A stretch of 39,813 bases of DNA, taken from Blautia sp. (GTDB lineage Bacteria; Bacillota; Clostridia; Lachnospirales; Lachnospiraceae). The stretch spans positions 1-39,813 of the forward strand of contig JAFTPT010000012.1 of the NCBI GenBank assembly GCA_017463155.1, written 5' to 3'. The translations under genes were made by a program, and so were the position numbers. Positions 1 to 39,813 of this stretch are shown here, one piece after another; the stretch's first letter is position 1, and every line of letters starts with the position of its first letter. The notes under the pieces were generated by a model. It ran no database searches and had not been told where the DNA came from. It saw only the letters and a list, made by a program, of their open reading frames with translations.

Positions 1-1
1 C

Positions 2-427
2 AGCCAGTCCCCCAACACGCGGTCCGGCGGGCAGAAGCAGCGCGTGGCCATCGCGGGCGTTATGGCGATGCGGCCGAAGTGCATTGTGCTTGATGAGCCT
101 ACCGCCATGCTTGATCCGAACGGCCGCAGGGAAGTACTGCAGGCCGTGCAGGAGCTGAACCGGACCGAGGGAGTCACGGTGATCCTGATCACACATTATA
201 TGGAAGAAGTGATCGAAGCGGACCGGGTGTTCGTGATGGACGGCGGCGAAGTGGTCATGCAGGGGACACCCCGCGAGATCTTTTCGCAGGTGGACCGGCT
301 GAAGGAGCTCCGGCTTGACGTACCGCAGGTGACGCTTCTTGCCCATGAACTTAGGTTGTCCGGCGTGGATATCCCGGAGGGGATATTGACGGCGGAGGAA
401 CTGGCAGGTGCCTTATGTCGATCATGA
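2..427 (+). CDS. ecfA1: Energy-coupling factor transporter ATPase EcfA1, 3' part
   Basis: This is the C-terminal 141 residues of an ABC ATPase; the 5' end lies outside the window. The frame opens at base 2, and a GTG at 44 is internal rather than a start. Visible are the ABC signature (RSGGQKQR, with R where L is usual, residues 7-14 of the fragment), Walker [13 protein letters not shown] and an H-loop in LITHYMEE. The Walker A part is missing. It precedes a second ATPase and EcfT, the standard ecfA1-ecfA2-ecfT order. EcfA1 and EcfA2 form the heterodimer that drives vitamin and metal uptake by ECF importers at the inner face of the membrane. The assignment to A1 rests on gene order. Confidence 0.93.
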
Positions 428-1347
428 AGGAAACAAAAGAGCCTGTTCCGGCCGGAAAGCCGGGTGTAGAGGAGGCGTCGGCGGGCACGCTGGAGCTGAA
501 GGATGTTTCGTACGTCTACAGTGAAGGAACCGCCTATGAGATCCGGGCTCTTGATCATATCAGCCTTACCATGCCATCCGGGCAGTTTATCGGGATCATC
601 GGCCATACAGGCAGCGGGAAATCCACACTGATCCAGCACCTGAACGCCCTGATCCGTCCCACGGAGGGGCAGGTACTGTACAACGGACAGGATATCTGGG
701 CGGACGACTTTGACCGGAAAGAGCTCCGCGGCCAGGTAGGACTTGTCTTTCAGTATCCGGAGCACCAGCTGTTTGAGAATGACGTGCTGTCGGACGTGTG
801 CTTCGGTCCCATGAACCAGGGGCTTTCCAGAGAGGAAGCGGAGGAACAGGCAAAAAAAGCCCTCCTGCAGGTGGGCTTTAAAGAAAAGAATTTCAAAAAA
901 TCCCCGTTCGAGCTGTCCGGCGGACAGAAAAAACGGGTGGCGATCGCGGGTGTGCTCGCGATGAATCCCAGGGTCCTCGTACTGGATGAACCGACCGCCG
1001 GGCTTGACCCGAAGGGCCGGGATGAGATCCTGGACCAGATCGCCGGTCTTCACGAGGAAAGGGGCATCACCATTGTGCTCGTATCCCACAGTATGGAGGA
1101 TATGGCCCGCTATGCGTCCCGGCTGATCGTCATGGATCACGGGAAGGTCGCCTTTGACGATGTGCCGAAGGAGGTCTTCTCCCATTACAAGGAGCTGGAG
1201 CCGATGGGGCTGGCCGCGCCGCAGATCACCTATATCATGCAGACGCTGAAGGAGAGAGGACTTCCCGTGGATGAACGGGTGACGACCCTTCCGGAAGCGA
1301 GAGACAGCATCCTGGCCGCACTGCGGACGAGGGGAGGTGCCCTATGA
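415..1347 (+). CDS. ecfA2: Energy-coupling factor transporter ATPase EcfA2
   Basis: A complete 310-residue ABC ATPase. Walker A GHTGSGKS lies at residues 63-70, the signature LSGGQKKR at about 167, Walker [14 protein letters not shown] around 187-199 with the DE pair at 191-192, and the H-loop histidine at 225. The start overlaps the end of ecfA1 by 13 bases. ATG 415 follows an AGGTG at 404-408; ATG 424 in the same frame is an alternative. The first 25 residues are a non-conserved extension ahead of the ABC fold. The stop overlaps the ecfT start as ATGA, so translation is probably coupled. It pairs with EcfA1 and binds the coupling helices of EcfT. Confidence 0.95.
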
Positions 1348-2150
1348 TACGGGATATCACCCTCGGACAGTATTATCCGTCGGGCTCGGTCCTGCACAGG
1401 CTGGATCCCCGGACCAAGTTTATCGGGACGCTGATCTTCATCGTCTCGGTCTTTCTGTTCCGGCGTGTGCCGGGCTATGCGGTGGCGACGCTGTTTCTCG
1501 GCGCGATGATCGTGATCTCGCGTGTCCCCGTGAAGTTCATCTTCAAGGGACTCAAGGCGATCTTTGTGATCCTGCTCTTCACGGCCGCGTTCAATATCCT
1601 GCTGACGCCGGGTGAGACCGTCCTCTGGAAATGGAAATTCCTGACGGTCACGAAGGAAGGCCTGGTGCTGGCGGCCCGCATGGCCGTACGGCTTGTATAC
1701 CTGGTGATCGGTTCGTCGCTGATGACGCTGACCACCACGCCAAACCAGCTGACGGACGGTCTTGAAAGGCTGCTCCGGCCGCTGAACAGGATCCATGTAC
1801 CCGTACATGAGATCTCCATGATGATGTCGATCGCGCTGCGCTTTATCCCGATCCTCCTGGAGGAAACGGACAAGATCATGAAAGCACAGATCGCCCGCGG
1901 CGCGGATTTTGAAAAAGGAAACATCATACAGAAGGCGAAGAACATGGTCCCGCTCCTGGTACCGCTGTTCATATCCGCCTTCCGCCGGGCTAACGACCTG
2001 GCCATGGCGATGGAAGCGCGCTGCTATCACGGCGGAGATCACCGCACACAGATGAAGCCGCTCAAATACAGCCGGCTGGATGTGATCGCTTACGTGATCC
2101 TGGCCGCTTATCTGGCAGTCGCGATCCTTTTCCGCGTGCTTGGCCTGTAA
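1344..2150 (+). CDS. ecfT: Energy-coupling factor transporter transmembrane protein EcfT
   Basis: A 268-residue polytopic membrane protein of the CbiQ/EcfT family. It starts with the family-typical stretch in which PRTKFIGT follows the first ten or so residues, then several hydrophobic helices (for example residues 30-60 and 70-90). Two cytoplasmic coupling-helix motifs are visible: ARG at 184-186 and the variant ARC at 225-227. These are the parts that contact EcfA1 and EcfA2. ATG 1344 overlaps the ecfA2 stop and has GGGAGGTG just upstream. EcfT joins the ATPases to interchangeable substrate-binding S components; one candidate S component is encoded at 31358. Another hydrophobic stretch ends the protein at about 245-268. 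Confidence 0.95.
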   Translation: MIRDITLGQYYPSGSVLHRLDPRTKFIGTLIFIVSVFLFRRVPGYAVATLFLGAMIVISRVPVKFIFKGLKAIFVILLFTAAFNILLTPGETVLWKWKFLTVTKEGLVLAARMAVRLVYLVIGSSLMTLTTTPNQLTDGLERLLRPLNRIHVPVHEISMMMSIALRFIPILLEETDKIMKAQIARGADFEKGNIIQKAKNMVPLLVPLFISAFRRANDLAMAMEARCYHGGDHRTQMKPLKYSRLDVIAYVILAAYLAVAILFRVLGL

Positions 2151-2162
2151 CAGGATGGAATC

Positions 2163-2900
2163 ATGAAACGTATCGGAATCATTGTAGCGTATGACGGGAC
2201 GCGGTATAACGGCTGGCAGATCCAGCCGAACGGGACCACCATACAGGGAATTTTGAATGAGACACTGTCGGACCTTCTGGAGGAGCCGATCGAGGTGATG
2301 GGGGCCAGCCGGACGGACGCGGGCGTGCACGCCCTCGGAAATGTGGCGGTGTTTGACACGAACAGCCGCATGCCGGGAGAAAAGATCTCCTACGCCCTGA
2401 ACCAGCGGCTGCCGGAGGATATCAGGATCCAGCTCTCCGAGGAGGTGGAGCCGGATTTCCATCCCAGGTACTGCGACAGCGAGAAGACCTACGTCTACCG
2501 GATCCTGAACCGGCATTTCCCGGTTCCCACGGAACGCCTGTATTCCTATTTTTATCATTACAAGCTGGATGTCAGTAAGATGCGGGAAGCAGCGTCCTAT
2601 GTGATCGGACAGCATGATTTTGCCAGCTTCTGCGGAGCGGGAGCCCAGGTGAAGTCCACCATCCGCACCATCACCGCCCTGACGGTCGACCGGGATAACG
2701 ACATGGTCACGATCCGCGTCAGCGGGACGGGGTTTCTGTATAATATGGTGAGGATCCTGGCGGGAACGTTGATCGAGATCGGGAACGAACAGTATCCGCC
2801 CGAGAGAATGAAAGAAATACTGGATGCCTGCAGCCGTGAGGCGGCAGGACCCACAGCGCCGGCCCATGGCCTGACGCTGGTGGGGATCAGTTATGATTGA
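2163..2900 (+). CDS. truA: tRNA pseudouridine(38-40) synthase TruA
   Basis: A 245-residue protein of the usual TruA length. The N-terminus (IGIIVAYDGTRYNGWQIQPN) is typical, and the catalytic aspartate is D52 in the motif ASRTDAGVHA. Later family blocks are GFLYNMVRILAGTLIEIG and the C-terminal APAHGLTLVGI. It isomerises uridines 38-40 in the anticodon arm of tRNAs. It sits 12 bases after ecfT behind an AGGATGG ribosome site, so it belongs to the same operon, as in many Firmicutes. Its last 10 bases overlap, tail to tail, the end of the cation-efflux gene on the other strand. Confidence 0.96.
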   Translation: MKRIGIIVAYDGTRYNGWQIQPNGTTIQGILNETLSDLLEEPIEVMGASRTDAGVHALGNVAVFDTNSRMPGEKISYALNQRLPEDIRIQLSEEVEPDFHPRYCDSEKTYVYRILNRHFPVPTERLYSYFYHYKLDVSKMREAASYVIGQHDFASFCGAGAQVKSTIRTITALTVDRDNDMVTIRVSGTGFLYNMVRILAGTLIEIGNEQYPPERMKEILDACSREAAGPTAPAHGLTLVGISYD

Positions 2901-4066
2901 TCAGATGTGCGGTCCACCTGGATCAGGACTTTGTAGTCGTGACCGGGGAGGGCCGCAATCTGTTCACGCATACGGCCGATGATCTCCTTGTCTGATTCCG
3001 GCCAGGAGTACGGGACCTCCAGGTCAAACAGCACCTTGCTGAAGGATTCCTTGTGAACAAGGCGGAAGTCGTGGACGTGGAAGAAAGGATCGATCCCGGC
3101 TGCCATTTCCTGTACCTGCTGCTTCAGCGAAAGAGCCTCTTCATCGTCCGTGACGATGGGGTCCATGTGGATCAGCACGGAACAGTGCAGCCGGTTGGAC
3201 ATCTCGTGCTCGATATGGTCGATCTGTTCGTGCACGCTCTGGATGTCGCCGTCGGCGGGAACCTCGGCATGGAAGGTGACCATGACGTTGTCAGGCCCGT
3301 AATTGTGGACCGTGATATCGTGAACGCCGCTCACCAGTGAGTGGGAGGTGGCGATCTCCTCGACCTTATTAATGAAATCCCTGTCCGGAGCCTGTCCGAG
3401 CAGCGGATCCGCGGTACTTTTCAGCGTGCGGATCCCGGTGATGAAGATCAGGACACCGATCACGGTACCCATCCATCCGTCGAGATGAAGGCCGGTGATC
3501 TTTGCGAGAATAGATACCAGAAGTACGGCCGTCGTGGAAACGGCGTCACTGACGGAATCCATAGCCGTCGCCTCCATGGCCGGGCTGTCAAGCTGTTTTC
3601 CAAGGGAGTGATTGTACCAGTACATGTAGAGCTTGACAAGGATGGAGATCACGAGAAAGACGACCGCCAGTGTGTCAAAAACTGTTTCCTGCGGGTGGAT
3701 GATCCGGGTGACGGATTCCTTGATGAGTTCAAAGCCCATGATGAGGATCGCTACGGACACCAGCAGGCCGGAGATGTATTCCATCCGGCCGTGGCCGAAG
3801 GGGTGTTCTTTATCCGGCTTCTGGGCGGCCATCCGGAATCCGAACAGTGTGATCGCCGATGTGCCGGCATCGGACAGGTTGTTGAAGGCGTCCGCCGTGA
3901 TGGAGATGGAGCCGGTAACGGTACCTGCAGCCCACTTCATCAGGAACAGACAAACATTCAAAAAAATGCCGACGGCACCGGTCAGTATTCCGTATCGCAG
4001 CCGGACAGCGGTATCGGATCGTGTATTGGATTCCCGGATAAAGATCCGGGCAAGCAGACGGATCAT
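2891..4066 (-). CDS. Cation diffusion facilitator (CDF) family metal efflux transporter
   Basis: A 391-residue CDF/ZitB-type protein that exports divalent metals (Zn, Fe, Mn or Co) in exchange for protons. The start at 4066 is chosen because it has AGGAGG five bases upstream; an in-frame TTG at 4087 has none. The membrane half carries the metal-site motif DAFNNLSDAGTS near residue 63, the loop block HPFGHGRMEYISG, and later a second D-containing helix (TAMDSVSDAVST). The cytoplasmic C-terminal domain (after about residue 210) has the ferredoxin-like dimerisation fold with HDITVHNYG and conserved histidines. The metal cannot be predicted reliably. It lies convergently between truA and rplM, which are usually adjacent, so it is probably an insertion into that operon. 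Confidence 0.93.
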   Translation of the reverse strand: MIRLLARIFIRESNTRSDTAVRLRYGILTGAVGIFLNVCLFLMKWAAGTVTGSISITADAFNNLSDAGTSAITLFGFRMAAQKPDKEHPFGHGRMEYISGLLVSVAILIMGFELIKESVTRIIHPQETVFDTLAVVFLVISILVKLYMYWYNHSLGKQLDSPAMEATAMDSVSDAVSTTAVLLVSILAKITGLHLDGWMGTVIGVLIFITGIRTLKSTADPLLGQAPDRDFINKVEEIATSHSLVSGVHDITVHNYGPDNVMVTFHAEVPADGDIQSVHEQIDHIEHEMSNRLHCSVLIHMDPIVTDDEEALSLKQQVQEMAAGIDPFFHVHDFRLVHKESFSKVLFDLEVPYSWPESDKEIIGRMREQIAALPGHDYKVLIQVDRTSDQS

Positions 4067-4112
4067 AGCAGCCTCCTGTGCGTTCAAAAATGAATCAGAT
4101 GATATTCTGAGT

Positions 4113-4141
4113 ATGATAGCATAAAGTCAATGGAATGACAA
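4113..4141 (-). promoter_or_regulatory. Promoter of the CDF transporter gene
   Basis: On the minus strand TTGTCA (rc of 4136-4141) and TATCAT (rc of 4113-4118) are separated by exactly 17 bases. Each matches the sigma-70/SigA consensus at five of six positions, and the site lies about 47 bases upstream of the chosen start. Confidence 0.6.
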
Positions 4142-4240
4142 TAAGCAAAACACGGAAAGTGTGCCATGTACCTGATAAAATGCAACAGGAAAACAGCAGG
4201 TTTTCCTTGAATTTCCGTTGTTTTTTCTGATAAAAAAATG

Positions 4241-4269
4241 TTGACACGAGGAAGCCGATATACTATAAT
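4241..4269 (+). promoter_or_regulatory. SigA promoter of rplM-rpsI
   Basis: TTGACA at 4241-4246 and TATAAT at 4264-4269 are both consensus-perfect with a 17-base spacer. Transcription should begin near 4276, giving a leader of about 155 bases before rplM. This strong promoter fits a ribosomal-protein operon. Confidence 0.88.
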
Positions 4270-4275
4270 TTACCA

Positions 4276-4431
4276 GTGTGACGCAGCACGCCCTGTTTGC
4301 GGCCAATAGCCCCGGCAGCTTACAGTGACAGCGGTTTCGGACATTTCCGCGGATTCGTGCTGGAGAACGCATTTTTTGTGTGCGGTTTTTCCGCAGATTG
4401 CATATTGATATCAAGTACAGGAGGTAAGACC
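4276..4431 (+). promoter_or_regulatory. Structured 5' leader of rplM (candidate L13 leader)
   Basis: About 155 untranslated bases separate the predicted transcription start from the rplM ATG. The leader contains short complementary segments, clearest at 4381-4385/4391-4395 (TGCGG, five T, CCGCA), and ends in an AGGAGG ribosome site (4419-4424). L13 leader RNAs that feed back on rplM-rpsI are known in Firmicutes. I infer the same role from position and length, not from a matched consensus. Confidence 0.45.
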
Positions 4432-4860
4432 ATGAAGTCTTATATGGCTAATCCAGATAAAATCGAGAGAAAATGGTACGTAGTTGACGCGAGCGGATGC
4501 ACCCTTGGCCGCCTGGCAACCGGGATCGCCACCGTGCTTCGCGGCAAGAACAAGCCGGAGTTTACTCCCTTTGTTGATACCGGCGATTACGTGATCGTTA
4601 TCAACGCAGACAAAGTCAAGGTGACCGGCAAGAAGCTGGACCAGAAGATCTACTACAATCATTCCGAGTATGTCGGCGGCATGAAAGAGACCACTCTTCG
4701 TGAGATGATGGCCAAGAAGCCGGAAAAGGTCATCGAGCTTGCTGTTAAGGGCATGCTCCCCAAGGGACCGCTGGGAAGAACGATGTACCGGAAACTGTTC
4801 GTCTATGCCGGACCGGAGCACAACCATGCAGCTCAGAAGCCGGAAGCTTTAACATTTTGA
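4432..4860 (+). CDS. rplM: 50S ribosomal protein L13
   Basis: A 142-residue protein, the standard bacterial L13 length. Recognisable blocks are [17 protein letters not shown] near residue 14, the [18 protein letters not shown] block around 110-127 and the C-terminal HNHAAQKPE. The start at 4432 is fixed by GGAGG eight bases upstream and by alignment with the family; the frame stays open upstream to an ATG at 4297, but that extension lies in the leader. L13 assembles early on 23S rRNA. rpsI follows after 17 bases in the same transcript. Confidence 0.98.
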
Positions 4861-4877
4861 TTAGGAGGTAGAAAACA

Positions 4878-5270
4878 TTGGCTAGCGCAAAATTCTACGG
4901 AACAGGAAGAAGAAAAAAATCCATCGCGAGAGTTTATCTGACTCCGGGAACCGGTGTGATCACCATCAATAAGAGAACCATCGATGACTATTTCGGACTT
5001 GACACCCTGAAGGTGATCGTCCGTCAGCCGCTGGTCGCTACCGAGACCGAAGGCAAATTCGACATCCTTGTCAATGTTCATGGCGGCGGCTATACCGGCC
5101 AGGCCGGCGCGATCCGCCACGGCATCTCCCGTGCCCTTCTTGAGGCTGATGCCGACTACAGACCTGTACTCAAGGCCGCGGGCTTCCTTACCCGTGATCC
5201 GCGTATGAAAGAGCGTAAGAAATACGGCCTCAAAGCGGCTCGTAGAGCACCTCAGTTCTCCAAGAGATAA
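4878..5270 (+). CDS. rpsI: 30S ribosomal protein S9
   Basis: A 130-residue S9 with the family N-terminus ([17 protein letters not shown]), the [20 protein letters not shown] block and the invariant basic C-terminus ending QFSKR, which reaches the P-site tRNA. It starts at TTG 4878, with AGGAGGT eight bases upstream; no in-frame ATG is available nearby, so the TTG start is well supported. It is the last gene of the rplM operon and is followed by a strong terminator. Confidence 0.98.
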
Positions 5271-5291
5271 TCGAGACCAACAAACACGCGA

Positions 5292-5325
5292 AAAACCCCG
5301 GAAATACGCCATTTCCGGGGTTTTC
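5292..5325 (+). terminator. Rho-independent terminator after rpsI
   Basis: A perfect 14-bp inverted repeat (5292-5305 with 5311-5324; core CCCCGGAAAT / ATTTCCGGGG) with a 5-base loop. It is flanked by A's on the left and T's on the right, so it could stop transcription from either side. Confidence 0.93.
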
Positions 5326-5380
5326 TTATGCCCAAAGAGAATAATTGGAATAACAAGATCGGCGCCAAGCCGCTTCCCGC

Positions 5381-5409
5381 TTGATTTTCTTCCGCGCATA
5401 GAATATAAT
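5381..5409 (+). promoter_or_regulatory. Promoter upstream of the methyltransferase pseudogene
   Basis: TTGATT (5381-5386) and a perfect TATAAT (5404-5409) lie 17 bases apart. It would drive the pseudogene at 5500 and the methyltransferase and hydrolase genes behind it. Confidence 0.6.
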
Positions 5410-5499
5410 AAAAAATCAGTTAGAGACAGCTAACCAGTATGGCAGAGCATCCGAAGGAACATGCGGAAGAGATAGAGGCGTTTATCTGGGGGGATCGGA

Positions 5500-5957
5500 A
5501 TGTTTTGGGATAATGTGGCCGGTGTATATGATGTATTCGTCAATGTCATTAACAGGAAAACACATCAGAAGCTGAAAGAGATCGTATCAGATCTGATTGA
5601 ACCGGATGACACGGTATTGGAATGTGCCTGCGGGACAATCCGATGACGGCGCTCAGTGAACTGAACCGCGCCTGCAAGGACAGTGGGATGCTGATCATTC
5701 CGACATATATGAATAAAGATCCGAAAGGAAAAACAAACAGGTTTTCCGATGCTTTCGGGAAAGCCGGGGCGGATTTCAAGCGGGAGTTTACCATGGAAAG
5801 CTACAGACAGTTTTTTCTTGACGCAGGGTATCCCGATGTGAAGGTCTCCCTGGCCGACGGACGTATTCCCTGTGCTGTGGCGGTCATGAGAAAGGCGTCA
5901 AAACATTTGTCAGCCGAACCTGTGTATTTAAGGAGGATCGAAGATGGGACTGTTTAA
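5500..5957 (+). pseudogene. Class I SAM-dependent methyltransferase, internally deleted and frameshifted
   Basis: The 5' part starts at ATG 5500 behind a run of G's (5488-5493) and reads as a methyltransferase N-terminus up to the SAM-binding glycine motif (VLECACGT), then stops at a TGA at 5642. The 3' part continues in another frame from about 5640 (ALSELNRACKDSGMLIIPTY, later ADGRIPCAVAVMRK), which is the C-terminal strand region of the same family. The middle of the Rossmann domain, roughly 70 or more residues, is missing. The simplest reading is one out-of-frame internal deletion around 5632-5645. The remnant of the 3' frame runs into the next gene by 14 bases. The protein is almost certainly not functional. 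Confidence 0.8.
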
Positions 5958-6567
5958 AAACTATGTGAGTCAGACCCGGAAACCGGAAGGATTCTTAGGG
6001 AAGATGATGCTGGGCGGAATGAACTCCGGACATGCGAAGCTGGCAGACTGGGGTTTTACACATTTGCCTGCAATGACCCCGGAAAGTGCAGCAGACTTAG
6101 GCTGTGGAGGCGGACGGAACGCCGGGGAACTGCTAAATAAGTACCCGAAAGCACATGTGACAGCTGTCGACTATTCCGAGCTGTCTGTAAGAAAGGCAAA
6201 GGACTACAACAAGGCCATGATCGAAGCGGGCCGGTGCGAAGTCCTGCAGGGAGACGTATCCGATCTTCAGCTTCCGAAGGAGACTTTTGATCTGGCAACC
6301 GCCTTTGAAACGATCTATTTCTGGCCGGGGCTGGAGAAGTGCTTTTCTCAGGTCGCAAAGGTACTCAAGCCCGGCGGCTATTTCATGATCTGCAATGAGT
6401 CCGACGGGACCGATCCTACGAGCCTCAAGTTTGAAAAGATCATTGACGGCATGAGGAATTATACGGCGGAGGAGATCGAAGCAGCGCTGAGGGCTGCGGG
6501 CTTTTCGGAAGTCACGAACGATCACCACCCGTCCAAACCCTGGATCACGGTGCTGGCGAGGAAATAA
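5944..6567 (+). CDS. Class I SAM-dependent methyltransferase
   Basis: A 207-residue methyltransferase. Motif I is AADLGCGGGRNAGEL around residues 49-63, an acidic residue ends strand 2 (AVDYSELS), motif II/III is GDVSDLQLPKETFDLATAFE, and the post-I block VLKPGGYFMI is clear. An AGGAGG lies eight bases upstream of ATG 5944. It most resembles small-molecule methyltransferases of the UbiE/ubiquinone-menaquinone type, but nothing nearby names the substrate, and menaquinone genes are absent. It follows, and slightly overlaps, a broken paralogous methyltransferase. The next full gene, an ATC-hydrolase-family protein, is probably cotranscribed. Confidence 0.9.
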   Translation: MGLFKNYVSQTRKPEGFLGKMMLGGMNSGHAKLADWGFTHLPAMTPESAADLGCGGGRNAGELLNKYPKAHVTAVDYSELSVRKAKDYNKAMIEAGRCEVLQGDVSDLQLPKETFDLATAFETIYFWPGLEKCFSQVAKVLKPGGYFMICNESDGTDPTSLKFEKIIDGMRNYTAEEIEAALRAAGFSEVTNDHHPSKPWITVLARK

Positions 6568-6575
6568 GCGGAAAA

Positions 6576-6644
6576 ATGGTCACTCTGATCCTGACACTGC
6601 CTTTTGCGGCGCTGCTTATAGCCTGGGTCTGCACCCTGTTCTGA
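6576..6644 (+). CDS. Possible 22-residue hydrophobic peptide
   Basis: A short frame between two real genes encodes one membrane-spanning stretch (VTLILTLPFAALLIAWVCTL). The upstream GCGGAAAA is a weak ribosome site. It may be a small membrane peptide or the leftover of a larger gene. I do not recognise a family, and expression is unproven. Confidence 0.25.
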   Translation: MVTLILTLPFAALLIAWVCTLF

Positions 6645-6661
6645 ACATAGAGGTGAACTGG

Positions 6662-7294
6662 ATGAAATACGCTGGAATGCCAATGGGCATGTGGCTTCTG
6701 TTTGCCGGATCCTTCCGGAAACAGCTGTCGGCGGTTTACGGGTATGATCCTGAAACGGCCACGGCGATCACTAACAAAGCAAAGCACAATTATAAAGAGA
6801 TAATCAGCCGGCTTCCGGAATTCGAGAAGGCTGACCGGTTCCAGATGAATATAGTAAATTGCGCCATGCTTTCCGCGTTCCTGCTGAATCTGCCGGAAAG
6901 ACCGACGGTGGAAGAGACAACGGAATACTATCGCACATCCATGATGACCGCTCCCATGAAGTGGTTTTGCCGGATGAGCGGAAAGAAGAAATTCAGCGAC
7001 AAGGACCTTCAGGGGATGAAGGATACAGCCTCACTCCGCGCCGCGGACCGGAACCCGTATTCCTGGAACATGGAATATCTTCCCTATCCGGACGGGAGCG
7101 GCTATGAAGCGCGGTTTACGACCTGCGGCATCTGCACGCTGATGAAGGAACTGGGACTCTTTGAGCTGCTTCCTGCCATGTGCCGTCTCGACTATACTAT
7201 GAGCGAGGCAGGCGGCGCATCGGAATTTGTGCGGAAATACACATTGGCTTCCGGCGGCCCGTATTGTGATTGCGGGTACAAGAAGCTAAAATGA
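6662..7294 (+). CDS. L-2-amino-thiazoline-4-carboxylic acid (ATC) hydrolase family protein
   Basis: A 210-residue protein with the C-terminal signature of the ATC hydrolase family (PF14196): TTCGICTLMKELGLFELLP, MCRLDYTMSEA, then TLASGGPYCDCGY, with conserved cysteines and the DY pair. Named members open the thiazoline ring in the bacterial cysteine synthesis route of some Pseudomonas, but most Clostridia homologues have no tested function and are often beside methyltransferases, as here. ATG 6662 is preferred because AGAGGTG lies just upstream; GTG 6653 would leave no room for a ribosome site. The N-terminal half carries a hydrophobic stretch (MWLLFAG). Confidence 0.8.
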   Translation: MKYAGMPMGMWLLFAGSFRKQLSAVYGYDPETATAITNKAKHNYKEIISRLPEFEKADRFQMNIVNCAMLSAFLLNLPERPTVEETTEYYRTSMMTAPMKWFCRMSGKKKFSDKDLQGMKDTASLRAADRNPYSWNMEYLPYPDGSGYEARFTTCGICTLMKELGLFELLPAMCRLDYTMSEAGGASEFVRKYTLASGGPYCDCGYKKLK

Positions 7295-7496
7295 CGGGAT
7301 GATGACATAGTACACACTTCCTGGAAAGGCCATCTGCCGGATCGTCTGGTACATGGATGGCGAGAAGAAATAGAATGGGTAGGGAGACACTATGAAATAC
7401 GACGTCTGTGACTATTGGGTCGTCGGGGACAAAATCCGTGATCCGAAGTAGAGAGAGGTAAATTGTCCTCGTCCAGAAGAGAGAAAGGAATCAGAT
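7295..7496 (+). other. Degraded intergenic stretch with a 19-residue frame at 7392-7451
   Basis: No intact gene is seen. A short frame from ATG 7392 reads MKYDVCDYWVVGDKIRDPK. Its CDY and following residues resemble the extreme C-terminus of ATC-hydrolase proteins, so it may be the tail of a lost paralogue of the preceding gene. This is an inference from one short motif. Confidence 0.3.
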
Positions 7497-8363
7497 ATGG
7501 CACGAAAAGATTCGGAACATCAAAAGAAATCTATGAGTATGCTGTTCCGGGGAAAGGCGATCTTCAAACCGCTGAACACGGGCAGGATCGATGGGCACGT
7601 CAGCTGCGTCCGGGAGTGGATCGCCAACATCTTCTTCTATACGAAGAACGGCACCACCATCATGATCGATGCAGGCTACAACTATGCACGTTTGCAGGAA
7701 AAAATGGGCTGGCTGGATCTGAATCCGGCGACGATCCGGCATATCCTGATCACGCATCAGGATACGGATCACGTGGGCGCTCTGGAGCGGGACAGCGAGC
7801 TCCTGTTCAAAGATGCAAAGGTGTATATCGGGGAGATCGAAAACCGGTACCTGACCGGCGAGGTCAGGCGAAAGGTGTTTCATGGGGCATATAAGCTGCC
7901 GATGGTCAAAACGGATAACCGAAGGACGCTACTGAAAGACGGCGAAGTGTTCCAGATCGGAGACATTAAGATCGAATGCATTCTGGTTCCGGGGCATACC
8001 TGGGGGCACATGGTCTACCTGATCGATGACGAGTACCTTTTCACCGGAGATACGATCTGGTTCGGTGCGGACGGCGGCTACAGCTTCATCAGTACGCTGG
8101 CGGAGGACAACAAGCTGGCAGTACAGTCGCTTGGGAAGCTGGAGAAGAACCTCCGCGCAAGGCACCAGCCGATCAAGATCATTACCGGACATACCGGATG
8201 GACAGATGATCTGGACTTTGCCTTCCGGCATAGAACAGAGATCTGCAAACCGTTCACGAAGAAATATACGGATCCGTCCGCGCCCTACGACGGGTATATC
8301 GAAGACGATGATACGGAAGAGAGCGCAAGAAGTGTTCTTCTCAGAAAAGTGGCTGACAAATGA
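7497..8363 (+). CDS. Metallo-beta-lactamase (MBL) fold metallo-hydrolase
   Basis: A 288-residue single-domain MBL-fold hydrolase. Metal ligands follow the class pattern: HQDTDH at 87-92 (Asp in place of the second His of the usual HxHxDH), H167 in PGHTWGH, D185 in FTGDTIW and H232 in ITGHTG. The HxDxDH form also occurs in other MBL enzymes, so this is probably still a working dinuclear site. AGAGAAAGGA precedes the ATG at 7497. There is no signal peptide, so it acts in the cytoplasm. The substrate is unknown; it is not a convincing beta-lactamase. The stop overlaps the start of a short methyltransferase-like remnant. Confidence 0.9.
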   Translation: MARKDSEHQKKSMSMLFRGKAIFKPLNTGRIDGHVSCVREWIANIFFYTKNGTTIMIDAGYNYARLQEKMGWLDLNPATIRHILITHQDTDHVGALERDSELLFKDAKVYIGEIENRYLTGEVRRKVFHGAYKLPMVKTDNRRTLLKDGEVFQIGDIKIECILVPGHTWGHMVYLIDDEYLFTGDTIWFGADGGYSFISTLAEDNKLAVQSLGKLEKNLRARHQPIKIITGHTGWTDDLDFAFRHRTEICKPFTKKYTDPSAPYDGYIEDDDTEESARSVLLRKVADK

Positions 8364-8458
8364 AACCGGATTATAAAAACCGGGTACCGAAGAGCATGGT
8401 GTACGGGCTGACAGATGGAGCATCCGATCCGCTGAAAGAGGCAACTCCAACACATTAA
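8360..8458 (+). pseudogene. 32-residue remnant resembling a methyltransferase N-terminus
   Basis: The frame starts within the preceding stop codon (ATGA) and encodes MKPDYKNRVPKSMVYGL followed by a short unrelated tail. From memory, MKPDYKNW-PKGM is how a group of clostridial SAM methyltransferases begins; the rest of such a gene is absent. I therefore read it as a truncated gene fragment. It could instead be a genuine tiny protein coupled to the hydrolase. Confidence 0.4.
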
Positions 8459-8486
8459 CCGACAAATTGGGACAATATCATTTTTG

Positions 8487-8516
8487 AGAAGCGTTTCTTC
8501 GGAAGCGCTTCTTTTT
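8487..8516 (+). terminator. Rho-independent terminator after the MBL hydrolase
   Basis: An 11-bp stem with one G-T pair (8487-8497 with 8502-8512) closes a TTCG tetraloop and runs into TTTTT. This closes the accessory block. Confidence 0.92.
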
Positions 8517-8596
8517 GTATCTTCCCGACAAAAAGAGGGATGCAGAACATATTTCTTTCCCGATAGAATTTAACACTTCTGCGCTGATCCCGTCTA

Positions 8597-8625
8597 TTGA
8601 CAGACGGTTTTCGGTATGATATTTA
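8597..8625 (+). promoter_or_regulatory. Tentative promoter of the 8660 gene
   Basis: TTGACA at 8597-8602 is a perfect -35 box. The -10 box is uncertain: TATTTA at 8620-8625 has the right 17-base spacing but matches poorly, while the better TATGAT at 8615-8620 is too close (12 bases). Confidence 0.4.
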
Positions 8626-8659
8626 ATTAGGTAATCGTTTTTCAAAGGAGGTTGAGCGT

Positions 8660-9193
8660 ATGAAATCAGATATCATCAGGATTGACAATCTGGGCGGCGG
8701 ATTTTCGGACGCGATAGCCGCGGCAGCCAGCACGGCCGCCTACAGAGGACTGAATGAAAAGGAATCAAAACAGCTGCAGCTGCTCACGGAGGAAATGATG
8801 GGGCTGATCAGAGGTGTGACCGGGGAAGTAGAAGCCACCTTCTGGGTCGAGTCGGAGGGCAGGGCGTTCGATCTTCACCTGGGAACAAAGACGGCGATGA
8901 ACTGGAAAAAACGGGAGAATCTGATCGATTCCACGACGAACCAGCAGAACGAAGCCGCGACGACCTTCCTTGGAAAGCTGCGGGATATTTTCGAACAGGC
9001 AATGGCGGCGGATGTTCCCCTCACGCCCCATGAGCTGCCTGGAGACATCTGGTATGATGCACCGCAGAAGCCTCTTGAAGACAGCGAGTGGGACGGATAT
9101 GAAAAGTCTGTTCTTCACCGGTATGCCGACAGCGTCCGGATCGGAATCGTCGGAGGAGAAGTGAGCATGATCGTGAGAAAAACCTTCGAGTAA
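8660..9193 (+). CDS. Hypothetical protein with a weak GHKL/RsbW-like core
   Basis: A 177-residue soluble protein behind AAAGGAGGT, eight bases before ATG 8660. I do not recognise a named family. The block LQLLTEEMMGLIRG (residues 40-53) followed by alternating strands (VEATFWVESEGRAFDLHLG) and a final strand pair (SVRIGIVGGEVSMIV) recalls the fold of anti-sigma-factor kinases such as RsbW. The N-box asparagine and the DxGxG ATP motif are not visible, so ATP binding is doubtful. It stands alone between two terminator/promoter regions and may be a signalling or partner-binding protein. Confidence 0.75.
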   Translation: MKSDIIRIDNLGGGFSDAIAAAASTAAYRGLNEKESKQLQLLTEEMMGLIRGVTGEVEATFWVESEGRAFDLHLGTKTAMNWKKRENLIDSTTNQQNEAATTFLGKLRDIFEQAMAADVPLTPHELPGDIWYDAPQKPLEDSEWDGYEKSVLHRYADSVRIGIVGGEVSMIVRKTFE

Positions 9194-9262
9194 AAAGACG
9201 GAAGAGCAACATATGGTCGTAATAGGACAAGATTGTTAGGTGCCGGGAGCAAAAACCATTGA

Positions 9263-9336
9263 TATAATGGGCCTGTAATCAGAAAAGGAGCAGACGTCCA
9301 CAAAAAGCAGACTGGGCAAAATCAGAAAGCTTTCTG
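9263..9336 (+). promoter_or_regulatory. Putative -10 box and 14-bp palindrome ahead of the URO-D gene
   Basis: A perfect TATAAT lies at 9263-9268, but no good -35 box is placed 16-18 bases upstream, so an activator may be needed. About 55 bases downstream lies a perfect palindrome, CAGAAAGCTTTCTG (9323-9336), inside the leader. It could be an operator or a small hairpin. Confidence 0.35.
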
Positions 9337-9387
9337 CTGGGATCGTCTGAGAGGGTTCAGGGAATCTACGGATTCGGAAAGGACAGA

Positions 9388-10665
9388 ATGATGACAGGAA
9401 AAGAAAAGCTCCAGCTGGCACTGGACCACAAGGAAGGACCGGTCCTCTTTGACATTGGCGGTCTGAACACCACAGGTATGCACTGCATCGTTATGGAACA
9501 GCTTCGTGATTTCTACGGACTCGAAAAGCGTCCCGTAAAGATCATCGAACCTTCGCAGCTTCTCGGCTGGATGGAGGATGACCTTCGTGAGGCGCTCGGC
9601 GTAGAGACGCAGCCCGTCTGGGGCTCCCGAACCTGCTATGGCTTTGAAGCCTACGGGGATGTCAGAGAATGGACGACCCCCTGGGGACAGACCGTCCTGG
9701 TGCCGGAGCAGTTCATCACCACCAAGGATGCAAAGGGCGACACGCTGATCTATGCCTGCGCGGACACAAATTCTGTTCCGACGGCCCGCATGCCGAAGGA
9801 GGGCGTGTATTTTGACAACGAGGACAGGGCGCCGGAGTGGGATGAGGACGATTACGACATCAACGATAATCTGGAGGAGTTCACCCTCTTTACCGATGAG
9901 GAAGTCGCCTACATCAAAAAGCAGATCGACGAGCTTCAGGATCCCACCCGGGTCATCACCCAGTGCAGCGTCGGTATCACCGGCGGAGGCACGTGCCTTG
10001 CGGATCATTCCATGATCGCAGGCCCGATGCTGACCGCCCCCAAGGGCATCCGCAAGCTGGAGGATTTCTACATGGTCACCGCGGGCGATCCCGAGACCGT
10101 GCAGGAGATCTTTGAGAAGGAGACGGATATCGGCATTCAGAACCTCAAGAAGATCCACGACGCCATCGGTGATTCCATCGATGTCCTTCACATCTGCGGC
10201 ACGGACCTGGGTACCCAGAAGAGCCTGTTCTACAGCAAGTCGACGGTGGAGGAGGTATGGCTTCCCTACTGGCAGAAGATCAACAACTGGGTCCATGAAA
10301 ATACGAACTGGAAGACCTTCAAGCATTGCTGCGGCAGCATCGAGCCGATCATCGAGGATCTGATCGAGGCCGGATTCGACATCCTCAATCCTGTACAGTG
10401 GACCGCCCAGAATATGGACCGGAATGTCCTGAAACAGAAATACGGTGACAAGCTGGTATTCTGGGGCGGCGGCGTGGACACGCAGCACCTTCTTCCGGAA
10501 GGAACGCCGGAGCAGGTCTACGAGCAGGCAAAGGAATGCCTGGACATCTTCAGCAAGAATGGTGGATATGTGTTCAACACCATCCACAACATCGTACCGG
10601 GCGTACCGGCGGCAAACGTGGACGCACTGGCCCGGGCCGTCAGGGACTTCAACGCAGGGAGATAA
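9388..10665 (+). CDS. Uroporphyrinogen decarboxylase (URO-D) fold protein, probable cobamide-type methyltransferase
   Basis: A 425-residue protein of the URO-D superfamily. It is longer than heme-pathway HemE, and no other heme genes are near. It carries His268-x-Cys270 (LHICGTD) and a later Cys314/Cys315 pair (KHCCGSI), matching the His-x-Cys...Cys zinc-site pattern of MtaA/CmuA-type methyl-transferring enzymes. Such proteins move methyl groups between corrinoid proteins or small molecules and thiols. Family blocks include GFDILNPVQWTAQNM and VFWGGGVDTQHLLPEGTPE. GGAAAGG lies five bases before ATG 9388; ATG 9391 is also possible. No corrinoid protein is nearby. The gene lies just upstream of a sugar-type ABC importer, suggesting that it acts on the imported compound. 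Confidence 0.85.
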   Translation: MMTGKEKLQLALDHKEGPVLFDIGGLNTTGMHCIVMEQLRDFYGLEKRPVKIIEPSQLLGWMEDDLREALGVETQPVWGSRTCYGFEAYGDVREWTTPWGQTVLVPEQFITTKDAKGDTLIYACADTNSVPTARMPKEGVYFDNEDRAPEWDEDDYDINDNLEEFTLFTDEEVAYIKKQIDELQDPTRVITQCSVGITGGGTCLADHSMIAGPMLTAPKGIRKLEDFYMVTAGDPETVQEIFEKETDIGIQNLKKIHDAIGDSIDVLHICGTDLGTQKSLFYSKSTVEEVWLPYWQKINNWVHENTNWKTFKHCCGSIEPIIEDLIEAGFDILNPVQWTAQNMDRNVLKQKYGDKLVFWGGGVDTQHLLPEGTPEQVYEQAKECLDIFSKNGGYVFNTIHNIVPGVPAANVDALARAVRDFNAGR

Positions 10666-10737
10666 AGCAAAATTGTCGTATTAAACTGAAGTACGGTCTA
10701 TTTCTGAAAGAAAAATGGTAGAATCTTGTGAATGTAG

Positions 10738-10797
10738 AAGCCGGAGCGATCGGGGCGATAATCCTGACCGCACCGGCTTGTTTTCTGCTTTTTTTTC
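10738..10797 (+). terminator. Terminator after the URO-D gene
   Basis: AAGCCGG (10738-10744) pairs with CCGGCTT (10773-10779), and the inner bases form a further imperfect stem. Two T-rich tracts follow to about 10797. The gene is thus separated from the ABC operon. Confidence 0.75.
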
Positions 10798-10811
10798 TTC
10801 CGTGTGCATTA

Positions 10812-10842
10812 TTGCGGAAGCAATATTTGGTCATTTTATAAC
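10812..10842 (+). promoter_or_regulatory. Tentative promoter of the ABC importer operon
   Basis: TTGCGG (10812-10817) and TATAAC (10837-10842) are separated by 19 bases, a weak match suited to activated promoters. The remaining stretch to 10960 is AT-rich and holds an AAAGGAGA ribosome site. The AraC protein at the operon's end is the likely regulator, but I could not define its operator. Confidence 0.35.
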
Positions 10843-10960
10843 AATATTATTAGGTGTATTACAAAACGATCAATTGTAACATGGATTTATCAAGAAAACA
10901 GCAGAGAGTCCTGAACGGAATGACGACTTTCTGCACAACAAAAGAAAGGAGATTTCAACA

Positions 10961-11923
10961 ATGAAGAAATGGGGCAAAGTTTTACTCGGTGCAGCACTTG
11001 CAGTTTGCATGGCGGTTCCCGCAACGATGGTATCGGCAGAGGGGCTCAGCGGTGAAGGACTCAAGATCGGCTACGCATGCGTGGATATGAACAACACCTT
11101 CCAAACCTATCTGGTAGCCGCAGCTAAGGCCAAGGCCGAAGAGCTGGGTGCGGATATCACCATCGTTGACGCGCAGAATGACGTTGTCAAGCAGCAGGAC
11201 CAGGTCAATGCCATGATCCAGCAGGGCGTGGACGCGCTGGTCGTTGTATGTGCGGATTCCAGTGCCATGGCTCCTGTTACCATGGCAGCACAGGATGCCG
11301 GCATTCCGCTGGTGTACTGCAACACCAATCCCTTTACTGACGGCGAAGTGCTTCCGGAACTGGTCCACTACATCGGCTCCGACGAGATCCAGGCCGGCAG
11401 ATACCAGGGTGAGATGATTGGCGAAGCCATCGGCTCCGGCAAAGTAGCCATCATCCAGGGCGGCCTTGTCCATGAAGCAACCTACAAGCGTACCGAAGGC
11501 AATAAGCAGGTGTTCGAGGAGAGCTATCCGGATATCGAGGTCATCGCAGAGGAGACGGCAGAGTGGCAGCGTGACAAAGCCATCGACGTCGTCAACAACT
11601 GGCTGTCCGCTTACGGTGATGAACTGACCGCGATCAGTGCCAACAACGATGAGATGGCTCTCGGAGCCATCGAGGCCCTCAAGAAGGCTGGCCGCACGGA
11701 CGTGAAGGTCGTCGGTATCGATGCCACTCCGGACGGCTGCGCATCTGTCCAGGCAGGGGAACTGCTCGGTACCGTTTATCAGGATTCCGTCGGACAGGGC
11801 GGCGGCGCTGTCGAGCTGGCAGTCCAGATGGTACAGAACGGAGATCTGGAAGAGGATTACACCTGGGTTCCCTACGTTCCGGTCACGGCTGAGAACGTCG
11901 AAGAATTCGTCGGCCTGAACTGA
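10961..11923 (+). CDS. Substrate-binding protein of a ribose-type sugar ABC importer
   Basis: A 320-residue periplasmic-binding-protein-like (PF13407, RbsB-type) protein. Residues 1-26 form a signal peptide ending VSA before EG. Blocks typical of the family are IGYACVDMNNTFQTYL at the start of lobe 1, ADITIVDAQNDVVKQQDQV, GVDALVVVC, and in lobe 2 IQGGLVHEAT, ISANNDEMALGAIEALKKAG and VVGIDATPDG. It captures the substrate outside the cell and delivers it to the permeases. Sugar identity (ribose, xylose, inositol or another polyol) cannot be told from sequence. The usual lipobox cysteine is not obvious (the only cysteine, in LAVC, has an unsuitable preceding residue), which is unusual for a Gram-positive binding protein. 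Confidence 0.93.
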   Translation: MKKWGKVLLGAALAVCMAVPATMVSAEGLSGEGLKIGYACVDMNNTFQTYLVAAAKAKAEELGADITIVDAQNDVVKQQDQVNAMIQQGVDALVVVCADSSAMAPVTMAAQDAGIPLVYCNTNPFTDGEVLPELVHYIGSDEIQAGRYQGEMIGEAIGSGKVAIIQGGLVHEATYKRTEGNKQVFEESYPDIEVIAEETAEWQRDKAIDVVNNWLSAYGDELTAISANNDEMALGAIEALKKAGRTDVKVVGIDATPDGCASVQAGELLGTVYQDSVGQGGGAVELAVQMVQNGDLEEDYTWVPYVPVTAENVEEFVGLN

Positions 11924-11994
11924 TCTTCTGTTGAAAAAAGTAAACGATGACGTGACTGCGGGGCATGTGAGGACGTGACCTGCAGCTGATGAAG

Positions 11995-12025
11995 GATGAA
12001 GTGGGGGACTGTCTCTCACTTCATC
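11995..12025 (+). other. Stem-loop between the binding protein and ATPase genes
   Basis: GATGAAGTG (11995-12003) pairs with CACTTCATC (12017-12025), and five more inner pairs (two of them G-T) close a 3-base loop. No strong T-run follows. Such hairpins often protect the upstream mRNA or stop part of transcription, raising binding-protein levels over the rest of the operon. Confidence 0.7.
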
Positions 12026-12049
12026 TGTTTAAGACATGGGAGAAGCGGT

Positions 12050-13564
12050 ATGGCAGAGGAAAAATTTTTACTGGAGATGACGGGGATCACAAAAGAGTTT
12101 CCCGGCGTCAAGGCACTGAAGGGTGTCGAGCTTCGTGTAAAGCCAGGTGAGGTTCACGGATTACTGGGAGAGAACGGTGCCGGTAAATCCACCATGATGA
12201 ACTGTCTGATGGGCATCTATCAGCCGACCAGCGGCAAGATCGTTTTTGATGGTGTTGAGAGAAAGAATTATACGCCGAAAGAATCGCTTGAGTTCGGCAT
12301 TTCCATGATCCAGCAGGAGCTTTCTCCCATGCAGGATCGGTCGATCATGGCAAACATCTGGCTGGGACGTGAGCCGGTCAATAAATTCGGCCTCGTCAAC
12401 TGGAAAAAGATGTACGAGGATACAAAAAGGGTGCTTGAGATCATCGACCTGGATGAAGACCCGAAGACCCTGATGCGTCATCTGACAGTAGCCAAGATGC
12501 AGATGGTGGAGATCGCCCGGGCGGTTTCGTACGATTCAAGACTGATCATCATGGACGAGCCCTCCAGCGCCATCACGGAGAAGGAGACCCAGCAGCTGTT
12601 CAAGATCATCCGGCAGCTGAAGGCGGAAGGCCGTTCCATCATCTATATTTCCCATAAGCTGGACGAGATCAAGGAGATCACGGACCGGGTATCCGTCTAC
12701 AGAGACGGGAGCTATGTATCCAGTGCCAATACGGATGAGATCACACAGGACCAGATCATCGAGATGATGGTCGGACGTTCGGTGGAAAACCTGTTCCCGA
12801 AGGTAAAGGTCCCGATCGGCGACGTTGTCCTGGAAGTCAAGGATCTCTGTCACGAGACCCTGTTCCGGAACGTGTCCTTTACGGTGCGCAAGGGCGAGAT
12901 CTTCGGATTAAACGGTCTGGTCGGTGCCGGCCGTACGGAGCTTATGGAGACGATCTTCGGGCTCCGTCCCAGAAAATCCGGAACGGTCCTGTTCAAGGGC
13001 AAGGAATTCAACCCGAAATGCGGCAAGGATTCCATCGACGCCGGCATGGCGTTCATCACCGAGGACCGGAGAGGAAACGGGATCTTCCCGATCCAGGATA
13101 TCGAGTTTAATTCCACCATTGCCAACATCGATACCTACAAAGGTGCGGGCAGGCTGCTGAACCTGAAGAAGATGCAGAAGGACTGCGCGGAGTACATCGA
13201 AAAGATTGCGATCAAGACGCCGAGCCAGGCACAGCTGATCAAGAATCTCTCGGGCGGAAACCAGCAGAAGGTGCTGGTGGCCAGATGGCTGATGACAGCG
13301 CCGGATATCATCATTATGGACGAGCCTACCAGAGGTATCGACGTCGGTGCCAAGTCGGAGATCCACAGGCTGATCGGTGAGCTGGTCAAGGAAGGGAAGA
13401 GCGTGATCATGATCTCCTCAGAGCTTCCCGAGGTCATGGGCATGTCGGACCGGATCATGGTGATGCATGAAGGAGATATGATGGGGATCATCGAAAATGA
13501 TGAGACGGTCACTCCGGAAATGCTGATGGAGCTTGCCTCCGGTATTGTGAGAGAAGAACAGTAA
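12050..13564 (+). CDS. Sugar ABC importer ATP-binding protein (RbsA/MglA type, two ABC domains)
   Basis: A 504-residue protein with two fused ABC domains. The first has Walker A GENGAGKS at 40-47, the family-specific signature region LTVAKMQMVEIARA and Walker B LIIMDEPSSAI. The second has the degenerate Walker A GLVGAGRT near 289-297, LSGGNQQK at about 400 and IIIMDEPTRGIDVG. This asymmetry is normal for the carbohydrate-importer CUT2 family. ATG 12050 is chosen because GGAGAA lies just upstream; an in-frame ATG at 11996 falls in the intergenic hairpin. It powers the two permeases that follow. Confidence 0.95.
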   Translation: MAEEKFLLEMTGITKEFPGVKALKGVELRVKPGEVHGLLGENGAGKSTMMNCLMGIYQPTSGKIVFDGVERKNYTPKESLEFGISMIQQELSPMQDRSIMANIWLGREPVNKFGLVNWKKMYEDTKRVLEIIDLDEDPKTLMRHLTVAKMQMVEIARAVSYDSRLIIMDEPSSAITEKETQQLFKIIRQLKAEGRSIIYISHKLDEIKEITDRVSVYRDGSYVSSANTDEITQDQIIEMMVGRSVENLFPKVKVPIGDVVLEVKDLCHETLFRNVSFTVRKGEIFGLNGLVGAGRTELMETIFGLRPRKSGTVLFKGKEFNPKCGKDSIDAGMAFITEDRRGNGIFPIQDIEFNSTIANIDTYKGAGRLLNLKKMQKDCAEYIEKIAIKTPSQAQLIKNLSGGNQQKVLVARWLMTAPDIIIMDEPTRGIDVGAKSEIHRLIGELVKEGKSVIMISSELPEVMGMSDRIMVMHEGDMMGIIENDETVTPEMLMELASGIVREEQ

Positions 13565-13579
13565 AGGAGGCCGCGGATA

Positions 13580-14560
13580 ATGGAAAAAAACAGATTCAAA
13601 GAGATAGCAGCCAGCAACGGGACCCTTGTGATCCTGATCGTCATGTGCGTGCTTGTAACCATCGTACGGCCTGCTTTTATCACGCCGGCCAATATCATGA
13701 GCATCCTTTCGGCTGCCTGCGTTACCGGATGTATGGCGCTGGGTATGACCTTTGTCATCATCTCCGGCGGGATCGACCTGGCGGCGGGGGCCGAGGTGGC
13801 CTTTGCGGGCTGCGTCGGTGCTGCTTTCGGACAGACGGCGGAGGCGGCTGCGGGCAAGGTCATCGATGGCCTTCCCCAACTTCCGTTTATCATTCCGCTG
13901 GTGATCACACTGGCGGTCGGCGTGCTGGTCGGTGCGTTCAACGGATTCCTGATCTCGAAGTTCAATACGCCTCCCTTTATCGTCACCCTCGGTATGACGA
14001 CGGTCCTCCGCGGTGCGACCCTTCTGATGACGGGCGGAGAGCCGGTCAGTAACCTGACACCGGGCTACGTGGCCCTCGGCAGCAACATCCTGGACATCGT
14101 ACCGGTGGCAGTCATCGTGTTCATCATCCTGATCATCATCTGTTCGGTCCTGATCCGGAAAACAAAATTCGGAAAAGACGTATACGCGATCGGATCCAAT
14201 GAAAAAGCAGCCTCCGTATCCGGCGTCAAGGTTCCGCAGCGCAAGGTCATGATCTATGCGCTGGCAGGTCTTATGTACGCGGCGGCGGGCCTGATCGTGG
14301 CAGCACGCGCCACAAGTATCCATCCCGGAGCTGCACAGGGCTATGAACTGATCGCTATCGCGTCCTGCATCATCGGCGGTGCCAGTCCCTCCGGCGGTAC
14401 CGGCACGATCCGGACGACGGTCATCGGCGCTTTGATCATCAGCGTTCTCCGCAACGGCCTGACATTGCTGGGCATCGAGTCGAACTGGCAGCAGATCGCA
14501 GTCGGACTGGTCATCGTTTTTGCGTGCGCACTCGATGTACGCAGGAACAGCTCGCGCTGA
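13580..14560 (+). CDS. Sugar ABC importer permease 1 (RbsC type)
   Basis: A 326-residue inner-membrane permease of the BPD_transp_2/CUT2 family with about eight to ten hydrophobic helices. Typical blocks are ALGMTFVIISGGIDLAAGA, FNTPPFIVTLGM, and AIGSNEKAASVSGV, the cytoplasmic EAA-like loop. The C-terminal part (IASCIIGGASPSGGTGTI) is also characteristic. It starts 15 bases after the ATPase gene behind AAAGGAGG. It probably forms a heterodimeric channel with the next gene's product. Confidence 0.94.
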   Translation: MEKNRFKEIAASNGTLVILIVMCVLVTIVRPAFITPANIMSILSAACVTGCMALGMTFVIISGGIDLAAGAEVAFAGCVGAAFGQTAEAAAGKVIDGLPQLPFIIPLVITLAVGVLVGAFNGFLISKFNTPPFIVTLGMTTVLRGATLLMTGGEPVSNLTPGYVALGSNILDIVPVAVIVFIILIIICSVLIRKTKFGKDVYAIGSNEKAASVSGVKVPQRKVMIYALAGLMYAAAGLIVAARATSIHPGAAQGYELIAIASCIIGGASPSGGTGTIRTTVIGALIISVLRNGLTLLGIESNWQQIAVGLVIVFACALDVRRNSSR

Positions 14561-14587
14561 CGGCATGAATGAATAGGAGGAAGTATT

Positions 14588-15577
14588 ATGCAGGAAAAGA
14601 AAAAAAACAATACGTTGTCGATCTTTTTGGGTAAATATGGAATCATAGTCATGCTGCTGGCTCTCGTCCTTGTGATGACGATCCTGATCCCCGGATTTCT
14701 GTCCCTCCGAAATATCCAGGGAATCTTTCTTCAGGGCTCAATCTATGGTATAATGGCTTTGGGTGTTACGTTTATCATTATCTCCGGCGGGATCGATCTT
14801 TCAGCCGGTTCGCTGGTGGCCCTGGCCGCCGTGGTCAGCACGTCCTTCGGGCAGCTGGATACAGCGATGAATAAGATCTTTCCCTGGTGTCCGCAGCTTC
14901 CTATCTGGGTACCCTTCGTGGTGGCCCTGGCCTTCGGAGGATTTTTGGGAGCTGTAAACGGCCTGATGATCTCCAGGCTGAAGCTGGTCCCCTGGATCGC
15001 GACGCTTGGCTCCTACTATATCGCGCGCGGACTTGCCCTGGTCATCACCGCCGGCAAGCCGGTCGCGCAGCTGATCCCCGCGTACAACACGATCGGCGGC
15101 AAGATCGGGATTCTTCCGGTCCCGGTGCTGTTCTTCGCAATCTGCATGGCTATCAGCTGGATCCTTCTGAACTACAGCAAATTCGGATGTGATACCTTTG
15201 CCATCGGCGGCAACATGAGCGCGGCCCGTGTCACCGGTATTAACATTTCCAAAACGACCATTCTGATCTATACCTTTGCCGGGATCATGTACGGCGTGGC
15301 GGCCTTCGTGTACGCGGGACGAGTGCTTTCGGTCAATCCGGGCGCGGCCCAGAACTATGAGATGTCCGCCATCTCCGCCAGCATCATCGGGGGCACCAGC
15401 CCCATGGGCGGCAAAGGAACCATCTGGGGAGTCCTCGTGGGTACCTTGATCCTCAGCGTGATCCGCCAGGGACTGACCCTTCTGGCCGTGGATGCCTACT
15501 GGCAGCAGATCGCGGAGGGCGCGATCATCGTGATTGCCGTGATCTTTGCCATGCGACGTGAAAAGGCCGAGCTGTGA
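14588..15577 (+). CDS. Sugar ABC importer permease 2 (RbsC type)
   Basis: A 329-residue permease paralogous to the preceding one (ALGVTFIIISGGIDLSAGS, AIGGNMSAARVTGI and IIGGTSPMGGKGTI correspond block by block) but clearly diverged, so it is not a recent duplicate. AGGAGG precedes ATG 14588. Two non-identical permeases mean a heterodimeric pore, seen in some CUT2 transporters; the classical ribose system uses one. Overall hydrophobicity supports about eight to ten helices. Confidence 0.94.
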   Translation: MQEKKKNNTLSIFLGKYGIIVMLLALVLVMTILIPGFLSLRNIQGIFLQGSIYGIMALGVTFIIISGGIDLSAGSLVALAAVVSTSFGQLDTAMNKIFPWCPQLPIWVPFVVALAFGGFLGAVNGLMISRLKLVPWIATLGSYYIARGLALVITAGKPVAQLIPAYNTIGGKIGILPVPVLFFAICMAISWILLNYSKFGCDTFAIGGNMSAARVTGINISKTTILIYTFAGIMYGVAAFVYAGRVLSVNPGAAQNYEMSAISASIIGGTSPMGGKGTIWGVLVGTLILSVIRQGLTLLAVDAYWQQIAEGAIIVIAVIFAMRREKAEL

Positions 15578-15641
15578 TCAAAGCGGTTCCTACTTAGAAG
15601 GACCGGAACGGACACAGCAGGGACCAAAGTGGGTGATGTGG

Positions 15642-16547
15642 ATGAGCAGGAAAAACGACGAACTTGATTTTGTTCAAAGAGATTCGGTGATCCCCGGAGA
15701 GGGCGGGATCATGTCCAAGCATGGGAAAGGCTTTCTTTTTCCCTCCCCCTTTGCAAAAAAGAATCTGTACCATGTTCTCTGGTGTGATGAGTATTTCTGT
15801 ACGCCCAACTACAAGGTAGACAGAGAAAGGCTTTCCTGCTTCCTGCTGATGTACCTGATGTCGGGTGAGATGTCGGTAACGACGAACAAGAAGACCTATG
15901 ATCTGAGCGGCGGGAGCCTGATCCTGATGGACCTGAACATGCCCCACAGCTACCGGGCAAAGACCAACGTGCAGATGCAGCAGTACATGGTGAACGGGAA
16001 TGTGCTTCCCTCCTATTACAAGCTGCTGACGGAGAACAAGCGGCAGGGTCTGGTCGTCCAGCAGGATTCGAGGATATCCTTCCTGATGACGTCCCTCAAG
16101 AATGAGACGATGACGGGGCTTCCCAATGATCACATTATCAATATGCTGATCACGGAGATCCTAACGCTGATGGCCAATGCCATGACCGTCACCACCAGCG
16201 ATCCGATCCGGCAGGCAAAATACTATATGGCCAGCCATTATAACGAGAACATCAGCCTGGACGACATCGCCGGGGCAGTCTCTCTCAGCAAGTACTATTT
16301 CTCACGGCTCTTTGAGAAGGAGACCGGCTATACACCGTGGGAATACCTGACCGAGATCCGTATGCGGAATGCCATGCATGTGCTGACCCACACAGGAGCC
16401 AGCATCGAGCGGATCGCCGAAAGCTGCGCATTCTGTAATGCGACCCACTTTATCAGGGCCTTCAAGAGCTTCACCGGTTTTACCCCCGGGGTATTCCGGA
16501 GATACTTCTCGGAGGTGCCCATGGGGATCGGCACGATCGATCCCTGA
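15642..16547 (+). CDS. AraC-family transcriptional regulator
   Basis: A 301-residue regulator. The N-terminal part (to about 175) is a cupin-like ligand-sensing domain with a strand block near GGSLILMDLNMPHSYRA. The C-terminal 100 residues hold two helix-turn-helix units: ISLDDIAGAVSLSKYYFSRLF and the second with SIERIAESCAFCNATHFIRAF, then KSFTGFTPGVFRRYF. The start is uncertain: ATG 15642 has only a weak GGTGAT upstream; ATG 15636 and ATG 15708 (with GGAGAGGGCGGG upstream) are options. It lies 64 bases after the last permease gene and probably regulates this operon in response to the imported sugar. Confidence 0.9.
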   Translation: MSRKNDELDFVQRDSVIPGEGGIMSKHGKGFLFPSPFAKKNLYHVLWCDEYFCTPNYKVDRERLSCFLLMYLMSGEMSVTTNKKTYDLSGGSLILMDLNMPHSYRAKTNVQMQQYMVNGNVLPSYYKLLTENKRQGLVVQQDSRISFLMTSLKNETMTGLPNDHIINMLITEILTLMANAMTVTTSDPIRQAKYYMASHYNENISLDDIAGAVSLSKYYFSRLFEKETGYTPWEYLTEIRMRNAMHVLTHTGASIERIAESCAFCNATHFIRAFKSFTGFTPGVFRRYFSEVPMGIGTIDP

Positions 16548-16565
16548 AAAAATTGATACAGCAGG

Positions 16566-16595
16566 AGCTTCCACCTTGCAGGTGGGAGCTTTTTC
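16566..16595 (+). terminator. Terminator of the ABC/AraC operon
   Basis: A 10-bp stem with one G-T pair (16566-16575 with 16581-16590), a 5-base loop, then TTTTT. It separates the sugar operon from the next promoter. Confidence 0.9.
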
Positions 16596-16640
16596 CGTCT
16601 GCGGAGCATTTTGAGAAAATTACGAAAAGAAACAAAAGTA

Positions 16641-16669
16641 TTGACAAATCGTTTACATAATGATAGAAT
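16641..16669 (+). promoter_or_regulatory. SigA promoter of the SH3-domain secreted protein
   Basis: A perfect TTGACA (16641-16646) and TAGAAT (16664-16669) lie 17 bases apart. Transcription should start near 16676, about 60 bases before the ATG. Confidence 0.82.
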
Positions 16670-16684
16670 CATGAGACCTAATAA

Positions 16685-16701
16685 GAAACAAAAACGTAAC
16701 A
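16685..16701 (-). promoter_or_regulatory. Candidate WalR (YycF)-type box
   Basis: Read on the minus strand it is TGTTAC-N5-TGTTTC. The known WalR consensus is TGTWAH-N5-TGTWAH; this matches 11 of the 12 defined positions. It lies just downstream of the predicted transcription start, where binding would repress. Similar repeats sit by the two NlpC/P60 genes. Confidence 0.4.
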
Positions 16702-16735
16702 ATTTGAAGCATCATTGTTACAAAGGGGGGTTATC

Positions 16736-17467
16736 ATGTTGAAACGATTTGTTTGTATCCTGATGACAGCGGCCATGGCAGCCGGCATAACTGCATCTGT
16801 AAATGCGGAGGAGCTGGGCGTTGTTACGGCTGATTATCTGAATGTCCGGGACGGGGCCTCCACGGCGGACGCGATCGTCGGCGGGCTTTTGAACGGCGCG
16901 GAGGTTACCATAAATGAGGTTACCGATAATGGCTGGTGTGAGATCGCTTATGGAAACGGGAGCGCCTTTGTGAGCGGCGAGTATGTAACGACCGGCGGTG
17001 AAGCCGCTGCATCGGAGCCGCAGGCAGACGCGTCCGGGACTTCGGAAGAGGCTGAGGACGCGGTTGTGGAGGATGCTGCGTCCGGCGATGCATCCGCAGA
17101 GGAAGCAAAAGAGGAAGCCGGTGAAGAAACCACAGACACCGCTTCTGAGGAGAACAGTACCTGGGACGGCCCTGTGCTGACACCGAGCGCGGGCGTCGTG
17201 TACGGACCGACCGGCAAGGAGACCTACTACAATCTGGATATGTCCGGCGTCGTCGGCATCATGCGGAGCATGGGAAACAACGATGAGTACTGGGTCCGCG
17301 AGGACGGCGTGAAGATGCTGGGCGACTATGTCATGTGCGCGGCCAACCTTTCCGTACATCCCAGAGGCTCGCTCGTGGAGAGCAGTCTCGGCACCTGTAT
17401 CGTCTGTGATACGGGCGGTTTTGCGGCGGCAAATCCAAATCAGCTGGACATTGCCGTGACCTGGTGA
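16736..17467 (+). CDS. Secreted SH3-domain protein with a C-terminal double-psi-barrel-like domain
   Basis: A 243-residue exported protein. Residues 1-24 are a signal peptide (cut after VNA). Residues about 27-86 form a bacterial SH3 domain (GVVTADYLNVRDGAS, GWCEIAYGNGSAFVSG), which usually binds wall peptides. An acidic Ala/Glu-rich linker covers about 88-148. The C-terminal part has ETYYNLDMSGVVGIM, AANLSVHPRGSLVESSLGT and VCDTGGFA...QLDIAVTW, similar to 3D/RlpA-type barrels with paired aspartates, seen in wall-lytic or wall-binding proteins. ATG 16736 has a GGGGGG ribosome site just upstream. A catalytic role is possible but unproven. Confidence 0.82.
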   Translation: MLKRFVCILMTAAMAAGITASVNAEELGVVTADYLNVRDGASTADAIVGGLLNGAEVTINEVTDNGWCEIAYGNGSAFVSGEYVTTGGEAAASEPQADASGTSEEAEDAVVEDAASGDASAEEAKEEAGEETTDTASEENSTWDGPVLTPSAGVVYGPTGKETYYNLDMSGVVGIMRSMGNNDEYWVREDGVKMLGDYVMCAANLSVHPRGSLVESSLGTCIVCDTGGFAAANPNQLDIAVTW

Positions 17468-17474
17468 AAACCGC

Positions 17475-17504
17475 TTGACGGAAGCAGGCGTCCTCTTTTA
17501 CAAT
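17475..17504 (+). promoter_or_regulatory. Promoter of the flavodiiron gene
   Basis: TTGACG (17475-17480) and TACAAT (17499-17504) are 18 bases apart, each one base from consensus. The leader is about 45 bases and carries GGAGG just before the start. Confidence 0.75.
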
Positions 17505-17553
17505 AAGGAGGAAGAACAGGGGGACGTTTCCCGAACTCAGAAGGAGGATTATG

Positions 17554-19344
17554 ATGAAGGTAACACAGGATATCAAGTATGTTGGCGTGAATGACCATCA
17601 GGTAGACCTGTTCGAGGGACAGTATATCGTTCCGAACGGCATGGCCTACAATTCCTATGTGCTGCTGGACGACAAGATCGCCGTGATGGACACGGTGGAC
17701 ATTCATTTTACCCATGAGTGGCTGGACAATGTGGCGGAAGCTCTTGGCGGACGCAAGCCGGATTACCTGATTATCCAGCATATGGAACCCGACCATGCCG
17801 GGAATATCCAGAACTTTATGAAGGTATATCCGGACACCACGATCGTCGCGAACAGCAAGACCTTCGTGATGATGGACCAGTTCTTTGACCTGGATCCCGC
17901 CACAAAACGGCAGGAGGTCAAGAACGGGGAAAGCCTGACGCTCGGCAGGCATGTGCTGACCTTCGTGTTCGCGCCGATGGTCCACTGGCCGGAGGTCATG
18001 GTGACCTATGACAGCACCGACAAGGTCCTGTTCTCCGCCGACGGTTTCGGCAAATTCGGAGCCAACGACGTGGAGGAAGAGTGGGACTGCGAAGCGCGCC
18101 GCTACTACATCGGGATCGTCGGCAAGTACGGCCCGCAGGTCCAGAAGCTTCTGAAGGCGGCGGCCGGACTGGACATTCAGATCATCTGCCCGACCCACGG
18201 CCCGGTCCTTACGGAAAACCTGGGACATTACATCGGCCTGTACGACAAATGGTCTTCCTATACGCCGGAGGATGACGGTATCGTTATCGCTTACACCTCC
18301 GTATACGGGAATACCCGGCAGGCGGTCGAGCTGCTCGCATCCAAACTGAAAGCGAAGGACTGCCCGAAGGTCGTGATCCATGACCTGGCGCGCACCGACA
18401 TGGCCGAGGCTGTCGAGGACGCGTTCCGCTACAGCAAGCTGGTCCTTGCCACGACGACCTACAATGCGGAGATCTTCCCGTTCATGCGGGAATTCATCAA
18501 CCATCTGACCGAGCGGAATTTCCAGAACCGTACCGTGGCCTTTATCGAGAACGGTACCTGGGCGCCGCAGGCCATGAAGGTCATGAAGGGCATGCTGGAG
18601 AACAGCAAGAACCTGACCTACATCGACACGTCGGTGACCATCAAGTCCGCCCTCAAGGCCGACACGAAGGAAGCCCTCGAGAATATGGCGGAGGAGCTCT
18701 GCAAGGACTACATCGCGCAGTCTCCCGACAAGGCGGACAAGAGCGATATGACAGCCCTGTTCAAGATCGGCTACGGCCTCTATGTCGTGACCTGCAACGA
18801 CGGCAAGAAAGACAACGGACTGATCGTCAACACCGTGAGCCAGGTGACCAGTGATCCGAACCGTGTCGCCGTCTGCATCAACAAGCAGAACTATTCTCAC
18901 CATATCATCAAACAGACCGGCAAGATGAACGTCAACTGCCTGTCCGTGGAGGCGCCGTTCTCCGTATTCCAGCATTTCGGATTCCGGAGCGGACGCACGG
19001 TCGACAAGTTCGCGGATTTTGAAGGCAAGCGTTCGGACAACGGACTGCTCTTCCTGACGAGCAGCATCAATGCCTTCATGTCGCTGGAGGTGGAGTCCTA
19101 TACGGATCTCGGCACCCACGGCATGTTCATCTGCCTGGTGACCGAGGCCAGGGTCATGTCCGACAAGGACACCATGACCTACACCTACTACCAGAAGAAC
19201 GTCAAGCCCAAACCCGAGACGGAGGGAAAGAAAGGCTTTGTCTGCAAGGTCTGCGGATACATCTATGAGGGTGATACCCTTCCCGACGACTTTATCTGCC
19301 CGCTCTGCAAACACGGAGCCGCGGATTTTGAACCGATCAAATAA
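17554..19344 (+). CDS. Four-module flavodiiron protein (MBL-diiron, flavodoxin, flavin reductase, rubredoxin)
   Basis: A 596-residue cytoplasmic O2/NO reductase. The MBL-like diiron domain has all expected ligands: H76, E78, D80, H81 (HMEPDH), H144, D163 and H215. A flavodoxin domain begins near 245 (YTSVYGNTRQAVELL), where FMN binds. A flavin-reductase-like domain covers about 410-545 (GLYVVTCNDGK, NGLIVNTVSQVT, FGFRSGRTVDKF). The C-terminal rubredoxin (about 556-596) has two Cys-x2-Cys iron motifs (CKVCGYIYEGD, CPLCKHG). One chain thus carries the reductase and electron carrier normally supplied separately. ATG 17554 has better ribosome-site spacing than ATG 17551. It protects a strict anaerobe from oxygen or nitric oxide. 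It has its own promoter and terminator. Confidence 0.95.
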   Translation: MKVTQDIKYVGVNDHQVDLFEGQYIVPNGMAYNSYVLLDDKIAVMDTVDIHFTHEWLDNVAEALGGRKPDYLIIQHMEPDHAGNIQNFMKVYPDTTIVANSKTFVMMDQFFDLDPATKRQEVKNGESLTLGRHVLTFVFAPMVHWPEVMVTYDSTDKVLFSADGFGKFGANDVEEEWDCEARRYYIGIVGKYGPQVQKLLKAAAGLDIQIICPTHGPVLTENLGHYIGLYDKWSSYTPEDDGIVIAYTSVYGNTRQAVELLASKLKAKDCPKVVIHDLARTDMAEAVEDAFRYSKLVLATTTYNAEIFPFMREFINHLTERNFQNRTVAFIENGTWAPQAMKVMKGMLENSKNLTYIDTSVTIKSALKADTKEALENMAEELCKDYIAQSPDKADKSDMTALFKIGYGLYVVTCNDGKKDNGLIVNTVSQVTSDPNRVAVCINKQNYSHHIIKQTGKMNVNCLSVEAPFSVFQHFGFRSGRTVDKFADFEGKRSDNGLLFLTSSINAFMSLEVESYTDLGTHGMFICLVTEARVMSDKDTMTYTYYQKNVKPKPETEGKKGFVCKVCGYIYEGDTLPDDFICPLCKHGAADFEPIK

Positions 19345-19360
19345 CAGAAGCCATGAACGG

Positions 19361-19407
19361 ACCGGCCGTGATGCTGCGATGCAGCGTCCCGGCCGGTTAT
19401 CTTTTTT
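19361..19407 (+). terminator. Terminator after the flavodiiron gene
   Basis: ACCGGCC (19361-19367) pairs with GGCCGGT (19391-19397), and an inner stem (around GCTGC / GCAGC) closes a GAT loop. TATCTTTTTT follows. Confidence 0.92.
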
Positions 19408-19443
19408 CGCTTATATAATGTCGAAACTTGCGATTTATAATTG

Positions 19444-19477
19444 TTGACACCCCGGACAAAAGGAGAGTACCATGTAG
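19444..19477 (+). promoter_or_regulatory. Candidate promoter and ATG-TAG start-stop element ahead of the T7SS locus
   Basis: TTGACA at 19444-19449 and TACCAT at 19468-19473 (18-base spacer) form a possible promoter. The same stretch holds a good ribosome site (AAAGGAGAG, 19458-19466) followed at proper distance by ATG 19472, whose next codon is TAG (19475-19477). This ATG is in frame with the real start at 19526. The two readings conflict: if the promoter is used, the start-stop element is not transcribed whole. AT-rich TATAAT-like boxes further upstream (19414-19419, 19436-19441) could instead drive transcription. Confidence 0.4.
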
Positions 19478-19525
19478 ACAGTATCCGACCGGATCAAGAA
19501 TCGAACCCTGCAGAAAGACGAGCAC

Positions 19526-21154
19526 ATGAAAAAAACAGGACTCCTTGTGTGCCTGCTGCTGTCTGCACTATCTCTTACCATACGGTGTCATGCGGAGCCG
19601 TTCCTGATGGAATCCCGCGCTGCCACAGAGGCCGACGGGATCTGCCTTTTTGCGGGCGGCCTTTCCGGGACTGCGGCGGACGTCTCCGGGCTTCTCGGGA
19701 CGGCCAGGGCGGATGTGACTCTGACCCGTGACGCCATCTTCAAGGTCAGGACCATGCTCCTTGTCGACAACTCCCGCTCGATCTCCGGCAGCAGCCAGAA
19801 GAAGATCCGTGAACTTCTGACGGCGGTCGTCGAGAACCGGAGTCCGGAGGAGACCTTCTGCCTGGCTGTTTTCGGTGAACAGCCGGTGACAATTCTGCCC
19901 TTCGGGACCTCTGCCGAAGAGGTCCGTAAGGCCATTCAGGAATTTCCCTTTACAGATCAGAATTCATATCTGCCCGAGGCGGTGCTTGTGGCGGCGGAAG
20001 TTTTCCCGGCCGCGGAAGAGCCCTGCTATGACCGGATGATCATCGCGTCCGACGGAGGCGAGACAAAGACAGGCGGCCTCACGGAGGAGGAAGTCATTGA
20101 GACGCTCCGGCAGAAGGAGATCCCGGTTTTTTCGCTGGGCTCTTTGTGGAACGGCAATCCGGAAGGACAGAGCTCTCTGGCATCCCTGGCCCGCCGGAGC
20201 GGCGGTGCCTATCTGCTCCTGCAGGAGCAGACAGCCCCGGAGGAACTGCTGCAGATGCTTGAAAAACAGAAGCCGCAGGTTGAACTATGTGTAAAAGTGC
20301 CTGCAGACCAGTGCGATGGCGGCCTCAGGAACCTGCAGCTCACATTCTCCATGGAGGATGGAAGCCGGGAAGTACTGAACCACGAGGTGCGGATGCCCCA
20401 GGCAGCGCTTCCGACCGGGACGCCGGTTCCGACGGCGACGCCGGTCCCGACGAATACACCGGTTCCGACGAGACCTCCGGCTCTTGTCCGGACGATCTCC
20501 CCGACACCGGTCCCTGTACGGGAGGCGGATTCCCTGTGGGAGATCCTGACAGGAAGAGAGAAGGCGCCCCTGGGGATCCCGCTCTTCCTGTGGCTCTTTG
20601 CTGTTTTGCTTTTGGCGGCAGGTGTTTCTGCGGCTTATTTTTACCGGAAAATGCAGAAGGACGAGGCACCGGCGGAAACGGAGCCGGAGCCGTTCAGCCT
20701 GTTCGGAGAGCCCGATGCACCCGCGGACGTTGCGGAACGGTCCTCCGGTCCGGATATGCCGGTGCGGCGCACAGAGCAGCCGCCTTCCGCCCGGACACGA
20801 AAATCATCCGCAGATGAAGAAGTGACGCAGCTTCTGTTCCCGGAGCCCGGCGAGGAGAAGCTCCTGGTCCTCCGGACGCTGAAGGAACCGGCCAGAGACT
20901 ACCAGATGCCGCTCCGGAGCGCCCTCGTGGCCGGAAAGAGCAGCCAGTCGAGCGACCTGGTCATCGAGGATGATCCGGCTGTTTCGCGCCATCACTGCAG
21001 GTTTTCCCTGGAGGACGGGGCCGTGTTCCTGGAGGATATGCAGTCCAGGAACGGGACGTGGCTGAACCGGCATAAGATCAGCGGAAAGGAGAAGGTCAGC
21101 TCGGGAGACAGGATCCGTATCGGTGATACGGAACTGGAGCTGGAGATCCGCTGA
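19526..21154 (+). CDS. VWA-TM-FHA membrane protein of the T7SS-like locus
   Basis: A 542-residue protein with clear parts. A signal peptide covers residues 1-23. A von Willebrand factor A domain follows, with metal-site motif D81-x-S83-x-S85 (LVDNSRS) and a later aspartate in IIASDGGETKTGG. A Pro/Thr linker lies at about 295-330, one transmembrane helix at about 352-373, and a C-terminal forkhead-associated (FHA) domain at about 455-542 (SRHHCRF, SRNGTWLN). The VWA part should be outside and the FHA part in the cytoplasm. The usual FHA glycine-arginine is glycine-lysine (AGKSS), so phosphothreonine binding may be weak. The stop overlaps the EssC-like start as ATGA, so the two are coupled. It probably acts in the secretion complex; the exact role is unknown. 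Confidence 0.9.
   Translation: MKKTGLLVCLLLSALSLTIRCHAEPFLMESRAATEADGICLFAGGLSGTAADVSGLLGTARADVTLTRDAIFKVRTMLLVDNSRSISGSSQKKIRELLTAVVENRSPEETFCLAVFGEQPVTILPFGTSAEEVRKAIQEFPFTDQNSYLPEAVLVAAEVFPAAEEPCYDRMIIASDGGETKTGGLTEEEVIETLRQKEIPVFSLGSLWNGNPEGQSSLASLARRSGGAYLLLQEQTAPEELLQMLEKQKPQVELCVKVPADQCDGGLRNLQLTFSMEDGSREVLNHEVRMPQAALPTGTPVPTATPVPTNTPVPTRPPALVRTISPTPVPVREADSLWEILTGREKAPLGIPLFLWLFAVLLLAAGVSAAYFYRKMQKDEAPAETEPEPFSLFGEPDAPADVAERSSGPDMPVRRTEQPPSARTRKSSADEEVTQLLFPEPGEEKLLVLRTLKEPARDYQMPLRSALVAGKSSQSSDLVIEDDPAVSRHHCRFSLEDGAVFLEDMQSRNGTWLNRHKISGKEKVSSGDRIRIGDTELELEIR
20411..20480 (+). repeat. Short tandem repeat coding a TPVPT linker
   Basis: The DNA repeats an ACGCCGGTTCCGACG-like unit three to four times and encodes PTGTPVPTATPVPTNTPVPT. 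It forms the flexible extracellular stalk between the VWA domain and the membrane helix, and its unit number may vary between strains. Confidence 0.7.
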
Positions 21155-24100
21155 TGGGTATGAAGATCACGTTTTTTACCAAAGAGGGCTGCCGGGAGGA
21201 ACGGCTTCCGGACAAGAACAACGAAGATCATTATGTGGTGCTCCCCGGGACTTTCCTGGGACTTAACGAAGCTCTCTCTGTTCATTTTGAAGTGCTGGAG
21301 GAAACATGGAGGATCTGCCCGGAGGAGGGATACGCTCTTTTCCGGGACGGGCGGGAGGTCACAGGAAGGATCGTCCTGTCCGGGAACGGGAGGCTGGAGA
21401 TCCGGGCCGGACGGGAAATACGGATCCCGCTCCTCTATACAGAGATCAAGCGGCAGCTGTATCCTTTCTCCAAATACCATGTACCCTCCGGCGTTCCGGT
21501 CAGTATTGGGCGGAGTCCGGCAAGCCTGATCAGGTGCAGGAACAGCCTGGTTTCCTCCGAGCATGCGGTGCTGATCCGAAGAGGAACCTCCTGGGAGATC
21601 CGGAATCTGAGCGAGAACGGCGTCTATGTCAATGACCGGATCGTCTGGAAGACCTGTACGGCGTCGTTCGGAGACCGGGTGCATGTGGTCGGGCTGCAGC
21701 TCGTGCTGCTTGGCCGGTATATCGCCGTGGACTGCCGGGAAGATCCTGTCACGGTCCATCCATGCCTGCTTCCCATGGGACAGGAGAAAACCGCCGGAGA
21801 CTCCGGCGCCCTGCCATCCCCGCGGGAGAGCGGGATCACCCTGATCCACCGGTCGCCAAGGATCGCGGCAGGGATGGGAGCGGAGCAGATTGAGATTGAG
21901 GAGCCTCCGTCCCTTCCCGACAAGGAGTCCGCCTCCTTCTGGCTGACGGCGGGCCCGTCCCTGACCATGATGCTTCCCATGCTGCTCGGGAGCTTCCTGA
22001 TGGCCCTTTCTTACCGGAGCAGCGGTTCATCGGGAGGAACATTCCTGTACGCGGGCATTCTGATGACCACCTCTTCTGCCGTTCTGGCAGCATTCTGGGC
22101 TTTGTTCCAGATCTATCACCAACGAAAAGAACAGATCAGTAAAGAAAATGAATCCACCTCTGCCTATGAGCGGTACCTTGCCGCAAGGGAAAAGGAGCTG
22201 CGCGACGGCTATGACGGGGAGAGGCAGAGACTTCTGGCCCTGTATCCGGCACCGCTTTCCCGGACGGGGACGACAGAGGAAGGTACGGAGCGGGGAGGAC
22301 TGTGGAACCGGAACCCGGAACACGGGGATTTTCTTGCCCTCCGGCTGGGCCTTGGTGAAGCCTGCTTTTCCACCGAGATCCGGATCCCGCCGGACAAATT
22401 CATGGTCAGGAAAAATCCGCTGTGGGACAGGCCGGCAGAGCTGAAACGAAGGTACCAGACGCTTAGGGGAATCCCAATCCTGCTGGATCTTCTGGACACT
22501 CCGCTGATCGGCCTGGTGGGAGGCACGGGAAAAGGCGGCTGCGAGACGCTGGTCCGGACGCTGGCCGTGCAGGCTGCGGCAGCGGACTGTTACACAGATC
22601 TCAGGATCGCCTTTGTTTCCAGGCGGAAGGATGCACTCTTTTCCCGGCTGCAGCAGGAACTGCGGTGGCTTCCGCACGTGTGGAAGGACGGGGGAGAACT
22701 GCGCTACATGGCCGACAACGAGGAGGATGCATCCGGCGTTCTCTATGACCTTGTACAGAACGCCGGGATCGAAGACAGGGATATGGAGGAGGCACCGGCG
22801 GATCCGGACTTACCGCATTTTCTCCTCTTCCTTTCGGACGCGTCCCTTCTCGAAGATGACGGGACAGCGTATCGCTTTTTCAGACAGCCCGGCAGGTACA
22901 GGATCACGACACTGATCCTGGCGGACGAGCAGGAGGAGCTTCCCAACGAATGTGCCTGCTTTGTGCAGAACGACGAAGATTTCAGAGGGATCGTGCGGGT
23001 CCTCCCGGAAGGGATCCGGCGGATCCCGGTCGATTTTGACCGGCCGGACGCAAAGAAGGCGGAACGGTTTGCCAGGCATCTGTCCAACTGCCGGGTCAGG
23101 GAGAGAGGGAAGAAAGGAGAGATTCCCGATCTTCTTACTTTTTTCGATATGTACCAGGTGGCCCGTGCCGAGGAACTTGGAGCCAGGGAAAGATGGCTTA
23201 AGAACAGGACCACACGAGGTATCCGCGGTATGCTGGGCCGGGGCAGCGGGGGAGAGACGGTTTACCTGGATATCCATGAGCGGTATCACGGGCCCCACGG
23301 GCTGGTAGCCGGGACGACCGGATCCGGAAAAAGTGAGACACTCCAGACGTTTATCCTTTCTCTCGCAGTCCAGTACAGCCCGGATGCCGTCTGCTTTTTT
23401 GTGATCGATTACAAGGGAGGCGGGATGGCCGGCCTGCTCGAGGGACTGCCGCATATGATCGGGGAGATCTCCAATCTGTCGGAAAGAGGAGTCCGGAGGG
23501 CCATGGTGTCGATCAAGAGCGAGAACAAAAGAAGGCAGCGGATCTTCCGTGAGTACGGGATCAACCATATTGACGCCTATACGGAACTGTACCGCGCCGG
23601 TACCGCCCCTGTTCCGATCCCGCACCTGATCCTGATCGTGGATGAATTCGCCGAGCTGAAAAGGGAGGAACCGGAATTTATGCAGGAGCTGATCAGCGTC
23701 GCGCAGGTGGGGAGAAGCCTCGGCGTTCATCTGATCCTGGCGACCCAGAAGCCGGCGGGGACGGTGGATGAGCATATTCTAAGCAACACCCGCTTCCGGA
23801 TCTGCCTGCGGGTGCAGGACCGCTCCGACAGTCTGGAACTCCTGCACAGACCGGACGCGGCCGGCATCACCCGGACGGGAAGAGGCTATCTGCAGGTCGG
23901 AAATGACGAACGGTTCGAGCTGTTCCAGTCCGGCTACAGCGGAGCCCTTTGCCCGTCGGAGGACAAAGAGAAGGAGGAGGAAGCTGTTCCTGTGGGCCTG
24001 TCGGGCCGCCCTCTCATCAACCGGACCAGGGAAGGGGCAAGGCCGGGGGAAGGCCGCGCACAGCTCGAGGCGGTACGGGAATACCTGAAAAAGACGGCGG

Positions 24101-25800
24101 ACAGCTTCGGCTTCCGGCAGACATTTTATCTTTGGCTGCCGTATCTCCCGGCATGCCTTCCTGCCGCAGCGGTGGAGGAGACGATCGAAGAGACGGGGAG
24201 CGGAAGAGGAGAAAAGGAGCTTCTGCTCGGAATGCTGGACGATCCCGAAAACCAGACGCAGATCCCGCTTACGCTTCTGCTGCCGCCGGAAGGCCATCTG
24301 GCGGTATTCGGCCTGCCGAGATCCGGAAGGACCGTCTTTCTCCAGCAGCTCCTGCTGGAGCTCTGCCTGAAAATGCGGCCGTCGGAACTCTTCCTGTATA
24401 TCCTGGATTACGGGAGCGGAGAACTGAAAGCCTTTTCGGAGGCACCGCACACGGGCGGTTACCTGACGGAGGAGGATGCGGACAGGACGGCACGGATGTT
24501 CCGGATGCTTCGCAGGATGCTGAATGAGCGGAAAAAGGAACGCCAGGGAGCGGATCCTCCGGGCAGTTCACGCCCCGCCGTTCTGCTTGTCATCGACCAT
24601 CTGGAGCTTTTCCGGGAGCAGACGAAGGAACGGTACGAGGAGGACCTGCGGCTCCTCTTTCAGGAGGGACCGTCCGCCGGTCTGTATCTGGTCCTGTCGG
24701 CGAACGGGATCGGGACACGTGACCTGCCGGGCCGGTACACGGAGTACCTTTCGGAGGTCTTCTGCCTGGAGATGGCGGACCGCTACGGTTACATGGAGGT
24801 GTTCCGGGGGACCGGGCCTCTGCCGGATCCGGAGAGGGGCATTCCCGGAAGAGGCGCCGTGGAATATGAGGGACGGGTCCTGGAATTTCAGACCATCCTT
24901 CCGGGTGCCCTTCAGGAGCCAGCCCTGCGGGAGGAGTTCCTGAAGGAAGAGCTTACGGCGCTTCATCATGAGCATGCCGGGGAGCGGGCGATTCAGATCC
25001 CATCGCTGCCGGAAAGACCGGAGACGGGGAATTTCGCGGTGCTGCCGGAGACGATACGTGCTCTGGAATCGCCCGCCTGCCTGCCCTGCGGGTACGATAT
25101 GACGACCGCGGAGGTTTTTTCACTTCCGCTGGACCGGATCTTCTGTTTCCTCATCACGGGCAGCAGAGGGACGGGCAGAAGGAATTTCCTGAACGTGCTG
25201 CTTGAAATGACCGCCAGGAAAAACGGCACGACGGTCTTTATGGACCGTTCCGCCTATGGAAACCGGGAGATGCCGGGGGAAGCTGTATTCCTCAGGACGG
25301 AGGACGAGATCTTCCGGTATTTCAGGGATGAGCTTACGCCGCTTTTAAAGGAAAGGAACCAGGCCAAGCAGTCCTTCATGGCTGAGGGCATGAAGGAAAC
25401 GGAACTGTTCCGGAGAATGTCCGGCATGTACCCGCCGGTATTTCTGCTGATCCCGGATCTCGAATGGTTTCTGGAGCTGGTCTACCGGTCCAGGAAGGGA
25501 ATGCAGGGCTTTGTGGAGATGATCTTCGAAAAAGGAGCGCTTCACAACCTGTACTTCTTTGCCATCGCGGCGGGGAACAGGAAGAAGGAACTGTCCGGTT
25601 ATCCGGCCTTCCGTTTCTTTGTACAGGACAGACAGGGGATCCGTTTCGGCGGAAGAGCCTCGGAGGACAGCTGGCTGGATTTTGAATATCTGGACTATCG
25701 TGAGCAAAGCCGGAAGCTGGAACCGGGGATCGGACAGCTTTCGCACGGACCTGAGAGCGGTCCGGCCGAGAGGATCCTTGTGCCCCTTGCCAGGGGCTGA
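21154..25800 (+). CDS. essC: EssC/YukB-like FHA-FtsK/SpoIIIE ATPase of a type VII secretion system
   Basis: A 1548-residue motor protein, the length of T7SSb EssC. Two N-terminal FHA-like domains (about 1-95 and 110-190; the second has IGRSP, SSEHAV and ENGVYVN) precede two membrane helices at about 268-287 and 298-320. Three FtsK-type ATPase domains follow. D1 has an intact Walker A GTTGSGKS (720-727) and Walker B LILIVDEFAEL (D830). D2 has GLPRSGRT (1053-1060), where lysine is replaced by arginine. D3 has GSRGTGRR (1336-1343), lacking both lysine and the Ser/Thr. Only D1 looks catalytically complete, similar to the regulatory D2/D3 of known EssC/EccC. It drives export of WXG100 substrates. 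The EsaB gene follows after 15 bases. The gene symbol is by family resemblance. Confidence 0.93.
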   Translation: MGMKITFFTKEGCREERLPDKNNEDHYVVLPGTFLGLNEALSVHFEVLEETWRICPEEGYALFRDGREVTGRIVLSGNGRLEIRAGREIRIPLLYTEIKRQLYPFSKYHVPSGVPVSIGRSPASLIRCRNSLVSSEHAVLIRRGTSWEIRNLSENGVYVNDRIVWKTCTASFGDRVHVVGLQLVLLGRYIAVDCREDPVTVHPCLLPMGQEKTAGDSGALPSPRESGITLIHRSPRIAAGMGAEQIEIEEPPSLPDKESASFWLTAGPSLTMMLPMLLGSFLMALSYRSSGSSGGTFLYAGILMTTSSAVLAAFWALFQIYHQRKEQISKENESTSAYERYLAAREKELRDGYDGERQRLLALYPAPLSRTGTTEEGTERGGLWNRNPEHGDFLALRLGLGEACFSTEIRIPPDKFMVRKNPLWDRPAELKRRYQTLRGIPILLDLLDTPLIGLVGGTGKGGCETLVRTLAVQAAAADCYTDLRIAFVSRRKDALFSRLQQELRWLPHVWKDGGELRYMADNEEDASGVLYDLVQNAGIEDRDMEEAPADPDLPHFLLFLSDASLLEDDGTAYRFFRQPGRYRITTLILADEQEELPNECACFVQNDEDFRGIVRVLPEGIRRIPVDFDRPDAKKAERFARHLSNCRVRERGKKGEIPDLLTFFDMYQVARAEELGARERWLKNRTTRGIRGMLGRGSGGETVYLDIHERYHGPHGLVAGTTGSGKSETLQTFILSLAVQYSPDAVCFFVIDYKGGGMAGLLEGLPHMIGEISNLSERGVRRAMVSIKSENKRRQRIFREYGINHIDAYTELYRAGTAPVPIPHLILIVDEFAELKREEPEFMQELISVAQVGRSLGVHLILATQKPAGTVDEHILSNTRFRICLRVQDRSDSLELLHRPDAAGITRTGRGYLQVGNDERFELFQSGYSGALCPSEDKEKEEEAVPVGLSGRPLINRTREGARPGEGRAQLEAVREYLKKTADSFGFRQTFYLWLPYLPACLPAAAVEETIEETGSGRGEKELLLGMLDDPENQTQIPLTLLLPPEGHLAVFGLPRSGRTVFLQQLLLELCLKMRPSELFLYILDYGSGELKAFSEAPHTGGYLTEEDADRTARMFRMLRRMLNERKKERQGADPPGSSRPAVLLVIDHLELFREQTKERYEEDLRLLFQEGPSAGLYLVLSANGIGTRDLPGRYTEYLSEVFCLEMADRYGYMEVFRGTGPLPDPERGIPGRGAVEYEGRVLEFQTILPGALQEPALREEFLKEELTALHHEHAGERAIQIPSLPERPETGNFAVLPETIRALESPACLPCGYDMTTAEVFSLPLDRIFCFLITGSRGTGRRNFLNVLLEMTARKNGTTVFMDRSAYGNREMPGEAVFLRTEDEIFRYFRDELTPLLKERNQAKQSFMAEGMKETELFRRMSGMYPPVFLLIPDLEWFLELVYRSRKGMQGFVEMIFEKGALHNLYFFAIAAGNRKKELSGYPAFRFFVQDRQGIRFGGRASEDSWLDFEYLDYREQSRKLEPGIGQLSHGPESGPAERILVPLARG

Positions 25801-25815
25801 CAAGAGGAAAAGCAT

Positions 25816-26061
25816 ATGATACTTGTGGAGATACGGATCCCGGTTCTTCACGAAACCATTGATTTCCGGCTCAGGGAAGACGGGACGGCCGATGATATCC
25901 GGCGGTCGCTCCTTCGGAGCCTGCGGATGATGACACATGAGGACGGACCGGACGAGGACGGATTCGTCCTGCTGGACGCGGACAGCGGCCGGATCCTTTC
26001 CGGCGGCCGGACGATGAAGGAATGCGGGATCAGAAACGGCAGCAGCCTGATGCTGCTGTAG
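25816..26061 (+). CDS. esaB: EsaB/YukD ubiquitin-like T7SS accessory protein
   Basis: An 81-residue protein of the YukD family (PF08817), length and fold as expected: a first strand pair (LVEIRIPVLHETIDFRLRED), a helix (ADDIRRSLLRSLRM), a strand with the LLDADSGRIL turn, and the ending CGIRNGSSLMLL typical of beta-grasp folds. It is encoded right after the EssC-like ATPase, as in other T7SSb loci, where EsaB is a small cytoplasmic regulator or assembly factor. AGAGGAAAAG precedes the ATG at 25816. Confidence 0.88.
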   Translation: MILVEIRIPVLHETIDFRLREDGTADDIRRSLLRSLRMMTHEDGPDEDGFVLLDADSGRILSGGRTMKECGIRNGSSLMLL

Positions 26062-26078
26062 GAAAGAAGGGACAGAAT

Positions 26079-26378
26079 ATGGGAGTAATCCGCGTCGACC
26101 CGGACCGGATCCGGTCCGGATGGGAGGAGACGGGAAGACGGCAGGAGGAGCTGCGGCAGCAGATCGAAGAGCTCAGGGCGGCAGTCGGTGCTCTGGCTGC
26201 GGGCTGGAGCGGGGAAGCGGCCTCGCAGTTTGAGACAAGGGTCCTGGAAGGGCTGGCCTCTTTTGAAAAGATCTGTGCGGATCTGGAAAATCTGTATGCG
26301 TGGGAGGACCGGATCATTACTACGTTCCAGAGGGAGGAAGCGGCGGCAGGCGGACTTGTCAGCAGGGCGGCCGTATAG
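26079..26378 (+). CDS. WXG100-family protein A
   Basis: A 99-residue helical-hairpin protein. The WXG motif is W-S-G (GWSGEAASQFE, about 44-54) at the turn between a helix rich in E/R (EETGRRQEELRQQIEEL) and a second helix. Such proteins form four-helix dimers and are either secreted by or help secretion through T7SS. An AAGGG ribosome site lies seven bases upstream of ATG 26079; the frame is open further upstream but has no ribosome site. First of five in a row. No signal peptide. Confidence 0.88.
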   Translation: MGVIRVDPDRIRSGWEETGRRQEELRQQIEELRAAVGALAAGWSGEAASQFETRVLEGLASFEKICADLENLYAWEDRIITTFQREEAAAGGLVSRAAV

Positions 26379-26395
26379 AGGAGGAAGAGAACAAC

Positions 26396-26713
26396 ATGGA
26401 TATTCAGCTTAAGGTATCTCCGGAGCAGATCGTAAAAAAGGCAGATGAGATACAGGGAACTCTCGGAAACATCCGGAGGTCCCTGCAGGGCCTCGAAAGC
26501 AGCTGGAACGCCTGCCACCGGAGCTGGGAAGGCGAAGCGGCCGCGCGGCATATCGCCCTGCAGAAGCAGATCCAGCAGGAGGCATTCCGGGTGCTTCGGC
26601 AGATGGAAAAGTGGCCGGGCCAGATGTGCGTCATGGCGGGCGTCTACCGGAAGGCCGAAGCCGAGGCTTCGGAGGAAGCCGGTATGCTGCCCGGAGACAT
26701 CCTTGTTTCATAG
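26396..26713 (+). CDS. WXG100-family protein B
   Basis: A 105-residue protein with the motif SWEGEAAARH (about 43-52) between two helices (PEQIVKKADEIQGTLGNIRR and KQIQQEAFRVLRQMEKWPGQ). It starts at ATG 26396 behind GAGGAGGAAGAG. The N-terminus IQLKVSPEQI resembles that of the fifth protein in the array (IILKVSSDKL), suggesting a common ancestor. A C-terminal YxxxE-like piece (YRKAEAEASEEAG) is present, similar to T7SS export tails. Likely a secreted substrate or partner. Confidence 0.88.
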   Translation: MDIQLKVSPEQIVKKADEIQGTLGNIRRSLQGLESSWNACHRSWEGEAAARHIALQKQIQQEAFRVLRQMEKWPGQMCVMAGVYRKAEAEASEEAGMLPGDILVS

Positions 26714-26777
26714 GATCGTACTTTGTGTACTGTTCCTGTGAAGCAAAACCGCTACCAAGGAAGGAAATACAAAAGAG

Positions 26778-27101
26778 ATGAAAACAGAGTATCAGATCTA
26801 CATGGATTACAAGAAGACACTGCAGCAGGCGGATCACCTGAGCCGTGCCGGCAAGGATCTGATCAGGGCGGCAGATCAGACGGCCGCGGGGATCTTTTCC
26901 GGAACCGGCTCCGCATGGAAGGGAACCTCTGCAGGGATTTTCAGCAGTAAGGGAAAAAGCCTGCGGCAGAAGATCCGCCGCAGCGGGAACGACCTGTGCG
27001 GGGCGGCGGATGTGATCCGCAGGACCGCGTCGAATCTCTACCGGGCGGAGATGCAGGCCCTCGCGATCGCCCGGACAAGGAACCGTGAGACAATGGATTA
27101 A
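26778..27101 (+). CDS. Divergent WXG100-like protein C
   Basis: A 107-residue small helical protein with a less typical WXG-like turn (SAWKGTSAGIFSSKGK, about 46-61). It differs most from the other four: it opens MKTEYQIYMDYKKTLQQADH and its second half is basic (LRQKIRRSGNDL). It may be a helper for an effector rather than a true WXG100. AAGGAAGG precedes ATG 26778 by several bases. The 64 bases before it hold no gene. Confidence 0.7.
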   Translation: MKTEYQIYMDYKKTLQQADHLSRAGKDLIRAADQTAAGIFSGTGSAWKGTSAGIFSSKGKSLRQKIRRSGNDLCGAADVIRRTASNLYRAEMQALAIARTRNRETMD

Positions 27102-27120
27102 ATGCAGAAAGGAAAACGAT

Positions 27121-27420
27121 ATGGCAGCAGAGATCAGAGTGACCAGTGCGGCCCTCCGCAGCCGGAGAGAGGAACTGGAACAGGCGAACGGACAATTCAG
27201 GGAGCTTCTGGAGAGACTGGAGAGTACGGTGGGCATGCTTGCCGCCAGCTGGGAAGGAGAGTCCCATGACGCGTTTTACCAGGCCTTCAAGGAGGACCGG
27301 GGAAAGATGGACCTGTTTTCCGACACGGTCCGTGCCTACGGAGCGACACTGGATAATATGATCAACAAATACGAGGCGGCAGAGAAAGCCAACACGATTC
27401 TGGCGAGAAGCCGCGCATGA
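27121..27420 (+). CDS. WXG100-family protein D (EsxA-like)
   Basis: A 99-residue protein, the most canonical of the group: IRVTSAALRSRREELEQANG, the turn LAASWEGESHDAFYQAFKED (WEG at about 44-46) and a second helix ending in LDNMINKYEAAEKAN. The YEAAEKA tail fits the Y-x3-D/E pattern of T7SS export signals. AAAGGAAAACGAT precedes ATG 27121. The frame is open upstream, but homology starts here. It is a likely secreted EsxA-type substrate. Confidence 0.92.
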   Translation: MAAEIRVTSAALRSRREELEQANGQFRELLERLESTVGMLAASWEGESHDAFYQAFKEDRGKMDLFSDTVRAYGATLDNMINKYEAAEKANTILARSRA

Positions 27421-27434
27421 AAGGAGAGGATCAC

Positions 27435-27752
27435 ATGGCGATCATTCTTAAGGTATCATCGGACAAGCTTCTGGCGGCAGCCTCCACGCTGTCGGACCAG
27501 GGCGGGGAACTGAAAACACTGACGGACCGGATGCTGAACCTGATCGGGGAGATCTCCGCGGATATGTGGAGCGGTGAGGCGGCTCTTTCGTATAAAACGA
27601 AATTTGCGGCGCTGTCCGGCGACATGGCCAGGATCCACGCCATGATCAGGGAACATGTGACTGATCTGCAGGGCATCGCAAGAACCTATCAGACGACAGA
27701 AACCGAGAACCAGGAACTCTCCGGAGCGCTTGCATCGGATGTCATCTTGTGA
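27435..27752 (+). CDS. WXG100-family protein E
   Basis: A 105-residue protein with the turn DMWSGEAALSYKTKF (WSG at about 45-47). AAAGGAGAGG lies nine bases before ATG 27435. The C-terminal helix contains YQTTETENQEL, compatible with a Y-x3-E export tail. It is the last gene of the T7SS-like locus; the stop codon overlaps the predicted promoter of the next operon, and no terminator is obvious. Confidence 0.9.
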   Translation: MAIILKVSSDKLLAAASTLSDQGGELKTLTDRMLNLIGEISADMWSGEAALSYKTKFAALSGDMARIHAMIREHVTDLQGIARTYQTTETENQELSGALASDVIL

Positions 27753-27758
27753 TAAAAT
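27750..27758 (+). promoter_or_regulatory. Extended -10 promoter of mgtE
   Basis: TG-A-TAAAAT at 27750-27758 is an extended -10 box. A weak TTGCAT (27730-27735) lies 17 bases upstream. Transcription from here would give a leader of about 200 bases. Confidence 0.5.
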
Positions 27759-27764
27759 GAATAA

Positions 27765-27967
27765 AAAATGATAAGGCAGGTGAACAGAGTGGACAGTTGT
27801 GATAGTCATGGTCGAAGTAGAAATACGGATGGGATCCGGCAGGCTGCTGACATCATACAGCGGCTGTCTTTTCTGTCGCCTGCGGACATTTTCTCCATGT
27901 GAGCAGTGCGCGTAAGCGGCAGTCTGGTTCCGTCCGTTCGTGAATGAGGCGAAAGGAGGAAACGGAC
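27765..27967 (+). promoter_or_regulatory. Long untranslated leader of mgtE, structure of unknown type
   Basis: About 200 bases without a convincing gene. An 8-bp stem with two G-T pairs (27842-27849 with 27858-27865) is followed by the T-rich GTCTTTTCTG. Many Firmicute mgtE genes have a magnesium riboswitch here (M-box), but I do not find its conserved sequence. A plain leader or another kind of sensor is equally possible. Confidence 0.3.
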
Positions 27968-29407
27968 ATGGATGAAGAGCGTGTAAACACGGAAGAACAG
28001 TCCGAGAATGAAGTGAATCTGCAAAGACCGAATTACAGGGGAGATATTATCCGGATCATCCGGAGCAATGCCTCCCCTAAAGCTATGAGCTACAAGCTCA
28101 GCGATTACCATGAGAACGATATCGCGGAAGTTCTTCCCGACCTGACACCGGCGGAAAGGCGCAAGCTCTATATCGTGATGGACATGGGGGTCCTTGCAGA
28201 TATTTTTGAGTACCTGGATGAAGACCAGGCAAGCGCCTATCTGTCCGAAATGGACATCAAGAAGGCGGCTGCCATCCTGTCCGGTATGGAATCGGACACG
28301 GCCGTGGACGTGCTGCGTGAGATCGAAAAGGAGCGCCGGGCGCTTTTGATCGAGCTGATGGATGAGGATTCGCGCAAGGACCTGCGGCTGGTCGCCTCGT
28401 TCGATGACGACGAGATCGGCAGCAGGATGAGCATGAACTATATTGTCATCCGCGAGAACCTGACGATCAAACAGGCTATGAGCTCCCTGATCGAGCAGGC
28501 TTCCGAAAATGACAATATCTCGACATTGTTCGTCGTCGATGAGACGGGCTCCTTCTACGGGGCGGTCGACCTGAAGGAACTGATCATCGCCCGCCAGGGA
28601 ACGGAGCTGGAATCGCTGATCGTGACTTCCTATCCGTATGTGTACGGGTATGAGAGCATCGATGACTGTATCGAAAAACTGAAAGACTATTCCGAGGACT
28701 CGATCCCGGTCCTTGACAACAGCAACCACCTGCTCGGCGTCATCACCTCCCAGAGCATCATCGAGGTCGTGGACGATGAGATGGGTGAGGATTACGCAAG
28801 ACTTGCCGGTCTGACCGCAGAGGAGGATCTGAAGGAGCCGCTGAAGGACAGCCTCAAAAAACGTCTTCCCTGGCTTCTGACCCTGCTGGTGCTCGGCATG
28901 CTGGTATCGACGGTGGTCGGCGCGTTCGAGAACGTGGTATCCCAGCTGACGCTGATCATGGCTTTCCAGTCACTGATCCTTGACATGGCCGGTAACGTGG
29001 GTACCCAGTCCCTGGCTGTAACGATCCGCGTCCTGATGGACGAGTCGCTTTCCGGCAAGCAGAAGATCGGCCTTGTACTTAAGGAAGTCCGTATCGGTTT
29101 ATGCAACGGCCTGCTGCTCGGCAGTCTCTCGTTCGGGATCGTAGGCCTGTACATCATGATGCTCAAAGGACATACGGCCGGTTTTTCCTTCCTGGTTTCC
29201 GGCTGTATCGGCGCATCGCTTCTGGTGGCCATGATCTTTTCGAGCGCGGTGGGAACGCTGATCCCGCTGTTTTTCAAGAAGATCAACGTGGACCCGGCCG
29301 TGGCTTCGGGCCCGCTGATCACGACCATCAACGACCTGGTGGCCGTCATTGCCTACTACGGTCTGAGCTGGCTGCTGCTGATCCAGACCTTCCGGCTGGC
29401 CGGGTGA
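27968..29407 (+). CDS. mgtE: Magnesium transporter MgtE
   Basis: A 479-residue Mg2+ channel. The N-terminal helical domain (DLTPAERRKLYIVMDMGVLADIF) is followed by a CBS pair (about 140-265) with a typical ending NHLLGVITSQSIIEV; these cytoplasmic domains sense Mg2+ and gate the pore. The membrane domain of five helices starts near 300 and includes ILDMAGNVGTQSLAVTIR, a pore block common to MgtE. GGAGG lies eight bases before ATG 27968; an upstream in-frame ATG (27944) has no ribosome site. Length and order match the family. Confidence 0.95.
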   Translation: MDEERVNTEEQSENEVNLQRPNYRGDIIRIIRSNASPKAMSYKLSDYHENDIAEVLPDLTPAERRKLYIVMDMGVLADIFEYLDEDQASAYLSEMDIKKAAAILSGMESDTAVDVLREIEKERRALLIELMDEDSRKDLRLVASFDDDEIGSRMSMNYIVIRENLTIKQAMSSLIEQASENDNISTLFVVDETGSFYGAVDLKELIIARQGTELESLIVTSYPYVYGYESIDDCIEKLKDYSEDSIPVLDNSNHLLGVITSQSIIEVVDDEMGEDYARLAGLTAEEDLKEPLKDSLKKRLPWLLTLLVLGMLVSTVVGAFENVVSQLTLIMAFQSLILDMAGNVGTQSLAVTIRVLMDESLSGKQKIGLVLKEVRIGLCNGLLLGSLSFGIVGLYIMMLKGHTAGFSFLVSGCIGASLLVAMIFSSAVGTLIPLFFKKINVDPAVASGPLITTINDLVAVIAYYGLSWLLLIQTFRLAG

Positions 29408-29415
29408 AATTCCTT

Positions 29416-29446
29416 TTTACAGAAGCCATCCTGTGCGTGCTATAAT
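29416..29446 (+). promoter_or_regulatory. Promoter of the DUF1002 gene
   Basis: A perfect TATAAT (29441-29446) with the extended TGC in front (29438-29440). The -35 box TTTACA (29416-29421) is 19 bases upstream. Confidence 0.78.
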
Positions 29447-29507
29447 GGGTGCAGATAAGGGAAAGGACCTTACCGAAAAGGATCATAATACAAAGGAGTA
29501 AAGAAAA

Positions 29508-31265
29508 ATGAAAAAGAGCAGGTTACTGGCGGCTGCGCTTTGCAGTCTCTGCCTTGTGGCGGGTGCGGTTCCGGCATCGGCAGACGGAATGAGAGTCGTT
29601 ACCCTTGGCGCTGACCTTACGGACGCCCAGAAACAGACCATGATGAAGTATTTCCGGGTCAATTCCGACGAAGTACAGGTCATGTACATCACCAACCAGG
29701 ATGAGCGCAATCATCTGGCCAATTATGTTCCTGCAAGCGTGATCGGTACCAGGACGGTCAGCTGCGCGTATGTCAAACCGACTTCCTCCGGCGGCATCAA
29801 GGTCCGTACGGCCAACCTCACATGGGTCACGGGCAACATGATCGCCACGACCCTTTCGACCTCCGGCGTCAAGAACTGTGAAGTCGTCGCGGCCTGCCCG
29901 TTCGAAGTATCCGGGACCGGTGCCCTCACCGGTATCCAGATGGCTTACGAGACGGCCAGCGGAACAAAGCTTGATGAGACCAAAAAGCAGATCGCCACGG
30001 AGGAGATCGTGGTCACCGGCAATCTGGCGGACGAGATCGGCAAGACGAACGCGACCAACGTTGTCAACAAGGCCAAGATCGAGGTCATCCAGAACGATGT
30101 GCAGAATGCGGACGAGATCTACAACATCGTCAACAACATCGTGCAGGAGAACAACCTCATCGTCAATCCGGAGCAGATGGACAAGATCGTAGCCCTGCTG
30201 GAGGAGATCGCCGAGCAGAATTACGAATATGAGGATATGCAGGAGACCCTCGAGCACATCGATGAGAATGTTTCCGGCGAGGTCGTCGACGCCTCCGAAC
30301 TCGAAGAGGATGAGGAGGAACTGGTCGAGGTACCGGATGAGGACAGCATCATGAACGACCTGGATGAGAGCGTTCTCGGTGCCGACGTCGTGGAGAGCTC
30401 CACGGAGGATCCGACCCTTGAAGAAGAGACCGGCATGGACGACGAGGGATTTGAGACCTTTACCTTCGAGGACGACGGAGAAGGCGAGGAATTCGTGGAC
30501 GTTCCGGACGATACGGTCGATATGGAGACAGACGGCGGCGAGGCTCCGGTCGATGTGATCGATGAGGACGGCAATGTCGTCGAGATTCCGGATGAGGAGC
30601 CCTCCGAGGATGGAATGGAAGAGTTCCCGGATGATTTCGAAGAGCCGGCCGTGGAGAATGCACAGACAGTGACCGGCACCGACAAGGATTCCATGATCGC
30701 GTCCCTGAGCGAGCAGACCAGATCGCAGTATGACAAGGCCGTCAAGTTCTGCGAGGGCGAATACCAGGCCAATGATGCTTCTCTGTATGAAGCGATGGGC
30801 GACGGATTCGCGCGTGCCGCAACGGTCGCTGATCCGACCGCAGCCACAAAGCTCTCCGATGCCATCGAACAGCTGTATCTCGGCATCCTGGTCAACGGAA
30901 CAGGCTCTTATGTCCCGAACGGTACCGAAAAATACATGTCCACCGAGCTGAACATGATCAATGAAAGCCTCAGGAAGCTGTTCGGCATCGACGGAATGAC
31001 GGTCGATCCCGGACAGGAGGATATCCTGGTCAATGTGGACGCCCAGACCAGACAGCTTCTGTACAACGATACCATCCGTTTCTTCGAGAGAATGTACGGG
31101 GAAGAGACCTTTGCCGAGGAGCCTGCCTATGAAGAGGCGGCACCGGTGGAGGAGACCTACGAGGAGTCCTATGATGTTCCGGAGGAGACTTACGAGGATT
31201 CCTACGAGGATTCCTACGACGAAGAGTATTATGACTACGAAGGAGATTCCGACGAAGAGTGGTAA
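29508..31265 (+). CDS. Secreted DUF1002-family protein with acidic insert and Tyr/Glu-rich tail
   Basis: A 585-residue exported protein. A signal peptide covers residues 1-25 (cut after ASA). The DUF1002 (YpuA-like) core is MRVVTLGADLTDAQKQTMM, with ERNHLANYVPASVIGTRTVSCAYV and the later ELNMINESLRKLFG. Between about residues 257 and 384 there is a long stretch dominated by Asp and Glu, and the last 50 residues are rich in Tyr, Glu and Asp (EETYEDSYEDSYDEEYYDY). No LPxTG, membrane anchor or SH3 domain is seen, so it may be released or held by charge. DUF1002 function is unknown. It has its own promoter but follows mgtE by 100 bases. AAAGGAGT precedes the start. Confidence 0.9.
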   Translation: MKKSRLLAAALCSLCLVAGAVPASADGMRVVTLGADLTDAQKQTMMKYFRVNSDEVQVMYITNQDERNHLANYVPASVIGTRTVSCAYVKPTSSGGIKVRTANLTWVTGNMIATTLSTSGVKNCEVVAACPFEVSGTGALTGIQMAYETASGTKLDETKKQIATEEIVVTGNLADEIGKTNATNVVNKAKIEVIQNDVQNADEIYNIVNNIVQENNLIVNPEQMDKIVALLEEIAEQNYEYEDMQETLEHIDENVSGEVVDASELEEDEEELVEVPDEDSIMNDLDESVLGADVVESSTEDPTLEEETGMDDEGFETFTFEDDGEGEEFVDVPDDTVDMETDGGEAPVDVIDEDGNVVEIPDEEPSEDGMEEFPDDFEEPAVENAQTVTGTDKDSMIASLSEQTRSQYDKAVKFCEGEYQANDASLYEAMGDGFARAATVADPTAATKLSDAIEQLYLGILVNGTGSYVPNGTEKYMSTELNMINESLRKLFGIDGMTVDPGQEDILVNVDAQTRQLLYNDTIRFFERMYGEETFAEEPAYEEAAPVEETYEESYDVPEETYEDSYEDSYDEEYYDYEGDSDEEW

Positions 31266-31285
31266 ACTGACCCCTTAAAAATTAT

Positions 31286-31319
31286 AAAAACTGGCCATTG
31301 AAAAATGGCCAGTTTTTTT
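31286..31319 (+). terminator. Terminator after the DUF1002 gene
   Basis: A 14-bp stem (core CTGGCCATT / AATGGCCAG) closing a GAAA loop, followed by seven T's. The A-rich left side could also end transcription from the other strand. Confidence 0.95.
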
Positions 31320-31357
31320 GTATCATTCTTTCAACTTAGAGGAAAGGCAGTGATGAC

Positions 31358-31960
31358 ATGAACAGACAGGACACATTAACGATGAGACTTGCACAGACGG
31401 CGCTTCTTGCGGCCCTGAGCTTTGTTGCATTCACATTCCTTCAGATCAGGATACCGGTTCCGGGCGGGGATGCGACATCGCTTCACATCGGGAACGCTTT
31501 CTGTGTTCTGGGGGCGCTGCTTCTCGGAGGATGGTACGGCGGGATCGCGGGGGCCGTCGGCATGACGATCGCGGATCTGATCGATCCGGTATACATCACG
31601 GTCGCTCCGAAGACGTTTGTCCTGAAGCTCTGCATCGGACTGATCACCGGTCTGGTCGCGCACAGGATCGCCCGCATCAACGACAGCACGGACAAAAAAT
31701 ACGTCTTCAGATGGAGCGTGATCGCTTCCGTCGCGGGACTTGGCTTTAATGTGATCGCGGATCCGCTGGTCGGATATTTCTACAAGCAGTATGTGCTGGG
31801 TCAGCCCCAGCAGATGGCGGACGCGCTGGCGAAGATGAGCGCGGTCGCGACCTTTGTGAACGCCGTGGCCTCGGTGGCGCTCGTGGCCGTGGTCTACAAC
31901 GCACTGCGGCCGGCCCTGATCCGGATGCAGATCCTGAAGGTGAAGCCGCAGGAGACCTGA
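31358..31960 (+). CDS. ECF transporter S component
   Basis: A 200-residue membrane protein with about five or six helices. Family blocks are LAQTALLAALSFVAFTFLQI, the substrate-site-like stretch GGDATSLHIGNAFCVLGALLLGG, and GAVGMTIADLIDP. It binds the small molecule to be imported and needs the EcfA1-EcfA2-EcfT module, part of which is encoded at the left end of this window. The substrate cannot be read from sequence; related S components carry vitamins such as riboflavin or other small cofactors. The ATG at 31358 follows a GAGGAAAGG. It lies alone between two terminators. Confidence 0.85.
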   Translation: MNRQDTLTMRLAQTALLAALSFVAFTFLQIRIPVPGGDATSLHIGNAFCVLGALLLGGWYGGIAGAVGMTIADLIDPVYITVAPKTFVLKLCIGLITGLVAHRIARINDSTDKKYVFRWSVIASVAGLGFNVIADPLVGYFYKQYVLGQPQQMADALAKMSAVATFVNAVASVALVAVVYNALRPALIRMQILKVKPQET

Positions 31961-31984
31961 TAAAGAAAGTATAAATGTCTTGAG

Positions 31985-32017
31985 AGAGGACGGCCGGAAG
32001 GCCATCCTCTTCTTTTT
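31985..32017 (+). terminator. Terminator after the S component gene
   Basis: AGAGGA-C-GGCC (31985-31995) pairs with GGCC-A-TCCTCT (32000-32010) except for one C-A mismatch, with a GGAA loop and a TCTTTTT tail. Confidence 0.88.
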
Positions 32018-32024
32018 GTTTCTA

Positions 32025-32054
32025 TTGCGGAGGCATGGGTTTCTGTGATAGAAT
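32025..32054 (+). promoter_or_regulatory. Promoter of the RlmI-type methyltransferase operon
   Basis: TAGAAT (32049-32054) with an extended TGA in front, and a weak TTGCGG (32025-32030) 18 bases upstream. It overlaps the end of the preceding terminator region. Confidence 0.55.
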
Positions 32055-32108
32055 AGGTGGATAATAATCCGGATGGTTCTTTTTTCGATCCGGCAGGGAG
32101 ATGAACAG

Positions 32109-33311
32109 ATGAGTTTTGCAGTCGTAACCCTCAAAAAGGGAGAGGGAAGGCTTCTGAAATCCGGAGGCATGTGGATCTTTGACAATGAGATCGCCAGCAT
32201 CATGGGAAGCTTTTCCGACGGGGATATCGTACTGGTCCGCGATCATGACGGATATCCGCTCGGCAAGGGTTTTATCAATACCAATTCAAAGATCGCCGTT
32301 CGCATCCTGACAAGGGATGAGCATCAGTCGATCGATGCGCTCTGGATGGAGCAGCGTGTCAGTGACGCTTGGGAGTACCGGCGCCGCACCGTGGATACGG
32401 GAAGCTGCCGGATCCTGTTCGGGGAAGCGGATTTTGTTCCCGGTTTTGTGGCGGACAAGTTTGAGGATGTCCTGGTGGTCCAGTCCCTGGCGCTGGGGAT
32501 CGACAGATGGAAGCAGACGCTTGTCGATGCGCTCATCAAGGTCCTTTCGGAGGACGGGATCCGGATCCGGGGCGTGTACGAGAGAAGTGACGCCAAGGTC
32601 CGGACGCAGGAAGGCATGGAGCTCCATAAGGGATTTATCGGTCCGGAGTTCCCCACCACCGTGGAGATCGTGGAGAACGGCGTCCGCTACGAGGTGGACG
32701 TGAAGGACGGCCAGAAGACAGGCTTTTTCCTGGACCAGAAATACAACCGGCTGGCGATCCAGAAGCTGTGCCGGGGCGCGGATGTGCTGGATTGCTTTAC
32801 GCATACCGGCTCCTTTGCCCTGAATGCGGGTATTGCCGGAGCGGCCAGTGTCCTGGGCATCGACGCGTCGGAGCTGGCCGTCACACAGGCCAGGAAAAAC
32901 GCGGAACTGAACGGCCTGGCGGACAGGGTGAGCTTTTTCTGTGAGGACGTTTTTGCCCTGCTGCCGGCCTTTGAGGAGGAAGGGCGAAGCTTTGATGTGG
33001 TGATCCTGGATCCTCCGGCCTTTACCAAATCCAGGAATTCCGTAAAAAACGCTTCCAAAGGCTACAGGGAGATCAACCAGAGAGCCATGAAGCTTGTGAA
33101 GGAAGGCGGCTTTCTTGCCACCTGCTCCTGCTCGCATTTCATGACACAGGAGCTTTTTTCCCAGGTGATCGCCCAGGCGGCCCGAAGCGCGCACAGACGG
33201 CTGCGGCAGGTGGAGTTCCGCACCCAGGCGCCGGATCATCCGATCCTGTGGGCGGCGGATGAGTCCTATTATCTTAAGTTCTATATCTTCCAGATCCTTT
33301 CCGATCGCTGA
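32109..33311 (+). CDS. Class I SAM-dependent rRNA methyltransferase (RlmI-like)
   Basis: A 400-residue protein. An N-terminal PUA domain (about 1-75; KKGEGRLLKSGGMWIFDNEI) binds RNA. A central linker domain leads to a Rossmann methyltransferase: LDCFTHTGSFALNAG (motif I), ASELAVTQARKNAELNG, the catalytic motif LDPPAF and the late CSCSHFM block. This layout is that of RlmI/YccW, which makes 5-methylcytosine 1962 in 23S rRNA, though some relatives modify other sites. AGGGAG precedes the start at 32109; the frame stays open upstream to 32073, but homology begins at MSFAVVTLKKGE. Confidence 0.92.
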   Translation: MSFAVVTLKKGEGRLLKSGGMWIFDNEIASIMGSFSDGDIVLVRDHDGYPLGKGFINTNSKIAVRILTRDEHQSIDALWMEQRVSDAWEYRRRTVDTGSCRILFGEADFVPGFVADKFEDVLVVQSLALGIDRWKQTLVDALIKVLSEDGIRIRGVYERSDAKVRTQEGMELHKGFIGPEFPTTVEIVENGVRYEVDVKDGQKTGFFLDQKYNRLAIQKLCRGADVLDCFTHTGSFALNAGIAGAASVLGIDASELAVTQARKNAELNGLADRVSFFCEDVFALLPAFEEEGRSFDVVILDPPAFTKSRNSVKNASKGYREINQRAMKLVKEGGFLATCSCSHFMTQELFSQVIAQAARSAHRRLRQVEFRTQAPDHPILWAADESYYLKFYIFQILSDR

Positions 33312-33322
33312 GGAGGTGCGTG

Positions 33323-33733
33323 ATGAGAGAAAGATTCGAGCGTTTTATGCAGGGCAGATACGGGGTCGATCCCCTTGTGCGTTTTACGCTCAGCGCAGCC
33401 CTGGTGATGATCGTCCTGTCGTTCCTTCTGGTCCGGGTGCCGGTGGTGGGAAGCCTCTTCAATTTCCTGGGTATCCTCGGGATCGTATATACGTATTTCA
33501 GGATGTTCTCAAAGAACATTTCCGCCCGTTATGACGAGAACAGGAAATTTCTCGAGAAGACCGCGGGGCTCAGGCGGAAGCTGAACCGTGAAAAGAACCT
33601 GATGAACGAGCGGAAGATCAACCATATCTACACCTGTCCCGGATGCAAGGCAAAGCTCCGGGCACCAAAAGGAAAAGGAAAGATCGAGATCACCTGCCCC
33701 AAATGTCATACAAAGTTCGTGAAGAGGAGTTAA
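33323..33733 (+). CDS. Small membrane protein with a C-terminal zinc ribbon
   Basis: A 136-residue protein with two hydrophobic segments (about 22-42 and 44-60) and a cytoplasmic basic region. The C-terminal zinc ribbon has two Cys-x2-Cys motifs (TCPGCKAKLR and TCPKCHTKF). AGGAGG lies six bases upstream of ATG 33323. It is 11 bases after the methyltransferase gene and 1 base before the DUF5685 gene, so all are one operon. No function is known; it may recruit or sense something at the membrane for its partners. Confidence 0.85.
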   Translation: MRERFERFMQGRYGVDPLVRFTLSAALVMIVLSFLLVRVPVVGSLFNFLGILGIVYTYFRMFSKNISARYDENRKFLEKTAGLRRKLNREKNLMNERKINHIYTCPGCKAKLRAPKGKGKIEITCPKCHTKFVKRS

Positions 33734-33734
33734 G

Positions 33735-34622
33735 ATGTTCGGGTATATCATGATAAACAAACCGGAACTGAAGATCAAGGATTATGAGATGTACAGATCC
33801 TTTTACTGTGGACTCTGCAGGGATCTGAAGGAGAGATACGGCCTCTCCGGACAAGCCTCGCTCACCTATGATCTGACGTTCGTCGTCCTGCTGCTGAGCG
33901 GCCTGTACGAGCCGAAGGGCTGCAAAGGCCTGACACGCTGCGCTGTCCAGCCGGTCCTCCCGCATCCGGTGCGTAAAAATGAATTTACAGAGTACGCCGC
34001 GGATATGAATATACTGCTGACATACTACAAGTGTATCGACGACTGGATCGATGAGAAAAAACTGCTCCGGAAAGGCTACGCCGATATCCTTCACAGAAAG
34101 GCCGCATCGCTGTCGGAAAAGTATCCGGAAAAGACGAAGCGGATCAAAGCGTGCCTTAATGAGCTGTCTGGCTATGAAAAGGAAAACGTCACGGACATCG
34201 ATCAGGTGGCGGGATGCTTTGGACATCTTCTGGAGGAGATCTTCGTCTGCCGTGAGGACGTATGGGAGCAGCCGCTTCGCAGGATCGGGTTCTATCTGGG
34301 CAAATTCATCTATATCCTGGACGCCTACGACGATCTGGACAAGGATATCCGGAACGGCAGCTACAATCCGTTTGCCGCGGATGCATCGGATGAGGATCTG
34401 AAGGATCGGGTGGGCGAGATGCTGCTTCTGATGATGGCCGAAGTCAGCCGGGAGTTTGAAAAGCTCCCGATCCTGAAGTACGGGGACATTCTCCGGAATA
34501 TCCTGTATTCGGGAATCTGGACAGGCTTTGAAAAGAAGAGCGGGACCTCCCTCCGGGAAAGGTTCAGGAGGATCACCAGGGGACAGCGAAGAGCAGCAAA
34601 GAGCAGTAAGGAGAGCAAGTGA
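33735..34622 (+). CDS. DUF5685-family protein with prenyl-synthase-like Asp motifs
   Basis: A 295-residue mainly helical protein that opens [20 protein letters not shown], then [14 protein letters not shown] with conserved cysteines; this is the DUF5685 family of Clostridia. Two acidic motifs stand out: DDWID at 102-106 and DAYDDLDKD at 196-204, followed by IRNGSYNPF. Their spacing and surroundings recall squalene/phytoene synthases, where two Asp-rich motifs bind Mg-diphosphate. A prenyl substrate is only a guess. The stop overlaps the DnaJ-like start (ATGA). It is basic at the C-terminus. Confidence 0.85.
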
Positions 34623-35275
34623 TGTTTGATCCATATAGAGTTCTCGGCGTTGGCAGGGATGCTTCCGATGAGGACATCAAGAAGGCTTACCGGAAGCTGA
34701 GCCGCAGATACCATCCGGATGCCAATATCAACAATCCGGATAAGGAAGCTGCCGAGGAAAAATTCAAGGAGATCCAGCAGGCCTATGACCAGATCATGAA
34801 GGAACGCTCCGGAGAAGGATACACGCAGTCTTCCTACGGAGGGTACGGCAGCTACGGCGGGTTTGGCGGCTACGGCAGTTCCGCAGGAGGCGGCTATCAG
34901 GACGAGGAGAGCCTCCGCAGGCAGGCAGCGGCCAATTACATACAGAATGGCATGTTCCGGGAGGCCCTCAACGTGCTGAATGAGCTTCAAAGCCGCAACG
35001 GGCAGTGGTACTATCTGTCGTCCATGGCCCATATGGGGGCCGGGAACAACGTGACGGCGCTTCAGCATATCCGGCAGGCCTGCGACCTGGAGCCGTCCAA
35101 CGTGCAGTACCGGATGCTCCTCCAGAGGATGGAGAACGGCGGCACCGAGTACAGGGAGATGCAGAGTCCCTTCGGCGGGATGCCGGGACAGGGCGGCGAC
35201 GTCTGCATGAATATCTGTCTGGCCAACCTGGCCTGCAACCTTTGCTGCCCCGGAAGCGGATTCTTTTGCATTTAA
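34622..35275 (+). CDS. DnaJ-domain protein with a C-terminal cysteine cluster
   Basis: A 217-residue protein. Residues 4-65 form a J domain with the invariant HPD at 31-33 (RYHPDAN), which stimulates Hsp70 (DnaK). A Gly/Tyr/Ser-rich linker follows ([20 protein letters not shown]), then a short helical repeat region like a TPR ([36 protein letters not shown]). The end is hydrophobic and cysteine-rich ([20 protein letters not shown]). It lacks the zinc finger and client domain of true DnaJ, so it is a specialised co-chaperone. It is translationally coupled to the DUF5685 gene; AAGGAG lies eight bases upstream. Confidence 0.92.
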
Positions 35276-35303
35276 GTAGATCACATAAACAGGAGGAAAA
35301 AAC

Positions 35304-36290
35304 ATGAGTATACGTATCGGCATCCTTGGCTATGGCAATCTCGGACGTGGAGTGGAATGTGCGATCAAACACAATCCGGATATGGAGCTGACAGCCGTCT
35401 TTACAAGACGGGACCCGGCGGCGGTCTCCATCCTGACAGATACAGCGGGCGTGTATCCCGTTTCGGAGATCGGTTCCTTTGCGGATAAGATCGATGTCCT
35501 GATCCTCTGCGGCGGCAGCGCGACGGATCTCCCGGCCCAGACGCCGGAGTACGCAAAACTGTTTAACGTCGTGGACAGCTTCGACACCCACGCAAAGATC
35601 CCGGAGCATTTTGACGCGGTAGACAAAGCCGCCCGGGAGAGCGGACATATCGGGATCATCTCCATCGGCTGGGATCCGGGCATGTTCTCCCTGAACCGTC
35701 TGTACGGAAATGTGATCCTGACCGAGGGATCCGACTATACCTTCTGGGGACGGGGCGTCAGCCAGGGCCATTCCGACGCGATCCGCCGGATCGACGGCGT
35801 CCGGGACGCCAGACAGTATACCATCCCCGTTCAGGAAGCGCTGGATGCCGTCAGAAGAGGTGAGAATCCGGTCCTGACAACCCGGGAAAAGCATACCCGG
35901 GAATGCTTTGTGGTCGCGGAGGAAGGCGCTGATCTTTCCAGGATCGAGCAGGAGATCAAGACCATGCCCAACTACTTTGACGAGTATGACACGACCGTGC
36001 ATTTCATCTCGGAGGAGGAACTGAAGAGAGATCACAGCGGGATTCCCCATGGCGGTTTTGTGATCCGTACCGGCTGTACCGGCTGGGAGAATGAGAACAG
36101 CCATGTGATCGAATACAGCCTCAAGCTGGATTCCAATCCCGAGTTCACATCCTCCGTACTTGTCGCCTATGCAAGAGCGGCCTGCCGCCTGCATGCGGAA
36201 GGGCAGAAGGGCTGCAAAACGATCTTCGACATTCCGCCTGCGTATCTGAGTGTAAAAACCGGAGAAGAGTTACGTAAATCAATGCTGTAA
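35304..36290 (+). CDS. ddh: meso-Diaminopimelate dehydrogenase
   Basis: A 328-residue NADP-dependent enzyme that makes meso-diaminopimelate from tetrahydrodipicolinate in one step, feeding lysine and peptidoglycan. The N-terminal Rossmann motif is IGILGYGNLGRGVE; family blocks are LILCGGSATDLP, VDSFDTHAKIPEHF, SIGWDPGMFSLNRL, WGRGVSQGHSDAIRRIDGV and the C-terminal FTSSVLVAYARAACRL. Length matches the family (about 326). CAGGAGG lies just before ATG 35304, 28 bases after the DnaJ-like gene. Confidence 0.96.
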   Translation: MSIRIGILGYGNLGRGVECAIKHNPDMELTAVFTRRDPAAVSILTDTAGVYPVSEIGSFADKIDVLILCGGSATDLPAQTPEYAKLFNVVDSFDTHAKIPEHFDAVDKAARESGHIGIISIGWDPGMFSLNRLYGNVILTEGSDYTFWGRGVSQGHSDAIRRIDGVRDARQYTIPVQEALDAVRRGENPVLTTREKHTRECFVVAEEGADLSRIEQEIKTMPNYFDEYDTTVHFISEEELKRDHSGIPHGGFVIRTGCTGWENENSHVIEYSLKLDSNPEFTSSVLVAYARAACRLHAEGQKGCKTIFDIPPAYLSVKTGEELRKSML

Positions 36291-36304
36291 GAAAAAACTT
36301 TTTC

Positions 36305-36344
36305 AAAAAAAGGCAGAAGACCTTGTGGCAATCTGCCTTTTTTT
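36305..36344 (+). terminator. Terminator after ddh
   Basis: A 13-bp stem (seven A's plus GGCAGA pairing with TCTGCC plus T's; arms 36305-36317 and 36332-36344) with a 14-base loop. The right arm doubles as the T-tract. Confidence 0.88.
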
Positions 36345-36398
36345 GTGCCGGAAATACCACATATTGTTGTTGAATAATTACAGTTCTTTTCTTAAGTG

Positions 36399-36427
36399 TT
36401 GACGAATGAGCTTGTTTGTACTATAAT
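36399..36427 (+). promoter_or_regulatory. SigA promoter of the wall-repeat NlpC/P60 gene
   Basis: TTGACG (36399-36404) and a perfect TATAAT (36422-36427) with a 17-base spacer. The leader is about 80 bases. Confidence 0.88.
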
Positions 36428-36440
36428 AGGCACATAAAAT

Positions 36441-36457
36441 TGTAACAAAATCGTAAA
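36441..36457 (+). promoter_or_regulatory. Candidate WalR (YycF)-type box
   Basis: TGTAAC-AAAAT-CGTAAA fits the known TGTWAH-N5-TGTWAH consensus at 11 of 12 defined positions. It starts 14 bases after the -10 box, at about +8, a repressing position, and the one at 16685 has almost the same offset. Confidence 0.45.
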
Positions 36458-36515
36458 TTATTGACCGGATGGCAGCGCGTTATCGGCGCTGATCAGAAGC
36501 AGAGGTAATTATATT

Positions 36516-38087
36516 ATGAAAGTAGTGACCAGAAAGATCAGGATCGGACTTCTTTTGCTGTTCCTTGGATTTGCCGTCGGGACCGTGTTCCTTCCGGCCA
36601 CGGAGCATACGGTAATGGCTGCGACGAAGAACGGATTTGTAACGACCGGAGGCAAGACCTACTATTACAAGAACGGGACCAAGCAGAAGGGCTGGCTGAC
36701 ACTGAACGGGAAGAAGTACTACTTCAATACGTCCACCGGCGTCCAGGTCCAGGGCTGGATCACGCTGAATAAGAACCGTTATTATTTTACCAAGCACAGC
36801 ACCCCGTCCAAACGGACGATGGCGGTCGGCTGGCGCAAGGATGCCAGCGGCCAGCGCCGTTATTTCCTTTCGACCGGCGTCCAGGTGCGTGGGAAATTCC
36901 TGAAGATCAGCGGAAAGCTTTATTATTTTGCCTCCAACGGCATTCTGCAGACCGGCTGGATCAAGATCGGCAGCGACAAGTATTACGCGAACAGTACAGG
37001 CGCGCTTTACACGAACAAACTGGCCCATGATACCAAGCGGGACATCTACCGCTACTTTGACAAGAACGGCAAAATGATCCGCGGCTGGTACACCTTCGCC
37101 AAAGGAGAACGCTATTTCCAGAGCGGCGGCAGCAAGGACGGCGTCATGGCCCGCGGGCAGCTGAAGATCAGCGGCAAGTATTATTACTTCCGGACGGACT
37201 ACGGCTACAAGCAGACCGGCTGGGTCACCGACGCGAACGGAAACCAGTATTACTGTGATGCGTCCGACAATGGTGCGATGGTGGTGAATACCACCAAGAC
37301 GGTCAACGGGATCGAATATACCTTTGACAAGACCGGTATCGCCAAGCAGAAGAACGCCGTGGAAGCCAAAAAATCCACCGGCACCAAGACGATCCGCAAC
37401 TACCTGCTTGGCTGTATGCTTCCGGTCGGACAGGCTCTGTATGTGTGGGGCGGCGGCTGGAACGACGCCAACAGAAAGGGCGTAAGCCCAACCTGGAAAC
37501 AGTGGTACGACAGCCAGACCAGCAGCTACAATTACAACAACTATCGTGACCTGAGCACGGCAAACCGGGCAAAGGGACTTGACTGCTCCGGATTTGTCGG
37601 CTGGGCGGCCTATCAGGTCATGCAGCAGAAGAGCGGCGCCTGCTACGGCTACACGGTCGTATCCGGCCAGATCGGCTCCTATTACAAATCCCTCGGCTGG
37701 GGCACCATCGTCAGCCAGAGCGATCTTTCCAAGGATAACTACAAGCTGTATCCCGGCGATGTCGGCTACAACGACGGACATACCTGGATCGTTGTCGGAC
37801 AGTGCAAGGACAAGAGTATCGTTGTCGTGCACTCCACCCCGCAGGCCGGCTGCCAGATCGCCGGAACGCCGACACCTTCCGGCAGTTATTCCAGCCAGGC
37901 GGTCACGCTGGCCAAGAAGTATATGTCCAAATATCCGGGTTATACAAAGTATGAATACCATCCTTCCAGCGGCAATTACATCAAGAACGGCAAATACCTG
38001 CGCTGGAACCGCGCGACGCTTGCGGATCCGGATGGATACCTGAACAAGACGGCAGACCAGATCCTGAAAGACATCTTCGGATACTGA
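36516..38087 (+). CDS. Secreted NlpC/P60 endopeptidase with cell-wall-binding repeats
   Basis: A 523-residue exported wall hydrolase. A signal peptide with a long hydrophobic core covers about residues 1-35 (cut after VMA). Residues about 38-285 hold some ten repeats of the choline/wall-binding type, each with a GW and YYF core (KQKGWLTLNGKKYYFNTSTG, LQTGWIKIGSDKYYANSTG). The C-terminal cysteine peptidase domain has C357 in LDCSGFVGWAAY and H422 in NDGHTWIVVG. It probably cuts peptide stems of peptidoglycan while bound to wall polymers. The ligand (choline or another polymer) is uncertain. It has its own promoter. Confidence 0.92.
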   Translation: MKVVTRKIRIGLLLLFLGFAVGTVFLPATEHTVMAATKNGFVTTGGKTYYYKNGTKQKGWLTLNGKKYYFNTSTGVQVQGWITLNKNRYYFTKHSTPSKRTMAVGWRKDASGQRRYFLSTGVQVRGKFLKISGKLYYFASNGILQTGWIKIGSDKYYANSTGALYTNKLAHDTKRDIYRYFDKNGKMIRGWYTFAKGERYFQSGGSKDGVMARGQLKISGKYYYFRTDYGYKQTGWVTDANGNQYYCDASDNGAMVVNTTKTVNGIEYTFDKTGIAKQKNAVEAKKSTGTKTIRNYLLGCMLPVGQALYVWGGGWNDANRKGVSPTWKQWYDSQTSSYNYNNYRDLSTANRAKGLDCSGFVGWAAYQVMQQKSGACYGYTVVSGQIGSYYKSLGWGTIVSQSDLSKDNYKLYPGDVGYNDGHTWIVVGQCKDKSIVVVHSTPQAGCQIAGTPTPSGSYSSQAVTLAKKYMSKYPGYTKYEYHPSSGNYIKNGKYLRWNRATLADPDGYLNKTADQILKDIFGY

Positions 38088-38102
38088 AACATTTTTGTAA
38101 CA
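38086..38102 (-). promoter_or_regulatory. WalR-like repeat between the two NlpC/P60 genes
   Basis: On the minus strand TGTTAC-N5-TGTTTC, the same variant as at 16685. It overlaps the stop of the preceding gene and lies about 140 bases upstream of the next promoter. Confidence 0.3.
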
Positions 38103-38156
38103 ATTTGACCATGAATCCTTTCAGAGAAGGCTGATAATTCATCAAATAACCCAAAC

Positions 38157-38192
38157 AGGGCGGTAGACATAATGTCTGGCGCCCTTTCTTTT
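38157..38192 (+). terminator. Terminator after the wall-repeat NlpC/P60 gene
   Basis: AGGGCG (38157-38162) pairs with CGCCCT (38180-38185), with an inner AGACA/TGTCT stem, then TTCTTTT. Confidence 0.85.
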
Positions 38193-38243
38193 CGAAAAAA
38201 TTACTAATTGTTACATAATTTTGAACTTTAGAAGAAAAAACCC

Positions 38244-38272
38244 TTGCACATGATGTAACAATATGTTAATAT
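38244..38272 (+). promoter_or_regulatory. Promoter of the coiled-coil NlpC/P60 gene with TGTWAH half-sites
   Basis: TTGCAC (38244-38249) and TAATAT (38267-38272) are 17 bases apart. TGTAAC (38254-38259) and TGTTAA (38264-38269) form a direct repeat with a 4-base gap inside the promoter, and another half-site pair lies on the minus strand at 38200-38215. WalR boxes normally have a 5-base gap, so the match is imperfect. Confidence 0.5.
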
Positions 38273-38339
38273 ATACGAGGAACGAAAAGAGAAAAGCTTT
38301 TTGTAAGTCAAAAATAAAACAGCAATGAGGGTGATTACG

Positions 38340-39629
38340 ATGAAAAAGAGAGTGTTACTTCTGGCAATGGCATTGATGGTCAGTACGACTGCGGCGAACA
38401 GCGCAGGAGCCTGGACGGAGCAGGAACTGCTGGAGGATCAGGCGTGGACCAGCATGCAGCTGGATGCAACCTACAATTATATCGATCAGTTGTGGGCCCA
38501 GCGGGAAGCCCTGCAGGAGCAGATCTATACGGTGGACGCCAACCTTACCAATATCATGGTCTCCATCGAGGTCCTGAAGAGCGACATTGCCAAGAAGGAA
38601 GAGGAGATCGAAAAGACCGAGAAGAACCTGACCAAGGCCGAGAACGCCGAGAAGGAACAGTTCGAGTCCATGAAGGCCAGGATCAAATATCTGTATGAGA
38701 ACGGCGGCGACGACGCATGGTTGACCATGCTTCTGAACGCGGACGACCTGAGCGAGCTTCTGACCCGTGCGGAGTATACGCAGAAGATGTACGAGCAGGA
38801 CAGAAAGAGCCTGGAAGTTTACGCCAACACCATCAAAGAGGTCGAGACGCTGAACGAGACGTACTTAAGCGAGCAGGCCGAACTGGAAGAAATGAAGGCC
38901 GAGATGGAGCAGCAGTCCCAGGAGCTGGCTTACCAGCTGGAAGTGCTGCAGGCCAATGACGCGGACTGCGCAAACGAGATCGCGTGGGCACAGCAGCAGG
39001 CGACCGAGTACGCGAACCTCCTGGTGGAACAGCAGATCCTTCTGGACCAGCTGGAAGCAGAGAGGATCGCCGCAGAGGAAGCAGCTGCAGCTGCAGCCGC
39101 GCAGGAAGCCGAAGAAGCGGCAGCCTACTATGACGAGACGGAAGTCGTGACGGACGAGGACGGCAATGTGGTATCCTACAGCGATACGGACAGCAGCACC
39201 GAGGTCGAATATGACGAATACGGAAACGTGATCGACACCGGCAATACGGTGACCGATTATGAGAGCGGTTCCTCCGGTTCCGGCTCCGGTTCCTCCGTCG
39301 TTGATTTCGCGACCCAGTATGTGGGCAACCCCTACGTATGGGGCGGCACAAGCCTGACAAACGGCGCGGACTGCTCCGGATTTGTACAGAGCGTTTATTC
39401 CAACTTTGGCGTCAGCCTTCCCAGGACCTCCTATGAGCAGCAGAATGCCGGCAGAGAGGTTTCCTATGCGGATGCACAGGCAGGCGACCTGATCTGCTAT
39501 GGCGGCCATGTGGCGATCTACATGGGCGACGGCAAGATCGTACATGCCTCCAACTCCAGAGATGGTATCAAGATCAGCAATGACGCGACCTACAGACCGA
39601 TCTTATCTGTAAGACGTCTGGTAGACTGA
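38340..39629 (+). CDS. Secreted coiled-coil NlpC/P60 peptidoglycan hydrolase (PcsB/CwlO-like)
   Basis: A 429-residue exported protein. A signal peptide covers about residues 1-24. A long coiled coil (about 30-260) is rich in E, Q, L and K (IEVLKSDIAKKEEEIEKTEK) and ends in an Ala/Glu run; such coils in PcsB/CwlO-type proteins link the hydrolase to the FtsEX division complex. A Tyr/Asp/Ser-rich linker (SSGSGSGSS) precedes the NlpC/P60 domain: C345 (GADCSGFVQSV), H390 (GGHVAIYMGDG) and H402. It cuts wall peptide cross-links. The start at 38340 has GAGGGTGA upstream; ATG 38325 has no ribosome site. Confidence 0.93.
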   Translation: MKKRVLLLAMALMVSTTAANSAGAWTEQELLEDQAWTSMQLDATYNYIDQLWAQREALQEQIYTVDANLTNIMVSIEVLKSDIAKKEEEIEKTEKNLTKAENAEKEQFESMKARIKYLYENGGDDAWLTMLLNADDLSELLTRAEYTQKMYEQDRKSLEVYANTIKEVETLNETYLSEQAELEEMKAEMEQQSQELAYQLEVLQANDADCANEIAWAQQQATEYANLLVEQQILLDQLEAERIAAEEAAAAAAAQEAEEAAAYYDETEVVTDEDGNVVSYSDTDSSTEVEYDEYGNVIDTGNTVTDYESGSSGSGSGSSVVDFATQYVGNPYVWGGTSLTNGADCSGFVQSVYSNFGVSLPRTSYEQQNAGREVSYADAQAGDLICYGGHVAIYMGDGKIVHASNSRDGIKISNDATYRPILSVRRLVD

Positions 39630-39644
39630 TAAAGAGTAAGGCAG

Positions 39645-39679
39645 ACTGCCGGACTTCCTGAGAGGTCCGGCAGTTTCTT
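39645..39679 (+). terminator. Terminator after the last NlpC/P60 gene, target of the group II intron
   Basis: A perfect 10-bp stem ACTGCCGGAC / GTCCGGCAGT (39645-39654 with 39665-39674), followed by TTTCTT. The T-tract is cut short by the intron, which begins at the next base. Confidence 0.92.
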
Positions 39680-39813
39680 GTGCGCCCGGCGGCGCACGTT
39701 TCTAACCGGTGAAAGTCCGGAATCCGCCCGGCAGTGGGAAGGATATAGCCGAAGACAAGGGTGTCCATCGCGAGATGGAATCTGAAGGAAGTCGGATGTC
39801 GGGGAAAGTACTA
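39680..39813 (+). mobile_element. Group II intron, 5' end (truncated by the window)
   Basis: The stretch begins GTGCG, the conserved 5' end of group II introns. A perfect hairpin (TGCGCC, CGGC, GGCGCA; 39681-39696) follows, then CCGG-TGAAAGT-CCGG and the domain I-like GGAAGGATATAGCCGAAG. I recognise this as the start of bacterial introns common in gut Clostridia that encode an LtrA-type reverse transcriptase/maturase; that gene would lie beyond the window. Its position directly after a terminator stem and T-tract is the target preference known for class C introns. The class itself is not proven here. Confidence 0.85.

Follow-up and report, generated by a model that had tools for sequence, protein, structure and literature searches.

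A compact Blautia locus, probably of a new T7SS subtype, in which a VWA-TM-FHA protein accompanies an EssC-like motor

A cluster of eight genes in a Blautia genome encodes an EssC-like motor, a YukD protein, five WXG100-size proteins and a membrane protein in which a VWA domain, a TM segment and an FHA domain are joined. The gene set is conserved, its EssC belongs to a separate clade, and no EssB, EssA or EsaA was found in the genome. We give even odds to the view that these genes are a compact representative of an EssB-independent T7SS subtype, found mostly in Lachnospiraceae, in which the VWA-TM-FHA protein serves as a phospho-regulated envelope adaptor. It would be a T7SS of gut bacteria that seemingly works without the membrane partners of T7SSb. 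The window analysed here is the whole 39,813-nt stretch of Blautia sp. GCA_017463155.1 (contig JAFTPT010000012.1), from a genome assembly that is 92% complete. Its relevant features are as follows.

19444..19473, + strand: promoter-like site (TTGACA, 18 nt, TACCAT), about 50 bases upstream of the VWA-FHA gene; 10/12 matches in a consensus scan
19526..21154, + strand: VWA-TM-FHA protein, 542 aa (Pfam VWA E 9e-10, FHA E 3.9e-17; AlphaFold2 model, fold matches, conservation)
21154..25800, + strand: EssC-like FtsK/SpoIIIE motor, 1548 aa (TIGR03928, 909.6 bits; trees; motifs)
25816..26061, + strand: YukD/EsaB ubiquitin-like protein, 81 aa (PF08817, 35.6 bits against a cut-off of 27)
26079..26378, + strand: WXG100 protein 1, 99 aa (PF06013, 35.3 bits; order)
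26396..26713, + strand: WXG100 protein 2, 105 aa (PF06013, 42.2 bits; order)
26778..27101, + strand: WXG100-like protein 3, 107 aa (PF06013, 18.6 bits, E 0.0023, below cut-off; order)
27121..27420, + strand: WXG100 protein 4, 99 aa (PF06013, 45.6 bits; order)
27435..27752, + strand: WXG100 protein 5, 105 aa (PF06013, 45.5 bits; order)
27944..29407, + strand: neighbouring gene outside the system, whose product we take to be MgtE-like; 76-77% identical to the system-adjoining gene in L096, L100, L101 and L129

The eight ORFs, all open and co-directional, are tightly spaced in the order listed, with successive gaps of -1, 15, 17, 17, 64, 19 and 14 bases. The original prediction had placed an EssC-like motor, an EsaB/YukD homologue and five WXG100-size genes here, and the ORFs and profile matches find all of them where it put them, apart from the start of the fifth WXG gene, which is more likely at 27435 than at 27417 (an RBS-like stretch, by eye). 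Its description of the first gene was also accurate, both in domain make-up (VWA, one TM and FHA, by Pfam, crude scan and model) and in the overlap with the motor gene, whose start overlaps the VWA-FHA stop by one base. The promoter-like site is weak, because 9 kb contains five sites of that quality against a shuffled mean of 2.3. The same MgtE-like chromosomal neighbour adjoins the system in five genomes (that of the window, L096, L100, L101 and L129), which does not favour a mobile island. A plasmid search matched 674 records, none of which covers 80% of EssC in one place; among the matches listed, the best identity is about 31%.

By profile matches, the locus appears to have what is generally asked of a T7SS, an FtsK/SpoIIIE motor of the EccC/EssC family together with a WXG100 protein; the motor exceeds the TIGR03928 cut-off of 778.4 bits. 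It does not appear to belong to T7SSb. The predicted lack of EsaA, EssA and EssB extends to the genome as a whole, since HMM searches of the 92% complete assembly matched neither EssB (PF10140), nor EssA (PF10661; B. subtilis control positive), nor EsaA in its N-terminal part, the only part that TIGR03929 covers (four controls positive, including B. subtilis), and this argues against the missing parts being encoded elsewhere. EssB is over the cut-off in 7 of 150 family genomes, each of which has a T7SSb-type EssC; of the 14 clade genomes besides the window's own, none reaches it, the 18.8 bits of G147 falling short. The EssC clade that contains the window makes up 80 of 125 tree rows, with SH-like support of 99, and lies apart from T7SSb; an IQ-TREE analysis of 42 rows gives a clade of 16 rows with SH-aLRT 98. 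The absent components and the EssC grouping would thus set the system outside T7SSb.

The EssC of the window has an FHA domain at 116-171 (Pfam) and, by eye, two hydrophobic stretches near 268-320 that a crude scan left unflagged. FHA residues G119, H137, N155 and G156 are kept in 17/17 sequences; the position after G119 is R in 7/17, K in 5/17 and another residue in 5/17, and the serine position is S in 12/17, A in 3/17 and G in 2/17. The window thus has the whole phospho site, of which the clade retains a part, and this partial conservation lowers our confidence in the preferred explanation.

What the VWA-FHA protein does in such a system depends in part on how closely it follows the motor. 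The predicted co-occurrence holds in one direction. With orthologues defined by at least 200 bits, neither sample showed the protein in a genome that lacks this EssC clade: in the genus sample it was found in 10 of 14 clade genomes and in 0 of the 50 others, and in the family sample without the window's own genome in 7 of 14 and in 0 of 135, respectively. Cultured relatives that carry the orthologue include Oribacterium sp. KHPX15 and Anaerosporobacter faecicola. A VWA-FHA family with weaker scores turns up in genomes that lack this EssC, namely 6 of the 50 in the genus sample and, in the family sample, G107, G124 and G130. In the other direction the co-occurrence fails. Read by hand among the matches listed, the 80 clade rows comprise 40 with a VWA-FHA of either family, 3 with a cut-off copy and 37 with none, and an 18-row subclade has no protein with both VWA and FHA among the matches listed; two of its loci carry a different single-TM protein in that place. 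Judged by these matches, VWA-FHA is not universal in the clade. A further 19 clade rows are without VWA-FHA among the matches listed, and some of these are short contigs.

The original prediction had proposed that the VWA-FHA protein replaces the missing scaffold. As a structural stand-in for EsaA, EssA and EssB, its cytoplasmic part would dock on the motor in the way that the EssB pseudokinase docks on the EssC FHA region, and its ectodomain would form the outer part. Apart from the motor, no other product of the eight genes is a membrane protein, its gene and that of the motor overlap stop-to-start, and it tracks the EssC clade; moreover, a link at the FHA level has precedent, since the YukC/EssB pseudokinase copurifies with the YukB FHA region (PMC9600267). 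These points have to be set against the clade rows with no listed VWA-FHA (the 18-row subclade and the 19 others), against the other FHA-tailed proteins of relatives, and against the protein's build, with one TM and a disordered linker. With no match listed for the subclade, the wording "replaces the scaffold" goes too far, and since VWA-FHA is not obligatory and two subclade loci have another single-TM protein, plain replacement is unlikely. A role as phospho-regulated adaptor fits better.

In the AlphaFold2 model (mean pLDDT 75), combined with Pfam, the protein consists of a beta-sandwich split by the VWA domain (about 26-289), a TM helix at 352-378 (from residue 346 in the crude scan), a disordered linker and an FHA domain at 445-541. 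The fold comparisons bear chiefly on the VWA and FHA domains; Foldseek matches spanning sandwich and VWA have rmsd >10, so that the relative placing of the two is uncertain and the split sandwich is a reading of the model that allows other folds. The N-terminus looks signal-peptide-like by eye; in the crude scan, most of the relatives shown had a flagged stretch of this kind, whereas the window protein had none. Among the new observations, MIDAS-like residues of the VWA domain are kept (D81 in 27/27, S83 in 26/27, S85 in 25/27, D176 in 26/27), as are the phospho-binding residues of the FHA domain (G470 in 27/27, S487 in 24/27, H490 in 25/27, N509 in 26/27). This FHA part resembles the FHA domains of GarA, OdhI and TB39.8, the GarA profile match being restricted to it. 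In the linker, and likewise new, T434 is kept in 23/27, where the other linker columns average 5; we take the stretch around it to resemble the GarA/OdhI phosphosite, and its conservation makes it a candidate phosphosite.

Many relatives also have a TM-FHA protein, a kinase, a PP2C phosphatase, a LytTR-domain protein and a protein of about 240 aa, so the window represents the compact end of a larger system; in several of them the kinase and PP2C genes adjoin VWA-FHA. One kinase scanned among the relatives carries TPR. For the ~240 aa protein, an EspG-like identity is unsupported, the best match in a PDB sequence search having a non-significant E of 0.11. By Pfam, none of the eight locus proteins of the window is a kinase, a phosphatase or a DUF6382 protein, and the locus has no LytTR gene. 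Its genome has five kinase matches, three of them adjoined by a PP2C-like gene. The genome's other FHA match, considered as a hidden T7SS part, proved to come from a Tad pilus locus and to encode a DUF6382-FHA protein.

We propose that the motor and YukD export the five WXG100 proteins, which probably form a fixed set of dimers, and perhaps other cargo as well, and that the VWA-TM-FHA protein acts as a phospho-regulated envelope adaptor rather than as a full scaffold replacement. Its VWA domain would lie outside and bind a ligand through the metal site, with the FHA domain inside. A Ser/Thr kinase, adjoining in several relatives and here encoded elsewhere, would phosphorylate T434 or a partner; an FHA domain, either the protein's own or that of EssC, would read the mark and thereby couple or uncouple VWA protein and motor, and a PP2C phosphatase would reset it. 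The nearby kinase, PP2C and LytTR-domain genes of several relatives, and the likeness to GarA, OdhI and TB39.8, would also suit a protein that is mainly a sensor and no part of the channel, its VWA detecting an outside ligand or envelope stress and its FHA relaying this to kinase signalling that sets T7SS activity. Such a role seems improbable to us, since the one-base overlap with the motor gene and the complete FHA site of the window EssC point to direct contact, and the window locus is without a regulator gene.

The WXG100 genes form an ordered set. Four of the five exceed the PF06013 cut-off of 27.3 bits, and the third, despite its 18.6 bits, matches the third gene of other loci; gene order agrees in 662 of 903 pairs of loci, and in 32 of the 42 pairs that include the window. 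The genes are, on sequence matching and order, positional orthologues, which is new here, and a conserved ordered set of five contrasts with the view that each system has a single EsxA or a single pair. The YxxxD/E tail motif occurs in 1/33 members of the third class. A PF06013 search of the genome with E up to 0.1 gave no matches beyond the five locus genes, and Lap-like partners are rejected on that ground. The weak third gene and the genome's want of any other WXG100 match, together with the compact gene set and arginine in place of two Walker A lysines of EssC, might instead mark a shrinking, non-secreting remnant of a larger system. We hold this to be highly improbable: the eight ORFs are intact and tightly spaced, the motif of the first ATPase module is intact, and three loci of the same genus (L096, L101 and L102) have compact sets of nearly identical make-up, to which L096 and L101 add a TM-FHA gene.

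The adaptor reading has to be placed among known systems. With T7SSb (Ess/Yuk of S. aureus and B. subtilis) the window shares an EssC-type motor with an FHA region, YukD/EsaB and WXG100 proteins; it differs in having no match to EssB, EssA or EsaA, a separate EssC clade and five WXG100 genes. YukB and S. aureus EssC do not conserve the FHA phospho-binding residues (PMC9600267), all of which are present in the window EssC and which its clade retains in part. Residues lost in T7SSb and complete here, beside a second FHA protein, offer a testable idea for the function of the EssC FHA domain. The original prediction of a variant secretion system stands insofar as this is probably a new subtype, as judged from listings of open papers; lack of EsaA, EssA and EssB is not by itself new, since eight subtypes without them, T7SSc-j, were published in 2024 (PMC11217815). 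In the sections of that paper used here, none of T7SSc-j has the window's gene set.

T7SSc includes a vWA protein (TscE) together with a kinase and a PPM phosphatase, and this kinase and phosphatase pair also occurs in the window's relatives; TscE is predicted to be cytoplasmic, without signal peptide or TM, and T7SSc EssC is without FHA (PMC11217815). In the window, by contrast, a single protein combines VWA with TM and FHA, and the motor carries an FHA domain, so that neither T7SSc trait is found. T7SSe, T7SSf and T7SSj combine a motor with FHA, a YukD-like protein, an FHA accessory (TsxJ) and a PPM phosphatase, with a kinase in T7SSe and T7SSj that has a TPR part in T7SSj, and with the Ig-like envelope protein TsxI in T7SSe and T7SSj (PMC11217815). 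The PP2C and kinase genes of the window's relatives, including the TPR kinase, resemble these. TsxJ, however, is a DUF6382-FHA rather than a VWA-FHA protein (PMC11217815) and is absent among the eight locus proteins, as are the kinase TsxD and phosphatase TsxF of T7SSe/T7SSj, although kinase and PP2C genes lie elsewhere in the genome. The T7SSi cluster (Vallitalea) includes EspG-like TsxG, LytR-like TsiN and TsiM; many relatives have a LytTR-domain gene and the window locus none, and the T7SSi description in the sections used mentions neither VWA-FHA nor a fixed WXG set (PMC11217815). Outside secretion, ArnA-ArnB of Sulfolobus also combines FHA and vWA in one phospho-switched module, with a vWA that splits a beta-sandwich as in the window model, but as two soluble proteins regulating archaellum genes (PMC12852372), compared with one membrane protein whose parts are probably on opposite sides. 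It is possible, though we lean against it, that the subtype stands outside the published T7SSa-j in a fuller sense, with a fixed, ordered five-WXG100 set and with outside domains (VWA, trypsin-like protease) plugged on one motor by FHA tails that read phosphothreonine; if so, kinase signalling would choose the surface module for a secretion motor.

The locus at 19526-27752 consists of eight ORFs, all in one direction. The first encodes VWA-TM-FHA (542 aa) and shares one base with the ORF for the EssC-like motor (1548 aa; TIGR03928 score of 909.6 bits against a cut-off of 778.4). Downstream of the motor come YukD and then five WXG100-size genes, spaced 14 to 64 bases apart; four of the five pass the PF06013 cut-off and gene 3 falls below it. 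ORFs and profile matches thus bear out the gene set of the original prediction (EssC-like motor, YukD, five WXG100-size genes, and VWA-TM-FHA). Weak evidence places a promoter-like site ~50 bases upstream of the locus. The window's motor (21154-25800) has arginine for the Walker A lysine in its second and third ATPase modules; among 16 aligned relatives, the lysine is kept in 14 and 16, respectively.

To place the motor, we took the best 80 of at least 556 EssC loci from a scan of named contigs, mostly MAGs of Lachnospiraceae and other Clostridia, with non-MAG records from Blautia luti, Oribacterium sp. KHPX15, Anaerosporobacter faecicola, Lachnoanaerobaculum saburreum, Anaerobutyricum hallii, and Bilifractor porci. 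Together with the window, 40 loci from other genomes, and 24 shorter loci, this gave 140 sequences longer than 1100 aa, of which 125 remained in the tree after removal of 15 near-duplicates. The window falls within an 80-row clade (support 99) that does not include A. hallii or B. porci. In a 42-row IQ-TREE set it belongs to a 16-row group (support 98); one locus, L181, lies outside this group but inside the window's clade in the 125-row tree. A locus from a record titled Deltaproteobacteria MAG (L138) has EssC, YukD, and five WXG genes, and its EssC groups with Oscillospiraceae and Lachnospiraceae rows; this MAG is possibly wrongly binned.

The source genome, a 3.07 Mb assembly of 55 contigs that is 92% complete, was searched for the T7SSb parts predicted to be missing from the system. 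Profile searches of this 92% complete assembly found no EssB, EssA, or EsaA N-terminus, the part by which EsaA was sought, and the B. subtilis positive control matched in each search, as did three further controls in that for EsaA. The missing parts were therefore not found elsewhere in the assembly. The EssC profile gave one match over cut-off and one weak, FtsK-like match. Across the family, EssB exceeds the cut-off in 7/150 genomes (the source genome included), which are the same seven whose EssC makes one group (L001-L006 and L016), and in none of the 14 other family genomes placed in the window's clade (G147 reaches 18.8 bits, below cut-off).

Whether VWA-FHA tracks the motor was assessed with profile matches of at least 200 bits. 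In the genus, such matches occur in 10 of 14 genomes with clade EssC (source genome included; G167 and G208, with incomplete EssC, were assigned by score) and in 0 of 50 others; the VWA-FHA of G198 is incomplete. In the family, leaving out the source genome, the counts are 7/14 clade genomes and 0/135 others, the latter including genomes with unplaced EssC pieces (e.g., G006, G092, G095, G101, G105, and G113). Fisher p-values are 7e-9 (genus) and 1e-8 (family), ignoring relatedness of genomes. Weaker VWA-FHA proteins (~520-655 aa) occur without clade EssC in 6/50 genus genomes and three family genomes (G107, G124, and G130). The G107 protein (contig C12, 11449-12870; 188 bits) shares its contig with an EssC outside the clade.

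VWA-FHA is not universal in the clade. By hand-reading of the matches listed, with weak matches in G143 and G173 left out, the 80 rows comprise 40 with VWA-FHA of either family, three with an incomplete copy, and 37 with none. For 50 loci lacking the gene in the locus stretch, at least 12 genomes have a frame with both parts away from it, and at least four of these reach 200 bits. One subclade accounts for 18 of the 37 rows; it has no both-part VWA-FHA among the matches listed, and G216 has a VWA-only piece. Two of its loci carry, before TM-FHA, a single-TM protein (L120, 7841-9454; L151, 7740-9293) with TPR and carboxypeptidase-regulatory-like domains, recognized by Pfam in L120 and by eye in L151. 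The predicted co-occurrence therefore holds in that copies of at least 200 bits are confined to clade-EssC genomes in both samples, but fails in that many clade rows have no copy among the matches listed.

The gene-content maps rest on basic ORF calling and custom-built profiles and may miss genes; identities in relatives come from Pfam scans of representatives. Larger relatives show a recurrent order, with shuffling: TM-FHA, EssC, LytTR-domain protein, ~240 aa protein, YukD, WXG set, VWA-FHA, PP2C, and kinase. Two loci of the window's genus (L096 and L101) have VWA-FHA, TM-FHA, EssC, YukD, and five WXG genes; a third (L102) has VWA-FHA, EssC, and YukD, with four WXG genes called. In G088, a 1651 aa protein, Rhs/YD-repeat-like by eye, lies immediately upstream of EssC (L088, 10710-15665). 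Three loci encode, downstream of the WXG set, a protein with an FHA tail of the VWA-FHA kind and a different domain ahead of it:

L092, 15200-16540: trypsin-like protein with C-terminal FHA
L137, 7524-9053: trypsin-like protein with C-terminal FHA
L139, 16556-18433: trypsin-like protein with C-terminal FHA

The order of the WXG genes was compared across 43 loci in which exactly five stand in a row (47 found, four duplicates removed), some of them outside the 80-row clade. By best one-to-one matching, order is kept in 662 of 903 locus pairs, which are not independent, and in 32 of the 42 involving the window; chance would give 1 in 120 per pair. In the window and the 32 order-keeping loci, the tail motif YxxxD/E occurs in 31/33, 32/33, 1/33, 33/33, and 31/33 for genes 1-5. 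The source genome has no WXG100 match beyond the locus five (E up to 0.1).

The gene set, its conservation, and its motifs are established, and no T7SSb scaffold was found. We suggest that the WXG set is exported cargo of the motor, to which VWA-FHA may be coupled via FHA-phosphothreonine contacts, which a Hanks-type kinase and PP2C would set. EssC FHA residues G119, H137, N155, and G156 are invariant (17/17), R/K follows G119 in 12/17, and the serine of the site is kept in 12/17; the window has all of these. In B. subtilis, by contrast, the phospho-binding residues of the YukB FHA are not conserved, and this region copurifies with the YukC pseudokinase in a manner judged phosphorylation-independent, according to the portion available of PMC9600267. 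The source genome has five kinase matches, three adjoining a PP2C-like gene (one of them a PASTA kinase, another next to rpoC), and these could act in trans on the locus. The pair next to rpoC (contig C17, 7726-10286) lies immediately downstream of rpoB-rpoC and has no PASTA match; one gene encodes a Ser/Thr kinase, the other a PP2C-like protein recognized by a home-made profile.

In the literature searched, including the accessible parts of PMC1779556 and PMC3482391, we found this gene set described nowhere else. The sections available of Garrett, Higginson and Palmer 2024 (PMC11217815) describe T7SSc-j, give EsaA, EssA, or EssB for none, and say that the T7SSd, T7SSe, and T7SSj motors also keep the FHA motif. 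The FHA accessory described there, TsxJ, is DUF6382-FHA; the same domain pair occurs in the source genome (contig C50, 9432-10880) in a protein of a Tad-pilus-like locus (T2SSE, T2SSF, TadE, and DUF5702), and many genomes of the genus have FHA matches of comparable extent. Whereas in these sections the vWA component (TscE) is cytoplasmic, the FHA accessory is this separate protein, and core WXG100 proteins number one or two, the window has VWA-TM-FHA and five WXG100-size genes. The window system is probably a variant of T7SS, with a gene set that differs from those described for T7SSc-j; its motor may yet belong within or beside one of these subtypes, for which T7SSi or T7SSj would be our guess.
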